Below are positions 1 to 64,000 of a DNA stretch of 64,000 bases, one piece after another. A program made the position numbers and the translations under genes. The notes under the pieces were generated by a model. The model was not told the DNA's origin, made no database searches, and saw only the letters and a list, made by a program, of their open reading frames with translations. Positions within the stretch are counted from its first letter, which is position 1. The number at the start of each line of letters is the position of its first letter. Origin of the DNA: Clostridia bacterium (lineage in GTDB: Bacteria; Bacillota; Clostridia; UBA1212; UBA1255); the NCBI GenBank assembly GCA_017517275.1, contig JAFWZX010000011.1, forward strand, positions 1 through 64,000. Direction: 5' to 3'.

Positions 1-1
1 A

Positions 2-469
2 TTCTTGAACTCCTACATAAAAGAATTCAACGCGAAATTCGCTCTGCCTGCTGATAGTATCAAATCCGTTTTTGAAGTGCAACCATCAAATGAAAAAATC
101 AACCTGATACTAGCAATTCTTACCGAACGGACTGTAGACAGTGGACATTGTATTCAATTTCAGAATAAATATTTTCGTATGATAGACAAGAATGGAAATC
201 CCATTCACTATCATAAAGGTACTAAGGTTATGGTAATACAGGCTTATGACAAGCAGAAATTCTGCTGTGTAAATGATAAAGAAGTATATTCATTAGAAGA
301 AATACCAAAGCAGCAGATAACGTCTAAAGAGTTCGATTTAGAGCACAAAGAGATAGAACGAAAACCTAAATATATTCCTCCTATGAGTCATCCTTGGAAA
401 AGGCAATCGTTCGAAAGATTTGTTAGAAGTCAGAAACACTATGCCGAGGGCAATCCTAAGACAGCGTAA
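2..469 (+). CDS. Transposase, C-terminal part (5' end outside window)
   Basis: The reading frame is open to the left edge, so the initiator and the catalytic DDE core are missing. The TTG at base 5 is probably internal. The visible ~155 residues resemble the C-terminal region of ISNCY-family integrase-core transposases. Recognisable pieces are SVFEVQPSNEKINL, a glycine/tyrosine-rich beta segment with NGNPIHYHKG, and a basic tail with the conserved-looking block YIPPMSHPWKR. The protein would bind IS ends and catalyse transposition; only the accessory C-terminus can be seen. It faces malQ convergently, and a hairpin lies immediately after the stop. The family assignment is from memory of homologues. 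Confidence 0.75.
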   Translation, partial: FLNSYIKEFNAKFALPADSIKSVFEVQPSNEKINLILAILTERTVDSGHCIQFQNKYFRMIDKNGNPIHYHKGTKVMVIQAYDKQKFCCVNDKEVYSLEEIPKQQITSKEFDLEHKEIERKPKYIPPMSHPWKRQSFERFVRSQKHYAEGNPKTA

Positions 470-492
470 AAAAGCCCCTTGTTCCAGGGGCT
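468..492 (-). terminator. Intrinsic terminator at the end of the malQ transcript
   Basis: A perfect 7-bp stem (AGCCCCT/AGGGGCT) with a 6-nt loop lies at 473-492. On the minus strand it is followed by a run of six T (complement of 468-473). The T-tract is on the malQ side, so it best terminates leftward transcription from the rplM-to-malQ run. It also lies directly after the transposase stop and may serve weakly in the other direction. The hairpin is inside the IS, so it may have been brought in by the element. Confidence 0.7.
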
Positions 493-580
493 AATGATTT
501 AATTATTTTGGGACATTTTCGCTAATGGTTGACATTTTTTTAGTAAAAATAGCGGCGGTGATTCTATACCGTATAAAAAA

Positions 581-2014
581 TTATAATCTCCAATAAACTG
601 TATTAAGATGCTTGAAATAATCGCTATCAATTGAATCCAGCTGTTCTTTTGTGATTCTATATGCCCAATTACCATCTGCTTTGCCGGGAGTATTTACTCG
701 TGTATCACAACCATAGCCAAGTAAATCCTGAATAGGCATAATCACAAGTCCGGCATTGCTTGCAAACATGCATCTTATAATGCTCTTAAGGCCATCTTTC
801 CAATCACCCGTATGTCCACAATAATCAAGCATTCTGTAGCGAGTCTCGTCATCAAGGTCCCATAAATATCCAAGAAGTGTATTATTATCATGTGTGCCTG
901 TATATGCAACACAATTTTCACAGTAATTATGAGGAAGATGCGAACTATTATCGTTTGATATAAATCCAAATTGAAAAACACGCATCCCCGGAAAACCGCT
1001 TTTATTCACAAGATCAAATACTTCAGGTGTGATATCACCCAAATCTTCTGCGATAATCTGAATTTTATTGCCGGCCGCTTTTTTTATTACCTTAACTAAT
1101 TTAATTCCGGGTCCTTTAATCCATTTACCGGATTTTGCAGTATCTGCATCGGCCGGAATAGACCAATATGATTCAATACCTCTGAAATGGTCTATTCGGA
1201 CAGCATCAAATAAATCAGACATATGTTTTATTCTGTCTGACCACCATTTATAGCCGTCTTTTTCCATTTCATCCCAATCATACAAGGGATTCCCCCACAT
1301 TTGTCCGTCTTCACAAAAGTAATCAGGTGAGACTCCGGCAACGTTCAGAGGATAACCTTTATTGTTGAGTTGAAACATTTTAGTGTTGCTCCATACGTCA
1401 GAGCTATCAGTTGATACGTAAATCGGTATATCTCCTATTATCTTAATACCTTTGAGATTTGCATACTTTCTTACTTCTTGCCATTGTGTATAAAATTCAT
1501 ATTGAATAAACTGCCACGTAAATAACACGTCGTCATTCCATTTAGTTACGGTCCACTCCTGCCACGGCAAGTCGGAATTTGCTTCTTTTAAAGCCATGAA
1601 TTGACAAAATTTATTAATGTATTTGCGTTTTTCAATATATTTGCAAATTTCTTTTCTGTCTGTAACGCGCATCGCTGCTTTACGAAGGAGCTCAAAGCGT
1701 TCAGAATGCAATCTATCAAATTCGCAAAGATACGGAGACGTTTGTCTTGCAGCACAAAGCTCATCGAGTGTGAGCAATTCCTTATTCATAAGAATATCGA
1801 GATCTACAAAATATGGATTTCCACTGAAAGCAGAATACGATTTATACGGTGAATTATGCTCATCTACAATGCAAAAAGGAAGAACTTGCCAATATGAGAA
1901 ACCGCACTTTGCAAGAAAATCTATAAAATACTTAGCATTATCCCCAAAACTACCTGATTGGTAATCACCAAACAAAGAAGAAATATGCATTAAAACTCCA
2001 CTTTTCCGATCCAT
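581..2014 (-). CDS. malQ: 4-alpha-glucanotransferase (amylomaltase, GH77)
   Basis: Cytoplasmic enzyme that moves alpha-1,4-glucan segments between maltodextrins and releases glucose. The N-terminus SGVLMHISSL is typical of MalQ. The catalytic residues can be placed: nucleophile Asp275 in VRIDHFRG, acid/base Glu323 in IIAEDLG, and transition-state Asp376 in TGTHDNNT. The length of 477 residues is normal. The start is the ATG at 2014, with GAGG seven bases upstream; a TTG four codons earlier lacks a Shine-Dalgarno. It is the last gene of the long leftward run, 12 bases after the ABC-F stop, and precedes the terminator at 468-492. With glucokinase and phosphoglucomutase elsewhere in the window it fits glycogen or starch-dextrin use. 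Confidence 0.95.
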   Translation of the reverse strand: MDRKSGVLMHISSLFGDYQSGSFGDNAKYFIDFLAKCGFSYWQVLPFCIVDEHNSPYKSYSAFSGNPYFVDLDILMNKELLTLDELCAARQTSPYLCEFDRLHSERFELLRKAAMRVTDRKEICKYIEKRKYINKFCQFMALKEANSDLPWQEWTVTKWNDDVLFTWQFIQYEFYTQWQEVRKYANLKGIKIIGDIPIYVSTDSSDVWSNTKMFQLNNKGYPLNVAGVSPDYFCEDGQMWGNPLYDWDEMEKDGYKWWSDRIKHMSDLFDAVRIDHFRGIESYWSIPADADTAKSGKWIKGPGIKLVKVIKKAAGNKIQIIAEDLGDITPEVFDLVNKSGFPGMRVFQFGFISNDNSSHLPHNYCENCVAYTGTHDNNTLLGYLWDLDDETRYRMLDYCGHTGDWKDGLKSIIRCMFASNAGLVIMPIQDLLGYGCDTRVNTPGKADGNWAYRITKEQLDSIDSDYFKHLNTVYWRL

Positions 2015-2026
2015 ATAAAACCTCAA

Positions 2027-3613
2027 CTATTTGTTCAGCAAGATATACTCATCATACGTAATCTGTTTATCGGCAAATTTACCGGGTGTGAGATCAATGA
2101 TTCTGTTAGCTATTGTCTGTACGAACTGATGGTCTGCAGAAGTGAAAAGAACGGACCCTTCGAATCGTATCAAAGCATCATTAAGCTCTTCAATTGATTC
2201 CAGATCAAGATGGTTTGTAGGTTCGTCAAGTAACATAACGTTAGCGCCTGACAACATACCTCGACATAGCATACATCTTACTTTTTCGCCGCCGGACAGA
2301 ACGCTGACTTTCTTGTTTACTTCGTCACCGGAGAATAACATTCTGCCTAATATACCTCTGATATCAGATTCATATATCAATGTTGAATGTCGTCTTATCC
2401 ACTCTACCAACGTATCGGGGCAGCCATCAAAAAACTCAGAATTATCGGCCGGAATATATGCTCTCGACGTAGTAACCCCCCATTTAAAGCTACCACTATC
2501 AGCCGTATCTTGTTCCATGAGTATATTCATAAGTGTAGTAATTGCAATCGGGTCGTTGCCAACAAAGGCAACCTTGTCTCCGGGATGTAACGTAAAGCTA
2601 ACATTATCAAGTATTTTACGGCCGTCATAAGATTTTGTAAGATTTTCAACAGTAAGAAGTTCATTTCCGATTGCTCTGTCAGGCTTAAAAGCAACGTATG
2701 GAAACTTTCTGGAAGAAACAGGCATTTCCTCAATGTTAATATTTTCCAGTATTTTTTTGCGGCTTGTTGCCTGCTTGGATTTAGAGGCATTCGCACTGAA
2801 TCTAGAAATGAATTCTTGCATCTCTTTAATTTTCTGTTCAGCCTTTTTATTCTGTTCTTTTATTTGTCTTTGACGAAGCAGAGTATATGAATACCAAAAA
2901 TCATAATTACCGCTTAGCATTGTTATTTTCCCAAAATCTACGTCGACTGTATACGTACAGATTTTATTAAGAAAATATCTGTCGTGAGAAACAACTAAAA
3001 CAATAGAATCTAGATTAATTATATACTCTTCAAGCCAACTAATCGTATCTAAATCCAAGTTGTTTGTAGGTTCATCCATAAGTAAAATATCAGGATTGCC
3101 AAAAAGCGCCTGTGCGAGAAGCACCTTAACCTTCATACTGCCCGGAATATCCTTCATCAACATTTGATGATATTCACCTGTTATACCAAGATCATTGAGC
3201 AAGATTTCAGCATTGCTCTCTGCGCTCCAGCCGTCTAACTCCATAAAACGATCTTCTAACTCGCACAGATGAATACCCTCTTCGTCAGTCATATTTTCTT
3301 TTGCATATAATATTTCTTTCTCATCCATGATATCGCAGAGTTCTTGATTGCCCATCAAAACACATTTGATAACAGTATAATCATCATATGCATAATGATC
3401 CTGCTTTAAAACCGACATTCTGTCTGTATCTGATTTGACAACACGGCCGGAAGTAGCCTCTACATCACCTGACAAAATCTTCAAGAAAGTAGATTTACCG
3501 GCACCGTTAGCACCGATGATTCCATAGCAGTTACCTGACGTAAACTTCAAATCAGCATGTTTAAACAGAGTTCTGCCTCCAAATTGCAGCTCCAGATCAA
3601 TTGTTTCTAACAT
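2027..3613 (-). CDS. ABC-F family ATPase (YkpA/YbiT-like)
   Basis: A soluble protein with two ABC domains and no membrane segment, the hallmark of ABC-F ribosome-associated ATPases that act on stalled or initiating ribosomes. Domain 1 has a canonical Walker A (GANGAGKS, residues 34-41) and Walker B (LLMDEPTNNLD), but a degraded signature (PGSMK instead of LSGGQ). Domain 2 is the reverse: a good signature (LSGGEK) and Walker B, but a Walker A of GNDPIAITT that lacks the lysine. Degenerate motifs of this kind occur in the YkpA/YbiT branch as I recall it, and the length (528) also fits. Start ATG is preceded by AGGAGG. It lies between mutS2 and malQ. Antibiotic resistance is not implied. Confidence 0.88.
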   Translation of the reverse strand: MLETIDLELQFGGRTLFKHADLKFTSGNCYGIIGANGAGKSTFLKILSGDVEATSGRVVKSDTDRMSVLKQDHYAYDDYTVIKCVLMGNQELCDIMDEKEILYAKENMTDEEGIHLCELEDRFMELDGWSAESNAEILLNDLGITGEYHQMLMKDIPGSMKVKVLLAQALFGNPDILLMDEPTNNLDLDTISWLEEYIINLDSIVLVVSHDRYFLNKICTYTVDVDFGKITMLSGNYDFWYSYTLLRQRQIKEQNKKAEQKIKEMQEFISRFSANASKSKQATSRKKILENINIEEMPVSSRKFPYVAFKPDRAIGNELLTVENLTKSYDGRKILDNVSFTLHPGDKVAFVGNDPIAITTLMNILMEQDTADSGSFKWGVTTSRAYIPADNSEFFDGCPDTLVEWIRRHSTLIYESDIRGILGRMLFSGDEVNKKVSVLSGGEKVRCMLCRGMLSGANVMLLDEPTNHLDLESIEELNDALIRFEGSVLFTSADHQFVQTIANRIIDLTPGKFADKQITYDEYILLNK

Positions 3614-3639
3614 TTTCTCCTCCTGAATGCATATATATA

Positions 3640-6006
3640 TTATCTTAATTGAACCACAGTAACACCGGCGTCACCTTCGCCGTATTCACCGATTCTAAAT
3701 GACTTTATTGATTTATTACCTGACAGATATGAATGAACTCCCTTTCTTAAAGCTCCTGTTCCTTTCCCGTGAATAATAGTAAAGCGATCCTGGTGAGCCA
3801 AATGTGCATCGCTCAAATGTCTTTCAATCATAGCAATCGCTTCTTCAACTGTAGCACCTCTGACGTCAAGTTCAGATTTAATACTCATCGCTCTCATATT
3901 TGTGTTACTTTTGCTTTGAGTAGCCTTTTGTACCTCCCCCGATTCTTCCCGGATAATGCGCAAATCAGCAAGCGGTAAATATACCTTCATTATTCCTGCT
4001 TGCACGTAGCACTCACCATTTTTATTAGGGGCTTTGAGTATCGTTCCATTAGCTCCTATGCTTATTATACGTACATTCTGCCCCTCTTTAAGGGTCGTCG
4101 GAATAGGTTGCTGCGCGTATTTATCATCTCCTATTCGGACAGAACCACTGATAGAATCTGTTTCCTGCAGGAACTGTGCCTTAGCGCTTTGAGCGTCCTT
4201 AAGCGTGTTTTGATTATTCTGAGCTCTTCGAATCTCCGAAAGCATTTTATCCGCACTGACCTTGGCCTTATTAATAATGCGCTGAGCATCCTCGCGGGCT
4301 TTCATTAATATTTCATCTTTTTTGCTGTCCAGCCTATCCATTTCTTTTCGGATTGTTTCTGTCATTTGTTCAGATTCAATCTTTAGCCTTGCAGCTTCGC
4401 TGCGCGCATTTTCAATCTCAAGACGATTCCTTTCAATATCCTGAAGCATGTCTTCAAATCTCAAATCCTCACCTGTTAGGAACTCCTTAGCTCTGCTGAT
4501 TATCTGCGGATCCAACCCTAATTTCTGTGAAATAGCAAAGGCATTACTTTTACCTGGGACTCCTATGAGTAATCTATACGTAGGAGCAAGCTTCTCAACG
4601 TCAAATTCACAGCAGCTGTTGATAAAGCCGGGAGTTGTTGACGCATATATTTTAAGTTCGCTGTAGTGTGTTGTGGCAATTACTGTTGCTCCCATATGAT
4701 GAGCGCACTCTAATATAGAAATAGCAAGGCAAGAGCCTTCCGTCGGATCTGTTCCTGCGCCTAATTCATCGAATAAAATTAAACTCCTATAATCACACGC
4801 CCCGAGAATCTCTACAATATTTTTCATATGAGAAGAAAAAGTACTCAGACTCTGCGCAATACTCTGTTCATCTCCTATATCGGCAAAAATACCGGTATAA
4901 ATTGACAATTCCGATTTATCATCAGCAGGTATAAGTAAACCGGCTTGCATCATGCAAGTCAGTAAGCCTACCGTTTTAAGAGTAACTGTCTTTCCTCCGG
5001 TATTTGGTCCTGTTATAACCATACAATTTCCACTATCTAAGTAGAAAGTAGTGGGAACAACTTTATTTTTGTCAATAAGAGGATGCCTTGCATTTAATAA
5101 ATTAATCTTGCCTTCTTCGTTTATGATCGGCTTAGACCCTTTAATTTCTAAAGAATATCTTGCTTTTGCAAACAAAAAATCAAGATAGGACAAAGTCTCA
5201 CAGTCACAAATTAAAATTGCTTCACGTTCAGCAGTCATTGATGAAAGTTCAGATAAAATCCTTTCGATTTCAGCAGCTTCATCACCGCGTAATTGACGAA
5301 TCTTGTTGTTTGCCTCTACAACAAAAGCAGGTTCTATGAAAACAGTCTGTCCGGAAGAAGACGTATCGTGTACCAGACCGTCAAATGATGATTTGTGTTC
5401 TGCCTTAACAGGTATGCAATATCTGTCTGCTCTGATAGTTATAATATTATCCTGAATTGCTTTTACATATCGTTCAGACCTGATCATTTCGTTTAATTTG
5501 TCTTTGATGGCATTCTGAGTGTGAAGGATTTGCTTCCTTATGCTATAAAGAAGCGGACTTGCATCGTCGGCAATCTCATCTTCCGATAAGATACATCTCG
5601 TAATCTCTCCCATCAGATACCGATCTTCAACAAGTCTATAAATATATGCAGAAACACTGTTTTCGATATCCTGTGCCGCACTGTTACAATAATCTATTGT
5701 TCTTCCGGCTGCTTTCAAAACAGCAGCTATATTCAACAATTCTTTTGTTGAAAGAATACTTCCGCTGGCGGCTCTCTTAACTGAATATCTGATATCCTTA
5801 ATACCTGCAAGAGGCGGCATTCCTTTTCTCGATAAAATAACGCAAGCATCGTCATTTTCACAAAGGAGCCTGTCTATCTCATCTTTATCGAAGACAGGTA
5901 CGCACGACCGGGCATAATTCCTTGCGATCTCACACGTGGTCAATTCTGTTATTTTTTCTATAATTTTATCAAATTCTAATATTTTTAATGTTTTTTCTAA
6001 CAACAT
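3640..6006 (-). CDS. mutS2: Endonuclease MutS2 / ribosome rescue factor
   Basis: MutS2 has a MutS-like core and ATPase plus a C-terminal Smr nuclease domain. It suppresses recombination in some species and splits collided ribosomes in Bacillus. The Walker A GPNTGGKT lies in the middle of the protein, followed by a long charged coiled-coil/KOW-linker region. The last ~75 residues form an Smr domain with LDVRG and [11 protein letters not shown]. The start is the ATG at 6006 ([12 protein letters not shown]), because GGGAGGAG lies 10 bases upstream; an in-frame ATG eight codons earlier has no ribosome site. It overlaps the upstream J-domain gene by ten bases, which suggests translational coupling. 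Confidence 0.95.
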
Positions 6007-6602
6007 GCTATTAAATCTCCTCCCATGCATTCACAACAGCAGTCTGCACAAAGGAGAGATTGACAACAAGAACACGCATGGTCTGCTTCTCTGTACCCAC
6101 GTGCATCAGATTGTGTCTGATATGCTCTGGCATTCATATTAAGTGAATTAAAAGCATGCCTGTACGCCTGATTCCCCGGCTCCATATTAACGGCTGTCTG
6201 AAAATATTGACGAGCCTGATCATACCAGCCTTTACGTTTCGCTATTTCACCCATAAGATAATACCAATATGCTGTCCTTTTATTTCCGGACATTTTTTCT
6301 AAAGCCATTTGTGCCTCATCAAGTCTGCCGGCTCTGATTAAACTGACAATAGATGAGAATTCTGCTTGAGTTGACGCGTCGGTATATGTATCCGAACCTC
6401 CGTTTTTGCCGGAAGCACGGTTCTTGGTTATTGTATCATATGCAAGATTAACTTCTTTCAGCTTTTCCGCAGCTAATTCAGATAGCGGATTATTACCGTA
6501 TTGATCCGGATGGTACTTTTTTACCAATTCACGATAAGCTTTTTTGATTTCCTCATCAGTGCTGTTTTCTGACACTCCGAGAACCTCATATGGGTCTTTC
6601 AC
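5997..6602 (-). CDS. J-domain protein with TPR-like repeats and a cysteine-rich C-terminus
   Basis: Residues 1-60 are a J-domain with the invariant HPD at 31-33, so it should stimulate a DnaK ATPase. Residues ~85-155 look like two TPR-type helical hairpins (the second contains [11 protein letters not shown]). The last 25 residues hold ten cysteines (177, 179, 180, 185, 188-190, 192, 200, 201) around a [12 protein letters not shown] core, which suggests metal binding or thiol chemistry. There is no DnaJ G/F region or central zinc-finger domain, so it is not DnaJ itself. It starts with GTG behind AGGAGG and overlaps the DUF5685 gene by 17 bases. I recall this pairing in other Clostridia; the function is unknown. 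Confidence 0.75.
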
Positions 6603-7503
6603 TTCTCTGTCCTCCTATTATCTTGTCGGAAACGTTACGCATACCAAGATATACCAAATTATCAATAATTGCAAATAAATCTGTTTTAATACCTTTTTTA
6701 TCCTTAACTGTTCTTTTTATATTTTCCCATGCGCCGGCAGTATTTGCAAGGCACATATTCATGGTGAAAACTATATTTTCACTAGGCTCCTGTTTAGTAA
6801 AGTCATAATAATCACTACATTCTAACAAAACGTTGTATTGCTTTTTCTTTTTATCCTCAACTACATCTGAAACAGCATCTACGATATATATCCATTTACC
6901 CAGATTATATCCAAAAGTATTCAGATTATCAGACATGACCGGATCACCGTCAAAGAAAACATTATCCTTCCATGAAAAAATTTCTGCAAGCATTTTCGCA
7001 GTGGGCTCACACGCTTCATCCAAAGAACAACACTTGTTTTTTTCAAGAGTTAATTGGTCTTTCATGTATATTTCAATAAAATCGCACAATATAGGTGAAA
7101 AACGTCTTGCTTTCTTATATGAACGTTTTATAGCAATCGCTCCGCTCTTTGATAAAACACTTTTATTATCATAGTATGAGTCCATAAGCTTATGATATGC
7201 AAGAAGAACGTTTACACATGCTGCATACGTAATCGCCTGCGAACCTGACGCACACGGTCTTTTTCGAATGGGATGAGCAATGCATTTTGACTGATTGATA
7301 TCAAGAAAATCCGATTGACCGGAGCAAGCAGTCAATATTATCGCAAGTGAAGCAGTTTCATTTATCAAGGCAAATCTCGGAAGCTGACCGAAAGTCTTCC
7401 CGATTGATTTACAAACACCGCAATAGAAGGCCCTGTAAACATCAAATTCACGTATTTTTAATTCCGGTTTTAATGGTGTCACGTAACCGAATATTTTAAT
7501 CAA
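6586..7503 (-). CDS. DUF5685 family protein
   Basis: The N-terminus ([20 protein letters not shown], then CGVC at residues 28-31) matches the DUF5685 family as I know it. The protein is largely helical, has further cysteines in its first third and no signal peptide. The biochemical role is not established. Its 3' end overlaps a J-domain gene, which suggests a joint role, perhaps in cofactor or thiol handling; this is inference. The initiation codon is problematic. The annotated TTG is one base from GGAG, which is too close. The frame also offers ATT (4-base spacing) and ATA (10-base spacing); the ATA would give the MFGYV start usual for homologues. No ATG or GTG is available there. Confidence 0.8.
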
Positions 7504-7509
7504 ACTCCT

Positions 7510-8478
7510 TTACAGAGACAGAATCTTACTTGTTTCTATCATTTTTTCGTCGATTTCTTTTACCATTTCAAGAGCTTCATCAATATCATAATCAACGTAT
7601 TCGTCGTGTTTAACAGCTATAACTCTGTTGGCGGCACCATTTAGAAGCAGTTCTGTCGCTTTAACCGCCATAAGAGAAGCTGCAACACGATCTCTTACCG
7701 TAGGACTTCCGCCTCTTTGAAGATGACCTAATATTGTAGCAGTGGTTGTAATACCGGTAATATCGTGAATTTGCTTCGCTATTTCCATAGTTCCGCCAAT
7801 ACCCTCTGCAATAATAACTACGTAGTGATGTTTTCCTCTGTTACGGCAACCGATAATAGGCTTTATAATATCACGATCAATATTAAACTCTTTCTCCGGA
7901 AGAATGCAAGCTTCTGCGCCGTCTGCAATAGCACAGTTAAGTGCAATATATCCGGCTTCTCTGCCCATAACCTCAACAACGCTACATCTTTCATGAGAAT
8001 ATGCCGTATCCTTGATACGGTCAATCGCATCTTTTACAGTATTAAGCGCAGTGTCAAAACCGATAGTATACTCTGTGCTTGATACGTCATTATCAATAGT
8101 AGCCGGAATGCAAATTACGTTTATGCCTTCTTTGGACAACGCACGGGCGCCCTTAAACGATCCGTCGCCGCCTATAACCACTACAGCATCAAGTTTAAAG
8201 ACTTTAGCCATTCTCGCAGCTCGTTTAACTCCTTCATCTGTAGCAAATTCCTTACTCCTTGTTGTTTGAAGAATAGTGCCTCCTCTGCTGATTATATCTG
8301 AAACAGAACGCAGATTCATTTCAAACATATCACCTGCAAGCAAGCCTTCATAACCTTTTTTTATGCCATATACTTCAAACCCTCTATAAATACCTGAACG
8401 AACAACCGCTCTTATTGCAGCGTTCATACCGGGTGCATCCCCACCCGATGTTAAAACACCAATTCTTTTTACTGACAT
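7510..8478 (-). CDS. pfkA: ATP-dependent 6-phosphofructokinase
   Basis: Catalyses fructose 6-phosphate + ATP to fructose 1,6-bisphosphate, the committed step of glycolysis, in the cytoplasm as a tetramer. Visible motifs are the nucleotide loop TSGGDAPGMNAAIR at residues 10-23, GGDGS at 103-107 (glycine in the position that marks ATP rather than pyrophosphate enzymes), and catalytic TIDND at 127-131. The length of 322 residues is standard. Start ATG is behind GGAG. It sits in the run between the membrane glycosyltransferase and the DUF5685 gene. In many Firmicutes pfkA follows dnaE with pyk; here a glycosyltransferase gene separates dnaE and pfkA, and pyk is absent from the window. Confidence 0.97.
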   Translation of the reverse strand: MSVKRIGVLTSGGDAPGMNAAIRAVVRSGIYRGFEVYGIKKGYEGLLAGDMFEMNLRSVSDIISRGGTILQTTRSKEFATDEGVKRAARMAKVFKLDAVVVIGGDGSFKGARALSKEGINVICIPATIDNDVSSTEYTIGFDTALNTVKDAIDRIKDTAYSHERCSVVEVMGREAGYIALNCAIADGAEACILPEKEFNIDRDIIKPIIGCRNRGKHHYVVIIAEGIGGTMEIAKQIHDITGITTTATILGHLQRGGSPTVRDRVAASLMAVKATELLLNGAANRVIAVKHDEYVDYDIDEALEMVKEIDEKMIETSKILSL

Positions 8479-8494
8479 AACAACATCTCCATAA

Positions 8495-10042
8495 TTATTT
8501 TTTTCTTACCCACAAACCATATCTGTAATTATCATAAATATCCTCTGCTTCACAAACAAATTCATAATTACTTTGTAAAATATCATGTTTATATTCTGCA
8601 GCAATATGCTTCTTGGTAGTCCTTGTAACAACAAAATCAACCGTTTTATTCTTAAGCAAGCTGTTTTGCTCTTCATACATTTCCGGCAGAGCTTCTTTTG
8701 GAATGTTTACTCTGCAAAAATACTTATTTATCGGCCTAATATCTGCAGCAAGATAAAAGCCCTGATCAATAAAACCATAATTCAAAAGCGTAGGATTATC
8801 TATACCTTCTGCAGAAGAAATCTCATCGATCTTATTTGAAAATTTAACTTGAGCAAATTCTTCATCAGCCTTTCCAAGATATGGATAACAATTACTGAAA
8901 ACAACAGTTCCGACCATAACGACAATCATAATAGCAACTGAAACAATAATTCTGTTTTTGTAGAAAAATTTACTAACCGCTTTAATGTTCAATATGAAAT
9001 CAACAATGGAAATAACACCAAAAACTGCAAAAGGTGCAATTACAAGCAAGTAATAATCGTACCAGACGCCACCAAAATAAATCAGAATATACGCAATTAT
9101 AAAGCATGCAAGGACACACAATCTTGAAGAAAGCTTTTTAATAAATTTTCTATTACAGAAGAATCCAATTATTCCACATAACATAACGATAATGAGAATT
9201 GGATTTTCCGAAAAATTCCTTACTAATGATTCATAAAGCTTAATAATTCTTTGTAGTAAAGTCAGATCCTTCGCATATAAGAATACGTTACAATATATGT
9301 ATGTATACAAAAAGTCATACAAATTTCCCTTTATAAGATGATAAATAAATACAGGTAACGTTAAGGCTATAAAACCAATCAAAAAAAATCCTACGCTTCT
9401 AAAAAATCTCTTAAAATCTTTTTTGATCAACATTGGTATATAAGTAACTAATACCCAACCAACCCAGAAGCCGAGAAGGGTAAACTTGTACCATAGAGCA
9501 AAAGCAACAAAAGCGCCGTTTAAAAAAAGTGTTTTATTACTTGCTACATCATCTCTTAACATATAATAAAGTGATACAACAAGAAGTACGTAAACAAATT
9601 CTTCATTATTATTACCTCTTAAAAAACACCTTGTTACCGATGTAAGAGATGATGTAATAACTGCAACGAGGACAGACGGAAGCGGTTTTAAATATAAGTT
9701 TGCAATCTTATACAAAAATAAGATATAAACAAACATAAAAATAACTTCAAAAATGAAGATGCCTATCATCGATTCAGTAGAAAACAGAGCTGCCAGTTCA
9801 TGAATAAGATATGTATACGTTCCCTTATGATCAAAAAGATCTGTGTAAACGTCTTTGCCTTCTAACATTTCTCTGCCAATTGTAAAAAATATATTTTGGT
9901 CTACCCTGTTATGCAGAGGAAACAAAAAAGAACACATAGAGCAAAACGAAGTAATAAAAAAAGCGATTGCACCAAAAAGCCCACATCTTAATAAAGTGGT
10001 CTTGTCATTTAATAATTTATTTTTTTTCTGAAATAAACTCAA
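8495..10042 (-). CDS. GT39/ArnT-like integral membrane glycosyltransferase
   Basis: About ten to twelve hydrophobic segments spread over 515 residues indicate a polytopic membrane protein. Near residues 48-75 it has an external loop with an aspartate followed by DLFDHKGTYTYL, which resembles the loop of GT-C enzymes of the GT39/ArnT group. Those transfer sugars from polyprenyl-phosphate donors outside the membrane. The C-terminal ~100 residues are a soluble domain. The acceptor and sugar are unknown. The start appears to be a TTG ten bases after GGAG. Its first codons overlap a small open frame (stop at 10017-10019), suggesting coupled translation. It is inserted between dnaE and pfkA. Confidence 0.75.
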   Translation of the reverse strand: MSLFQKKNKLLNDKTTLLRCGLFGAIAFFITSFCSMCSFLFPLHNRVDQNIFFTIGREMLEGKDVYTDLFDHKGTYTYLIHELAALFSTESMIGIFIFEVIFMFVYILFLYKIANLYLKPLPSVLVAVITSSLTSVTRCFLRGNNNEEFVYVLLVVSLYYMLRDDVASNKTLFLNGAFVAFALWYKFTLLGFWVGWVLVTYIPMLIKKDFKRFFRSVGFFLIGFIALTLPVFIYHLIKGNLYDFLYTYIYCNVFLYAKDLTLLQRIIKLYESLVRNFSENPILIIVMLCGIIGFFCNRKFIKKLSSRLCVLACFIIAYILIYFGGVWYDYYLLVIAPFAVFGVISIVDFILNIKAVSKFFYKNRIIVSVAIMIVVMVGTVVFSNCYPYLGKADEEFAQVKFSNKIDEISSAEGIDNPTLLNYGFIDQGFYLAADIRPINKYFCRVNIPKEALPEMYEEQNSLLKNKTVDFVVTRTTKKHIAAEYKHDILQSNYEFVCEAEDIYDNYRYGLWVRKK

Positions 10043-10112
10043 GGTTGTACATCTCCTTCATTATTTCATCGGAGCCATCAATCATACCTGTGAAAAGAAG
10101 CTCGCCGGACAT
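10017..10112 (-). CDS. Possible small ORF or gene remnant between dnaE and the GT39-like gene
   Basis: The interval after dnaE is not empty. On the minus strand one frame is open from 10193 to the stop at 10017-10019 (about 58 codons). It reads like real protein, with segments such as YFEGKNKINLYDD and LLFTGMIDGSDEI. The first ATG in frame is at 10112 (31 codons), but no Shine-Dalgarno precedes it. The frame overlaps the start of the GT39-like gene by about 26 bases and the end of dnaE. It may be a short unannotated gene with an unusual start or the tail of a decayed one. I do not recognise the family. Confidence 0.25.
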   Translation of the reverse strand: MSGELLFTGMIDGSDEIMKEMYNLEFISEKK

Positions 10113-10174
10113 ATCATCGTAAAGGTTAATTTTATTTTTTCCTTCAAAATACCGAATAAATGATACAGCCCTAT

Positions 10175-13100
10175 TTAAGGCACAACTTTTACATTAACAT
10201 TAATCGCATTGTCATTTACAATATTCTTTTTACTGACATTATCACCGGTTACATATTGGTCGATGGTCATAAGTTCTTCCGGAATAAGCTTGGGGCTGTC
10301 ATCTTCTCTGATACTTAATCTGCCCCTTACACCGATTAAACCGTCAATAACGAGTAAGCTGTTATACTTTTCAAGAGTCTTAGGAAATACAATCATTTCA
10401 ACTGTTCCATACATATCTTCAAGTGTAACAAATGCCATCATAGAATTATTCTTTGTGATTTTTTTCTTAATTGCAGATATAATACCTGCGATATTTACAG
10501 ACATATTATCCTTAAGTCCGATATGTGACTCTTCCTGAAAATCAACGGAAGGATCATCGTCAGTCTGAATTAAATCTGATGTTTTTAAAGTCGATATTTT
10601 ATTAATACGAGCTGCGTACTTTTCCAGCGGATGTCCCGAAAAATAAATTCCAATAACATCTTTTTCCATTTTAAGCAACTGCTGCGGCTCAAACTCAGCT
10701 ATATTAGGGTAATCGAAAGATTTGTGATTTGCCAGTTCATCCTCTTCGCCAAACATATCAAAAATATTCAACTGTCCTTCTACTTTATGCTTACTGTCTG
10801 ATACGGCAGTATCAAATAAGAATTCATAGCAAGACAGCAAAGATGCTCTTGTAATACCGAACGTATCAAAACATCCGGCCATAATAAAGTGCTCCGTATG
10901 ACGTTTATTTACTTCGGTAGTCGCAAGTCTGTTACAAAAATCTTCAAATGATTTAAACAACCCATTTGCCTGACGTTCATTCGTAATTGTATCAACTACG
11001 TGCAATCCTATATTTTTTATACCGCCAAGTCCGAAATAAATATTACCTTTATTAACAGTAAACCTACCAAATCCCTTGTTAATATCTGGAGGTAGAACTT
11101 TAATGTCCATCTGATTGCATTCTGTAATATATTGGGCAATCTTACCGGGGTTATCTATATTGCTGTTCATAAGAGCACACATATATTCAACAGGATAGTA
11201 CGTTTTTAGCCAGGCAGTCTCATAACCTACAACTGCATAGCAGGCTGCATGCGCTTTATTAAAGGCATAACTTGCAAAATCCGTCATCTGGTCAAATATC
11301 TTATTGGATATTTCTTCACTGACACCGTTTTTCAAACTGCCTTCGACGAAATTAACACGTTCTTTAGCCATAACGTCATGCTTTTTCTTTGCCATCGCGC
11401 GCCTTACAAGATCGGACTGTCCCATAGTATATCCGGCAAGATCACGAACAATTTGCATTACCTGTTCCTGATATACCATACAGCCGTATGTAACGTCCAA
11501 GATAGGTTTTAGTTTAGGATGAAGATACTGAACGTTCCCGGGATTCTTCTTATTCTCAATATAAGTAGGAATCTGATCCATCGGACCCGGTCTGTATAGT
11601 GCAATGCCGGCAATAATATCCTCCAGTGATGATGGTACCAAATCCATCATAAAGCGGGTCATACCTGGACTTTCTAATTGGAATATACCTGATGTCTTAC
11701 CTTCTGCAATAATCTTGAACACAGCAGGATCATTCATTACCATATTATCAAAATCTACCGTAATGTCATGTTGTTTTTTTATAAGTTCAATTGCATCTTG
11801 AATGACTGTTAAAGTCTTTAAGCCGAGAAAATCTACTTTTAATAATCCGAGCTTCTCAAGTGTTGTCATAGGAAACTGAGTTACACTGCTGTCGCCTGTT
11901 TTATGGACAGGAACGTAATCTGTTACAGGATTCTTTGTTAACACAACACCGGCAGCATGTGTTGATACGTTTCTCGGCATACCCTCAAGCTGCATTGCTG
12001 TATCTAATAGGTCACGAACAACGTTGTCCTTTTCGTATTTTTCCTGAAGATCCGGATTACTGTCAATAGCACCTTTAATTGTGGAGGCTTTACCGGGCAA
12101 CATAGGTATCATTTTGGCAATAACGTCAACGTCTGCGTACGGAATATCTAATACCCTGCCTACGTCCCTTATGGCTCCGCGAGCTGCCATAGTACCGAAA
12201 GTAACTATCTGTGCCACCATATCTGCACCATATTTACTGATTACGTATTCGATAACTTCTTTTCTTCTCTCATCACTGAAGTCAACATCAAAATCCGGCA
12301 TACTGATTCTTTCAGGATTAAGGAAACGTTCAAAAGCAAGATTGTATTTTAAAGAATCAATATTAGTAATTTTAAGGCAGTATGCAACAAGACTGCCTGC
12401 ACCGGAACCTCTTCCGGGGCCTACCGTAATACCGTGATCTTTTGCATACTTGATAAAATCCCATACAATAAGGTAGTATTCTGCATACCCCATCTTAATA
12501 ATAACGTCTAATTCGTATTCGATTCTTTGCATCGCAACAGATGGAATACCGTCAGGGTAACGGATTTCAGCTCCCTCCATGCAAAGCTTTCTTAAATACT
12601 CAGGCGGAGTCAGTCCGCCGGGAATATCAAATTGCGGTAAAACGCTTCGTCCGAATTCAAGCTCCACGTTACACATATCAGCGATTTTAACCGTGTTTTC
12701 TATCGCTTCCGGATAGTCTTCAAACAGAGCAGACATTTCCTCCGGAGATTTAAGATATACCTCATCTGTCTCAAATCTCATTCTGTCCTGATCTGCATAC
12801 TTTTTACCGGTCTGTATGCACATCAAAATATCTTGAGCCCTTGCATCTTCTTTTCTTATAAAATGTACGTCGTTAGTTGCAATCAAAGGGATACCTGTTT
12901 CTTTGTGTATAGAAATAAGACCTTTGTTTACAACCATTTGCTCTTCAATATTATTGCTTTGAAGCTCAAGATAATAATTACCTTCACCAAAAATGTCCAG
13001 GAATTCCAAAGCAATTTTCTTAGCGCCTTCCAAATCACCGGATAATATTTTTTGCGGAACGTCACCGCCTAAACAAGCAGATGCGCAGATAATTCCTTCT

Positions 13101-13483
13101 GAAAATTCTCTAAGAAGTTGCATATCAACTCTCGGCTTATAATAATAACCTTCCGTAAAAGCTTTTGAGACAATTTTCACCAGGTTGTGATATCCGATAT
13201 TGTTTTTTGCAAGCAACAACAAATGCCCGTAATTATGATCAATTCCGGGTGATTTGTCAAACCGTGTACGAGGACTTGTATATACTTCACAGCCTAAAAT
13301 CGGCTTAATACCGCATTTTTTGCACTCTTCATAGAAGTCTATTACACCATACATCACTCCATGGTCAGTAATCGCAAGACTATGCATGCCTAGACTTGAT
13401 GCTGCCTTGGCGATTTCTTTAATCCGACAAGCACCATCAAGCAGGCTGTATTCAGTATGAACGTGCAAATGTACAAAATCCAT
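10175..13483 (-). CDS. dnaE: DNA polymerase III subunit alpha (DnaE type)
   Basis: Replicative-type polymerase of the C family. In Firmicutes it works alongside PolC, mainly extending primers on the lagging strand. The domains run in order: N-terminal PHP domain (HLHVHTEYSLLDG from residue 5), palm with catalytic PDFDVDF at 396-402 and the third acidic site in LLKVDFLGLKTL, fingers and helix-hairpin-helix, then an OB fold (from about residue 1000, VNIAGIISAIKKK). There is no 3'-5' exonuclease insertion, so this is DnaE rather than PolC. At 1102 residues it is normal length. Its start overlaps the stop of the phosphohexomutase gene by one base. Confidence 0.97.
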   Translation of the reverse strand: MDFVHLHVHTEYSLLDGACRIKEIAKAASSLGMHSLAITDHGVMYGVIDFYEECKKCGIKPILGCEVYTSPRTRFDKSPGIDHNYGHLLLLAKNNIGYHNLVKIVSKAFTEGYYYKPRVDMQLLREFSEGIICASACLGGDVPQKILSGDLEGAKKIALEFLDIFGEGNYYLELQSNNIEEQMVVNKGLISIHKETGIPLIATNDVHFIRKEDARAQDILMCIQTGKKYADQDRMRFETDEVYLKSPEEMSALFEDYPEAIENTVKIADMCNVELEFGRSVLPQFDIPGGLTPPEYLRKLCMEGAEIRYPDGIPSVAMQRIEYELDVIIKMGYAEYYLIVWDFIKYAKDHGITVGPGRGSGAGSLVAYCLKITNIDSLKYNLAFERFLNPERISMPDFDVDFSDERRKEVIEYVISKYGADMVAQIVTFGTMAARGAIRDVGRVLDIPYADVDVIAKMIPMLPGKASTIKGAIDSNPDLQEKYEKDNVVRDLLDTAMQLEGMPRNVSTHAAGVVLTKNPVTDYVPVHKTGDSSVTQFPMTTLEKLGLLKVDFLGLKTLTVIQDAIELIKKQHDITVDFDNMVMNDPAVFKIIAEGKTSGIFQLESPGMTRFMMDLVPSSLEDIIAGIALYRPGPMDQIPTYIENKKNPGNVQYLHPKLKPILDVTYGCMVYQEQVMQIVRDLAGYTMGQSDLVRRAMAKKKHDVMAKERVNFVEGSLKNGVSEEISNKIFDQMTDFASYAFNKAHAACYAVVGYETAWLKTYYPVEYMCALMNSNIDNPGKIAQYITECNQMDIKVLPPDINKGFGRFTVNKGNIYFGLGGIKNIGLHVVDTITNERQANGLFKSFEDFCNRLATTEVNKRHTEHFIMAGCFDTFGITRASLLSCYEFLFDTAVSDSKHKVEGQLNIFDMFGEEDELANHKSFDYPNIAEFEPQQLLKMEKDVIGIYFSGHPLEKYAARINKISTLKTSDLIQTDDDPSVDFQEESHIGLKDNMSVNIAGIISAIKKKITKNNSMMAFVTLEDMYGTVEMIVFPKTLEKYNSLLVIDGLIGVRGRLSIREDDSPKLIPEELMTIDQYVTGDNVSKKNIVNDNAINVNVKVVP

Positions 13484-15192
13484 TATTCTTTATCTCTTAC
13501 TATATCGAGTATAGCAGCCGTAACTTTATTTTTAATATTAATTGTATTGTTATAAGCTGCGCTTCTTGTTTCGCCGGTTCCGCCGAAATAAATCTTAACC
13601 TTAGGTTCAGTACCGGAAGGACGTACCATAAAATAACCGTTTTCAAAAGTAGCGCTGATCATGTCGCATTTTGAAATTTCTCCACCGTCTTGAAGCATAT
13701 CTGTATATGAAGAAGGAGTAACATCAATAATATCTGCTTTTTTATTTCTCAGACAATCCATCAATTCTTTAGTTTTGATAAGACCGGATTCGCCTTTTAA
13801 TACTAATGATACCTGAATCTCATGCTGGAAGCCGTATTTTTCATAAATACTGTCAAGCGCATCAATGAGAGTAAGTCCTTTTGATTTATAATAACTTGCA
13901 GCTTCTGCCAAATAGACACATGCTCCGATAGCATCCTTATCCTTTGCGTAATTACCAAACAGATAACCGCAGCTCTCTTCAAAACCAAAAATAAACTTCT
14001 TATTCTCTTTATCTTCAAGAATTCCTGCAAGATCACCGATGTATCTAAAGCCGACAGGCACGTCTTTATACGTAATGCAGTTTGCTTCGCACATTGCCTT
14101 TGCAACACGGGTAGATACAATGGATGAAATAACGAGAGCATTATCTATTGGCTTCTTTGCCGCTATTCTGGAATTAATTGCTCTGTCTAATAAAATAATA
14201 CCGATCTGATTACCGGTCAACATAATATATTTGCCGTTTTTATCTTTTGCTACAACACCAGCTCTGTCACTGTCAGGATCTGTTGCAATAGCCAAATCCG
14301 CATCTTTTTCTTTTGCAAGGACAACAGCCAGCTCCATAGCTTCTGCATTCTCAGGATTAGGAACTTTTACTGTAGAGAAATTACCGTCAGGAACCATCTG
14401 GCTGTCAACCGTATAGACATTGCCCACACCGCATGCTTTAAGACATTCCGGTACCCATTTTGCACCGCAACCATGAAGCGGTGTATATACAACAGACAAA
14501 TTCTTTGAATTATCCAGAAACTCTTTCTTATTGATTATTGTAGATAACAATGCATTTGAAAAAGCTTTTTTTACTTGTCCGTCAAGAATTTTAATCTTAT
14601 TACCCTGCTTTAAATAATCAAAGCTAAACGTTGCAAGTTTAGAATAGTCTTCAAAGCTGTTCATAATATCTGAAATAGCTTTACTTGCATCCGGTCCTAA
14701 CTGCGCACCGTCACTGCCATATACTTTATATCCATTATATTGCTTCGGATTATGACTGGCAGTAATCATAACACCTGCCACACACTTGAATTTTGTAATT
14801 GAATATGACAATACGGGCACCGGGCATATTTCCGGATGCATAAGAGTTTTAATATCGTAACCGGCAAAAATAGATGCGGCTTCCATTGCAAATTCTTTTG
14901 AAAAATTTCTACTGTCATATCCGATAACAATACCGGCCTGGCGTGCCTGACTACCGAGATTGGAGATATAAGTTGCTACTGCATGGCTTACTTTTCTGAC
15001 TACGTATAAGTTAATTCTGTTTGTTCCTGCACCTATAACGCCTCTTATACCGGCAGTACCGAAGTCGAGTTCTCTATAAAATCTATCTCGAATCGCTTCC
15101 GGGTCATTCTCTATCGCTACAAGTTCATCCCTTGTTTTTTTATCAAAATAGTAACTTGTCTTCCATTGTTTGTATGTAGTCATTATATCCAT
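13483..15192 (-). CDS. pgcA: Alpha-phosphoglucomutase / phosphohexomutase
   Basis: Interconverts glucose 1-phosphate and glucose 6-phosphate (possibly other hexose phosphates) through a phosphoserine enzyme. Motifs seen are active-site Ser146 in TASHNPKQYNGYK, the metal loop DPDSDR, the sugar-binding loop GFEESCGYL, and the phosphate loop RPSGTEPK near the C-terminus. The 569-residue length fits the Firmicute PgcA group. Start ATG with AAAGGAG eight bases upstream. It lies between rimI and dnaE with a one-base overlap into dnaE. It links the galactokinase, glucokinase and MalQ functions in this window to glycolysis and to UDP-glucose synthesis. Confidence 0.93.
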   Translation of the reverse strand: MDIMTTYKQWKTSYYFDKKTRDELVAIENDPEAIRDRFYRELDFGTAGIRGVIGAGTNRINLYVVRKVSHAVATYISNLGSQARQAGIVIGYDSRNFSKEFAMEAASIFAGYDIKTLMHPEICPVPVLSYSITKFKCVAGVMITASHNPKQYNGYKVYGSDGAQLGPDASKAISDIMNSFEDYSKLATFSFDYLKQGNKIKILDGQVKKAFSNALLSTIINKKEFLDNSKNLSVVYTPLHGCGAKWVPECLKACGVGNVYTVDSQMVPDGNFSTVKVPNPENAEAMELAVVLAKEKDADLAIATDPDSDRAGVVAKDKNGKYIMLTGNQIGIILLDRAINSRIAAKKPIDNALVISSIVSTRVAKAMCEANCITYKDVPVGFRYIGDLAGILEDKENKKFIFGFEESCGYLFGNYAKDKDAIGACVYLAEAASYYKSKGLTLIDALDSIYEKYGFQHEIQVSLVLKGESGLIKTKELMDCLRNKKADIIDVTPSSYTDMLQDGGEISKCDMISATFENGYFMVRPSGTEPKVKIYFGGTGETRSAAYNNTINIKNKVTAAILDIVRDKE

Positions 15193-15219
15193 GCAAATCT
15201 CTCCTTTTTTATGTTTAAC

Positions 15220-15687
15220 TTAATTTTTGATTATACGATATTCCGTTTTTAAAATCAAACGCATATTAAGTGCATCCGTGTAAGAACCATCTGGATGACT
15301 GTAATAATTTTTACGAATATTAAGCGGTTCGAAACCGATTTTTTTATATAAACCAAGTGCTGAAACGTTATTAACGTCAACCTCAAGCATTATTTCCTCA
15401 GCATTTTTTAATTGGTTGATCATCTCGTTTATCAACATTGTTGCAAATCCCCTTCCTCTGTAGGCAGGAACAACAGCAACACGTAATATTTCTGCAACTT
15501 CAAATAATTCTCTATAGCATATATACCCAACAGGTTGTTTTTCATCATATAAAACCAACATGTGTGAAAAACTATTATTCAATTCAATTTCAAGCATTTC
15601 AGCCGTCCATCCATCGTCAAAACAAAGTTTCTCTACAGTTTCTACGTGATAGCAACCAGATTTATCATTTACGTTTATTATTATCAT
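15220..15687 (-). CDS. rimI: Ribosomal-protein-alanine N-acetyltransferase (GNAT family)
   Basis: A single GNAT domain of 155 residues. The acetyl-CoA loop is seen as VVPAYRGRGFATML near residues 71-84, followed by the C-terminal NVSALGLYKKIGFEPLNIRKNYY block typical of RimI. RimI acetylates the N-terminal alanine of ribosomal protein S18. The gene overlaps tsaB by four bases. The order tsaE-tsaB-rimI is widely conserved in Firmicutes, which supports the specific name over a generic acetyltransferase. tsaD, the usual next gene, is not here. Confidence 0.9.
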   Translation of the reverse strand: MIIINVNDKSGCYHVETVEKLCFDDGWTAEMLEIELNNSFSHMLVLYDEKQPVGYICYRELFEVAEILRVAVVPAYRGRGFATMLINEMINQLKNAEEIMLEVDVNNVSALGLYKKIGFEPLNIRKNYYSHPDGSYTDALNMRLILKTEYRIIKN

Positions 15688-16400
15688 ATTTCTGAATTAT
15701 ACTTTTTCATATAATTAACGCCGAGGTCCGCCCCTTTGAAAAGGTTTTTGTCAGCAGATCCATTGCAGTACTTACAGTATGCAATCTCTGCAACAGCAAG
15801 CGGCGACGGAAATACATCGTCCTTGTATCTCACGTCGTAATCTTTTAATAAATTATTAATTATTGACTTGTTTGCATCATTCGCGCCGTCACCGCAAAAA
15901 ATAATAGAATTGTTTTCAGGATCAATCGATTTCTCTTCTATTAAATAATTGCATAACTCTTCAATATTAAGGGCACTGTGATTAAAAATAATCGAATTAC
16001 CTTTAAAACATGCAGCATAAACACGAGTATTTCTTGCGTCAATAATAGGTACTGTGACCGTATCCTCATCACCCGTATAAGGATATGATAAAGCATCTAA
16101 TGTATTTATTCCGACCACCGGAATATCTGATGCGTATGCAAAAGTCTTTGCAGTAACAACGCCAATTCTGAGTCCTGTATATGAGCCGGGACCGTTTGTA
16201 ACTGCAATAAGGTCAACGTTGTCAATTGTTGCTCCAACTGAGGATAAAGAACTATCTATAAGCGGCATAAGCTTTACAGAATGAGTTTTATTATCACAAA
16301 CAGAATAGTTCGCAAGCAAATCCCGGTCAGAGACAAGACCGCAAGCTGTCGTTTTACACGATGTATCAATTGTCATAATCAGGAATTTATCTTTAAACAA
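15684..16400 (-). CDS. tsaB: tRNA threonylcarbamoyladenosine biosynthesis protein TsaB
   Basis: TsaB is the inactive ASKHA-fold partner that scaffolds TsaD and TsaE in making t6A at position 37 of ANN-decoding tRNAs. The N-terminal IDTSCKTTACGLV and the block VTNGPGSYTGLRIGV are diagnostic. The start is uncertain. A TTG at 16412 sits directly on its GGAG. A TTG at 16400, one base after the tsaE stop, is 12 bases from the same GGAG and gives the usual N-terminal length. An ATG at 16376 would cut into the first beta strand. The gene is between tsaE and rimI. Confidence 0.93.
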   Translation of the reverse strand: MFKDKFLIMTIDTSCKTTACGLVSDRDLLANYSVCDNKTHSVKLMPLIDSSLSSVGATIDNVDLIAVTNGPGSYTGLRIGVVTAKTFAYASDIPVVGINTLDALSYPYTGDEDTVTVPIIDARNTRVYAACFKGNSIIFNHSALNIEELCNYLIEEKSIDPENNSIIFCGDGANDANKSIINNLLKDYDVRYKDDVFPSPLAVAEIAYCKYCNGSADKNLFKGADLGVNYMKKYNSEI

Positions 16401-16401
16401 T

Positions 16402-16842
16402 TTATAAGTCAACTCCGTCGATATTAATTATTCGCCTTGTCGGGCTGATATCATCACATCTCAAAATATTCACCCTGATTATTCTGGATGAATAAATAGC
16501 GTGTATGTCAGGAATGTTATTACTCCACTCTATAACACTTATCGCATCCTGATCTAAATATTCGTCAAAGCCAATGTTTTCCAGGTCGTCAAACGTCTCT
16601 AAACGATATAAATCAAAATGCAAAAGCAGAATGCTTCCTGATCTATACTCATTGACAATTGTAAAAGTTGGGCTGGTGATAACATCACCAATGCCCAACG
16701 CTTTTGCAATGCCTTTTGTAAAATGCGTCTTCCCTGCGCCAAGATTACCATCAAGGCATATGATATCACCGCACTTTACGGATAAACCAAGCATCCTGCC
16801 GTATTCTTCTGTCTGTAATTCAGAATCAGAAACAAATTGCAT
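16402..16842 (-). CDS. tsaE: tRNA threonylcarbamoyladenosine biosynthesis ATPase TsaE
   Basis: Small P-loop ATPase that drives the TsaBD complex in t6A synthesis. The Walker A is GNLGAGKTHF near residue 33, with the conserved TSPTFTIVNEY and LLHFDLYRL motifs after it. The length is about 146 residues. I place the start at the ATG at 16842 (MQFVSDSE) rather than the TTG two codons earlier. The only ribosome-site candidate is a weak AGAG within the end of rpsI, so translation is probably coupled to rpsI. A 16-bp palindrome (16835-16850) covers the start. Confidence 0.94.
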   Translation of the reverse strand: MQFVSDSELQTEEYGRMLGLSVKCGDIICLDGNLGAGKTHFTKGIAKALGIGDVITSPTFTIVNEYRSGSILLLHFDLYRLETFDDLENIGFDEYLDQDAISVIEWSNNIPDIHAIYSSRIIRVNILRCDDISPTRRIINIDGVDL

Positions 16843-16848
16843 ATGCAA

Positions 16849-17238
16849 TTATCTCTTGCTGAACTGAGGAGCACGTCTGGCTTTTTTGAGACCATATTTC
16901 TTTCTTTCTTTCATTCTCTGGTCTCTTGTGAGGTAGCCTGCCTGCTTTAATGCAGGACGAAGTGTCTCATCATATTCAATCAACGCACGAGCAATACCAT
17001 GTCTGATAGCGCCTGCCTGACCTGTAAAACCGCCTCCTGATACATTGCAGATAACGTCAAACTTAGCTTCTGTATTTGTAGCAGCAAAAGGTTGATTAAC
17101 AATAATCTTTAATGTGTCTAATCCAAAATACTCGTCAATAGATCTGTCGTTAATTGTGATAACGCCAGTACCTGCCATAATTCTAACTCTTGCAACTGAC
17201 TTCTTTCTACGTCCTGTGCCGATATACTGTTCTGCCAT
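16849..17238 (-). CDS. rpsI: 30S ribosomal protein S9
   Basis: S9 binds 16S rRNA in the head of the small subunit and reaches the P-site tRNA with its C-terminal tail. The start [13 protein letters not shown] and the basic tail [12 protein letters not shown], ending in the invariant lysine-arginine, identify it. 129 residues is standard. It is the second gene after the strong promoter at 17743-17771, following rplM by 19 bases, and it runs into tsaE without a gap. Confidence 0.98.
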
Positions 17239-17257
17239 AATCTGTACCTCCGGTCAA

Positions 17258-17695
17258 TCAAAACTCATATACTTCCGGTTTTTGAGCCTGGTTAACATGC
17301 TCGCTACCTGCGTATACTTTAAGTTTTTTAAACATCGCATCGCCTAAAGCATTCTTAGGAAGCATGCCTCTAACTGCTGCTTCAACAGGATATGTGGGAT
17401 GCTTTACAAGCATATTCTTGTAATTTACTTCTTTAAGTCCACCCGGATAACCTGTGTGATGACGATATAATTTCTTATTGTATTTATTGCCTGTAAGTGC
17501 AACTTCTGCAGCATTAATAACAATTACGAAATCACCTGTATCAAGGTTAGGTGTATATGTGGGCTTTCTCTTGCCCATAAGAATCATAGCTACTTCTGTA
17601 GAAAGTCTGCCGAGAGTCTTACCTTTAGCATCGATTATATACCATTTTTTGTTTGAAGGATTGATTGCTTCACTGTTTGGTACATATGTTTTCAT
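17258..17695 (-). CDS. rplM: 50S ribosomal protein L13
   Basis: L13 is an early-assembly protein of the large subunit. The typical segments [17 protein letters not shown], the lysine-rich [16 protein letters not shown] and [20 protein letters not shown] are present, and 145 residues is normal. Start ATG is behind ACGGAGG. It is the first gene of the long leftward run. The 5' leader from the predicted transcription start to the ATG is only about 40 bases, too short for the L13-leader RNA known from other low-GC Firmicutes. Confidence 0.98.
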
Positions 17696-17742
17696 ATAAA
17701 AACCTCCGTAATTAATTCTTGTCGTTTTTCCGCGACCGTCGT

Positions 17743-17771
17743 ATTGTAACGCATTGAATATATTATGTCAA
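17743..17771 (-). promoter_or_regulatory. SigA-type promoter for rplM-rpsI and downstream genes
   Basis: On the minus strand TTGACA (17766-17771) is followed by exactly 17 bases and TACAAT (17743-17748). This is a near-consensus housekeeping promoter, the best in the window. It is ~48 bases upstream of the rplM start codon. Confidence 0.85.
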
Positions 17772-17815
17772 CATCAAATTGCCGTATTTTAAGAATATAT
17801 CGCATATACGCTTTG

Positions 17816-17865
17816 TTTCTCTCGTTTTATCTCTTTTTCTCTCAATTTCTCGTATTTCATTTCAC
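17816..17865. repeat. Five 10-nt degenerate direct repeats, consensus TTTCTCTCNN (A-tracts on the minus strand)
   Basis: Units start at 17816, 17826, 17836, 17846 and 17856. The first, third and fourth begin TTTCT; the second and fifth are TTTAT and TTCAT. The 10-base period puts the runs of A on the minus strand in phase with the DNA helix, a pattern expected of intrinsically curved DNA. The array lies about 45-95 bases upstream of the rplM -35 box and 65-115 upstream of the glcK -35 box. The rest of the ~300-base divergent region holds only the two promoters and a weak CCGG-paired hairpin near 17883-17905. Confidence 0.5.
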
Positions 17866-17929
17866 TTTTTAACATTAAAAATTCCGGATTAATTCTTTTA
17901 GCCGGAGAACTATCAGTTATTAGATTTCA

Positions 17930-17958
17930 TTTACGCATAGTAAATTATATGTTATAAT
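17930..17958 (+). promoter_or_regulatory. SigA-type promoter for glcK
   Basis: TTTACG (17930-17935), a 17-base spacer and a perfect TATAAT (17953-17958). Transcription would start about 30 bases before the glcK ATG, leaving room for the TTGGAGG ribosome site. The -35 is a four-of-six match. Confidence 0.7.
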
Positions 17959-17993
17959 TTCCAAAACATATATAGTATTGGAGGCTTTTAGCA

Positions 17994-18935
17994 ATGTATA
18001 GAATAGGCATTGACATTGGTGGTACGAATTTGGCTTACGGACTTGTAAGCGAAGACGGCACTTTAATAAAAAAAGTATCATATCCTGTTGATTCAGATAT
18101 GGATGACATATCAATTACAAAATGTATGGCGGAAACAACAGTTAAATTTATATCAGATTGTAACATTTCACAAGAAGAAGTTATTTCAATCGGACTTGGT
18201 GTTCCCGGTGTATGTAATGATGCGAAAGGTGTTATTGTATATACTGTAAATATGCCATTTCGAAAGACAAACGTTGCTAAAATATTTTCAGAGTACACAT
18301 CTATTCCGATTCACATGGCAAATGATGCAAATTGTGCAGCATTAGGTGAAGCGCTGTGCGGTGGTGCCAAAGGATACAAAACGTCTGTTACAATTACGTT
18401 AGGTACAGGTGTAGGCGGAGGTATCATAATCGACGGAAAGATTTACGTAGGAGCAAACGGAGCTGCCGGCGAATTAGGTCATATGGTAATCCGAGCAAAA
18501 GGTGAAAAGTGTTCTTGCGGCAGACGCGGCTGTATCGAAGCATATGCTTCTGCTACCGCAATAATTCGCGATACAAGAAAAATGGCTGAAAGGCATCCTG
18601 AATCTATCATTAATCAATTAGTTAACGGAGATTTATCAAAAGTTAACGGAAAAACAGCTTTTGATGCTATGCGTGCCGGCGACAAATGGGGTAAAAAAAT
18701 TGTTGATAATTATATTAAATATCTCGGCGAAGGCATTATAAATTTCATTAACATTTTCCAGCCGGATATCATCCTTATCGGAGGCGGCATTTCAAAAGAA
18801 GGAGATACGTTATTAATTCCGCTTCGCCGCTACGTTTTCAAGTATGCATACGGTAGCAAGTTCCTAAAGCGCAGTAAGATAGCCTGCGCTACATTAGGCA
18901 ACGATGCCGGAATTGTCGGAGCTGCAATGCTGTAA
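17994..18935 (+). CDS. glcK: ROK-family glucokinase
   Basis: Phosphorylates glucose with ATP in the cytoplasm. The N-terminal phosphate loop GIDIGGTNLAYG, the catalytic Asp111 in ANDANCAALGE, the sugar/zinc motif ELGH at 160-163, and the ROK zinc cluster CSCGRRGCIE (Cys173, 175, 180) are all present. There is no N-terminal helix-turn-helix, so it is a kinase rather than a ROK repressor. At 313 residues it is normal. Start ATG with TTGGAGG nine bases upstream. It is a single-gene unit with its own promoter and a strong terminator. It would feed glucose released by MalQ into glycolysis. Some ROK enzymes use other sugars, so substrate is inferred. Confidence 0.92.
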   Translation: MYRIGIDIGGTNLAYGLVSEDGTLIKKVSYPVDSDMDDISITKCMAETTVKFISDCNISQEEVISIGLGVPGVCNDAKGVIVYTVNMPFRKTNVAKIFSEYTSIPIHMANDANCAALGEALCGGAKGYKTSVTITLGTGVGGGIIIDGKIYVGANGAAGELGHMVIRAKGEKCSCGRRGCIEAYASATAIIRDTRKMAERHPESIINQLVNGDLSKVNGKTAFDAMRAGDKWGKKIVDNYIKYLGEGIINFINIFQPDIILIGGGISKEGDTLLIPLRRYVFKYAYGSKFLKRSKIACATLGNDAGIVGAAML

Positions 18936-18950
18936 GAGCAAATAATTAAT

Positions 18951-18986
18951 AAAAAGCCGGGAGATTATTGATCTTCCGGCTTTTTT
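18951..18986. terminator. Bidirectional intrinsic terminator between glcK and the secreted beta-helix gene
   Basis: A 15-bp stem (18951-18965 with 18971-18985) with one G-T pair, a core of GCCGG/CCGGC and a 5-base loop. It is flanked by A-runs on the left and six T on the right, so it can end transcription in both directions. It lies between convergent genes. Confidence 0.9.
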
Positions 18987-18996
18987 AATTTAGAAT

Positions 18997-20934
18997 TCAC
19001 ATTTCCTTTACACGGTTATTTTTTATAACGTAACAGAATGCAGTAATAATCATAAACGACAGAATCGTAAACAATCCGGGGCAACAATCGCCGGTGTCCG
19101 TATCATCTATGACAGGCATTGCAACTTCAATTGTATTATCAACATAGAAGAAATCTTCTTCCGTCGCATCTTCTGCAAAGGCCCATCCGGTATCAGTATA
19201 ATATTGCTTTTGGAAAGCAACTCTAATTATATTTTTACCTCCCGGAAGTAAAGATGCATCAATTTGATTAACGCTATCGCACACGTCTCCGTAAATATCT
19301 GTATCAAGAATTTGCCAATAAACAGCGCACCATTTCATATCACCGATATTAGGATAATTCAATGCATATTCTTCTACCTGTGTATTGAACGTTATATAAC
19401 TATCCCGCTCATAACAAATATCAGTATTAATACCTGCAACGATATTATTCTCTTCATTGCCGGCCCAATAAGCAGTAATAAAATCAGCTGATACGGGTTC
19501 TTCGTTTTCATTGTACAATACAATATTGCCGCCGCTCATAAGCAATTCATTCCAAACACCAACGTAGGTATTATCATCGCAAGATGTAATTTTTACCGTA
19601 CCATTATAGTCTATGCCATCTTTTACATAACAAAGCTTCTCATCATCGATTGTAAGGAAAGAAAAAGCAACGTCATCAAGAACAACTTTACCGTCATTTA
19701 TTATCAGCGCTTCACTATATGACCGTATGCTGATCGTTCCCCTACCCAGTAATAAGGAGGAAGCTTCTTGAGTAATAATTCCCCGGCCTGTTGTGGCTTT
19801 AATATGTGAAACAAAATCTTCAAAAATCAAATCGCCTTTAAAAGATTTTATTGCATTGCCTTGTACATCAATATTGATAACAGAAGACTTAATATCAACC
19901 CCATATTCAGAAGATACAGTAACAAAATCAGCATCGTAAGCATTTATAATACCTTCAAGACTATCTTTGATAATGAGATTGCTGTTATTTATGGATATTT
20001 TACCGTTATTGTTATAAATAGCCGATTCATATCCCGTAACGTTCATACTGCAATCAGCAAAAGACATTGTCCCTTCTTCCCCGACACAGATACCGTAATG
20101 AGTCGAATTAATATTAACAATTGACTGATCTGCTCCTGCACCCGTTATTGAAACGTTACCATTATTTGTAAAGATTGCATATTCAGAAAAAGTAGTAATA
20201 GACAGCTCCGCCTGTTGACCTACAATAATCTCAACGTTACCTTCTGAATGTATAGCATCTGCCCAGCAAAGCATAAAGCAGCTACCTTCAACAATTATCT
20301 TAGAATCAGAAGGCAGTGAGATAGCCGTATCATGGAAAGAATAAGACTTAAATCCATTTCGTAACGTAAGTGTTTTTAACGTCGAATCCCAAGACCACAA
20401 ATCATTTTCACCCGAAAGATCAATCTCTTGATCACGAAAATCAGGAAGATTAGTATCGGTAGATACATCCATAATATTAAACGTGCAAGTAGCGGGAGTC
20501 AAAGCGCTATTGCAACAAAAAATGTAATATTCTCCCGGTTCAAGTAACTCGATCAAAGGAGAATCCCATGCAACATCGTAATATGAAGAAACAAGCTCGT
20601 ATGTACCTGCCTGCGGGTCCGAAAGCAAAAAAACAAAAATAATACATTCAAGATCAATTATATCTGATAACGAACCGACCGGAATCATATTCGCAGCTAG
20701 CGTAATGCTCTCTTGTACAGTATAACGATATACGTTGCCGGCAAATGTGCCAATGTCCTGTATTTCATAAGTATTAAGATTACTAAGGTCTTCATTAATA
20801 ACGTCACTATACGGTAACGTAGTAAGATCATCAACTTTTGAATTTTCCTCTTCAGTACTTACAGCAAAAATTTGCAACGGCAAAGAAACAAATATTAGAA
20901 TCATAATAAAAAACAATATCAAAATTCGTTTCAT
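18997..20934 (-). CDS. Secreted beta-helix-like surface protein with C-terminal anchor
   Basis: The start is the ATG at 20934 (MKRILILFFIMILIFVSLPL...), behind AGAGGAGGAG; the frame extends further upstream only inside truA. A signal peptide of about 24 residues is followed by ~600 extracellular residues. These contain many short strands with repeated N-G-N/S-I-T-type turns (e.g. NNNGKISINNSNLIIKD), as in right-handed parallel beta-helices. The C-terminus is DTGD, then a ~20-residue hydrophobic stretch and KNNRVKEM. This resembles a degenerate sortase signal (LPXTG without L and P) or a plain membrane anchor. No catalytic residues can be assigned. It may bind carbohydrate. It has its own promoter and shares the terminator at 18951-18986 with glcK. 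Confidence 0.7.
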   Translation of the reverse strand: MKRILILFFIMILIFVSLPLQIFAVSTEEENSKVDDLTTLPYSDVINEDLSNLNTYEIQDIGTFAGNVYRYTVQESITLAANMIPVGSLSDIIDLECIIFVFLLSDPQAGTYELVSSYYDVAWDSPLIELLEPGEYYIFCCNSALTPATCTFNIMDVSTDTNLPDFRDQEIDLSGENDLWSWDSTLKTLTLRNGFKSYSFHDTAISLPSDSKIIVEGSCFMLCWADAIHSEGNVEIIVGQQAELSITTFSEYAIFTNNGNVSITGAGADQSIVNINSTHYGICVGEEGTMSFADCSMNVTGYESAIYNNNGKISINNSNLIIKDSLEGIINAYDADFVTVSSEYGVDIKSSVINIDVQGNAIKSFKGDLIFEDFVSHIKATTGRGIITQEASSLLLGRGTISIRSYSEALIINDGKVVLDDVAFSFLTIDDEKLCYVKDGIDYNGTVKITSCDDNTYVGVWNELLMSGGNIVLYNENEEPVSADFITAYWAGNEENNIVAGINTDICYERDSYITFNTQVEEYALNYPNIGDMKWCAVYWQILDTDIYGDVCDSVNQIDASLLPGGKNIIRVAFQKQYYTDTGWAFAEDATEEDFFYVDNTIEVAMPVIDDTDTGDCCPGLFTILSFMIITAFCYVIKNNRVKEM

Positions 20935-20971
20935 ACAAACTTTGCTCCTCCTCTTTATGTATTTTTTATTT

Positions 20972-20999
20972 ATTATACCACAATATTTTCTACTGTTAA
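20972..20999 (-). promoter_or_regulatory. SigA-type promoter for the secreted beta-helix gene
   Basis: On the minus strand TTAACA (20994-20999, five of six), a 16-base spacer and TATAAT (20972-20977) preceded by TGG, an extended -10. It lies between truA and the secreted-protein gene, so the latter can be expressed separately from carD-truA. Confidence 0.75.
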
Positions 21000-21017
21000 T
21001 AGGATAAATCAAAATAT

Positions 21018-21791
21018 TTATAAATATTCGACAGACCACAAATACAGTCCGTGAGCCGGAGCGGTGGGACCGGCTTTTCTACGATCGCAGGAATCTAAAA
21101 TATTTTTGATCGAATTTGAATTTGACCTTCCCTTAATAACATCTGCCACAGTACCGGCAATAATTCGAACCATATTATATAAAAAGCCGTCTCCTGTAAC
21201 TTCAACGCAAAATACTTCAGATGAAAAAAAATCAGACTTGCTAATACTTATATTAAAAATCGTTCTGATAGTAGTCTTTGACATACCGCCTACTGCTCTG
21301 AAGGCCGAAAAATCATGTTTGCCGCACAACTCTTTCAGATCATTGTTAAGTGCACAAAGTTCTTCATCGGTAACAGAAATGTTTGAACCTATAAACCATG
21401 CCCTGTTGTTAAAAAAAGGCACCGGCTGCTTTGATGAATATAAATAGTATCTATAAGTTTTTTTCGAAACGCTGTAAGTTGCATGAAAACTCTCCGTAAC
21501 AAGCTCTGCCTTTTTGCAAATAATGTCCTCCGGCAAAAAAGAATTCAGTGCTATCGGATATTTATCTATAGGAACAGACGAGGCGTCATAAAAATTCAAA
21601 ACATATTCAACGGCATGAACGCCGCTGTCTGTACGGCTGCAACCGAAAATCTCCGGTGTATTGCCCGTCATGGCTTTAATGGAATCGCTAATCACACCCT
21701 GAACGGTACTGCAATGCTTCTGATACAGCCAACCGCAATAGCCGGTTCCGTCAAATTGTACAGTCAGCTTAATATTACGCAAATCACTCAT
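21018..21791 (-). CDS. truA: tRNA pseudouridine(38-40) synthase TruA
   Basis: Isomerises uridines 38-40 in the anticodon stem-loop of tRNAs. The catalytic aspartate is Asp55 in GCSRTDSGVHA. FDGTGYCGWLYQ at the N-terminus and the late motif FLYNMVRIIAG are typical. 257 residues is normal. Its start overlaps the stop of the membrane-protein gene by one base. In many Firmicutes truA sits directly before rplM-rpsI; here a secreted-protein gene and glcK lie between them. Confidence 0.95.
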   Translation of the reverse strand: MSDLRNIKLTVQFDGTGYCGWLYQKHCSTVQGVISDSIKAMTGNTPEIFGCSRTDSGVHAVEYVLNFYDASSVPIDKYPIALNSFLPEDIICKKAELVTESFHATYSVSKKTYRYYLYSSKQPVPFFNNRAWFIGSNISVTDEELCALNNDLKELCGKHDFSAFRAVGGMSKTTIRTIFNISISKSDFFSSEVFCVEVTGDGFLYNMVRIIAGTVADVIKGRSNSNSIKNILDSCDRRKAGPTAPAHGLYLWSVEYL

Positions 21792-22405
21792 TATTTCCTT
21801 TTCTTTCTCGGTTTCCTTGACGAATACCCATAGCTTACGCCTGCAGCTGCTTTACCGTGCTTCTTTTCATATTTTTTAGTCGATACTGATACAAATACCC
21901 ATGATAGCAACAATCCGATTACTGAAAAAATATAGTTAATCGTATTGATAAGAAGAACACTTAGATTAACTTCATCAGTAGTATTGCCATCAATATTGGA
22001 CTCTTGAATATAGCTGACAAAACCAACTTCCTTGATGTTATATGCATACATTTCAAACGTATTAACAAAAATATTGCCCTCTGCCTTTTGAATAGAAGGT
22101 TCAAGCAACATAAAATCAACAAAAGTAACAATAACAGTGGCAAGAAAAGCAGATAGCAACATCATGAAGATGTGACCTTTCTTCTTATCTTCTCCTTCAA
22201 TAAAATAAACGTACAGTGCGTAAGCACCCATGCCGCATAAGAAAAAAGAAATCGCAGAGCGAACAAAGAAATAATGTATTAATATTGAAAGAGCAGCACC
22301 AACCAAGGCTCCTATAAAAGAAAAAACAAAAGCACGTAAATACGTATGTTCAGATTTTGTATTTTTTTTATTCCGCTCTTGATTCAGTTTCGTTGGATCA
22401 ACCAT
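21791..22405 (-). CDS. Small membrane protein of unknown function
   Basis: 204 residues. A charged cytoplasmic N-terminus of about 22 residues is followed by four likely membrane segments (about 24-45, 50-70, 80-100, 150-172). A ~45-residue loop containing NIFVNTFEMYAYNIKEVGF lies between the third and fourth, and the tail is very basic (KKYEKKHGKAAAG, ending RKPRKKRK). I do not recognise the family. Start ATG behind CCGGAGG. It is co-transcribed with carD upstream and overlaps truA by one base. Confidence 0.6.
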   Translation of the reverse strand: MVDPTKLNQERNKKNTKSEHTYLRAFVFSFIGALVGAALSILIHYFFVRSAISFFLCGMGAYALYVYFIEGEDKKKGHIFMMLLSAFLATVIVTFVDFMLLEPSIQKAEGNIFVNTFEMYAYNIKEVGFVSYIQESNIDGNTTDEVNLSVLLINTINYIFSVIGLLLSWVFVSVSTKKYEKKHGKAAAGVSYGYSSRKPRKKRK

Positions 22406-22435
22406 AACAAGCCTCCGGTAAGTTATATAATATTA

Positions 22436-22924
22436 TTAATTATGGAACTCTTTAAATATACTGTCAATTCTTTCCATAACATCTTCTTGTGTTGCGCCTG
22501 TTGCAAGAATAATTTCGCTTATAATAGCATTTCGAGAATTGGAATAAAGCTTCTTTTCACCGGTGGACAAGCTTCTGCTCTTGTCTCTCATACGTAAATA
22601 TTTATAAACCTCTGCAACTTGAAGTATGTCGCCACTTCTTAATTTATCTAAATTCTCCTTATGACGCCTGTTCCAATTAAGTTCCAGCGATTCAAGGGGC
22701 TTTTTGAACTGTTCATATAGTTTCTCAGTATCTTCCGGCTTCATAACAGGCCGTACTCCAATGCTTTCGGCTGTATCAACCGGTATGTCAAGTTTAAGTT
22801 TTGTAAAAGGTAGAGCAAGAGTATAATACTTCTTTACTTCTCCTAAAACCTCAATGTCAACAATGTCTTGTATAACACCGGCTCCGTGAAAAGGGTGTAC
22901 TATTTTATCTCCTACAGAAAACAT
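22436..22924 (-). CDS. CarD family transcriptional regulator
   Basis: CarD/CdnL proteins bind the RNA polymerase beta subunit through an N-terminal Tudor-like domain and stabilise open promoter complexes. The N-terminal MFSVGDKIVHPFHGAGVIQDI is typical, followed by a helical C-terminal DNA-binding domain (WNRRHKENLDKLRSGD... and LYSNSRNAIISEIILA). I place the start at the ATG at 22924, eight bases after GGGAG; an upstream in-frame GTG overlaps that site. 162 residues is normal. It is first in the carD-membrane protein-truA unit. Confidence 0.9.
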   Translation of the reverse strand: MFSVGDKIVHPFHGAGVIQDIVDIEVLGEVKKYYTLALPFTKLKLDIPVDTAESIGVRPVMKPEDTEKLYEQFKKPLESLELNWNRRHKENLDKLRSGDILQVAEVYKYLRMRDKSRSLSTGEKKLYSNSRNAIISEIILATGATQEDVMERIDSIFKEFHN

Positions 22925-22950
22925 TTTTATATCTCCCACTATTTAAAATT

Positions 22951-22966
22951 ACAGCAAAAATGCTGT
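22951..22966. promoter_or_regulatory. Inverted repeat ACAGCA-N4-TGCTGT in the carD leader
   Basis: Perfect 6-bp arms with an AAAA centre, between the carD -10 box and the carD start codon, i.e. inside the carD leader and upstream of galK. It could be a protein-binding dyad or a small RNA hairpin; short enough to occur by chance. Confidence 0.3.
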
Positions 22967-22975
22967 ACTTATTTT

Positions 22976-22999
22976 CCTGTTTATTATATACTTAACAGG
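22976..22999. promoter_or_regulatory. Operator-like dyad CCTGTT-N12-AACAGG over the carD promoter
   Basis: Perfect 6-bp inverted arms 18 bases apart centre to centre, spanning the whole carD -10 box (22983-22988) in the 112-base divergent region between carD and galK. Placement over a -10 element is what a repressor operator would show. The regulator is unknown. Confidence 0.45.
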
Positions 23000-23011
23000 T
23001 CAAAAATTCAA
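22983..23011 (-). promoter_or_regulatory. SigA-type promoter for carD
   Basis: On the minus strand TTGAAT (23006-23011), a 17-base spacer and TATAAT (22983-22988). On the opposite strand TATACT (22987-22992) may act as a weaker -10 for galK, but its -35 is poor. Confidence 0.75.
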
Positions 23012-23036
23012 GTTTAAAAATCCTCGGAGGTACATT

Positions 23037-24230
23037 ATGGATATTAAAAATCTTATTGAGAGTTTCGAAAAACTATATGGAACGTCAAGTGAAAAAATCA
23101 GATTTTTCACAGCCCCCGGCAGAGTAAATCTTATTGGAGAGCACATTGACTACTGTGGAGGTTACGTATTTCCGGCTGCTCTTACGTTATCTACAACTGT
23201 TGCGGTAAGACTTAACGGAACAGATAAAATTAACATGGCAGCAACTGATTTGGAAGGTATTTTCACGTGTGATTTAAACGATATCGAAGCTGCACGTAAT
23301 CTTAAATGGGGTAATTATCAGGCAGGTATGGTAAAAGAACTTAAGGCATTAGGGTACGATTTTTCGGGAATGGATATGCTTTTTACAGGAACACTTCCGT
23401 TCGGTTCAGGTCTATCCTCTTCTGCTTCCATTGAAATGGCTACAGGAATTGCCCTTTGTACCATGGCAAATAATGCCTCTGATATTTCAACAAGTAACGT
23501 TCAGATTGCAATTGCCGGAAAAGCTTGTGAAAATAATTTTTGCGGTGTTAATTGCGGTATCATGGACCAATTTGCATCTGCAATGGGCAAAAAGAATCAT
23601 GCTATGCTTCTCAACTGCGCTGAAATTTCTCACGAATACGTTCCGCTCGACCTGGGGCAGTACGTGCTCGTTCTTGCAAATACATGTAAAAAACATTCTC
23701 TCGGTGCCTCAAAATACAACGAAAGACGTGCCGAAGTTGCAAAAGGTCTTGAGCTGATGAACATGCTTTGCGGAGATTCCCGTGATAATCTGTGTGATTA
23801 TACCACAAACGAATTAGAAGCAGTAAAAGACGGTTTCGAAGATAAAATTATATATAACCGTGTTTACCACGTAATTACTGAAAATCAACGTGTTAAAGAT
23901 GCGGTAGAAGTTCTCAAAGCAGGCGATCTTGTTACATTCGGTAAGATCCTTTGCGCTGCAAACGACTCCATCCGTTATAATTACGAGGTTACGGGAGACG
24001 AGCTCGATGCCATGTTTGATGCTGCGGCAACTCAATTCGAAGGCGGTAACGTCCTGGGTTCTAGAATGACAGGTGCAGGATTCGGCGGTTGCACAGTTAA
24101 TATCGTAAAGGAAAGCTACGTTGATGAGTTTATTAAAACAACGGGTACGCTTTATACTGCTAAGACAGGTATTACTCCTGAGTTTTACGTTTGCAGTATC
24201 GGCGACGGAGCAAGAGAAATTACAGGCTGA
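23037..24230 (+). CDS. galK: Galactokinase
   Basis: GHMP-family kinase that makes galactose 1-phosphate from galactose and ATP, the first committed Leloir step. The galactokinase signature GRVNLIGEHIDYCGGYVFP is at the N-terminus, the GHMP ATP loop is FGSGLSSSASIE, and the third motif is MTGAGFGGCTVN. 397 residues is normal. Start ATG behind CTCGGAGG. galT and galE are not in the window. It is followed after 66 bases by ktrB on the same strand without an obvious terminator between them. Confidence 0.95.
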   Translation: MDIKNLIESFEKLYGTSSEKIRFFTAPGRVNLIGEHIDYCGGYVFPAALTLSTTVAVRLNGTDKINMAATDLEGIFTCDLNDIEAARNLKWGNYQAGMVKELKALGYDFSGMDMLFTGTLPFGSGLSSSASIEMATGIALCTMANNASDISTSNVQIAIAGKACENNFCGVNCGIMDQFASAMGKKNHAMLLNCAEISHEYVPLDLGQYVLVLANTCKKHSLGASKYNERRAEVAKGLELMNMLCGDSRDNLCDYTTNELEAVKDGFEDKIIYNRVYHVITENQRVKDAVEVLKAGDLVTFGKILCAANDSIRYNYEVTGDELDAMFDAAATQFEGGNVLGSRMTGAGFGGCTVNIVKESYVDEFIKTTGTLYTAKTGITPEFYVCSIGDGAREITG

Positions 24231-24239
24231 AAATCATCA

Positions 24240-24256
24240 TATATAACGGTTATATA
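24240..24256. promoter_or_regulatory. 17-bp perfect palindrome TATATAAC-G-GTTATATA before ktrB
   Basis: Two perfect 8-bp arms around a single G, located 41 bases before the likely ktrB start. No strong -35/-10 pair is visible here, so it may be a binding site that modulates read-through transcription or a nearby weak promoter. AT-rich palindromes can arise by chance. Confidence 0.4.
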
Positions 24257-24296
24257 AAAACTATATTCTTATACAAATGCGGTGTACGATGGTAGT

Positions 24297-25649
24297 ATGA
24301 AAAAGATAAAATTCACAACAACTCAAATTATATTATTGAGTTTTATTCTGCTAATATTGCTTGGCAGTATTCTTTTAGCATTGCCTATTAGTTCAGCAAA
24401 CGGTAACGCAGTATCGTTTATTGATGCTCTGTTTACAGCAACATCATCATCCTGCGTTACCGGACTCATGACGTTACCGACCTTTTCAACGTGGAGTATA
24501 TTTGGGCAGGTTGTTATACTTATATTGATTCAGGTTGGGGGTCTGGGGGTTGTTACTGTCATGTCCGGATTAATGCTTTTGATGCATAAAAAGTTAGGCA
24601 TCAGCGACAGATTACTTATTCAGGATTCATTTAATCTAAGTACAATGTCGGGCCTTGTCAAATTTGTAAAAAAAGTATTATTCGGTACCTTAGTTGTCGA
24701 GGGCATCGGAGCACTTTTATATATGACCGTATTCATACCTAAGTTCGGCGGTAAAGGTATCTGGATATCTATCTTCAATTCTGTTTCCGCATTTTGCAAT
24801 GCCGGGATTGACATTATCGGTGATAACAGTCTTTGCAACTATATGTCAAATCCTTTAATTAACATAGTCACGTCTATGTTAATTATCATTGGAGGTATCG
24901 GCTATATTGTGTGGTGGGATTTACTCCGCGTATTTAAGCTTTATTCTTTTAAAAACAAAAAATTTCTCAAACATTTGACGTTGCACTCAAAAATAACTTT
25001 GACCGTAACAGCCGGACTGATTCTTTCCGGCGCAATCTTGATATTTATTTTTGAATACAATAATCCTTTAACGATAGGAGAAATGTCTTTATTAGATAAA
25101 ATTCAAGCGTCCTTATTTCAATCTATTACTACAAGGACAGCCGGTTTTGCTTCCGTTCCGCAGGAAAATCTTACGAATGCCTCTGCCCTAACATCCATTA
25201 TTTTAATGCTTATCGGCGGTTCACCAGTAGGAACAGCAGGCGGTATTAAAACAGTTACAGTTGCTACTTTATTTTGTTCAGCATTTTCAACGATTAGGAA
25301 TAAAAATAATGCCACTCTATTTGGCAGACGCATTTCAGATGACTCTATAAAAAAAGCAGTCGCTGTAACAGTTTTCTTTTTTACAATTTGCGTTGCATCA
25401 ACCATTCTGTTACTGGCAACATGTAACACCTCTGTTATCAATGCTGTATATGAAACGGTTAGCGCCACAGCAACAGTCGGACTTTCAAGAAATTTTACAG
25501 GAACACTAAACATTTTCGGAAAAATCATCATCATATTAACAATGTATTTAGGCAGAGTCGGTCCCATATCACTCGCCATAGCGCTTAGCAGCAAGAAAGT
25601 GAGTCAAAACGTTATTTCCGAACCAACGGAAGATATCAGTATAGGATAA
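24297..25649 (+). CDS. ktrB: Potassium uptake channel subunit KtrB/TrkH
   Basis: Polytopic membrane protein of the Trk/Ktr superfamily that conducts K+ (with Na+ in Ktr). It has four M1-P-M2 repeats with a selectivity-filter glycine in each: SSSCVTGL, SAFCNAGID, TTRTAGFAS and SATATVGLS. At ~450 residues it has the short KtrB form rather than the ~480-residue TrkH. The start is probably the ATG at 24297 (MKKIKFTTTQ); a GTG five codons earlier is possible and neither has a clear Shine-Dalgarno. It is followed 11 bases later by its cytoplasmic gating subunit. Confidence 0.9.
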   Translation: MKKIKFTTTQIILLSFILLILLGSILLALPISSANGNAVSFIDALFTATSSSCVTGLMTLPTFSTWSIFGQVVILILIQVGGLGVVTVMSGLMLLMHKKLGISDRLLIQDSFNLSTMSGLVKFVKKVLFGTLVVEGIGALLYMTVFIPKFGGKGIWISIFNSVSAFCNAGIDIIGDNSLCNYMSNPLINIVTSMLIIIGGIGYIVWWDLLRVFKLYSFKNKKFLKHLTLHSKITLTVTAGLILSGAILIFIFEYNNPLTIGEMSLLDKIQASLFQSITTRTAGFASVPQENLTNASALTSIILMLIGGSPVGTAGGIKTVTVATLFCSAFSTIRNKNNATLFGRRISDDSIKKAVAVTVFFFTICVASTILLLATCNTSVINAVYETVSATATVGLSRNFTGTLNIFGKIIIILTMYLGRVGPISLAIALSSKKVSQNVISEPTEDISIG

Positions 25650-25660
25650 AGGAGATAATT

Positions 25661-26311
25661 ATGAAAACAAATAAAACATACGCAGTATTTGGCCTTGGAA
25701 GATACGGTACAGCCGTAGCAAAAGAATTTGCAGAAAACGGCATAGAAGTCCTAGCGGTTGATATTGATCAAAAAATCGTAAACGAAGCCGCAGCTTTTTT
25801 ACCTGTTTGCAAATGTGCAGATGTAACCGATTCCGAAGTCATTTCACGTCTCGGCATTGGCAGTATCGATACAGTTATCATTTGCATGGCAAACAATCTC
25901 GAAGCAAGTGTCATGGCAATCACGCTTTGTAAAGAAGCGGGAGTCAAAACTGTTATTGCAAAATGTTCAAACGATATGCATCAAAAGATATTACTTCGCA
26001 TCGGTGCAGATATGGTAGTTTTTCCCGAAAATGAATCCGGCATACGTTTGGCTAAGAATATGATCAGTTCAGGATTCATTGATATGATTTCTCTATCTAA
26101 GGATGTCTCAATTATTGAAATCGACGTTAAGAAGGAATGGTGCGGTAAAAACCTCATTGAATTAAATCTTCGTAAAAAGCATGGTTTCAATATAGTTGCA
26201 ATAAAAAAAGGTGACGATGTCAACGTAAATATCAACCCAGAGCAACCTTTGGAAGCAGATTCTACGTTGATTGTTATCGCTAAAATAGCAAAAATAGGAA
26301 GATTAAAATAA
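25661..26311 (+). CDS. ktrA: Potassium uptake regulatory subunit KtrA/TrkA (RCK)
   Basis: Cytoplasmic RCK protein that forms a ring and gates KtrB in response to ATP/ADP or NAD(H). The N-terminal Rossmann motif GLGRYG (residues 11-16), the acidic VDID end of beta-2 and C-terminal RCK_C (~135-216, with LRKKHGFNIVAIKKGD) are visible. RCK_C domains of KtrA bind c-di-AMP in Firmicutes. 216 residues is the KtrA size (TrkA is doubled). Start ATG behind AAAGGAG. It converges on radA with only six bases between stops and no hairpin. Confidence 0.93.
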   Translation: MKTNKTYAVFGLGRYGTAVAKEFAENGIEVLAVDIDQKIVNEAAAFLPVCKCADVTDSEVISRLGIGSIDTVIICMANNLEASVMAITLCKEAGVKTVIAKCSNDMHQKILLRIGADMVVFPENESGIRLAKNMISSGFIDMISLSKDVSIIEIDVKKEWCGKNLIELNLRKKHGFNIVAIKKGDDVNVNINPEQPLEADSTLIVIAKIAKIGRLK

Positions 26312-26317
26312 TTGCTA

Positions 26318-27697
26318 TCAAAATGACAACATTTGAATATTATTGATATATATTATTTCAACACCGTCAAGAGCCTTGCTGTTTTTGCCGAAAGCTGCTT
26401 CAACTGTATCTTTGTTTCCGTAAGGAACCACTATATTTTTAAAATTCAAACGAACCGATTCGTTGATTCTTTTCTCTATGCCCGATACCGCCCGAACTTC
26501 TCCGGTCAAACCGATCTCGCCAAAGAATATGTAATCATGAGGAATTACTTTATTCGTATACGAAGAAATAATCGCAGCAGCAAGTCCAAGATCCGCTGCC
26601 GGTTCATATATTTTAATGCCGCCAATGACGTTCACAAAAGCATCTGCATCATACATTTTAAACCCTGCACGTTTCTCTAAAACAGCTAATAATAAAGATA
26701 CGCGGTTATAATCAAATCCGGTAGACATTCTGCGAGGATTTGTAAGATTTGAATTGGATATTAAAGCCTGAATCTCAACCAGCATCGGTCTTGAACCTTC
26801 CATTGTACATACTACTGCCGTTCCGGGAGTATCAAGAGGTCTTCCTGTCAGCATGGCCTGTGACGGATTTTCAACCTGTACCAATCCAATGTCACGCATT
26901 TCAAACACGCCAATTTCTCTTGTAGATCCAAAACGATTTTTTACACATCTTAAGATGCGGAAGCTCATATGGCGTTCTCCTTCAAAATACAAGACAGTAT
27001 CAACCATATGTTCCAACACACGAGGACCTGCAATACCTCCGTCTTTTGTAACGTGACCTACAATAAATACAGTAATCTTATGTTGTTTTGAAAGTTTCAT
27101 CAAAGTAGCCGTAATCTCTCTTATTTGAGTCACGCTTCCCGGAACAGAATCAATTTCACTGTCATACAGAGTCTGAACAGAGTCTATAATAACGTAGGAT
27201 GGATTCACTTCTTCTATTTGTGATAAAACATCTGAAATCGACGTTTCAGAATAAATGAACAGATTATCTCCTGTAATATTAAGCCTCTGAGCTCGCATTT
27301 TAATCTGAGATTCAGATTCCTCGCCGGAAACGTATAAAACTTTTTTTTGTTTCGAAACACTCCCCGAGAGCATCAACATCAACGTAGATTTACCGATTCC
27401 CGGATCTCCGGCGATCAGTACTAACGATCCGGGAACTATTCCTCCACCTAAAACGCGGTCAAATTCGTTATATCCTGTTTTAACTCTTGAATGAGAAATA
27501 GACTCAATATCCTCGATTTTTTTAGCTTTTTTCATATTAAACGGCGATCTATCCGTAAAAACTTCCTTTGTTTTTTCATTTGTAATTTTCTTTTCTACAA
27601 ACGTATTCCATTCCTGGCACGCAGGACACTTTCCCATATATCCACCGGATTCATAACCGCACTCCTTGCAGAAAAAAACAGTCTTAACCTTTGCCAT
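26318..27697 (-). CDS. radA: DNA repair protein RadA
   Basis: RecA-like branch-migration helicase. It has an N-terminal C4 zinc finger (Cys10, 13, 24, 27: CKECGY and CPACQEW), Walker A GDPGIGKST, the RadA-specific KNRFG motif in CVKNRFGSTREIG, and a C-terminal Lon-protease-like domain with KIYEPAADLGLAAAI. 459 residues is normal. It follows the ClpC-like gene by three bases; clpC-radA is a conserved pair in Firmicutes. Confidence 0.96.
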   Translation of the reverse strand: MAKVKTVFFCKECGYESGGYMGKCPACQEWNTFVEKKITNEKTKEVFTDRSPFNMKKAKKIEDIESISHSRVKTGYNEFDRVLGGGIVPGSLVLIAGDPGIGKSTLMLMLSGSVSKQKKVLYVSGEESESQIKMRAQRLNITGDNLFIYSETSISDVLSQIEEVNPSYVIIDSVQTLYDSEIDSVPGSVTQIREITATLMKLSKQHKITVFIVGHVTKDGGIAGPRVLEHMVDTVLYFEGERHMSFRILRCVKNRFGSTREIGVFEMRDIGLVQVENPSQAMLTGRPLDTPGTAVVCTMEGSRPMLVEIQALISNSNLTNPRRMSTGFDYNRVSLLLAVLEKRAGFKMYDADAFVNVIGGIKIYEPAADLGLAAAIISSYTNKVIPHDYIFFGEIGLTGEVRAVSGIEKRINESVRLNFKNIVVPYGNKDTVEAAFGKNSKALDGVEIIYINNIQMLSF

Positions 27698-27700
27698 ATA

Positions 27701-30304
27701 TTACCCCTTTTTCTGTCTCGTTCCAACGCTCCTGACAACAATGTTGCCATCTTTAACCGATACTGCAATACGGTTTGTTTTATCCATAAGAACACAATCT
27801 GCAATCTTATCTTCAATCTCCGTTTGTATTATTCTCTTAAGCGGTCTTGCTCCATATACAGGATCAAAGCCTTTTTCAGCAACGTACTTCCCTACGTCTT
27901 TACTTATCTTTATCTCAAGGCCGCTGTCTTTTGATCGTTTTACAAGATTAAACAGCATCATATCTGCAATTTGACCGATTTCCGCCTTGTTCAGAGAAGT
28001 GAAAATAAGAATATTGTCTACCCTGTTGATAAATTCCGGCCTAAAAGCTTTCTTCAATTCTTCCTTTATCGCCTTTTCCATATGCTCATGTTTTTGAGCG
28101 TCAGTAGAAGGTCCTGAAAAACCTAAATATTTAGGTGTTGTAATGCTGTTTGCTCCAATATTTGACGTCATAATGATGATTGTATTTTTAAAATCAACCG
28201 TTCTGCCTTTCGTATCAGTCAGCATGCCGTCTTCCAGTATTTGAAGAAGAATATTAAAAATATCAGGATGAGCCTTCTCAACTTCGTCAAAAAGTATAAC
28301 GGAATATGGCTTACTTCTTACAACGTCAGTAAGCTGTGTCGTATCGCTGAAGCCAACGTATCCGGGAGGTGAACCGATAAGTCTTGATACGCTGTGTTTT
28401 TCCATATATTCAGACATATCAAATCGAATCAATGCTTTTTCATCACCGAACAGCGCTTCAGCAAGAGCTTTACTTACTTCTGTCTTGCCCACCCCTGTAG
28501 GGCCTAAGAACATAAATGAGCCAACAGGCTTTTTCGGTTCTTTAATGCCTGTACGTCCTCTTTTTATCGCTTTTGCAACGGCATTGATTGCTTCATTTTG
28601 TCCTACCACACGTTTGTGTATCGTTTTTTCAAGGTTAATTAACTTCTTTTGCTCGTCTTCTGTAAGTCGCGATACCGGAATGCCGGTTTTAACAGATACA
28701 CAAGCCGCAATATTATCACACGTAATATTTCTGCACAGCTTTCTTTGTTGCACGTTATTCGGTACAACAGAAATCAGCTTACTTTCTTTTTCACATTCTT
28801 TATTCAATTGTGCGGCAAGCTCAAATTCGCCTTTTACCATGGCGTCATCACGGCGGGCTTTTAAATCTGATATCTTACGTATCAAGTTGTCTTTTTTATC
28901 AAGAGCCTTTGTATCATCGCCTGTAACCTGCAATAAAGCCGCCGCCTCGTCGATAAGGTCAATTGCTTTATCAGGAAGAAAACGGTCAGAAACATACCTT
29001 TTAGACAGATATACGGCGTATTCCAGCACGTCATCGCTATACATCACGTTGTGATGCTGTTCGTAGAGATGTTTTATGCCCTTCAGAATTGTAACAGTCT
29101 GCTCCTGTGAGGGCTCCTGAACAGAAACAATTTCAAACCGTCTCTCAAGAGCACTATCCTTTTCCATATATTTTCTATACTCTTTCGTTGTAGTAGAGCC
29201 GATGAGTTTAATCTCGCCTCGAGCAAGTGCAGGCTTTAAAATACTGGCTGCATCAAGACTGCCCTCAGACGATCCTGCACCTATTATCGTGTGAATTTCA
29301 TCGATAAAAAGAATAATGTCCGGATTAGAAGAGGCTTCATGAATAACGTGTTTCAGACGTTCTTCAAACTCCCCTCTATATTTCGCGCCAGCCAACATTG
29401 CAGATAAATCAAGCCTGATTATCCGTTTATTTTTCATAATATCAGGAACCTTACCGGCTGCAATATTCTGTGCAAGACCCTCAACAATAGCCGTTTTGCC
29501 AACCCCCGGCTCACCGACCAGACAAGGATTGTTCTTTGTACGTCTGCAGAGAATCTGCATAATACGTGTTATCTCCTGTTCTCGGCATAAAACAGGTATC
29601 TCTTTGCCATCTTTAGCAAGCGCTTTTGCAATTGCGGTCATATCTTTACCAAAGGCCACTATGGCCGGCGGTGCAGTTTGCGCCGCAGCTGTCTCTGCCT
29701 GATTCTGTTGTTGGGCCTGTGCATTTACCTGAACAGTGTGGGCATGCATTTCCAAAGCCAGCTCTTCTAAGCGATTATCACCTTTTTGAGACAATCTTCG
29801 TAGAAAATCATCGCCCTGTAGATATTTAATAATATCAAGAAACATGCTTTGCATATCAACGCCAAGCTCCATCAGGATTCTGATTGCTACACAATCAACC
29901 TCTTTGAACATTGCATATAAAATGTCTTCAGTTCCGACCTTTTCATGTTTGAATATCTTGGCGCTGTCGACAGCCCTTTGTACAACACGCTTTGCTGAAA
30001 TAGAAAAGTCAAGATTATAATTAATATCAGTTTCTGTAGGCAATTGATAATCATCTATATTATCAATCTTCGTCATATGAAGAACCTCAATACGATACGT
30101 CATAAAATCGATATTCTGAGACATAATTATGTTGTAAGCAATACAATCCCGACAAAACAGCATAGCCAACATAATATGCTCTGTTCCAACGTCATCGCTT
30201 CCCATAAGCATTGCTTGTGTTACGCTGTTTTCAATAACCTTTTCAGCTTCTTTAGACAGTGGTAAATCATAGTTATTATATATATTTTGTAAGTAAGAAC
30301 CCAT
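27701..30304 (-). CDS. clpC: ClpC-type Hsp100 ATPase
   Basis: Double-AAA+ unfoldase. It has two Clp-N repeats (residues ~5-165), an unusual Gln/Ala-rich linker at 188-214, then AAA-1 with Walker A GEPGVGKT at 264-271. A coiled middle region carrying a UVR-like motif (FELAAQLNKECEKES) follows, then AAA-2 with GPTGVGKTE. The segment YLGFSG corresponds to the LGF/VGF loop that docks on ClpP, so it should deliver substrates to ClpP. 867 residues is slightly long for ClpC. The usual ctsR-mcsA-mcsB genes are missing; holA is upstream and radA downstream. ClpP is not in the window. Confidence 0.9.
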   Translation of the reverse strand: MGSYLQNIYNNYDLPLSKEAEKVIENSVTQAMLMGSDDVGTEHIMLAMLFCRDCIAYNIIMSQNIDFMTYRIEVLHMTKIDNIDDYQLPTETDINYNLDFSISAKRVVQRAVDSAKIFKHEKVGTEDILYAMFKEVDCVAIRILMELGVDMQSMFLDIIKYLQGDDFLRRLSQKGDNRLEELALEMHAHTVQVNAQAQQQNQAETAAAQTAPPAIVAFGKDMTAIAKALAKDGKEIPVLCREQEITRIMQILCRRTKNNPCLVGEPGVGKTAIVEGLAQNIAAGKVPDIMKNKRIIRLDLSAMLAGAKYRGEFEERLKHVIHEASSNPDIILFIDEIHTIIGAGSSEGSLDAASILKPALARGEIKLIGSTTTKEYRKYMEKDSALERRFEIVSVQEPSQEQTVTILKGIKHLYEQHHNVMYSDDVLEYAVYLSKRYVSDRFLPDKAIDLIDEAAALLQVTGDDTKALDKKDNLIRKISDLKARRDDAMVKGEFELAAQLNKECEKESKLISVVPNNVQQRKLCRNITCDNIAACVSVKTGIPVSRLTEDEQKKLINLEKTIHKRVVGQNEAINAVAKAIKRGRTGIKEPKKPVGSFMFLGPTGVGKTEVSKALAEALFGDEKALIRFDMSEYMEKHSVSRLIGSPPGYVGFSDTTQLTDVVRSKPYSVILFDEVEKAHPDIFNILLQILEDGMLTDTKGRTVDFKNTIIIMTSNIGANSITTPKYLGFSGPSTDAQKHEHMEKAIKEELKKAFRPEFINRVDNILIFTSLNKAEIGQIADMMLFNLVKRSKDSGLEIKISKDVGKYVAEKGFDPVYGARPLKRIIQTEIEDKIADCVLMDKTNRIAVSVKDGNIVVRSVGTRQKKG

Positions 30305-30322
30305 CTTATCCTCCGTGAAAAT

Positions 30323-31294
30323 TTATGCAAATATCATTAGTTCCAGAGCCTGTGAATCTCTGAGAATACCGTTTTTGACAGCTTCATCCAATTCACAGCA
30401 TCTGTTTATTTTATTTGTTAATTCTTCAAATGAAAAACCTTTAGATTGGCGCAACAACTTCTGTACAACAAAAGACATATTAGGAGCCATACCAAGGTTT
30501 GCCAATATTTCCTGGCTTGTCATTTTATTTTGAGAATATAGCTTAACGTCATACAGCATTATCCAATTTCTTGGAATCATAACAAACATCATTGAAATAT
30601 TTTGTTTATCTTCAGAAAGAGAGTTCATAAGAGCTAACGCAGTCTCAATCTTACGATCTGCCAGCGCATCGTTTAAATCAAAAATTTTCGCATTAACGGT
30701 AAGCGTGCATATCTTCTTAACGGTCTCAACATTAATATCCCCGCCCGGTCCTACATATAAACATAACTTCTCTAATTCACTAAGTACGTTTTGCATATCA
30801 TCTACCGTATTTGCAAGTAAGAAAACGGCTGCCTGCATCTGAATAGATACACCTTGAGCTTTAACGTAACTATTGATTATCTTAAGCTTCTCCGGTTGTT
30901 CCATTTTCTCACAAACAACGACCTCTCCTAAGCGCTCGACAATTTTACTTAGCTTCTTACGTTTATCAAAGTCATTTTCTTTGAAAATCAAAAGAAAACT
31001 CTCATCTTCGCTAAGCTGAGTTAAATACTGTGCTATGCTGTCCTCCCTGTCTTGAGAAATTGCTTTTGACGAAAACAAGCCGGTATTAGTAAAAATAATA
31101 CGCTTTTCGTCACCAAAAAGCGAAGGTTGCGCCATATCAGCCAGAACTTCTAACATATCATCAGAGGCAGAATATTGATATACGTTCATATTGTTGCATT
31201 TGAATTTTTTGGCAATACGTCTTGCATTAAGGTCTTTTAAATAATCATTCGACCCATGAAAAACATATAACCTTTTTAGACCTGTCTCAGACAT
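30323..31294 (-). CDS. holA: DNA polymerase III subunit delta
   Basis: Clamp-loader subunit that opens the sliding clamp. The 323-residue length, the N-terminal YVFHGSNDYL, the SLFGDEKRIIF segment (PSLFGxxR-type) and the C-terminal helical collar ending DSQALELMIF are typical. Start ATG behind AGAAGGAG. It begins the holA-clpC-radA unit behind an extended -10 promoter. In Bacillus holA follows comEC; here a nucleoside hydrolase-kinase fusion gene stands between the ComEC-like gene and holA, and rpsT is absent. Confidence 0.9.
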   Translation of the reverse strand: MSETGLKRLYVFHGSNDYLKDLNARRIAKKFKCNNMNVYQYSASDDMLEVLADMAQPSLFGDEKRIIFTNTGLFSSKAISQDREDSIAQYLTQLSEDESFLLIFKENDFDKRKKLSKIVERLGEVVVCEKMEQPEKLKIINSYVKAQGVSIQMQAAVFLLANTVDDMQNVLSELEKLCLYVGPGGDINVETVKKICTLTVNAKIFDLNDALADRKIETALALMNSLSEDKQNISMMFVMIPRNWIMLYDVKLYSQNKMTSQEILANLGMAPNMSFVVQKLLRQSKGFSFEELTNKINRCCELDEAVKNGILRDSQALELMIFA

Positions 31295-31325
31295 GTATAG
31301 CTCCTTCTTGAAATTTCATTACGTT

Positions 31326-31334
31326 ATTATACCA
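31326..31334 (-). promoter_or_regulatory. Extended -10 promoter for holA-clpC-radA
   Basis: TGGTATAAT on the minus strand (TATAAT at 31326-31331), 32 bases before the holA ATG. No good -35 at 16-18 bases, which an extended -10 does not need. The same GTGGTATAAT occurs before the secreted beta-helix gene. Confidence 0.55.
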
Positions 31335-31346
31335 CAAATGCTGATA

Positions 31347-33188
31347 TTATGCATTAATGGAAAACCGCGACGGAATGGATCTTGCCGCACCTTCTTTTGT
31401 TACGGATATCGCAGCTGCAACCGAAGCTGATCTTAGAGATTCTTCAATAGATTGTCCCCTCATTATTCCGGCAAAGAAATATCCTGTATACGTATCTCCC
31501 GCGCCCGTAGTATCCACTGCAGGTCCGAAGTAAGCAGCAGGCACAGTTATCTCTTCATCTCCGATATATGCGACCGCTCCCTTCGTTCCTAATGTCTTTA
31601 TTATATTCGCTCTTGGGAAAACATCCTTAAGAGCCTCTTTGCCTTCTGCAAAAGTGTCTGCCTCTCCCTGATTTAGAATAACCCAGTCAAGCAACGAAAG
31701 AACTCTACTGTTTAGAAGATTCTCCGTTATCGGCGAAGGATTAAGTATAATAATCATACCCTTTTCATGAGCTTTTTCGATTATATAATCTATATTTGAT
31801 ATCTCATTTTGGAGAAGCAAATAATCGCCTTGTGAAAACTCCGCAAGGACAGAATCAATTTCCTGCTCACATATAGTTGTATTGGAACCACCGAAAATAA
31901 TAATACTGTTTTCTCCACTTGGTGTCACCTGAATAATCGCATGTCCGGTAGCCGCAGCCGGATCTGTCAATACGTACGAAACGTTTACGTCATTATCCTG
32001 TAAAAAATCTTTTAACGTCAGACCATCTGAACCTATCTTGCCTCCGTGATAAACATTAGCGCCGGCTTTAGCAAGTGCAACAGACTGGTTAAGTCCCTTA
32101 CCTCCTACGTGAACCGTATAATCTGACGAAGCTATAGTCTGGCCTGCCATTACAAAATCACTTACTTGATATACATGATCAATATTAAGGGAACCGAAAT
32201 TAAGAATTTTAACATCATTTTTACCTGAATTCTGTAAAAATAATGACAATTCTCTACCCAAGGCATCAGCAGAGCAATTTAACTCTATATAAAAGTTATT
32301 ACCCTCACTGCACATTTCAAATTCTGTAGCATAATCCATGTTTTTATCTACAGTCATTTTTCCCGGCCCCGATAATTTATAAATATCGCCTTCACCCTCA
32401 AAAGCAAAGTGAACGGCCGTAAGATCATAGCTTTTATTTACATACGGCTTCATTTTTCGAAATTCGGTATAAAGTTTATACGATAAAGCAACAGGATTAT
32501 TTTCATAATTTTCAGGTATTTTATCCGGCATAAACCCTGAATCAATACTGTACCCAATCTCAAATCCGCTATATATTACAGGAACCGGCATCTTCTCAAC
32601 AAAAGTACACGCCGCAGTACCGTCACAGACAATATTATACTCTCGCTGCTTATTTTCAGTAGATCCTGCCATTGAAATAACCGTATATACCTTCTGAGCA
32701 ATAAGCTCTGTTCCGCTTTGATTACATATATCATCAGCTTCACTTGTAAGTAATTGGGCAATCGTATTGAGAGGTCCTATCGTTACAATAATTACACTAT
32801 TATTATCTGCATCAGCCAGCAGTCTTCTGTACAATCTTACTGCATCCTCAGGCTGTTTGTTACCAACCGGTTCATACTGTGTTGCAAAACGCTCCGATAT
32901 CGTTTTGTTATACGCCATCGTGTCCTCATCACATAAAAAGCCCGGCTTTGAATACATTCCGATAGGAATATCACTGTTACTGCAAAAGTTGTTTATAACG
33001 TCTATCGCACCTGTGCCATACGGATTTGACGTGCAATTGATTATTCCTAAAACCGGAATATCATATTTTTTTGCTAATTTGTGTAATACAACAAGTGCAC
33101 CTACGTCATCGCAATCAGGTCCTATATCCGTATCAACAATTATACTTCTTTTGATTTTTTTTAACGGTTCAAATTTTAATGTATTCAT
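31347..33188 (-). CDS. Nucleoside hydrolase-ribokinase fusion
   Basis: Two enzymes in one 613-residue chain. Residues 1-~320 are an inosine/uridine-type nucleoside hydrolase: the calcium-binding aspartate cluster is DTDIGPDCDD at 19-28. The usual late His-Asp pair appears as Tyr254-Asp255. Residues ~326-613 are a PfkB/ribokinase domain with sugar loop GGKGLNQ (362-368), NPSP at 483-486 and the catalytic DTTGAGDT at 559-566 (base Asp565). Together they would cleave a nucleoside and phosphorylate the released ribose to ribose 5-phosphate. No signal peptide. The gene has its own promoter and stands between a ComEC-like gene and holA. Both domains look intact; substrate specificity is inferred. 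Confidence 0.9.
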   Translation of the reverse strand: MNTLKFEPLKKIKRSIIVDTDIGPDCDDVGALVVLHKLAKKYDIPVLGIINCTSNPYGTGAIDVINNFCSNSDIPIGMYSKPGFLCDEDTMAYNKTISERFATQYEPVGNKQPEDAVRLYRRLLADADNNSVIIVTIGPLNTIAQLLTSEADDICNQSGTELIAQKVYTVISMAGSTENKQREYNIVCDGTAACTFVEKMPVPVIYSGFEIGYSIDSGFMPDKIPENYENNPVALSYKLYTEFRKMKPYVNKSYDLTAVHFAFEGEGDIYKLSGPGKMTVDKNMDYATEFEMCSEGNNFYIELNCSADALGRELSLFLQNSGKNDVKILNFGSLNIDHVYQVSDFVMAGQTIASSDYTVHVGGKGLNQSVALAKAGANVYHGGKIGSDGLTLKDFLQDNDVNVSYVLTDPAAATGHAIIQVTPSGENSIIIFGGSNTTICEQEIDSVLAEFSQGDYLLLQNEISNIDYIIEKAHEKGMIIILNPSPITENLLNSRVLSLLDWVILNQGEADTFAEGKEALKDVFPRANIIKTLGTKGAVAYIGDEEITVPAAYFGPAVDTTGAGDTYTGYFFAGIMRGQSIEESLRSASVAAAISVTKEGAARSIPSRFSINA

Positions 33189-33218
33189 AACGTACTACCT
33201 CGCTAAAGCCTTTTTTAA

Positions 33219-33247
33219 AGTATACAAAATTCTGCCTTTTGGTGCAA
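33219..33247 (-). promoter_or_regulatory. SigA-type promoter for the nucleoside hydrolase-ribokinase gene
   Basis: On the minus strand TTGCAC (33242-33247), exactly 17 bases, TATACT (33219-33224). It lies just downstream of the ComEC-like stop codon and about 30 bases before the ATG. Confidence 0.6.
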
Positions 33248-33258
33248 CAGTTCAGCTA

Positions 33259-34548
33259 TCATTTCTGATATTTACGAGACTGTTTTTTTTTACATAATAT
33301 GACAGCGATACCAATAAAAACGTATATTATTACGACAACACTTGCCTTGTTTATGCTAATTCCGGTCACACCAAGAGGAGGAGGTGCTTTTGACGCAACA
33401 AAAGCAATCTTACTTAAACATACAGTAAAAAAAGCACACAATGCTCCACTAATTTTTCCTATAAAGTTAAGTAACGGTATCTTATTTACAAAACCGCATA
33501 CGTATCCTGTAATACACACTATGCCGGATATGAAGCCGGCCACGGAATTAATCACAATCCCTATCAACGATATTTTTCCGAACAAGTACATTAATAGCGG
33601 AATAAGCCCTATATTGACGGCAACACCCGTTTTGATGCCTGATAATTTCTTGCTATTTATGGGAATCAACGGTTCTATATATGATATAGACAGTACCGCT
33701 GCATAACTAAGCAAAAAGCCAACTGAATATATTACATAAGGATTATGTAATAACTGTATAATCGCAGCAAAATATATACCGTTAATCGTAAGAGACGGTC
33801 TGTCGAACACTTTACTGCACTGCTTATATGTAAACATTAAAACAGCTCTTACAACGCTGTGGGAAAAATCAGTTAAAAACATAAAAAACACGGCAGCAAG
33901 TATCTTTAATATACATCTTACCTTATAACCCATATATCGATTACGAGATACTGCTGTTACAGGTTTCATTATAATTGAAACGTGCATTCCCGAAACAGCC
34001 AGCACGTGCAAAATCCCGGCATCGCTAAAGCTGTCTTTAACAGTCTGATCCATTATTATATCAGATCCTGTCATTACTGCATAAGCTATTCCTGCGTATT
34101 CTGCCCCCATAACGTCTACGAGATTACATTTGATATTATACCGAAGCGTTGCAAAGAAACGTGTGACGTTAATGCTCCGTCTACTGTCATCAAAGTGTAT
34201 TTCATCCCACCTGCAATACCCACTGTATGCTACCTCTTTTGACATAAGATACCGTCCATAATCATTGTCTTCGACGTTTTGAATCATACACTCCAGGTAT
34301 ACGTCAGTGGCACATTCCGCTTTTTTCTTTATCTTATCGTCACACTCGCCAAATATTGTCAGTAATGCTTTTTTTCCGTCGGAGGTAACCAGTACATAGT
34401 CATCCGACTTATTCCATGTCGCCTTGTATATGTATCCCTTGTTCGAGGGTGCTTTATATGAATCAAAATCAATTAAAGCACACCGTACAAAGGCAAACAC
34501 AACAGACAATATACAAACAATCAAATATCCATTTTTTTTAAGAATCAC
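33259..34548 (-). CDS. ComEC/Rec2-type competence membrane protein lacking the nuclease domain
   Basis: The N-terminal two membrane segments and OB-like DUF4131 part are followed by the competence-domain signature GILHVLAVSGMHVSII near residue 180 and about seven membrane helices. The protein stops at 429 residues. Full ComEC is usually ~700-800 residues with a C-terminal metallo-beta-lactamase domain, which is absent here, and no separate beta-lactamase ORF follows. It should form a DNA-uptake channel if functional. The start overlaps the spoVAE stop by four bases (ATGA), so it appears to be part of the spoVA unit. Confidence 0.85.
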   Translation of the reverse strand: MILKKNGYLIVCILSVVFAFVRCALIDFDSYKAPSNKGYIYKATWNKSDDYVLVTSDGKKALLTIFGECDDKIKKKAECATDVYLECMIQNVEDNDYGRYLMSKEVAYSGYCRWDEIHFDDSRRSINVTRFFATLRYNIKCNLVDVMGAEYAGIAYAVMTGSDIIMDQTVKDSFSDAGILHVLAVSGMHVSIIMKPVTAVSRNRYMGYKVRCILKILAAVFFMFLTDFSHSVVRAVLMFTYKQCSKVFDRPSLTINGIYFAAIIQLLHNPYVIYSVGFLLSYAAVLSISYIEPLIPINSKKLSGIKTGVAVNIGLIPLLMYLFGKISLIGIVINSVAGFISGIVCITGYVCGFVNKIPLLNFIGKISGALCAFFTVCLSKIAFVASKAPPPLGVTGISINKASVVVIIYVFIGIAVILCKKKQSRKYQK

Positions 34549-34922
34549 TTTTTACTTTTCGGTTTTGAAACGATTGAAGCGATTAAGCCGAAAACGACTG
34601 CCATTACCACACCTGTCGCCACGTCAGGCAGTCCGCCTGTAAATATTCCTCTAAACCCGTATTCATCAATGCTGTTAAAGACACCTTTACATAATGAATA
34701 ACCGAATCCTGTCAGAGGAATTCTGGCTCCGTAATCAGCAAATTCAACTAAATAATCGTATAAGCCGACTGCTGTAAGAAATACGCCACATACTACAAAG
34801 AGAACAAGAATCCTTGCAGACGTCATTTTTGTTTTATCTATTAATACCTGAGCTATAACACATATTAAACCGCCAACCACAAAAGCGCACAGATATTGTA
34901 CAAAATAATCCATATAAGACAC
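34545..34922 (-). CDS. spoVAE: Stage V sporulation protein AE
   Basis: A 125-residue membrane protein with about four hydrophobic segments. YGARIPLTGFGYSLCKG is the block shared by SpoVAC and SpoVAEb proteins. SpoVA proteins sit in the spore inner membrane and move Ca-dipicolinic acid into the forespore and out at germination. It follows spoVAD by eight bases. The last residues are basic (SKPKSKK). Confidence 0.92.
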   Translation of the reverse strand: MSYMDYFVQYLCAFVVGGLICVIAQVLIDKTKMTSARILVLFVVCGVFLTAVGLYDYLVEFADYGARIPLTGFGYSLCKGVFNSIDEYGFRGIFTGGLPDVATGVVMAVVFGLIASIVSKPKSKK

Positions 34923-34930
34923 ATCCTTTC

Positions 34931-35953
34931 TTATATTTCAATTGATATCCCGTGAGATATTGCAAGAAGGTCTTCCCCTTGCTTTACCATCACGGGGCTT
35001 ATTAAAGCACCCGTTGCCACAAATAATACACGTCTGAGATTGAGATTTTTCAATAGCTTGTATATATAACTTGTGAAAACTGCCGCGGCACAACCGCAAC
35101 CGCTTCCGCCTGATTTTGTATCTTGACTTGCCGAGTCAAAAATCATCTTTCCGCAATCATTATGCCGCGTGGAAATATCATTACCGTGCATACTCATAAT
35201 TTCTAGAAGTATTTTACTGCCCGTATAGCCAAGGTCTCCCGTCAAAATCAGATCATAGTAATCAGGAGTTCTCGATAAATCTCTTAAATGACTTAATATA
35301 GTAGAAGCACAAGCCGGCGCCATTACTGCTCCCATATTGTTAACGTCATTAATTTTATAGTTTTCGATTTTACCGATTGTCACAGATTCTATATACGGCT
35401 TTAATTCCTCAACTGCACCGCTTTTGTTGCATGATAAATATACTGCGCCTGAAGCAGTCACCGTCCATTGTGACGTAGGTGTACGTTGACCTCCTAATTC
35501 CAACGGAAATCTATACTGCTTTTCCGCAGAACAGAAATTACTTGATGTAATTGCAATAGTATCTGTCATTGCATTGCTATCCATGCACAAACTTGCGCAA
35601 AGCATTGACTCTGCCATCGTAGAACAGGCCCCGTACAATCCTAAGAAAGGAACGTTACTGTTCTTAAGCCCAATAGCACTGGCCATGCATTGATTAAGCA
35701 AATCTCCCGAAAACACACAATCGATTTGTTTTGTATCCAGCGAGATTTTTCCCATAAGCTTATTGAAAGTTGCCTCGATATAATGAGCCTCTCCTTTTTC
35801 CCACGTATCTTCCCCGTAATCTTCACGTTCTACCTGGTCAAAATATTCTCCTAAAGGACCTTCCTTTTCCCGTGGACCTACAATACACGCAGTCTCATTT
35901 ATATATATTCTCCCGGATAATTTATATGATTGTTTTCCGAATTTTACTGCCAT
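34931..35953 (-). CDS. spoVAD: Stage V sporulation protein AD
   Basis: Soluble thiolase-fold protein that binds dipicolinic acid and associates with the SpoVA channel. Segments seen are LGLYGACSTMAESM (corresponding to the thiolase nucleophile region) and GGSGCGCAAAVF near the C-terminus. About 340 residues. I place the start at the ATG at 35953 (MAVKFGKQSY), six bases after GAGGTG; the earlier GTG is part of that ribosome site. It follows spoVAC closely. Confidence 0.95.
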   Translation of the reverse strand: MAVKFGKQSYKLSGRIYINETACIVGPREKEGPLGEYFDQVEREDYGEDTWEKGEAHYIEATFNKLMGKISLDTKQIDCVFSGDLLNQCMASAIGLKNSNVPFLGLYGACSTMAESMLCASLCMDSNAMTDTIAITSSNFCSAEKQYRFPLELGGQRTPTSQWTVTASGAVYLSCNKSGAVEELKPYIESVTIGKIENYKINDVNNMGAVMAPACASTILSHLRDLSRTPDYYDLILTGDLGYTGSKILLEIMSMHGNDISTRHNDCGKMIFDSASQDTKSGGSGCGCAAAVFTSYIYKLLKNLNLRRVLFVATGALISPVMVKQGEDLLAISHGISIEI

Positions 35954-35963
35954 AGAAATCACC

Positions 35964-36440
35964 TCATATTTTCACCAGATAATATATTAATCCCACAAGA
36001 ACGCTAGAGGCTGTTCCATATACCAACACAGGTCCTGCAACTTGAAACATTTGTGCACCTACGCCTAATATCAAACCCTCGCTCCTATACTCCATTGCAG
36101 GAGACACAACAGAGTTTGCAAAACCTGTTATAGGAACGATACTTCCTGCGCCTGCAACAGTACCGATACAGTCATAAACATTAAGTGCTGTCAGTAGTGA
36201 ACCTAAAAAGACCATAAAAAGCACGGTCAGCGCACCAATACTCTTCTCATCTAATATTCCTATAACTCTGACTACAGGCTTTGATGCCAATAAATCACTG
36301 TATCCTTGTGCAATGGTGCATATCAATCCTCCGAAAATAAACGCCATTATACAATTTTTAACAATGTTTGATTTACCGCTGTTGCTGTCACTTATTTTTT
36401 GGTATTGCTTTACCGTTAATTTATCAAGATTATCACTCAT
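35964..36440 (-). CDS. spoVAC: Stage V sporulation protein AC
   Basis: 158-residue membrane protein with a cytoplasmic N-terminus and four or five hydrophobic segments. VPITGFANSVVSPAMEY is the SpoVAC/AE signature. SpoVAC is a mechanosensitive-type channel for dipicolinic acid. It is the first spoVA gene here; spoVAA and spoVAB are missing, as in other Clostridia. A possible forespore promoter lies before it, overlapping the sigF stop. Confidence 0.95.
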   Translation of the reverse strand: MSDNLDKLTVKQYQKISDSNSGKSNIVKNCIMAFIFGGLICTIAQGYSDLLASKPVVRVIGILDEKSIGALTVLFMVFLGSLLTALNVYDCIGTVAGAGSIVPITGFANSVVSPAMEYRSEGLILGVGAQMFQVAGPVLVYGTASSVLVGLIYYLVKI

Positions 36441-36466
36441 ATAAGCCTCCGTATAGAATATACGAT

Positions 36467-36497
36467 TATTCTTTACGTTTGTGACGGTTTATATTCA
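36467..36497 (-). promoter_or_regulatory. Possible forespore (SigG/SigF-type) promoter for spoVAC-D-E
   Basis: On the minus strand TGAATA (36492-36497), which overlaps the sigF stop codon, is followed by 18 bases and AAGAATA (36467-36473). The -35 equals the SigG consensus as known from Bacillus; the -10 matches CATACTA at only four of seven positions. An inverted repeat AGAATA-N6-TATTCT (36455-36472) overlaps it. Confidence 0.35.
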
Positions 36498-37199
36498 GAT
36501 ATCTGAGTCAAAGCCTTTTTTTATTTTTTCAAGTATTTTTTTCTCTTTTCTGCAGACCTGTACCTGTGTCATCCCCATTACCTTTGCAACCTCAAGTTGA
36601 GTCATTTCTCTGTAATATCTGAGAACAATTAGTTGCTTTTCTTTTTCTTCCAGCTTGTTCAAAGCACCTCTTACTGACAAAACGTCAAGTAAATTCTCTT
36701 CTTCGACATTTTGCACCCTTAAGTTTTCATGCTCATCTATTGAATCACACGTAAGCTTTACTTCAAGTGCCGTTATAACTTCGTCATTATCAAGACACAA
36801 AGCGCTTGCAATCTCACATATACCGGGTTCTTTACCTGTTTTGTTTTTATGATCATCAATATAGTTTCGGATCTTTGCGTTATTACTCTTAACAGTTCTT
36901 GATATTTTAATAATCCCGTCATCTCTCAGAAAACGACGTATCTCACCGGCAATCATAGGCACCGCATACGTTGAGAAACAAACGTCATATGATACGTCAA
37001 AATTTCTAATTGCTTTTATTAAGCCGATAGATCCAAGCTGATATAAATCGTCCATATCCGTACCTTTGCCTACGTAGCGTTTTACAACACTCCATACCAG
37101 TCCGGTATTATTCTCAACAATAGTGGCAAGAGCATGATCATCACCTTGCTGTGCAAGACATATAAGTCTGCGCATAGCATCACTATCAATATGCTCCAT
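36495..37199 (-). CDS. sigF: RNA polymerase sporulation sigma factor SigF
   Basis: Forespore-specific sigma factor. Region 2 (TDMDDLYQLGSIGLIKAIRNFD, then FSTYAVPMIAGEIRRFLRDDG), region 3 and region 4 (EKEKQLIVLRYYREMTQ... and helix-turn-helix MTQVQVCRKEKKIL) are complete in 234 residues. It is third in spoIIAA-spoIIAB-sigF, the canonical order, so its activity should be held by SpoIIAB and released by dephosphorylated SpoIIAA. It is 12 bases after spoIIAB. Confidence 0.96.
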   Translation of the reverse strand: MEHIDSDAMRRLICLAQQGDDHALATIVENNTGLVWSVVKRYVGKGTDMDDLYQLGSIGLIKAIRNFDVSYDVCFSTYAVPMIAGEIRRFLRDDGIIKISRTVKSNNAKIRNYIDDHKNKTGKEPGICEIASALCLDNDEVITALEVKLTCDSIDEHENLRVQNVEEENLLDVLSVRGALNKLEEKEKQLIVLRYYREMTQLEVAKVMGMTQVQVCRKEKKILEKIKKGFDSDI

Positions 37200-37211
37200 A
37201 AAAACCTCCTG

Positions 37212-37658
37212 TTATTGAAGATTTTTAATCAGCTTTAACATTGTGATTTTTGTACCCTCGTCAGGCCTTGATACTACATCCATTTTATCTGTAAAAGATT
37301 CCATAATTGTAAAGCCCAGACCTGAACGTTCTGTATCAGGTGACGTAGTATACATAGCTTGTCTTGCAAGCTCGACGTTCTCTATACCGCGACCGTAATC
37401 TTCTATTGTTATTTCAATACCGCAGTCAAATAAAACGCAGTGAATATGTATTTTATTTTCACCGTTTTGATACTTCTTTCCACTGTATGCATGGACAACA
37501 CAATTAGTTACAGCCTCACTTACAGCAGTCTTTATATCGGCTATCTCATCTACGGTAGGATCAAGCTGGGAAGCAAATACTCCTACAACACTTCTGGCAA
37601 AACCTTCATTATTTGATTTTGCAAGAAAATCCATTGAAAATTCATTTATTCTTCTCAT
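37212..37658 (-). CDS. spoIIAB: Anti-sigma F factor / serine kinase SpoIIAB
   Basis: GHKL-fold protein that binds SigF and phosphorylates SpoIIAA. The N-box (EAVTNCVVHAY), G1 box (DYGRGI) and G2 box (RSGLGFTIME) are all present in 148 residues. Start ATG behind AAGGATGATTTG. It lies between spoIIAA and sigF in the standard sporulation operon. Confidence 0.96.
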   Translation of the reverse strand: MRRINEFSMDFLAKSNNEGFARSVVGVFASQLDPTVDEIADIKTAVSEAVTNCVVHAYSGKKYQNGENKIHIHCVLFDCGIEITIEDYGRGIENVELARQAMYTTSPDTERSGLGFTIMESFTDKMDVVSRPDEGTKITMLKLIKNLQ

Positions 37659-37675
37659 AGCAAATCATCCTTCCT

Positions 37676-38002
37676 TTATACTGCATCATTAATATCGTCG
37701 CATATCTTGGCAAATTGAAACACACCGGAAATCTCAAGTATTTTTTTAACAGTCTTGTTTGAGCACATTATGTAAATACTCCCCCCTACGGCTTTTACTT
37801 TCTTATACCTGCCAACTATCATGCCAATGCCGGAGCTGTCCATAAACGTCAGCTTGTTAAAATCAAACACAACGTTGTGAACGTACGGCTTCATTATTTC
37901 ACTATCTATACGATAGCGAATCTCATCTGTGTAATGGTGATCAAGTTCACCGGCAATTCTTACAATCAGAGTGTTGCCGGTATGAGCTAACCCGAATTTC
38001 AT
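37676..38002 (-). CDS. spoIIAA: Anti-sigma F factor antagonist SpoIIAA
   Basis: STAS-domain protein. The phosphorylated serine is Ser57 in FMDSSGIGMIVGRYK, in the usual position. In the unphosphorylated form it displaces SigF from SpoIIAB. 108 residues. It is the first gene of the operon; the 93-base gap after whiA holds a 16-bp palindrome but no convincing SigH -35. Confidence 0.96.
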   Translation of the reverse strand: MKFGLAHTGNTLIVRIAGELDHHYTDEIRYRIDSEIMKPYVHNVVFDFNKLTFMDSSGIGMIVGRYKKVKAVGGSIYIMCSNKTVKKILEISGVFQFAKICDDINDAV

Positions 38003-38053
38003 AGTACATCCTCCTTAGTCTTATCTTAAGTACTTCAGGTTAATAATACTATT

Positions 38054-38069
38054 ATTGCCCGGGCAATAT
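38054..38069. promoter_or_regulatory. 16-bp palindrome TATTGCCCGGGCAATA upstream of spoIIAA
   Basis: A perfect loop-less palindrome with a GC-rich centre in an AT-rich gap, 52 bases before spoIIAA. On the minus strand ATCGAATAT just upstream matches the SigH -10 consensus (RNNGAATWW), but no AGGA-type -35 is visible at the right distance. An operator role is an inference. Confidence 0.4.
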
Positions 38070-38095
38070 TCGATTTTGGGAAATAATTTGAAAAT

Positions 38096-38932
38096 TTATT
38101 TTTTCAGAGCTGTTTCGTAAGCTTGTTTAAGCTTTGACAAACGATGTGATACACCGGACTTAGATAGCGGAGGATTAAATAACTGTCCTAAGTCACTTAA
38201 GCTGACTTCTGGATTTTCAAGTCTGATGCGCGCCATATCTTTCAACTCTTTTGGAAGTAACATAAATTGCGGCATCCGTGAAAAGGCCTTTAGCATTTGA
38301 ATTTGCTTTTGCGCACAATTAAGCGTCTTATTAAGATTTGCCATGTCGCAGTTAAAGCCTCTGTTTGCCATATTGTTGGCACTTCGCATTATTCTGCCGT
38401 TTTCATACTCTAACATGGCTTTAACAGCTCCGAGTCTTGCAAGCAAATCAGATATTGCCGCAGCATCTTTCATATAAACTAAATATTTTCCTGCACGTGT
38501 AGATGTTTTACCTTCGTGACCGATTTCAGACAGTGATCTGAGACATACGTCCATTGCATCTTCATCATCAAATACAATCTCAAAATGAGCCGCTTTATCA
38601 GGTGCTGACACAAACCCGTTTTTTATAAAACAAGCGCGAATAAAGCCTATTGAAAACTCCGGGCTGAACACAGCTTCTTTATGATGTCCTTCTGAAAAGG
38701 AAATTCCGTATGCATACGTACCTGCCGTCATCTTCCGGACAAAAAATCTAACAAATGACTCCGGATCATTATATTTATATACGTTAGATATCCTCTCTAT
38801 ATATGTCTTATTTTCACTGATTACAGTGTTACCGTGGAGAATTGCATAAGCAAGCTTCTCTCCTGACACAGCTTCATCAGAAGTCAATCTACTGTCTATT
38901 ATCTGTAGCTTTACGTCGCCTGCGTATGACAT
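38096..38932 (-). CDS. whiA: DNA-binding protein WhiA
   Basis: WhiA combines a degenerate LAGLIDADG homing-endonuclease fold with a C-terminal helix-turn-helix. It controls sporulation in Streptomyces and affects cell division in Bacillus. The linker signature RGFNCDMANLNKT and the C-terminal LGQLFNPPLSKSGVSHRLSKL are diagnostic. At 278 residues it is shorter than the usual ~315, mostly in the N-terminal region. In most Firmicutes it follows rapZ and yvcK; here those are absent and it lies between a HelD-like gene and the spoIIA operon. Confidence 0.93.
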   Translation of the reverse strand: MSYAGDVKLQIIDSRLTSDEAVSGEKLAYAILHGNTVISENKTYIERISNVYKYNDPESFVRFFVRKMTAGTYAYGISFSEGHHKEAVFSPEFSIGFIRACFIKNGFVSAPDKAAHFEIVFDDEDAMDVCLRSLSEIGHEGKTSTRAGKYLVYMKDAAAISDLLARLGAVKAMLEYENGRIMRSANNMANRGFNCDMANLNKTLNCAQKQIQMLKAFSRMPQFMLLPKELKDMARIRLENPEVSLSDLGQLFNPPLSKSGVSHRLSKLKQAYETALKK

Positions 38933-38947
38933 AGTGATAATCTCCTC

Positions 38948-40975
38948 TTACAGTGAACAATTCTTGTATACGGCAAGTTTATGCATTGCTCTTGTACATG
39001 CAGTGTACATTAATTTATCCTCAACGTTCACCGTTATAATACAATCGTATTCAAGTCCTTTTGCTAAATAAACAGGGAAAGCCTTAATTGATATCTTACC
39101 GGAAACGGACAATGGAATCATCAGTTTTCTTTCTAAATCACGGGCTTCATTTAAAGTATTGCAAAGGATTGTTACACTTGTATATCCGTCGTTTATCATT
39201 TCTTCTATAGTTGAAATAACACTGTTTCTGAACTTTTCACCGTGAATATCATTATGTTCAATAACGCTTTGACCGTGTCTTACAGATTTAATATTAGCCT
39301 TTGTACTAAGATATTTCATAGAATAATCTGATATTTCAATAGTAGATCTGTAGTTTGTATCAAGTGAGTAAACTCTCAGCGGGCGTTTTAAAACGATTGT
39401 TTTTATATCCTCTGCAAAATCTCCCGTACCGGTGAAAACAAGCTGGTTGCGATCTCCAACAAATAGGTAATTCGATCCGTGGTAAAGCGTTTTCAAAACG
39501 TCAATAAACACAGGAATCAGATCTTGCGCCTCGTCTGCAATAATGTAGAAAACATCCTTTGACAATTCATCTGTGTTGCACAGATTTAACGTCATAAGTG
39601 CCAATGCACATGCGTCTTCCCATGAGTCATATTTTGTTATCATGTCCTCTGACAGTGAGTATCCGTATTCAGATATAAAAGCACTATCTGTATACATCAT
39701 TTTATAAAGAGCCAGAATCGAAAGAGATTTCATCATGAATTGAAGCTCATAATATATTTGCTGCCCTATATCGCCAGAACGGATACGATGCTTCTCACAT
39801 ATATGCTCTGCAATTTTCATCGTTCTGTCCATGAGTGGTACGTCTGAATAAGTTGCATAAAAAAGATCTCTTAAAGTCGCCTCTTCGATAACAATCTCTT
39901 TGTCAGCAACTTCAATCTGAAGTTCTTCGGGCGTGAAAATATTCTTTGAAAGATACTTAATATAGTCTGATACAGTATTTCTGAAGGCCATTGTAGATTT
40001 GTACTCTATAGCTTTTTGTGATAGTTCAATCGCCTGTTCCCTTGATAAATAATTATAATCCGGGTACCTCTTAAGAATCTCATTTACAATTTCTTCCGGT
40101 AAAATATTTTCAACGTTTTCCTCTCCCAAGTCAGGTAATACCATAGCGATATAATCAGAGAAAACACCGTTAGGTGATACGATCATTATCTTCTTATCTT
40201 CCATTTTATTTCTGAAATGGTACATAATATATGCAATCTTGTGAAGAGCAATTGATGATTTACCGCTTCCTGCACAGCCGGATAAAATGGATACACCGTC
40301 AATATAATCACGCATGATTTTGTATTGTTGAGTTTGAATAGTATTAATTATCGTCTTCATATGACTGTCTGCGTGAGCTGCAAGCGCGCTATTTAAGAAC
40401 TCATCATCAGATGGCATATCAACGTCACAATATTTTATAAGCTTGCCTTTGCTGAACGTATATCTTCTCTTACCGAAGAGTGTGCCACGTATTTCACCGG
40501 AAGGCGCAGTATACGATGCTTCACCCGGATTTGATTCATAGTAAAGAGAGGCAATCGGAGTACGCCAATCGAATATCAAAATTCTTCCGGACAGAGGATC
40601 TCTTAACGTAGTAATGCCAAGATAATAATTATCTGCATCTTCTGCTTCAGGCAGTTCATCTTCATCCTCGTCTTCATCAAGCTCAACAAAATCAAACCTG
40701 GCAAAATACGGATCATTGCTTAATTTGCCAAGCTTTGTGATTTTATTCAACGAATAGACGTAAGCGTTTGTATCTACGTGTTCCACTTTGAGAAGATTTT
40801 GTATTTCATCTTCTTTTAACTCGTAATTGTATTCACCTAAATACTTGCGTTCCTCTAATATGAGTTCTCTTTTTGCTTGGAGCGACTCAAGTTCTTCGTT
40901 TATATTTGCTTTTATTGCATTTTGTGTATTTGCCAGGTAATCCTGTTCAAAACCACTGTATCTGTCCTTAATCAA
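38948..40975 (-). CDS. HelD-like superfamily 1 helicase (RNA polymerase recycling)
   Basis: UvrD-related ATPase with the long N-terminal coiled coil and the LGITTLRDPLSGRILIFDWRTPIAS block typical of HelD, which pulls stalled RNA polymerase off DNA. The Walker A is GCAGSGKS at 233-240, Walker B IIADEAQDL. A run of acidic residues at ~98-115 (DEDEDEDELPE) precedes the conserved block. 675 residues is a little short for HelD (~770). The start is a TTG that overlaps the clpE stop. A role in transcription recycling is inferred from the family. Confidence 0.85.
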   Translation of the reverse strand: MIKDRYSGFEQDYLANTQNAIKANINEELESLQAKRELILEERKYLGEYNYELKEDEIQNLLKVEHVDTNAYVYSLNKITKLGKLSNDPYFARFDFVELDEDEDEDELPEAEDADNYYLGITTLRDPLSGRILIFDWRTPIASLYYESNPGEASYTAPSGEIRGTLFGKRRYTFSKGKLIKYCDVDMPSDDEFLNSALAAHADSHMKTIINTIQTQQYKIMRDYIDGVSILSGCAGSGKSSIALHKIAYIMYHFRNKMEDKKIMIVSPNGVFSDYIAMVLPDLGEENVENILPEEIVNEILKRYPDYNYLSREQAIELSQKAIEYKSTMAFRNTVSDYIKYLSKNIFTPEELQIEVADKEIVIEEATLRDLFYATYSDVPLMDRTMKIAEHICEKHRIRSGDIGQQIYYELQFMMKSLSILALYKMMYTDSAFISEYGYSLSEDMITKYDSWEDACALALMTLNLCNTDELSKDVFYIIADEAQDLIPVFIDVLKTLYHGSNYLFVGDRNQLVFTGTGDFAEDIKTIVLKRPLRVYSLDTNYRSTIEISDYSMKYLSTKANIKSVRHGQSVIEHNDIHGEKFRNSVISTIEEMINDGYTSVTILCNTLNEARDLERKLMIPLSVSGKISIKAFPVYLAKGLEYDCIITVNVEDKLMYTACTRAMHKLAVYKNCSL

Positions 40976-43308
40976 GATATAACAATCCTACCTCTACTAA
41001 CATCTAACTTAAACTTCGAACCTACTCCAAGCTTACCTTGCAGATAAAGGTCTGCCAGTTTATCTTCAATTTCCTTCTCGACAAGCCTTGCAAGAGGTCT
41101 TGCGCCGTATTTATCATCATATCCGTGTTCTGCAAGATATTCATAGACATCCGGGTTAATATCAAGTGATACACCCTTTTCATTACACTGAGATACGACT
41201 CTGTCCACAATAATCTTTGAAATCTCAATAAGATTATCTTTTGAAAGCTTATTAAAGCAAATCGTCTCATCTACTCTATTCAAAAATTCAGGTCTGAATA
41301 TATTCTTAAGCGCATCTGTTGCCATTTGCTGCATTGAATTCTTCTCATCGGCATTAAAGCCAAGCGCGACACTCTTAATGGACGTACCGGCATTAGACGT
41401 CATAATAATAATTGTATTTTCAAAGTTGACTGTTCTGCCTTGGCTATCCGTCAATCTGCCGTCATCGAGTATCTGCAGAAGCATATTGTATACGTCTGCA
41501 TGTGCCTTTTCTATCTCATCAAGGAGAATTACAGAATACGGTCTGCGTCTGATCTTCTCCGTCAACTGTCCTGCCTCGTCGAAACCGACGTATCCGGGCG
41601 GCGAACCTATAAGTTTTGATACGGTATGCTTTTCCATATATTCAGACATATCAAGTCTTACTAAAGCTTCAATCGTACCAAAAAGTTCTATCGTAAGCTG
41701 TTTTACTAATTCTGTCTTACCTACTCCCGTAGGACCGACAAAAATAAAAGACGATGGTTTAAACTTATTTCTGAAGCCGGAGCGATTTCTTCTGATAGCT
41801 CTGGCCAAAGAAGCAATAGCTTCATCCTGACCTATAACCTTCTTCTTAAGTCTGTCTTCTAATGAAAGTAAGCGTTTTGCTTCATCTGCAGATATGGTCT
41901 GCACCGGTATTCCGGTCCACGTTTCAATTACTTTTGCAATATCGTCAAAAATAATATCCATGTATTCATGTTCCGACAGTTCGTTTAAACGATTCTGCAA
42001 TACGGCAAGTTTGCTTTTGAGCTCTGCAATTTCTCTGAAGCCGTCATTTCTTTCTTCATCACTTTTGAATTCTTTCGCTTCCGTATCACTGATTTGCTGG
42101 TTCACTTCTGCGATTTGCATATTCACCTGAGCAATTTGAGGAAGAACGGGATTGCGAAGATTTGCTCTTGAGGCAGCCTCATCAATAACGTCAATCACTT
42201 TGTCCGGCAAGAAACGATCAGCTATATATCGTTCAGACATTCGCACAGCATCTTCAATTAACCTGTCACTAATGTGAACCTTATGGTATACTTCGTAGTG
42301 AACGCGTATTCCTTTTAATATTTCTATCGTTTCCTCTATAGACGGTTCGTTTACGTATATCGGTTGGAAACGTCTTTCCAAGGCACTGTCCTTTTCAATG
42401 AATTTCCTATACTCTTTTAAAGTTGTCGCGCCGATTACTTGTATTTCGCCACGAGATAAAGCAGGTTTTAAAATATTTGCAGCATTAAGCGAACCTTCTG
42501 CCTCTCCTGCCCCCATAATATTATGAACCTCATCGATAACAAGTACAATGTTACCGGCTCGCTTTACGTCATCTATAACACCCTTCATTCTTGATTCAAA
42601 CTGTCCTCTGAATTGAGTGCCGGCAACCATTGCTGTCAAATCAAGTAAATGAATTTTAAGATTAAGCAGCTTCTCCGGTGCCTCTCCGCGTACAATTGCC
42701 AAAGCAAGGCCTTCTGCGATAGCTGTCTTACCGACACCGGCTTCGCCTATCAATACAGGGTTATTCTTCGTTCTTCTGTTCAGAATCTGAATCATTCGTT
42801 GTATCTCACGTGATCTGCCGACAACGTTATCGATCTTACCTTCCTGAGCTTTCTTTGTAAGGTCAGTGCTGTAGGTTGATAAGAATTTATACTCAGGTTT
42901 CTTTTCGCCCGGATTTTTCTTGTCATTTTTACCGTTTCCCTTTTGATTGTCCGGCTTGCTCGGCGGCTGTGATGAATGAGGGAACATCGAACTTAAATTG
43001 TTAAACATATTAAAAAGATTCGGTGTGTTTGTACCCGACGGAGCGTCATTGCCGTCGTCCGGGTCCGAGAGTATTTCTTCCCCCTCGGCAGGTGCCATAA
43101 GTGAATTCATACCATCGCTCATAGCTTCTAACTCCTCATCAGAAATTCCCATCTGTTCAAGAATCTTTGTAACTTGAGGTAGCCCCATCTTCTTTGCGCA
43201 AACGAGGCAAAATCCTTTATTTATTTGATTTCCGTCTTTATCTATTTGTGTCATGAAAACAGTGGCAAGTCTTTTCTTGCATACACTGCATAATTCTCCA
43301 TTAGCCAT
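40972..43308 (-). CDS. clpE: ClpE-type Hsp100 ATPase with N-terminal zinc finger
   Basis: The N-terminus carries a C4 zinc finger (Cys7, 10, 34, 37: LCSVCKKR and FCLVCAKK), as in ClpE, instead of Clp-N repeats. A low-complexity linker (~65-125) leads to AAA-1 (Walker A GEAGVGKT) and AAA-2 (GPTGVGKTE). VALGFNAD carries the LGF loop for ClpP docking. 778 residues. A second Hsp100 in the window besides the ClpC-like one. Its start overlaps the uvrA stop by eight bases, so it is in the uvrB-uvrA unit rather than a CtsR regulon arrangement. Confidence 0.9.
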
Positions 43309-46141
43309 TGTTAAGTAATCCTTTCAAATATTGTCCTGTATAGGATCTCGTATCCATTGCTATTTGCTCAGGTGTACCGCAAGCAACAACATTTCCTCCT
43401 TCATTGCCGCCCTCGTAACCCATATCTATAATATAATCCGAATTTTTAATAATATCAAGATTATGTTCTATAACAATAACAGTATTGCCGCCATTGATTA
43501 ATTGTTGCAATATTTCAATGAGTTGCTTTACGTCATGAGTGTGAAGGCCGGTGGTAGGCTCATCTAATATATATAACGTCCGTGACGTACTCATCTTAGA
43601 TAATTCATCTGCGAGTTTCACACGCTGGGCCTCACCTCCTGAAAGTGAAGTAGAGGATTGTCCTAATTTTATATAACCGAGACCAACCTTAGACAGCATC
43701 TCCACTTTCCTTTTGATTTGCGGAATATCCTCAAAAAATACCAACGCGTCATCTACCGTCATATCGAGAACGTCTGCTATATTCTTCCCTTTATATCTTA
43801 TTTCTAACGTCTCTCTGTTATAACGTTTTCCTTTACATACTTCGCACGGTACAAAAACATCCGGCAGAAAGTTCATTTCAATTTTCTTTATTCCGTCTCC
43901 GTCACATGCATCACAACGTCCGCCTTTTACGTTAAAACTGAATCTGGATGCTTTGTATCCTCTGGCACGAGCCTCTGGAACTAAAGCAAATAATTCTCTT
44001 ATCGGAGTAAAAAGGCCTACATACGTTGCAGGATTAGAGCGCGGGGTTCTACCTATAGGTGACTGGTCTATCATAATCAGCTTATCAATATTATCGAGTC
44101 CTGCAATATCGTCATACACGTCACCTTTACCGTAGCTTCCGTTTATAATTGCTTTCGAGAGAACTTCATTTACTAAAGAGCTCTTTCCTGAGCCGGATAC
44201 GCCGGTAACACAAATAAACGTTCCCAAAGGGAATCTTACGTTGACGTTCTTAAGATTGTTTGCCCGCGCCCCCATAACTTCAATATATTTACCGCTTCCG
44301 ACTCTTCTTTCCCCAGGTACTTTTATTGACATTTCACCGGATAAATATTTTCCGGTAATAGATTCTTTGCATTTCATCATTTCTTCAGGTGTACCGGCGA
44401 AAATTACCTCACCGCCGTGAACTCCGGCTTTCGGTCCTATGTCAACAACAAAATCTGCTGCTCTGATAGTCTCTTCATCATGTTCTACAACAATTAATGA
44501 ATTACCCAAATCTTTCAAATCAGTAAGAGTTTTAAGCAGTTTAGCATTATCTCTTTGATGAAGTCCGATACTCGGCTCATCCAGTATATAAATAACACCT
44601 GCAAGGCCGGCACCAATTTGTGTTGCCAATCTTATTCGTTGAGACTCACCTCCGGATAGCGTGCCGCTTGAACGTGACAAAGTAAGATAACCCAGACCGA
44701 CGTTTTTAAGGAAATCAAGTCTTCCTTTTAATTCCTTTATTATGCTTGCTGCGATTGCGCTCTTTTCCGGACTCAACTCAATATTTGATATGAAATCATA
44801 GGCTTCGTTTACAGGCATACTTGTAAATTCATAAATATTCTTATCGCCTACAGTAAAGGCCAGTGCATTTGCATTTAACCTCTTTCCTTCACACTGACGG
44901 CACGTATCTTCATGCATATAATATTCAATGGGATAAACCTCAAATTTACCTTGCATTTTACGTTCGTATCTTGACTCTAATACCTTCATTAAGCCGGGAA
45001 ACGGTTCTTCGTGGTCAGTAAAACCACCGGAATATTTAATAACTCTGGTACCGCTACCATTTATTATCATATTCTTCACTTCATCTGAATATGTTTTAAA
45101 TTCCATTATCGGATCAAAGCCATATTCTTTACTTATGGCATCGACAATAGCGCGTCTTTCCGGCATACTGTTATTAAGAAGCATTGCCTGACCTAAATCG
45201 CTAAACGATCTGTGTTCGATCTTGCTCTCGAAATACTTCTCATCAAATTGCATTACTCTTCCGATTCCGCCGCATTTGTCACAAGCGCCAAGAGGACTGT
45301 TAAAAGAAAACATCTTGGGACTAACCTCCGGAAGGCTAATACCGCAGGTGCTGCATGAAAAGTTCTTGCTAAATAACATTTCATAAGATTCGGGAGCTTG
45401 ATTATCCTCATCTTCGCTCTTGGGCATAACGTGCACTAACGCAAGACCGGAGGCTAACGTAAGTACAGTCTCTAATGATTCTGCAATCCGGCTTTCAATA
45501 CCTTCTTTGATTATCAATCTGTCTACAATCACCTCAATGTTATGAATCTTATACTTTTCTAAAACAATCTCTTCATCTAATTCATACATCTGGCCGTCAA
45601 CACGTACTCTTGAGTAGCCGTTCTTCCTTAAAACCTCAAGTAGCTTTGTATATTCACCCTTCCTGCCACGGACAACAGGTGCCATCAGCTGTACTTTTGT
45701 GCCTATAGGCAGATTCATAATAGCATCTGTCATCTGGTCTACGGTTTGAGCATTTATTTCCTTGCCGCAAACCGGACAATGAGGTGTCCCCACTCGCGCA
45801 TACAGCAATCTTAAATAGTCGTAAATCTCCGTAACAGTGCCGACTGTAGAGCGAGGATTCTTCGAAGTAGTCTTTTGATCAATTGAAATAGCAGGAGACA
45901 AACCCTCTATACGCTCAACATCCGGTTTTTCCATTTGACCAATAAACATCCTGGCATAGGAAGACAGCGATTCCATGTACCGTCTTTGACCTTCTGCATA
46001 GATTGTCTCAAAAGCAAGAGACGATTTGCCCGAACCGCTAAGACCGGTGAAAACAACAAGCTTGTTTTTCGGTATTTTCACATTTATATTCTTTAAATTA
46101 TTCTCTTTTGCACCTTCAATTATAATATATTCGTCTTTCAT
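43301..46141 (-). CDS. uvrA: Excinuclease ABC subunit A
   Basis: Damage-recognition ATPase of nucleotide excision repair. Two ABC modules ([20 protein letters not shown] and [15 protein letters not shown]), the zinc sites [19 protein letters not shown] and [18 protein letters not shown], and two signature motifs ([15 protein letters not shown] and [15 protein letters not shown]) are in their normal order. 946 residues is standard. Start ATG overlaps the uvrB stop by four bases (ATGA). Confidence 0.98.
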
Positions 46142-48150
46142 TCTATAAGCTCCTTTTTAAGCTTTTTAATAACGTCACGTATGACCGCGGCTTCTTCATA
46201 ACGAAGTTCAGATGCGGCCTTTGCCATCTTCTGAGTCATTTTGTCGATCAATGCGTATATATCCATATCAAGCTCCTCATCAGTAAGAACAAGCCCGCTT
46301 TTGAGAGCAACGTCTACGTCTGTGGATGAAGTCACTTCATCATCTTCTCTGGTCAAAGTTTCTATTACGCGACGAACGTCCTTTTGAATGCTTTTCGGGG
46401 TAATATTATTAGCACGATTGTATTCCATTTGCATGCTCCGTCGTCGATTTGTCTCTTCTATGGCATTTGACATTGCTTCCGTCATATCATCTGCATACAT
46501 TATTACACGGCCGTCTACGTTTCTGGCAGCTCGTCCGATGGTCTGTATCAAGGCTGTCTCGCTACGCAAGAAACCCGCCTTATCTGCATCTAATATTGCA
46601 ATCAAAGCAACTTCCGGTATATCAAGTCCTTCTCTTAGCAGGTTGATACCAACCAGCACGTCGAACTCGCCGGTTCTTAGATCCTTAATAATCTTCATTC
46701 GCTCTAAAGCCTTAATATCAGAGTGCAAATAAGTAACCTTTATATCTATGTTCGTAAAGTAATCCGTAAGATCCTCTGCCATCTTCTTTGTCAATGTGGT
46801 CACAAGAACTCTTTGGCCTTTTTGTACACAGTGCCTTATCTCCTCTACGAGATTATCTATTTGCCCCGTAACCGGTCTTACTTCAATAACAGGATCCACA
46901 AGCCCGGTAGGCCTTATTATCTGCTCTACAACTTGCGAAGCAAGACCCATTTCATAAGGAGCCGGCGTGGCACTTACGTATATTACCTGGTTGATTTTCT
47001 CGTTAAATTCATCAAATTTAAGCGGTCTGTTATCAAAAGCCGACGGTAATCTGAATCCATATTCCACCAGCGATTCCTTACGTGCTCTATCGCCGTTATA
47101 CATGGCTCTTACCTGCGGCACGGTAGTGTGAGATTCATCAATAAACATGATGAAATCCTTCGGAAAATAATCAAGCAACGTATACGGTGCGCTCCCCGGC
47201 TTTCTCCCGCTTATATGCCTTGAATAATTCTCAATACCGCTGCAGAATTTCGTTTCTTTGAGCATTTCCATATCATAGCGCGTTCTTTGCTCTAATCTGT
47301 AAGCTTCAAGCATCTTATTATTATCCTTAAGTTGCGCCACTCGTTCATCTAATTCTTCTAATATTGAGGATATAGCTCTTTGCATCTTGGCATCTGTTGT
47401 TGAATAATGAGAAGCCGGAAAAATAGCCAGGTGTGACAATGTTCCCACTACCTTATAATCACTTGCTCTTAGCTGTGATATCTTCTCAAGCTCATCTCCG
47501 AAGAAGCTAATTTTCATGATGGTATCTTTATAACCGGCAGGCTTTACCAAGAGCGTATCACCGGCAATTTTAAAAGCATTATTAGCACTAAAATCCGACT
47601 TGTCATTTGTATAATTCATCTGAACAAGTCGCATTGCAACACTTTGGACTGAAACGTTCATGCCCGGACGCAGAGAAAGCATCAGGTCAACATAGTCCTC
47701 AGGATCTCCAAGACCATATATGCATGAGACACTGGCAACAATAATTACGTCTCGCCTTTCAAATAAAGCAGCAGTAGCGCTGTGCCTCAGTCGGTCTATC
47801 TCATCGTTAATACTGGAATCCTTCTCAATATACGTATCCGAGATAGGAATGTACGCTTCAGGTTGATAATAATCATAATATGAAACAAAGTATTCTACAC
47901 AATTGTCAGGAAAAAACTCTTTGAATTCAGAATACAGCTGACCGGCCAGAGTCTTATTGTGTGCCAAGACTAAGGTCGGTCTGTTGAGATTTGCAATTAT
48001 ATTAGCCATTGTGAAGGTCTTGCCGGATCCTGTAACTCCAAGCAATACTTGCTCTCTGAGTCCGTCTTCAATCCCTTCTGTAAGCTTAGAAATAGCCTCA
48101 GGCTGATCGCCTGTCGGAACGTAATCAGAACGTAATATAAACTTATCCAT
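46138..48150 (-). CDS. uvrB: Excinuclease ABC subunit B
   Basis: Damage-verifying helicase-like subunit. Walker [11 protein letters not shown], the beta-hairpin region [16 protein letters not shown]-like DESH, helicase motif VI (QTIGRAARN) and a C-terminal UVR domain ([14 protein letters not shown]) are present. I place the start at the ATG at 48150 ([10 protein letters not shown]), six bases after AAGGGAGG; the frame's longer N-terminal extension has no ribosome site. ~670 residues. It has an extended -10 promoter at 48188-48196. Confidence 0.98.
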
Positions 48151-48187
48151 CCAAAACCTCCCTTTCAGATAACATCGGTGAAGGGAT

Positions 48188-48196
48188 ATTATATCA
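48188..48196 (-). promoter_or_regulatory. Extended -10 promoter for uvrB-uvrA-clpE
   Basis: TGATATAAT on the minus strand (TATAAT at 48188-48193), 37 bases before the uvrB ATG. A -35 at 17 bases would be TTCCTA, a poor match. No complete LexA box is visible next to it. Confidence 0.55.
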
Positions 48197-48225
48197 TAAA
48201 AAGATAAGTATAGGAATACGAACAA

Positions 48226-49485
48226 TTAAATAAACTTCATCACGCTGTTAGCATCCATGCCGGTCTCTTTTTGATATTCCGTAAAATCACTATAATCTTT
48301 TCCCGCAAAACGATTAATAAGATTTCCGTGAATTTTCTCACAGCCCAAATATACATTATGGTCGATTTTCATTTGAGCTTCTGCTTCCGGTGAGATAATA
48401 GAATATATCGCAGCTCCGACGGGACAAGCTCCAAAAATATTATTTTTTATTTTAAGGCTGCCTTGCGGTGTCTCTTCCGGGATTCTCCACAAAAAAATAT
48501 GATGACCCATAGGTTGAGGCCATATCTCGGAATATCTCGGAAGTTCTTCACCAAGCATTGCAAAACCACAGCCTGCATTAAGACATATATTATTTACAAA
48601 ATAAGAGCTGATTGGCATTTTATCTCTATATTCAAAAGCAGCCATTCCGTAAGTATCGAAGATATTATTACGGCAGATAAAATTCCTTGTAGGAATTGTT
48701 TTGTCACCCGGTCCTTGATGTGTTACACAAGAGTCGTAAATATTCTTAAAATAGCAATTTTCTATAAGAATATCTTCACCATACGTCCAAAATTCCACCC
48801 CGTTACCAAAACGGATTTTCAACTCCTTGCTCCATACACAGCCGCCTATGTTCATAAATTCACAGTTGCGGACTGTAACGTTTCTTCCTCTGCCGGCAAT
48901 TGCGTGTACACCGCTGTTTCTGAAATGCAATCCATCGATTATAATATTGTCATTATGGTTTGCAATTATTCTTTCGTTATAGGCCACACATTCAATATGG
49001 TTATAGTACAAAGCCGGATTCTTTTGAGAATATAATAAAATATCTCTATTTTCGTCATTTAATGCCTTATAATCATTATACGCATTATCCCAAAAGTCAC
49101 CTTGGGATGATAAGTCACCCTTTTCCCAGCAAAGAGAAGCAGTGCATTCGTCTTCATTGAAAACAAAATTTCCCACATCTCCTTTAACGTACGCAAGGCA
49201 TTTCCATATATTATTACCCATATCCTGCCAGTCGTCAGGCTTGCTTACATCAAAGGATGCGCAAAAAACAGGTTTATCACCTTCACCATATGACGTAAAA
49301 GTTATTGGTAAATCATACGTACCGGGTACAGTCTTAAGCTGCTCTCTATAAAAAGTGCCTCGTTTAAACTTAATTGTATCTCCCGGCTGTAAAGTAATTG
49401 TTTTATAATCTTTAATTGGTTTATCAGGTGAAAAACCGTCATTTGCATTACTTCCGTTTATATTATCTACATAGTATACGTACAT
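48226..49485 (-). CDS. Right-handed parallel beta-helix repeat protein
   Basis: 419 residues from the ATG at 49485 (MYVYYVDNINGSNANDGFSP), seven bases after AAGGAG. The N-terminal block with a DG-rich loop and PGDTIKFKRGTFY, followed by coils such as IIIDGLHFRNSGVHAI, NVTVRNCEFMNIGG and ILIENCYFKNIYDSC, indicates a right-handed beta-helix like those of polysaccharide lyases and glycosidases. No signal peptide is visible, so it may be cytoplasmic. Catalytic residues are not assigned. It directly follows the NlpC-like lipoprotein gene (15 bases). Confidence 0.75.
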   Translation of the reverse strand: MYVYYVDNINGSNANDGFSPDKPIKDYKTITLQPGDTIKFKRGTFYREQLKTVPGTYDLPITFTSYGEGDKPVFCASFDVSKPDDWQDMGNNIWKCLAYVKGDVGNFVFNEDECTASLCWEKGDLSSQGDFWDNAYNDYKALNDENRDILLYSQKNPALYYNHIECVAYNERIIANHNDNIIIDGLHFRNSGVHAIAGRGRNVTVRNCEFMNIGGCVWSKELKIRFGNGVEFWTYGEDILIENCYFKNIYDSCVTHQGPGDKTIPTRNFICRNNIFDTYGMAAFEYRDKMPISSYFVNNICLNAGCGFAMLGEELPRYSEIWPQPMGHHIFLWRIPEETPQGSLKIKNNIFGACPVGAAIYSIISPEAEAQMKIDHNVYLGCEKIHGNLINRFAGKDYSDFTEYQKETGMDANSVMKFI

Positions 49486-49499
49486 TTTACTACTCCTTA

Positions 49500-50291
49500 T
49501 CATTGCGCTTGAGGTAATCTGTATGCAAATCTGAATAATTTTTCAGGACTGTATTCCAACGGTTCACAAGACGGCTGGTTTGATTTTATTCTCTTCGTTG
49601 AACCTGCATCATATCTATAAAACAATCCATTGTCACCTTCGCAAGCGTATATGAAAACGTGATCAGGATAATCAAGCCATGCGCCTTGTAAGTTGGGATA
49701 ATGTTCCGCTGAGTCTCCTACAAAAATAATATCTGCAGGCTTTAATTGACTCTTGTCCGTTATTTTTATAAATCCGTTTTCTTTAAGAAAATTCTCAAGA
49801 TTTTTACTTCCGTATAGGCCAAGACCGGATGTCGTTGGTTGGCCGTCTACAAAGCCAAGGTCATGAAGTACCCAACCGACAAATCTGTCGCATGATACTA
49901 ATTTCTCTGTCTTACCTCTGTCAAGAGCAGGATTCTTGCTGGCATTCCCATACGTATAACCGTTTGATGCAGCATAATCTGCAACTAATTTTGCATAGTA
50001 CAGCAGTTCCGACTGACCGAGAGTATCAAATGGATGATAAACAAGATTACCGTTGGAATCATATATAACGTATCCGTACTGACGCATATTCTGAAGATAA
50101 TCTTTTGCATCTTCAAGTGTGTCAATCTCTTCCCAGTATCCATGATCCACTTCCTCATTTTTAGGAGATCGTATACTATACGTTACTCCATCTTGTGAAG
50201 TAGGCTCTTTCTTTGTTGAAGGAGCCTTATTTTCACAAGAACAAGTAATAATCAGTATAATAAAAAGAATAAATAAATAGCTCTTTTTCAT
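49500..50291 (-). CDS. NlpC/P60-like lipoprotein
   Basis: A lipoprotein-type signal ends in ITCSC (Cys17/Cys19), so it should be anchored outside the membrane. The mature part has a cysteine-peptidase-like layout: VSCDRFVGWVL with Cys134, then an aspartate/proline region (LKPADIIFVGD) and YPDHVFIY with His211, then RYDAGS. That is the Cys-His order of NlpC/P60 or amidase-type enzymes, though the surrounding sequence is divergent. It is paralogous to the next gene. Peptidoglycan hydrolysis is an inference. Confidence 0.65.
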   Translation of the reverse strand: MKKSYLFILFIILIITCSCENKAPSTKKEPTSQDGVTYSIRSPKNEEVDHGYWEEIDTLEDAKDYLQNMRQYGYVIYDSNGNLVYHPFDTLGQSELLYYAKLVADYAASNGYTYGNASKNPALDRGKTEKLVSCDRFVGWVLHDLGFVDGQPTTSGLGLYGSKNLENFLKENGFIKITDKSQLKPADIIFVGDSAEHYPNLQGAWLDYPDHVFIYACEGDNGLFYRYDAGSTKRIKSNQPSCEPLEYSPEKLFRFAYRLPQAQ

Positions 50292-50302
50292 TTATTTCAC
50301 CA

Positions 50303-51004
50303 TTATCTGTTAATAATCTCTTCTGGTGCTCTATATGCAAATCTAAAGCCCTTGTTAGGGTGTTCCAAAATCTCTATAGAGGGCTGGACTGACTGAATCC
50401 TCTTGTCAGAGCCTGCGTCATATCTGTAGAATTTGTCTTCGCCTGCAGGACCGGCACATAAAAACGTGTGGTCAGGATATGATTTCCAATCATCAGGAAG
50501 CGCAGATAGTTTCTCAGATGTTCCGACAAACATTACGTCTCCGCCTCTTACTTCATTAACGTCGTCTATTCTGGTAAAATTCATAGAAATCAAATAACTT
50601 TCCAGATTAACAGGGCCATATAAAGTAAAGCCGTGTTTTCTTAAGTGGTTATAGGAAAAACCGGTATCAAACAGCGCCCATGCAACAAATCTGTCGCAGG
50701 ATACTATTTTCTCTGTAGCGCCTCTGTCAATTGCAGGATTTATCTGAGCATGTCCGTATTTATATCCCTTCCTATTGATGTAATCAGCAACTTTCTTTGC
50801 ATTATGCAAAATTTTAGAGGCCATCAACGTGCCAAACGGAAGATAAACAGGAGTATCTTCAAGATTGTACACTACGTGACCAAGCTGAGCTGATTTATCG
50901 CAATACGCCTTTGCATCTTCAAGAGACAGGAAGTATTTTGAAGGATTGATGTCTTCGTTGTACGCTGTACGTACAGTATAAGTTGTTTTAAGGTTATTTT
51001 CCAT
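50303..51004 (-). CDS. NlpC/P60-like protein without signal peptide (paralogue)
   Basis: A 233-residue paralogue of the adjacent lipoprotein. They share AIDRGATEKIVSCDRFVAW (versus ALDRGKTEKLVSCDRFVGW) and FYRYDAGSDKRIQS (versus FYRYDAGSTKRIKS). Cys103, His179 (SYPDHTFL) and Asp196 correspond. I place the start at the ATG at 51004 (MENNLKTTYT), behind AAAGGGGGA. No signal peptide or lipobox, so it should stay in the cytoplasm, which is odd for a wall hydrolase. First gene of a three-gene cluster. Confidence 0.65.
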   Translation of the reverse strand: MENNLKTTYTVRTAYNEDINPSKYFLSLEDAKAYCDKSAQLGHVVYNLEDTPVYLPFGTLMASKILHNAKKVADYINRKGYKYGHAQINPAIDRGATEKIVSCDRFVAWALFDTGFSYNHLRKHGFTLYGPVNLESYLISMNFTRIDDVNEVRGGDVMFVGTSEKLSALPDDWKSYPDHTFLCAGPAGEDKFYRYDAGSDKRIQSVQPSIEILEHPNKGFRFAYRAPEEIINR

Positions 51005-51035
51005 TATAAATCGTCCCCCTTTATTTAGTGGATAC

Positions 51036-51065
51036 ATAATATCATAAACAACAAAAAAAACGCAA
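51036..51065 (-). promoter_or_regulatory. Possible promoter for the NlpC-like/beta-helix cluster
   Basis: On the minus strand TTGCGT (51060-51065), 18 bases, TATTAT (51036-51041), 32 bases before the ATG at 51004. The gap between groEL and this gene contains nothing else but the groEL terminator. Confidence 0.4.
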
Positions 51066-51127
51066 TGTTTGTAATTTAAACATAATAATTTATTTTACTA
51101 TTTTTGAAATTTATAGAAACAACTTAC

Positions 51128-51154
51128 AAAAAAAAAGGGCTGTAAAAACAGCCC
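51128..51154 (-). terminator. Intrinsic terminator of the groES-groEL operon
   Basis: A perfect 7-bp stem GGGCTGT/ACAGCCC with a 4-base loop (51137-51154), followed on the minus strand by a run of nine T (complement of 51128-51136), 27 bases after the groEL stop codon. Confidence 0.9.
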
Positions 51155-51181
51155 CTTTCTTAAATAATATTTGTTTGGTTA

Positions 51182-52816
<1,635 letters not shown>

Positions 52817-52826
52817 TTAATTCGTA

Positions 52827-53150
<324 letters not shown>

Positions 53151-53159
53151 CTAATATTG

Positions 53160-53186
53160 TTAGCACTCAACCTGCGCGAGTGCTAA
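53160..53186. promoter_or_regulatory. CIRCE element (HrcA operator)
   Basis: Perfect TTAGCACTC-N9-GAGTGCTAA, the conserved heat-shock operator. It lies between the groES promoter and the groES start codon. hrcA itself is not in the window. Confidence 0.97.
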
Positions 53187-53194
53187 CAATTCAT

Positions 53195-53222
53195 ATATTA
53201 GCACTTTTGCTTTTTTAAGCAA
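53195..53222 (-). promoter_or_regulatory. Promoter of groES-groEL
   Basis: On the minus strand TTGCTT (53217-53222), 16 bases, TAATAT (53195-53200). The -10 overlaps a third CIRCE-type half-site. The remaining 44 bases up to the hisIE stop hold only a weak 5-bp hairpin. Confidence 0.55.
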
Positions 53223-53266
53223 CAACGCAAATTTCTGAAAAATCAGAGATTATATCCAAAAAACTC

Positions 53267-53959
53267 TCATTTACTCTCATTTGCTTCTCTTTCCCTAAAT
53301 TTACTCAATTTTGGTGATTTCATACCTTGTCTGCTGATAAGCTCGTCGAAAACCTCATCCCATTCTACGCCCTGATTTACCATCAAAACCATCAGATGAT
53401 ACAGAAAATCTGAAATCTCACAAGTAAGCTCATGTCCATTATTATTCTTCGCTGCGATGATAATCTCAGCAGACTCCTCGCCGACTTTTTTACAAATTTT
53501 GTCAACCCCCTTTTCAAAAAGGTAATTCGTATACGAATCAGGTTTTGGATTTATTTTCCTGTCAACAAGTACGTTGTAATCATGCTTAAGAATAATTTCT
53601 TTATGTGCTGCGTCAATAACATTATCTTCCTCTTCGAAAGAAGCACCTACGCGATAGAAACACGTATTTTCACCGGTATGGCAAGCCGGACCCGCCGGAT
53701 GAACTATAGCCAGAAGCGTATCTGCGTCACAATCGTATTTTATACTGACAACTTTCATCAGGTTTCCGCTGGTTTCGCCCTTCTTCCACAGCTTTTGTCT
53801 GCTTCTGCTATAAAAAACACAATATCCTTCTTTGAGTGTTATGCCAAGAGACTCTTTATTCATATATGCCATCATCAGAACTTCCTTCGTAGTATTATCC
53901 TGTACAATGCATGGCACAAGTCCTTTATCATCAAACTTCACTTCATTAATAAAATCCAT
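53267..53959 (-). CDS. hisI: Bifunctional phosphoribosyl-AMP cyclohydrolase / phosphoribosyl-ATP pyrophosphatase
   Basis: Fusion HisIE catalysing steps two and three of histidine synthesis. The cyclohydrolase half (residues 1-~115) has [20 protein letters not shown] and CFYR with the metal cysteines. The pyrophosphatase half (~135-225) has [15 protein letters not shown] and [13 protein letters not shown]. 230 residues is normal. Last gene of the his operon in the window. No strong terminator is visible before the groE promoter. Confidence 0.95.
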
Positions 53960-53974
53960 ATAATTCCTCCCCGC

Positions 53975-54574
53975 TTATAAACAACCCTTTGTTGACATTA
54001 CACCCTTTACAGTAGGATCAACCATAGCAGCTTCTTTTAATGCCCGGGCAAAAGCTTTGAACATACTCTCTATTATATGATGTGAATTCTTACCGTAATG
54101 CACGTTTATGTGGAGATTCATGCCGCACTGGAAGCTAACTGCTCTGAAAAAGTCTTCGGTTATCTCCGTATCATATTCTCCTATCTGTTCGTTTGCAATA
54201 TCTGCATTAAATACAAGAAACGGACGGCCACTTAAGTCTATAGTTACAGTAGTCAGTACCTCATCCATGGGAATAGTAACACTTGCGTATCTTCTAATGC
54301 CTTTTTTATCTCCAAGAGCCTCTTTGATCATACTACCAAGGACAATGCCTATATCCTCAACAGTATGGTGACAATCAACGTCTAAATCACCGTGGCATAC
54401 TAAATCAAGATTAAATCCGCCATGCTTTTCCAAAAGAACGAGCATATGATTCAAAAAGCCTATACCTGTGTTTATATTTCCAGGAACTTCCTTATCCGTC
54501 ATATATCCGTCCAAGTCTAAGCAACCTTGAATCTTTGTTTCATTTGTGTTACGTATAACGTCACTTTTTCTCAT
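53975..54574 (-). CDS. hisB: Imidazoleglycerol-phosphate dehydratase
   Basis: Monofunctional 199-residue enzyme for step six of histidine synthesis. The two metal-binding motifs HHTVEDIG (residue ~72) and the later HHIIESMFKAFARAL are present. There is no histidinol-phosphatase domain. It overlaps hisC by four bases. Confidence 0.96.
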   Translation of the reverse strand: MRKSDVIRNTNETKIQGCLDLDGYMTDKEVPGNINTGIGFLNHMLVLLEKHGGFNLDLVCHGDLDVDCHHTVEDIGIVLGSMIKEALGDKKGIRRYASVTIPMDEVLTTVTIDLSGRPFLVFNADIANEQIGEYDTEITEDFFRAVSFQCGMNLHINVHYGKNSHHIIESMFKAFARALKEAAMVDPTVKGVMSTKGCL

Positions 54575-55656
54575 AATCCGAACTCCTTATTCAGTGCTTC
54601 AACAATTCTAATATTTTGCTCTTTATCGCCTATTGTGATTCTAAGATATTCGCTGATTCGCGGCTTGTTAAAATATCTAACAATAACACCTTGCCTACGC
54701 AGAGCATCATATATATCTTTTGCGTGATAATCCGGATGCGTTGTGAAAATAAAATTAGCAGACGACGGCAATGTAATAAATCCCATCTTTGCAAGATTTT
54801 CACAAAGAATCTCACGATCCTCGATTATCTTGTCTGTAATTATATCGTAATATTCCCAATTATCAATAGCAGCCGCACCGGCTGCTTGCGCTATGCGGTC
54901 CATTGTATATGAATTAAATGAATTTTTGATAACGTTAAGACCTTCTATCAAGCTCTTGTTACCGTATGCATAGCCAATTCTCAAGCCCGCAAGAGATCTT
55001 GATTTTGATAACGTGGTGATTATAAGCAGATTATCATACTCGCAAACCAAATCGGCACAAGACGTACCTCCGAAGTCAATATAGGCCTCATCAATGATAA
55101 CAACGTCTTTCTTATGATTATCTAATATCTTTTTGATAGATTCAATATCAAGATATATTCCGGTAGGCGCATTAGGATTTGTTACAATAACGCCTCCTTT
55201 TGCGTTCACAAAGCTATCTACGTCAATGGTAAAATCTTCCTTAAGCGGATGAATTACGTAAGGTATCTGAAAAAGATCGCAGTAGACTGTATAGAAGCTA
55301 TACGTAATATCATTCATATTAAGAGGCCGTTCCTGTCCGTAGAAAGCCCTCAAAGCAAAAGCCAGGACCTCGTCCGACCCGTTTCCTATGAAAAAATTCG
55401 AATCGTCTAGCTTTGCATTAGGATGCTTTATATTGTAAAAACGAACCAAAGACTCTATCATGCACGTCGCATTACAATCAGGATATAGACGAAGACTCGA
55501 ATTCACGGCACCTTTAATGGCATCAAAGACTGCAGGAGCCGGCGGATACGGATTCTCGTTAGTATTAAGCTTTACGAGATTATCAATGTTCTTAGGCTGT
55601 TCTCCGGGTACGTACGGAGTAATTGAATTAGTCAAAGCAGACCAAAGCTCGTTCAT
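54571..55656 (-). CDS. hisC: Histidinol-phosphate aminotransferase
   Basis: PLP-dependent class I/II aminotransferase. The Schiff-base lysine lies in TTLSKSRSLAGLRIGYAYG, with PNAPTG and DEAYIDFGG before it and YLRITIG near the end. 361 residues. Four-base overlaps with hisD upstream and hisB downstream indicate tight operon translation. Confidence 0.96.
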   Translation of the reverse strand: MNELWSALTNSITPYVPGEQPKNIDNLVKLNTNENPYPPAPAVFDAIKGAVNSSLRLYPDCNATCMIESLVRFYNIKHPNAKLDDSNFFIGNGSDEVLAFALRAFYGQERPLNMNDITYSFYTVYCDLFQIPYVIHPLKEDFTIDVDSFVNAKGGVIVTNPNAPTGIYLDIESIKKILDNHKKDVVIIDEAYIDFGGTSCADLVCEYDNLLIITTLSKSRSLAGLRIGYAYGNKSLIEGLNVIKNSFNSYTMDRIAQAAGAAAIDNWEYYDIITDKIIEDREILCENLAKMGFITLPSSANFIFTTHPDYHAKDIYDALRRQGVIVRYFNKPRISEYLRITIGDKEQNIRIVEALNKEFGL

Positions 55657-56942
55657 AATCTCACCTCAACAGATTTTGCATGCGCTTCTAATCCTTCGCA
55701 TTTTGCAAACTCCACTACTGAAGCTGCATCCTTAAAGAAATCTTCCTTAGTATATGAAATTATACTTGTTCTTTTTAAAAAGTCCCACACACCCAAAGGT
55801 GATGAAAAGCGTGCCGTACTGAGCGTAGGAAGTACGTGATTTGTACCGCAATAATAGTCTCCCATAGGCTCCGGAGACCAATTTCCGCAAAAAACAGCAC
55901 CGGCATTACGAATATGCGGTATCATTGATTTAGGATCTTCAATACATAATTCAAGGTGCTCCGGTGCAATAATATTTGCAATATCAGCACCTTGCATAAG
56001 ATCTCTTACTACAATCATCATACCGTTATTTTCAATCGAAGCACGTGCAACAGCAGGCTCGCTTAATGAAGAAAGCTGTGTTTGTAAAGCCTCTGCAACG
56101 TTAGAAACAAACGAAACATCATCTGTTATAAGTACACTTGCTGCATTCGGATCATGTTCTGCCTGTGAAAGCATATCGGCTGCAACAAAATCAGGATTTG
56201 CATTTTTATCGGCTATAATAAGAATCTCACTTGGACCTGCAATCATATCAATACCACATTTACCGAAAACCATTGATTTTGCCTTAGCAACGTATGCGTT
56301 TCCGGGACCGGTGATTTTGTCAACCTTTGTTATTGTTTTTGTGCCGTATGCCATAGCAGCAATCGCTTGGGCGCCACCGACTTTATATATCTTATTTACT
56401 CCTGCAAGCTTCGCAGCTACCAGTATATAGTCACTGACTTTGCCGTTTTTATCAGGAGGAGTACACATTATTATCTCTTTAACCCCGGCTACTTTGGCAG
56501 GGATTACATTCATAAGTACAGACGACGGAAGCGGTTTTCTTCCCGCAGGTACGTATACGCCCACCCTTTCTATCGGTGTGACCCTGATACCGAATTCAGA
56601 ACCGTTTTCGCCTGTAATAAACCATGATTTTTCCTTTTCTTTGCGGTGAAATCTTTTGATATTATTCTTGGCATCATTAACAATCTTTACATATTCAGGT
56701 GAAACACGTGAAAAGGCCTCTTTAATCTCCGCAGGTGTCACTTTGAGCTTAAACTTACTGCATTCAACGTTATCAAACATCCTTGCATACTCAACGAGAG
56801 CTTTATCGCCTTTATAAATTACGTTGTCTATTATTTGTGATACAACCTGCGTGATTTGTGTGTTTGTTGTATTATTACGATTTTCCAGACGTTCAATTAC
56901 GGATGAGTAATCATCCGTAGCAGTTAAATTAATTATATTCAT
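55653..56942 (-). CDS. hisD: Histidinol dehydrogenase
   Basis: Zinc-dependent NAD+ oxidoreductase for the last two steps of histidine synthesis. [42 protein letters not shown] and the late CGTNHVLPT segments carry the substrate and metal ligands. 429 residues is normal. It overlaps hisZG by four bases. Confidence 0.98.
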
Positions 56943-58564
56943 GATAAGATATTTTTAATCCTTTCTCTCTTTGTCTTCATGCTAACCTTATTAACAATTA
57001 TTCTTGCACTAAGGTCTGCAACAGTCTCTAAAACGTCAAGACCGTTTTCTTTAAGAGTCCTGCCGCTCTCTACAATATCTACAATAACATCAGACAATCC
57101 AACAAGCGGAGCCAATTCAACAGAACCGTTTAATTTGATAATTTCCACAGATTCCTTCTTAACGTTTTCGTAGTAATCCTTTGCTATTGCAGGATACTTT
57201 GTCGCAACTCGTTTATTCGGCATGGAATCCAACTTATCTGCAAGTTCAGGACGTCCGCAAACACACATTCTGCACTTACCAAAATCAAGCGTTCTAATCT
57301 GATATAGATTACGCTTCTCTTCAAGAATCGTATCCCTGCCTACAATACCGATATCTGCCGCACCGTATTCTACGTACGTAGGTACATCGGAAGGCTTTAC
57401 AAGGAAAAATCTCATTTTATTTTTTTCATCTGTAATAATCAATTTGCGCGTATCAGTTTTAAGTTCTTCGACACATATACCTGCTTTTTCAAAAAGGCCG
57501 ATGGCATATTCGGCAAGTCTGCCCTTAGACAGTGCGACGTTAAGGTAATCATTGTCATCTTTTTCCACAGTATTTTCCAATCTTAAAACAGCTTGAAGAA
57601 GTAAATTAATTCCGAGACAGAAGCCGACACTGTCTGCCTTGGCACCAAAACCGGATAAAAGCTTGTCATAGCGACCGCCGCTGAGCACAGGAAAGCCCAT
57701 TCCCTTAATAAATCCCTTGAAAATCACACCGGTATAATATTTAAGGCTGCTTGTGATACCAAGATCAATCGTTATATATTCCTTAAGACCTTCTTTATCT
57801 AAAGCAGACATTATACTTCTTATATTATCGAGAGCCGCAAGCGCTTTTTTATTTCTGCAAAGATTCTGCGCCTGATCAAGAATATCTTCCGTGCCAAATA
57901 AAGTAGGTATACGATTTAAAATATCTTTAAGTTCCTGAGAGAGATTCTTATTTTCAACAACAACCTCAAGCTCAGCAAAATTCTTCTCTTCAATAAGAAG
58001 TCTGATTTGTTCCTGAGTTATCTCATCAAGTCCGGCTTCTTCAATAATACTTCTAAAGAAATCAACGTGTCCCAGATCTATTTGAAATTCTTCTATACCA
58101 CATTCTTTTACGGATTTTATAGCTTGAACTATTACTTCCACGTCTGCACATACATCTCCGGAGCCGATATACTCTACGCCCGCCTGTGAAAATTCTTTTG
58201 TTCTTCCGCCACCTGCTTCATTGCTGCGAAAAACGTTTCCGATATAAAACAGTTTAAGCGGAAGATCAGAATCCCGTAATTTCGTTGCAAAAAATCTTGC
58301 TGTAGGTATTGTAAGATCAGGACGGAGGCAAAGCATTCTGCCGTGTGAATCCTGGAATTTATACATCATTTCTTCTGAAAGAGCATTATCTCCTGCAGTA
58401 AAAACATCAAGATATTCAATAGAAGGAGTCTCTATCTCATGATAATTCGCGTTACGGAAGCGATTTCTAAGATTCCATTCAATATTCTTCTTCAGAAAAA
58501 CCTCATCTAAGAGCAAATCATGTACTCCGTCGGGGGTATGTAGTCTGTACTGTTTATTATCCAT
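56939..58564 (-). CDS. hisZG: HisZ-HisG fusion: ATP phosphoribosyltransferase regulatory plus catalytic subunit
   Basis: First step of histidine synthesis. Residues 1-~333 are HisZ, a catalytically dead histidyl-tRNA-synthetase paralogue: motif 2 region [20 protein letters not shown] and GGRYDKLL are seen, but no anticodon-binding domain. Residues ~340-541 are short-form His[11 protein letters not shown] at 341-350, GIVGRDT, and the PRPP loop [13 protein letters not shown] around 496-508. The two subunits normally are separate proteins forming a hetero-octamer; here one 541-residue frame encodes both. It begins the his run, 17 bases after pcrA. Confidence 0.93.
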
Positions 58565-58581
58565 AATGACATATCTCCTTT

Positions 58582-60864
58582 TTACTCTTTTTCTAATTTG
58601 GCATAAGCTATAACAAGTCGCTTCATGCCTGATTGATCAAACATTATTTCGGCAGTCTTATTGGGGCCATCACCAAGAACTTTTGATACGGTACCTCTTC
58701 CGAATTTCTTATGAATAACACGCATCCCGACCTCAACGTCTGTAAGACCATCGTTTTTAGATTGAGCCTGCATAGATTGCCTTATATCTCCGGCAGACAT
58801 TTTCGGAATGGTGTAACTCTGACTTTGCTGTTTTGCGTGTGAAAAAACATTACTATTGTTAAAGAAAGGCTCTTCATCGTCAAAATTATAACTTCGCTTC
58901 TTTTCAAAATTGCTTTTAATGCCTGTCATGCTAAGCTTATCTTCAGGTATTTCTTTTAAAAACTCAGACGGTCTGTTTGACTGGGTTCTGCCGTACAACA
59001 TTCTTGAGGAAGTATACGTCAAATATAACTTCTTCATCGCACGAGTTATGGCAACATAGCACAAACGACGTTCTTCGTCAAGTCCTTCGCCGGATTCAAA
59101 AGACTTAAGAGACGGAAAAATCGATTCCTCCATGCCCATTATAAATACAACCGGAAATTCCAAACCTTTAGCACTATGTATTGTCATCAATGTTACTACA
59201 TTCCTGTCCTCAGGTGCAATATCCTTATCCGTTTCAGAATTTAACGCTACGAATTCCAGAAACTCTGCGAAGCTGGGTTTTGCAATCCCGTAGCTAATCT
59301 GTTCCTGTTCGAATTCGTTTGCCACAGAGAGGAATTCCATTAAGTTCTCTATTTTGGACTCAGCTTCCGGTGTTTCTTCTGCTCTGTATTCATTTATAAG
59401 CCCTGATGCGTTTAGCACGTTTTCCACAAAATCCTTTATGCCCATAGTGTCCTGACTGAGCATAATTTCCATCAAGGATTGGGCAAAGTTCATTAACTTT
59501 TCAGAGACTTTTCTTAACTCAGGATAAGCACTGCTACACGTTAAAACATTAAAGAAAGACATTCCTGTTTTATCTGCAATTTCTTCAATCTTTGATACAG
59601 TTGTGTTTCCTATGCCTCTTTTGGGAACGTTTATGATACGCTTTACTGCAACATCATCGTCAGGATTATTACACACTCTCAAATAAGCCAACAAATCTTT
59701 TATTTCTTTTCTTTCATAGTAACGGAATCCGCCAAAAATTCTGTACGGTATTCCTAATCTTACCAATGCACTTTCGGGAGTGTTGGACAGAGCGTTCATT
59801 CTGTATAAGATAGCAAAATCACTATACTTGTATTCACCTCGCAATACGCTCTTTTGTATCTCGGTTGCGATAAAATTTGCTTCTGAATTCTGATTATCGG
59901 CACAATGGCAAATAATCTTCTCACCGGCCTCTTGTGCCGTCCACAGTGCTTTTCCTTTTCTCGACGTATTGTGCTTAATCACTCCGTTTGCTGCATCAAG
60001 AATATTTTGTGTAGATCTGTAATTTTGTTCAAGTTTAATCACCTTACAGTTTGCATATTCTTTTTCAAAGTCAAGAATATTCCTGATATCTGCACCTCTG
60101 AAGCTATATATACTTTGGTCATCATCACCTACAACACAAATATTTTTATATTTTTTTGCTAACATTGACACGAAATAATATTGCGCCTTATTCGTATCCT
60201 GATATTCATCCACCATTATATATCTGAATCTTTCCTGATAATGCTCCAGGACATCAGGATTCTTTTTAAAAAGCTCAATTACGTTGATTATCATGTCATC
60301 AAAATCCATTGCATTATTTGCTTTTAGAGAATTTTGATACATTTCGTATGCCTTACCGTACATTTCAGCATCGTAACTGCCTTTCGTCACTGCCGCATAT
60401 GCATGAGGCGACATCATTTCGTCTTTTGCCTTTGATATTACAGCCTTAATAGACTTTGCCGGTATACGTTTATCGTCTATATTAAGCTTTCGCTGACACT
60501 CTCTAATTACCTGTAACGATTCATTCTCATCATAAATAGTAAAATTACTGTTGTATCCTATCCGATCTGCATTCTGTCTTAATATTTTTCCGGCTGCAGA
60601 GTGAAAAGTACACAGCCACATTCCATCAATGTGTCCGTTTAATAAGTGCTCCGTTCTATCATGCATTTCTCTTGCTGCTTTATTAGTAAAAGTAATGGCA
60701 AGAATCTTATATGGCAACACACCACACTCTCCTACAAGATGCGCTATCCTATAGGTCAATACTCTTGTCTTACCGCTTCCGGCACCTGCCAAAATAAGCA
60801 ACGGACCGTCTACGTGAGTAGCAGCTTCGTATTGTTGGGGATTTAATTCGTTTTGTAAAATCAT
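58582..60864 (-). CDS. pcrA: ATP-dependent DNA helicase PcrA/UvrD
   Basis: Superfamily 1A 3'-5' helicase. Walker A GAGSGKT near residue 28, motif II DEYQDTN, motif [17 protein letters not shown], motif [10 protein letters not shown], motif [13 protein letters not shown], and a C-terminal Tudor-like RNA-polymerase-binding domain ([18 protein letters not shown]). 760 residues is normal. Its start overlaps the rlmB stop by one base. Together with UvrA/B and RadA it covers excision repair and fork processing. Confidence 0.96.
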
Positions 60865-61634
60865 TATTTATGATACCTTCCTTTGAAAACCTCATACATA
60901 ACTAATCCGGCTGCAACAGATGCATTAAGAGAAGAGACTTTACCTACCATAGGAATTGTTATTATATAGTCACATTTCTTTCTTACAAGCTCGCCTATAC
61001 CGTATCCTTCGCTTCCGATAACAAGTCCTATCGGTCCTGAATAATCCGCTTTGAAAAATTCCGTTTCACCTCCGGCATCAGTCCCGGCAATCCACAGTCC
61101 CTCTTTTTTCAAATCATCGATAACGGTTGGCAGATTAGCCACTCTTGCAATAAGCATGTGTGAGAGTGCTCCGGCAGATGCTTTAGCAACAGCACCGGTT
61201 AATTGTACACTTCGTCTTTTTGGAATAATAATACCGTGCACACCGCATGCTTCCGCCGTTCTGATCATCGCTCCAAGATTATGAGGATCTTGTATCTCAT
61301 CTAAAATAAGAATAAAAGGATTTTCATTTTTTTCACGAGCTTTATTAAGAATATCTTCTACGAGTGCATATTCTCCTGCAGAAACATACATAACTACGCC
61401 CTGGTGGTTTTTATGCCCGCAGATATCGTCTAACTTCTTTCTATCTACAGTCTGGTATACAATCTGTTTATCTCTTGCAAGAGATAAAATAACTTTTATA
61501 GATCCGCTGTTATCGCCTTGTGCAATTAACAATTTATTTATACTCATTTCAGAGCGCAGAGCTTCAATAACAGGATTGCGCCCGTATAATATCTCGGAAT
61601 TTTCTGAATTACTATCAAAATTATACTTACTCAT
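60864..61634 (-). CDS. rlmB: 23S rRNA (guanosine-2'-O-)-methyltransferase RlmB
   Basis: SPOUT-fold methyltransferase of the TrmH/RlmB family. N-terminal substrate-binding domain (ILYGRNPVIEALRS), then LDEIQDPHNLGAMIRTAEACGVHGIIIPKR and the trefoil-knot motifs IGSEGYGIGELVRKKCD and IPMVGKVSSLNASVAAGLVMYE. I place the start at the ATG at 61634 (MSKYNFDSNS), behind AAGGGGGA. ~256 residues. It overlaps mrnC by eight bases. Confidence 0.93.
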   Translation of the reverse strand: MSKYNFDSNSENSEILYGRNPVIEALRSEMSINKLLIAQGDNSGSIKVILSLARDKQIVYQTVDRKKLDDICGHKNHQGVVMYVSAGEYALVEDILNKAREKNENPFILILDEIQDPHNLGAMIRTAEACGVHGIIIPKRRSVQLTGAVAKASAGALSHMLIARVANLPTVIDDLKKEGLWIAGTDAGGETEFFKADYSGPIGLVIGSEGYGIGELVRKKCDYIITIPMVGKVSSLNASVAAGLVMYEVFKGRYHK

Positions 61635-62040
61635 TTTGTCCCCCTTGTCCAATCTCAATTGCCCTTGACAATAATATCTCAAGGCGCTGTTCGTCTCCTT
61701 TAAGATACGTATGTCCGATCAATGCCTCAAAGCCGGTTGCACATCTGTAATCGTGAACACTGGCATTCTTGGGAACAGTATGCGAATGTGCGTTTCTGCC
61801 TCGTCTTACAACGTCCAGCTCTTGTTCTGTAAGTTCAGACTCAAGTTCTGATAAAATATGCGCTTGCGCCGCACAGCAAACGAATCTTACACTTTTTTTA
61901 TGGAGGTGATTAACGTCTAATCTGCCACTGGTCTGTATCAGATGATTTCTGACGTACACTTCATAGACACTATCGCCGACATATGCCAGCACCAGCGGTT
62001 TGATTTGAGCTAATTCCTTTTGTGAATACGTTTTATTCAA
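61627..62040 (-). CDS. mrnC: Mini-ribonuclease 3
   Basis: RNase III catalytic domain without a dsRBD, which matures 23S rRNA in Firmicutes. 137 residues. VLAYVGDSVYEVYVRNHL carries the acidic catalytic residues, and RGRNAHSHTVPKNASVHDYR and TGFEALIGHTYL complete the fold. The start is a TTG two bases after the stop of the glycosidase gene. In most Firmicutes it follows cysS; here it follows a surface glycosidase. Confidence 0.93.
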   Translation of the reverse strand: MNKTYSQKELAQIKPLVLAYVGDSVYEVYVRNHLIQTSGRLDVNHLHKKSVRFVCCAAQAHILSELESELTEQELDVVRRGRNAHSHTVPKNASVHDYRCATGFEALIGHTYLKGDEQRLEILLSRAIEIGQGGQNE

Positions 62041-62042
62041 TA

Positions 62043-64000
62043 TTATGCCGTCCGTTTCTTTTTAATTTTTATCGTTGTAGACATTATTAACAAGGATATT
62101 GCAGTCAATACTAAAGCAGATGCTGTAATAATTACGTTCTTAACTTTCATTTTAAGACTTGTGTCCTGAATAAAGGTCATACCGTCAACTATATCCTCTG
62201 TTTTTATAACGTCAAAATATGGATCATTCCAAAAATTATTAGTATTTGCCTCCAAGACTTCATTAACAATATAAGTCTCTTTTATTCTTTTGTTCGCAGC
62301 TACAATTGCGTTATACACATCTCCTGAGTCGCATCTCCAGCTGGTTGGATCATTAAATCCTGCCCTGTCTGACCTGAACGTCCACCAATGCGTCAGCTGA
62401 ACACCATTTTCAATAATACTATCAAGATAATCAACATTAATGTCTACGTAATTATCAAGTGAAGTATCCATTGTTCCGGCTGATTCACCATTATACAAAG
62501 GTTTTGATAACAAATGCGACTCATTCATTAACAGTGAAAATCCATATTGTGACAATTCTCCTGACTCATCAATATAAATTGATTCATTGGATAAAGATGT
62601 CATACCTATGCCATACGTATGAGTGCTCATCACGTCGAGAGATTTGTTTAAAACCCACAAAGCTTTAAGTCTTTGTTCCGCGGTATCAACGTTCCAATCG
62701 CATGCGCTGTCACCTCTCATAACGCCTTCTAACAAATGCCATTGAGCAGGTCTTAAAATAGCATCCCCGCCTGATATAATATGTGTATTATCAAATTCTC
62801 TGATCTTTGCTGCACAATCCCTGTAAAATTCGCTAAGTTGAAGAAGCGAATAACTAACGTCTGTTATCTGACACCCAATGTCGGCTTTCAGATTCGCCTC
62901 GTTTTGTATCTCCCACATTAGCACTGTATCTCGGTCCTTATATTTATTAATAAACTTTTCAAGATACTTATACATATTCTGACGAGATTCACTATTTGCA
63001 TCCGCAACAAGATCTACAGTGCTTTCATTTTCATTAACCCATCCTGATTGTGAAATATACTGTTTTGGAGTGAATACATCCGAAATTAAATTCATACACA
63101 CGACAACCCTTATATTATACATGTCGCATAAATCAAACATCTCATCCATAGCTTTCAAATACAAATTCATTTCATCGCTATCATACATGATGCCTGCTAA
63201 TGCGCCTGACGAACAGAAGACACGAATTGTTTTAAAACCGTCTCTACTGAGCTGCTCCAACGCCGCTTTGGCCGCAGAATATCTTTGGGATTCATCATTG
63301 TATTCTGAATTTGGAACATAATCGGCCATTATCTGGGTAAATAAATCGTATTTATTAAAGCTTATCTCATAATACGGTTCACCATTCATATAAAGAGCGT
63401 TGTTTAACGAAACCAATAAATTATCTTTCTTATACTTTCCTGTGGTGATAACTAACATTTTATGTGCTTTATCGTACCAAACTTTTGCATTTATTGTTTC
63501 ATTTATGAAATTTACTGAAACAAAGAAAGTATCTCCGTAGGTCTCATGAGAATTATTTACATTTATTTTCTTAATCTCATCTGTCAGCTTGTTGAGAATT
63601 GACACCTCATTAGAAGACACCGCACCGCTAATCTTAACAGTATCATTCTCCATAGAATAAACGGCACCTAATTTATCATAAGAAACGTTAAAGCCGAGGC
63701 ATTTATATAGTGCAACTCCATCAACAAATACGTTTTTATTTTTTATAACAGGTGCATTCTGGAAATATAATCTCTTATTATTTGCATACACTGTAATATC
63801 CGAGCTGTCTTCCTCCTGCGGAAGTGAAATAGTAGGAATCTCCCCTGTCTGCTGTGAAGAATACTTTTGAGCATACTTCTTACCTTTTACATAAACTTCA
63901 ACATTATCTATTCTTACGTATGATAAAACATCCGGATTAATATTCTCAGCCGGCGTATTATCTGTAACAGCAATTCTCATGCCCGTCACAGTATACAAGG
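62043..64000 (-). CDS. Membrane-anchored GH5-like glycosidase (5' end beyond window)
   Basis: The frame is still open at the right edge, so the N-terminus is missing; the TTG at 63998 is internal. The visible 651 residues contain the end of a beta-rich domain, a copper amine oxidase-type domain (residues ~70-185) and a TIM-barrel glycosidase. The likely acid/base is Glu367 in WEIQNEAN and the likely nucleophile is Glu505 in YNGESAG, as in clan GH-A (GH5-like). A C-terminal membrane segment (~617-640) followed by KIKKKRTA would anchor it outside the cell. The substrate is unknown. It appears to be first in the run that continues through mrnC, rlmB, pcrA and his. Confidence 0.8.
   Translation of the reverse strand, partial: LYTVTGMRIAVTDNTPAENINPDVLSYVRIDNVEVYVKGKKYAQKYSSQQTGEIPTISLPQEEDSSDITVYANNKRLYFQNAPVIKNKNVFVDGVALYKCLGFNVSYDKLGAVYSMENDTVKISGAVSSNEVSILNKLTDEIKKINVNNSHETYGDTFFVSVNFINETINAKVWYDKAHKMLVITTGKYKKDNLLVSLNNALYMNGEPYYEISFNKYDLFTQIMADYVPNSEYNDESQRYSAAKAALEQLSRDGFKTIRVFCSSGALAGIMYDSDEMNLYLKAMDEMFDLCDMYNIRVVVCMNLISDVFTPKQYISQSGWVNENESTVDLVADANSESRQNMYKYLEKFINKYKDRDTVLMWEIQNEANLKADIGCQITDVSYSLLQLSEFYRDCAAKIREFDNTHIISGGDAILRPAQWHLLEGVMRGDSACDWNVDTAEQRLKALWVLNKSLDVMSTHTYGIGMTSLSNESIYIDESGELSQYGFSLLMNESHLLSKPLYNGESAGTMDTSLDNYVDINVDYLDSIIENGVQLTHWWTFRSDRAGFNDPTSWRCDSGDVYNAIVAANKRIKETYIVNEVLEANTNNFWNDPYFDVIKTEDIVDGMTFIQDTSLKMKVKNVIITASALVLTAISLLIMSTTIKIKKKRTA

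Follow-up and report, generated by a model that had tools for sequence, protein, structure and literature searches.

Nucleoside hydrolases (NHs) free ribose, which needs a ribokinase (PMC8910321). In bacteria, the genes for these two functions can be adjacent, as in the clusters around RK9NH-like NHs (PMC6278475). The fusion described here unites the same two functions, which in those clusters reside on separate proteins. The nearest known architectural parallel is the eukaryotic PsuG-PsuK, in which a pseudouridine glycosidase and a PfkB kinase likewise place a nucleoside-cleaving domain and a PfkB-type kinase in one chain (PMC9247573). However, its glycosidase is unrelated, its substrate is a different one and its reactions run in reverse, with phosphorylation preceding cleavage. 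We found no published description of an NH–ribokinase fusion in a search of mainly open-access literature.

The window analyzed here is a stretch of 64,000 nucleotides from a Clostridia bacterium (assembly GCA_017517275.1, contig JAFWZX010000011.1). A single open reading frame at 31347–33188 on the minus strand encodes a protein of 613 amino acids, starts with ATG and has zero internal stops. A plausible ribosome-binding site, GAGGTAG, is present 5′ of this ATG, in the region GCGAGGTAG (33189–33215, minus strand). Pfam assigns IU_nuc_hydro to residues 16–226 (45.4 bits, cutoff 34.2) and PfkB to residues 328–607 (156 bits). The AlphaFold model of the whole chain has a pLDDT of 93.3 and a pTM of 0.91. 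The preliminary description of this DNA had proposed that an NH is joined to a ribokinase with no stop or frameshift between them, and the uninterrupted frame of 613 codons bears this out. Both of the halves that it named are present, although the NH half matches Pfam weakly and the domain boundary had to be adjusted to about residues 320–326. The catalytic residues expected in both halves are kept (DTDIGPDCDD at 19–28, SYDLTAV at 253–259 and DTTGAGDT at 559–566). Judged from its sequence, the protein is a real NH–ribokinase fusion with conserved residues at both catalytic sites. Each half is an ordinary, well-known kind of enzyme; what is new is the arrangement of the two domains.

The junction is short. 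A linker of around seven residues (NSGKNDV, residues 320–326; 32211–32231, minus strand) connects the last helix of the NH domain (307–319) to the first strand of the ribokinase (RK) domain (327–331). The gene comes from a draft genome that is broken into 38 contigs and 80% complete, and another genome of the same genus, G008, has at this site an NH with no RK. Both observations would fit an artefact of assembly or sequencing that joins two separate genes. Against this, the fusion junction is repeated in G004, an independently assembled genome from another genus of the same family. There, a single open frame covers residues 127–610 and runs through the junction, with 64% identity. The N-terminal part of the G004 protein (to about residue 124) sits at the edge of another contig, and the two contigs that carry the parts likely adjoin. 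A sequencing error that removes a stop codon between the halves had been named as something that would undo the fusion; the same one-frame junction in G004 speaks against it. Inspection of the junction sequence showed no ATG, GTG or TTG at the domain boundary in either genome, which also argues against two separate genes. The identical junction in G004 thus indicates that the fusion is not an assembly or sequencing error, and we consider an artefact extremely improbable.

The next in-frame ATG past the junction is codon 347, already within the RK domain. Close stand-alone relatives of the RK half start with MKILNYGS, and the position of their methionine is occupied by V326 in the fusion and by proline in G004. 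Since the boundary offers no start codon and this methionine is replaced, it is unlikely that the RK half is made separately. An internal translation start for the RK half was considered and ruled out, as the boundary is without a start codon in both genomes. Third codon positions vary most in both halves (58% vs 17–30% at positions 1 and 2), as expected for selection at the protein level.

The NH-type domain covers residues 1–319 (32232–33188, minus strand). It resembles the described NHs of PF01156 (Crithidia IU-NH, RihA/B/C and T. vivax IAG-NH) in fold, in the Asp cluster, and in the Glu, Asn and last Asp of the Ca2+/ribose site. In contrast to these, it shares 13–20% identity with solved NHs, has an Asp cluster lengthened by two inserted residues (DTDIGPDCDD), carries Tyr before the last Asp and has a kinase attached. 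All 19 aligned NH sequences match PF01156 at an E value of 0.1 or better, and D21, D27, D28, E183, N185 and D255 are invariant in all of them. These six align with D10, D14, D15, E166, N168 and D242 of Crithidia IU-NH, which we take to be its Ca2+ and ribose residues. Conserved residues of the Asp cluster also include D19, as well as D25 and C26, two further positions that are invariant in the subfamily. The model of this half has a pLDDT of 94.4, and its best matches in the fold comparison are NHs (Z 24–28); groups I, II and III tie there, and XopQ ties with the active NHs. The N-terminal half is a divergent NH.

The mark of group I, a histidine before the last Ca2+-binding Asp (His241), is absent; Y254 is found here, and Tyr or mostly Trp in the relatives. 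By this residue, the NH half is not group I. The Tyr-Asp in place of His-Asp had been pointed out in the preliminary description as a hint of altered specificity. The tyrosine is indeed there, but it is not unique to this protein: all six members of the NH clade of the fusion share it, and Trp predominates in the wider subfamily. The criteria for group II are a Trp before the last Asp, a Trp in the β3–α3 loop and two extra helices. In group II NHs, the Trp at this position stacks on the leaving base and thereby activates it (PMC8910321). Loss of the histidine thus need not mean loss of activity. NH-fold proteins without nucleosidase activity do exist, namely XopQ and Sde_0182 (PMC8910321). By analogy, the NH domain here might be catalytically dead or bind ribosyl groups, serving to regulate or anchor the kinase. 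The absent leaving-group His, the tie of XopQ with active NHs and a weak Pfam match of the NH half to Sde182_NH-like (E 0.003–0.01) are compatible with such a role. However, the Ca2+/ribose residues, including the Glu and the Asn, are invariant across the subfamily, and G008 retains a stand-alone homologue whose codon positions vary as expected under selection on the protein. We therefore regard a dead or purely binding module as improbable.

The RK domain spans residues 327–613 (31350–32210, minus strand). D337, G362, G363, K364, N367, E462 and D565 match ribose or catalytic positions of E. coli RK. Six of them (D337, G363, K364, N367, E462 and D565) align with D16, G42, K43, N46, E143 and D255, presumably the ribose contacts of that enzyme. 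The GAGD catalytic motif is contained in DTTGAGDT. The structure nearest to the model is that of E. coli RK in complex with ribose and ADP (Z 39.5, rmsd 1.9 Å over 288 residues). The half thus resembles RbsK (PF00294, TIGR02152) over the whole domain, in the ribose contacts, in DTTGAGDT and in fold. It differs in being C-terminal to an NH domain, in having no start codon of its own and in its score: the best NCBIfam match is ribokinase (TIGR02152) at 210 bits, below the equivalog cutoff of 299.65. No other PfkB-type match at an E value of 1e-3 was found in this draft genome (80% complete, 38 contigs).

The single frame, the recurrence of the fusion in a second genus, the catalytic residues kept in each half and the two modeled folds make it likely that the protein is a single bifunctional chain, predicted to hydrolyze a riboside and then to convert the ribose to ribose 5-phosphate; the prediction extends to activity, substrate, the order of the steps and any benefit of proximity. 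The N-terminal domain, probably Ca2+ dependent, would hydrolyze the N-glycosidic bond of a ribonucleoside or of another β-D-ribofuranoside. The C-terminal domain would use ATP to phosphorylate the freed ribose, and the formation of ribose 5-phosphate would keep the ribose in the cell. The preliminary description had also proposed channelling; it is rather unlikely, in our view, that ribose is passed between the two sites and phosphorylated before it can diffuse away. Several points count against the bifunctional reading: the RK score below the NCBIfam ribokinase cutoff, the NH of G008, which is without an RK, the NH-fold proteins without nucleosidase activity, and the setting of several NH relatives, which sit among apparent glycoside hydrolase and sugar-transport genes, mostly recognized by eye, and not among nucleoside genes.

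The same two-step chemistry could instead serve a natural substrate other than a common nucleoside, such as a modified nucleoside or a ribose-containing plant or microbial glycoside. NH relatives adjoin GH4-like and rhamnosidase-like genes and sugar ABC transporters (by eye), and one adjoins an ADP-ribosylglycohydrolase (Pfam-confirmed). The site is conserved on its ribose side; on the base side, Tyr or mostly Trp stands in place of His. However, group II NHs that are truly purine specific have aromatic residues at this position as well (PMC8910321), and the surroundings of the fusion gene itself (sporulation genes, comEC, holA) are no carbohydrate operon. We hold such a substrate to be a tentative alternative, possible but less probable than not. 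For the bifunctional reading, the interest of the fusion is that it brings successive steps of hydrolytic riboside salvage together and may help to identify the substrate of an uncharacterized NH subfamily. A natural NH–kinase fusion is also a test case for whether tethering helps.

The fusion is rare. The preliminary description had called the architecture at least rare, and this stands: one-frame fusions were found in 2 of 16 genomes of the family (the window's own and G004), and no others in samples of 391 genomes of the class and 398 of the phylum, which overlap and were scored for no more than three candidates per genome. Among plasmids, zero records covered 80% of the fusion query. The NH subfamily itself is present in 18 of the 391 class genomes at an E value of 1e-15. 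Separate NH and RK genes are found side by side in several Clostridia, always with the NH first, as in the domain order of the fusion. In G326, the NH that directly adjoins the RK belongs to the subfamily of the fusion. The pairs of G035, G410, G197 and G429, from a genus of small genomes, have a canonical NH, and that of G006, from the family of the window, has a third NH type (DTDAYNEIDD). In G099, the two genes share a cluster and are about 2.4 kb apart. That RK genes are repeatedly paired with NHs of different types speaks for a functional link, which the fusion in turn backs, and such pairs are an obvious precursor. The fusion gene most likely arose by the joining of an adjacent NH–RK gene pair.

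In the window, the gene is located between a ComEC-like gene upstream (33259–34548, minus strand) and holA, encoding DNA polymerase III delta, downstream (30323–31294, minus strand). The co-directional run at 26318–38002 reads spoIIAA-spoIIAB-sigF-spoVAC-spoVAD-spoVAE-comEC-[NH-RK]-holA-clp ATPase-radA. Involvement with the sporulation genes upstream was considered as an explanation and rejected. In the inspected family genomes outside the genus of the window, the ComEC-like frame directly abuts holA with no NH–RK gene between them, and G004 and G001 have their homologues in other contexts. In G008, the NH between comEC and holA ends where the NH half of the fusion ends, and no remnant of an RK is visible at that site; the pairing is thus not essential. 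In the trees, the RK half from the window's genome pairs with that from G004 (support 99/96), and stand-alone RKs of genus g4 are placed beside this pair; among the NHs, those of G008 and G004 cluster together (87/89). Probably the fusion arose once and G008, the sister genome, later lost its RK half; the clustering of the G008 and G004 NHs provides weak support for this history. Alternatively, the fused gene may have been transferred between lineages.

Related arrangements are present at other loci. A close RK relative is fused to an endonuclease/exonuclease/phosphatase domain in G010 (L011:1468–3303, 612 amino acids); in other genomes of that genus (L005, L007, L008, L010), the two are separate adjoining genes. 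In G264, a LacI-type regulator is fused to a ribokinase-like kinase (L083:1561–3432), and an NH gene adjoins. In G130, NH genes from the same broad subfamily stand in tandem, three at L123:2–2634 and two at L124:3500–5367. A second NH in the genome of the window (contig C19, L127:6762–7829), near apparent mutS and mutL genes, is 35% identical and has Trp in place of the Tyr.
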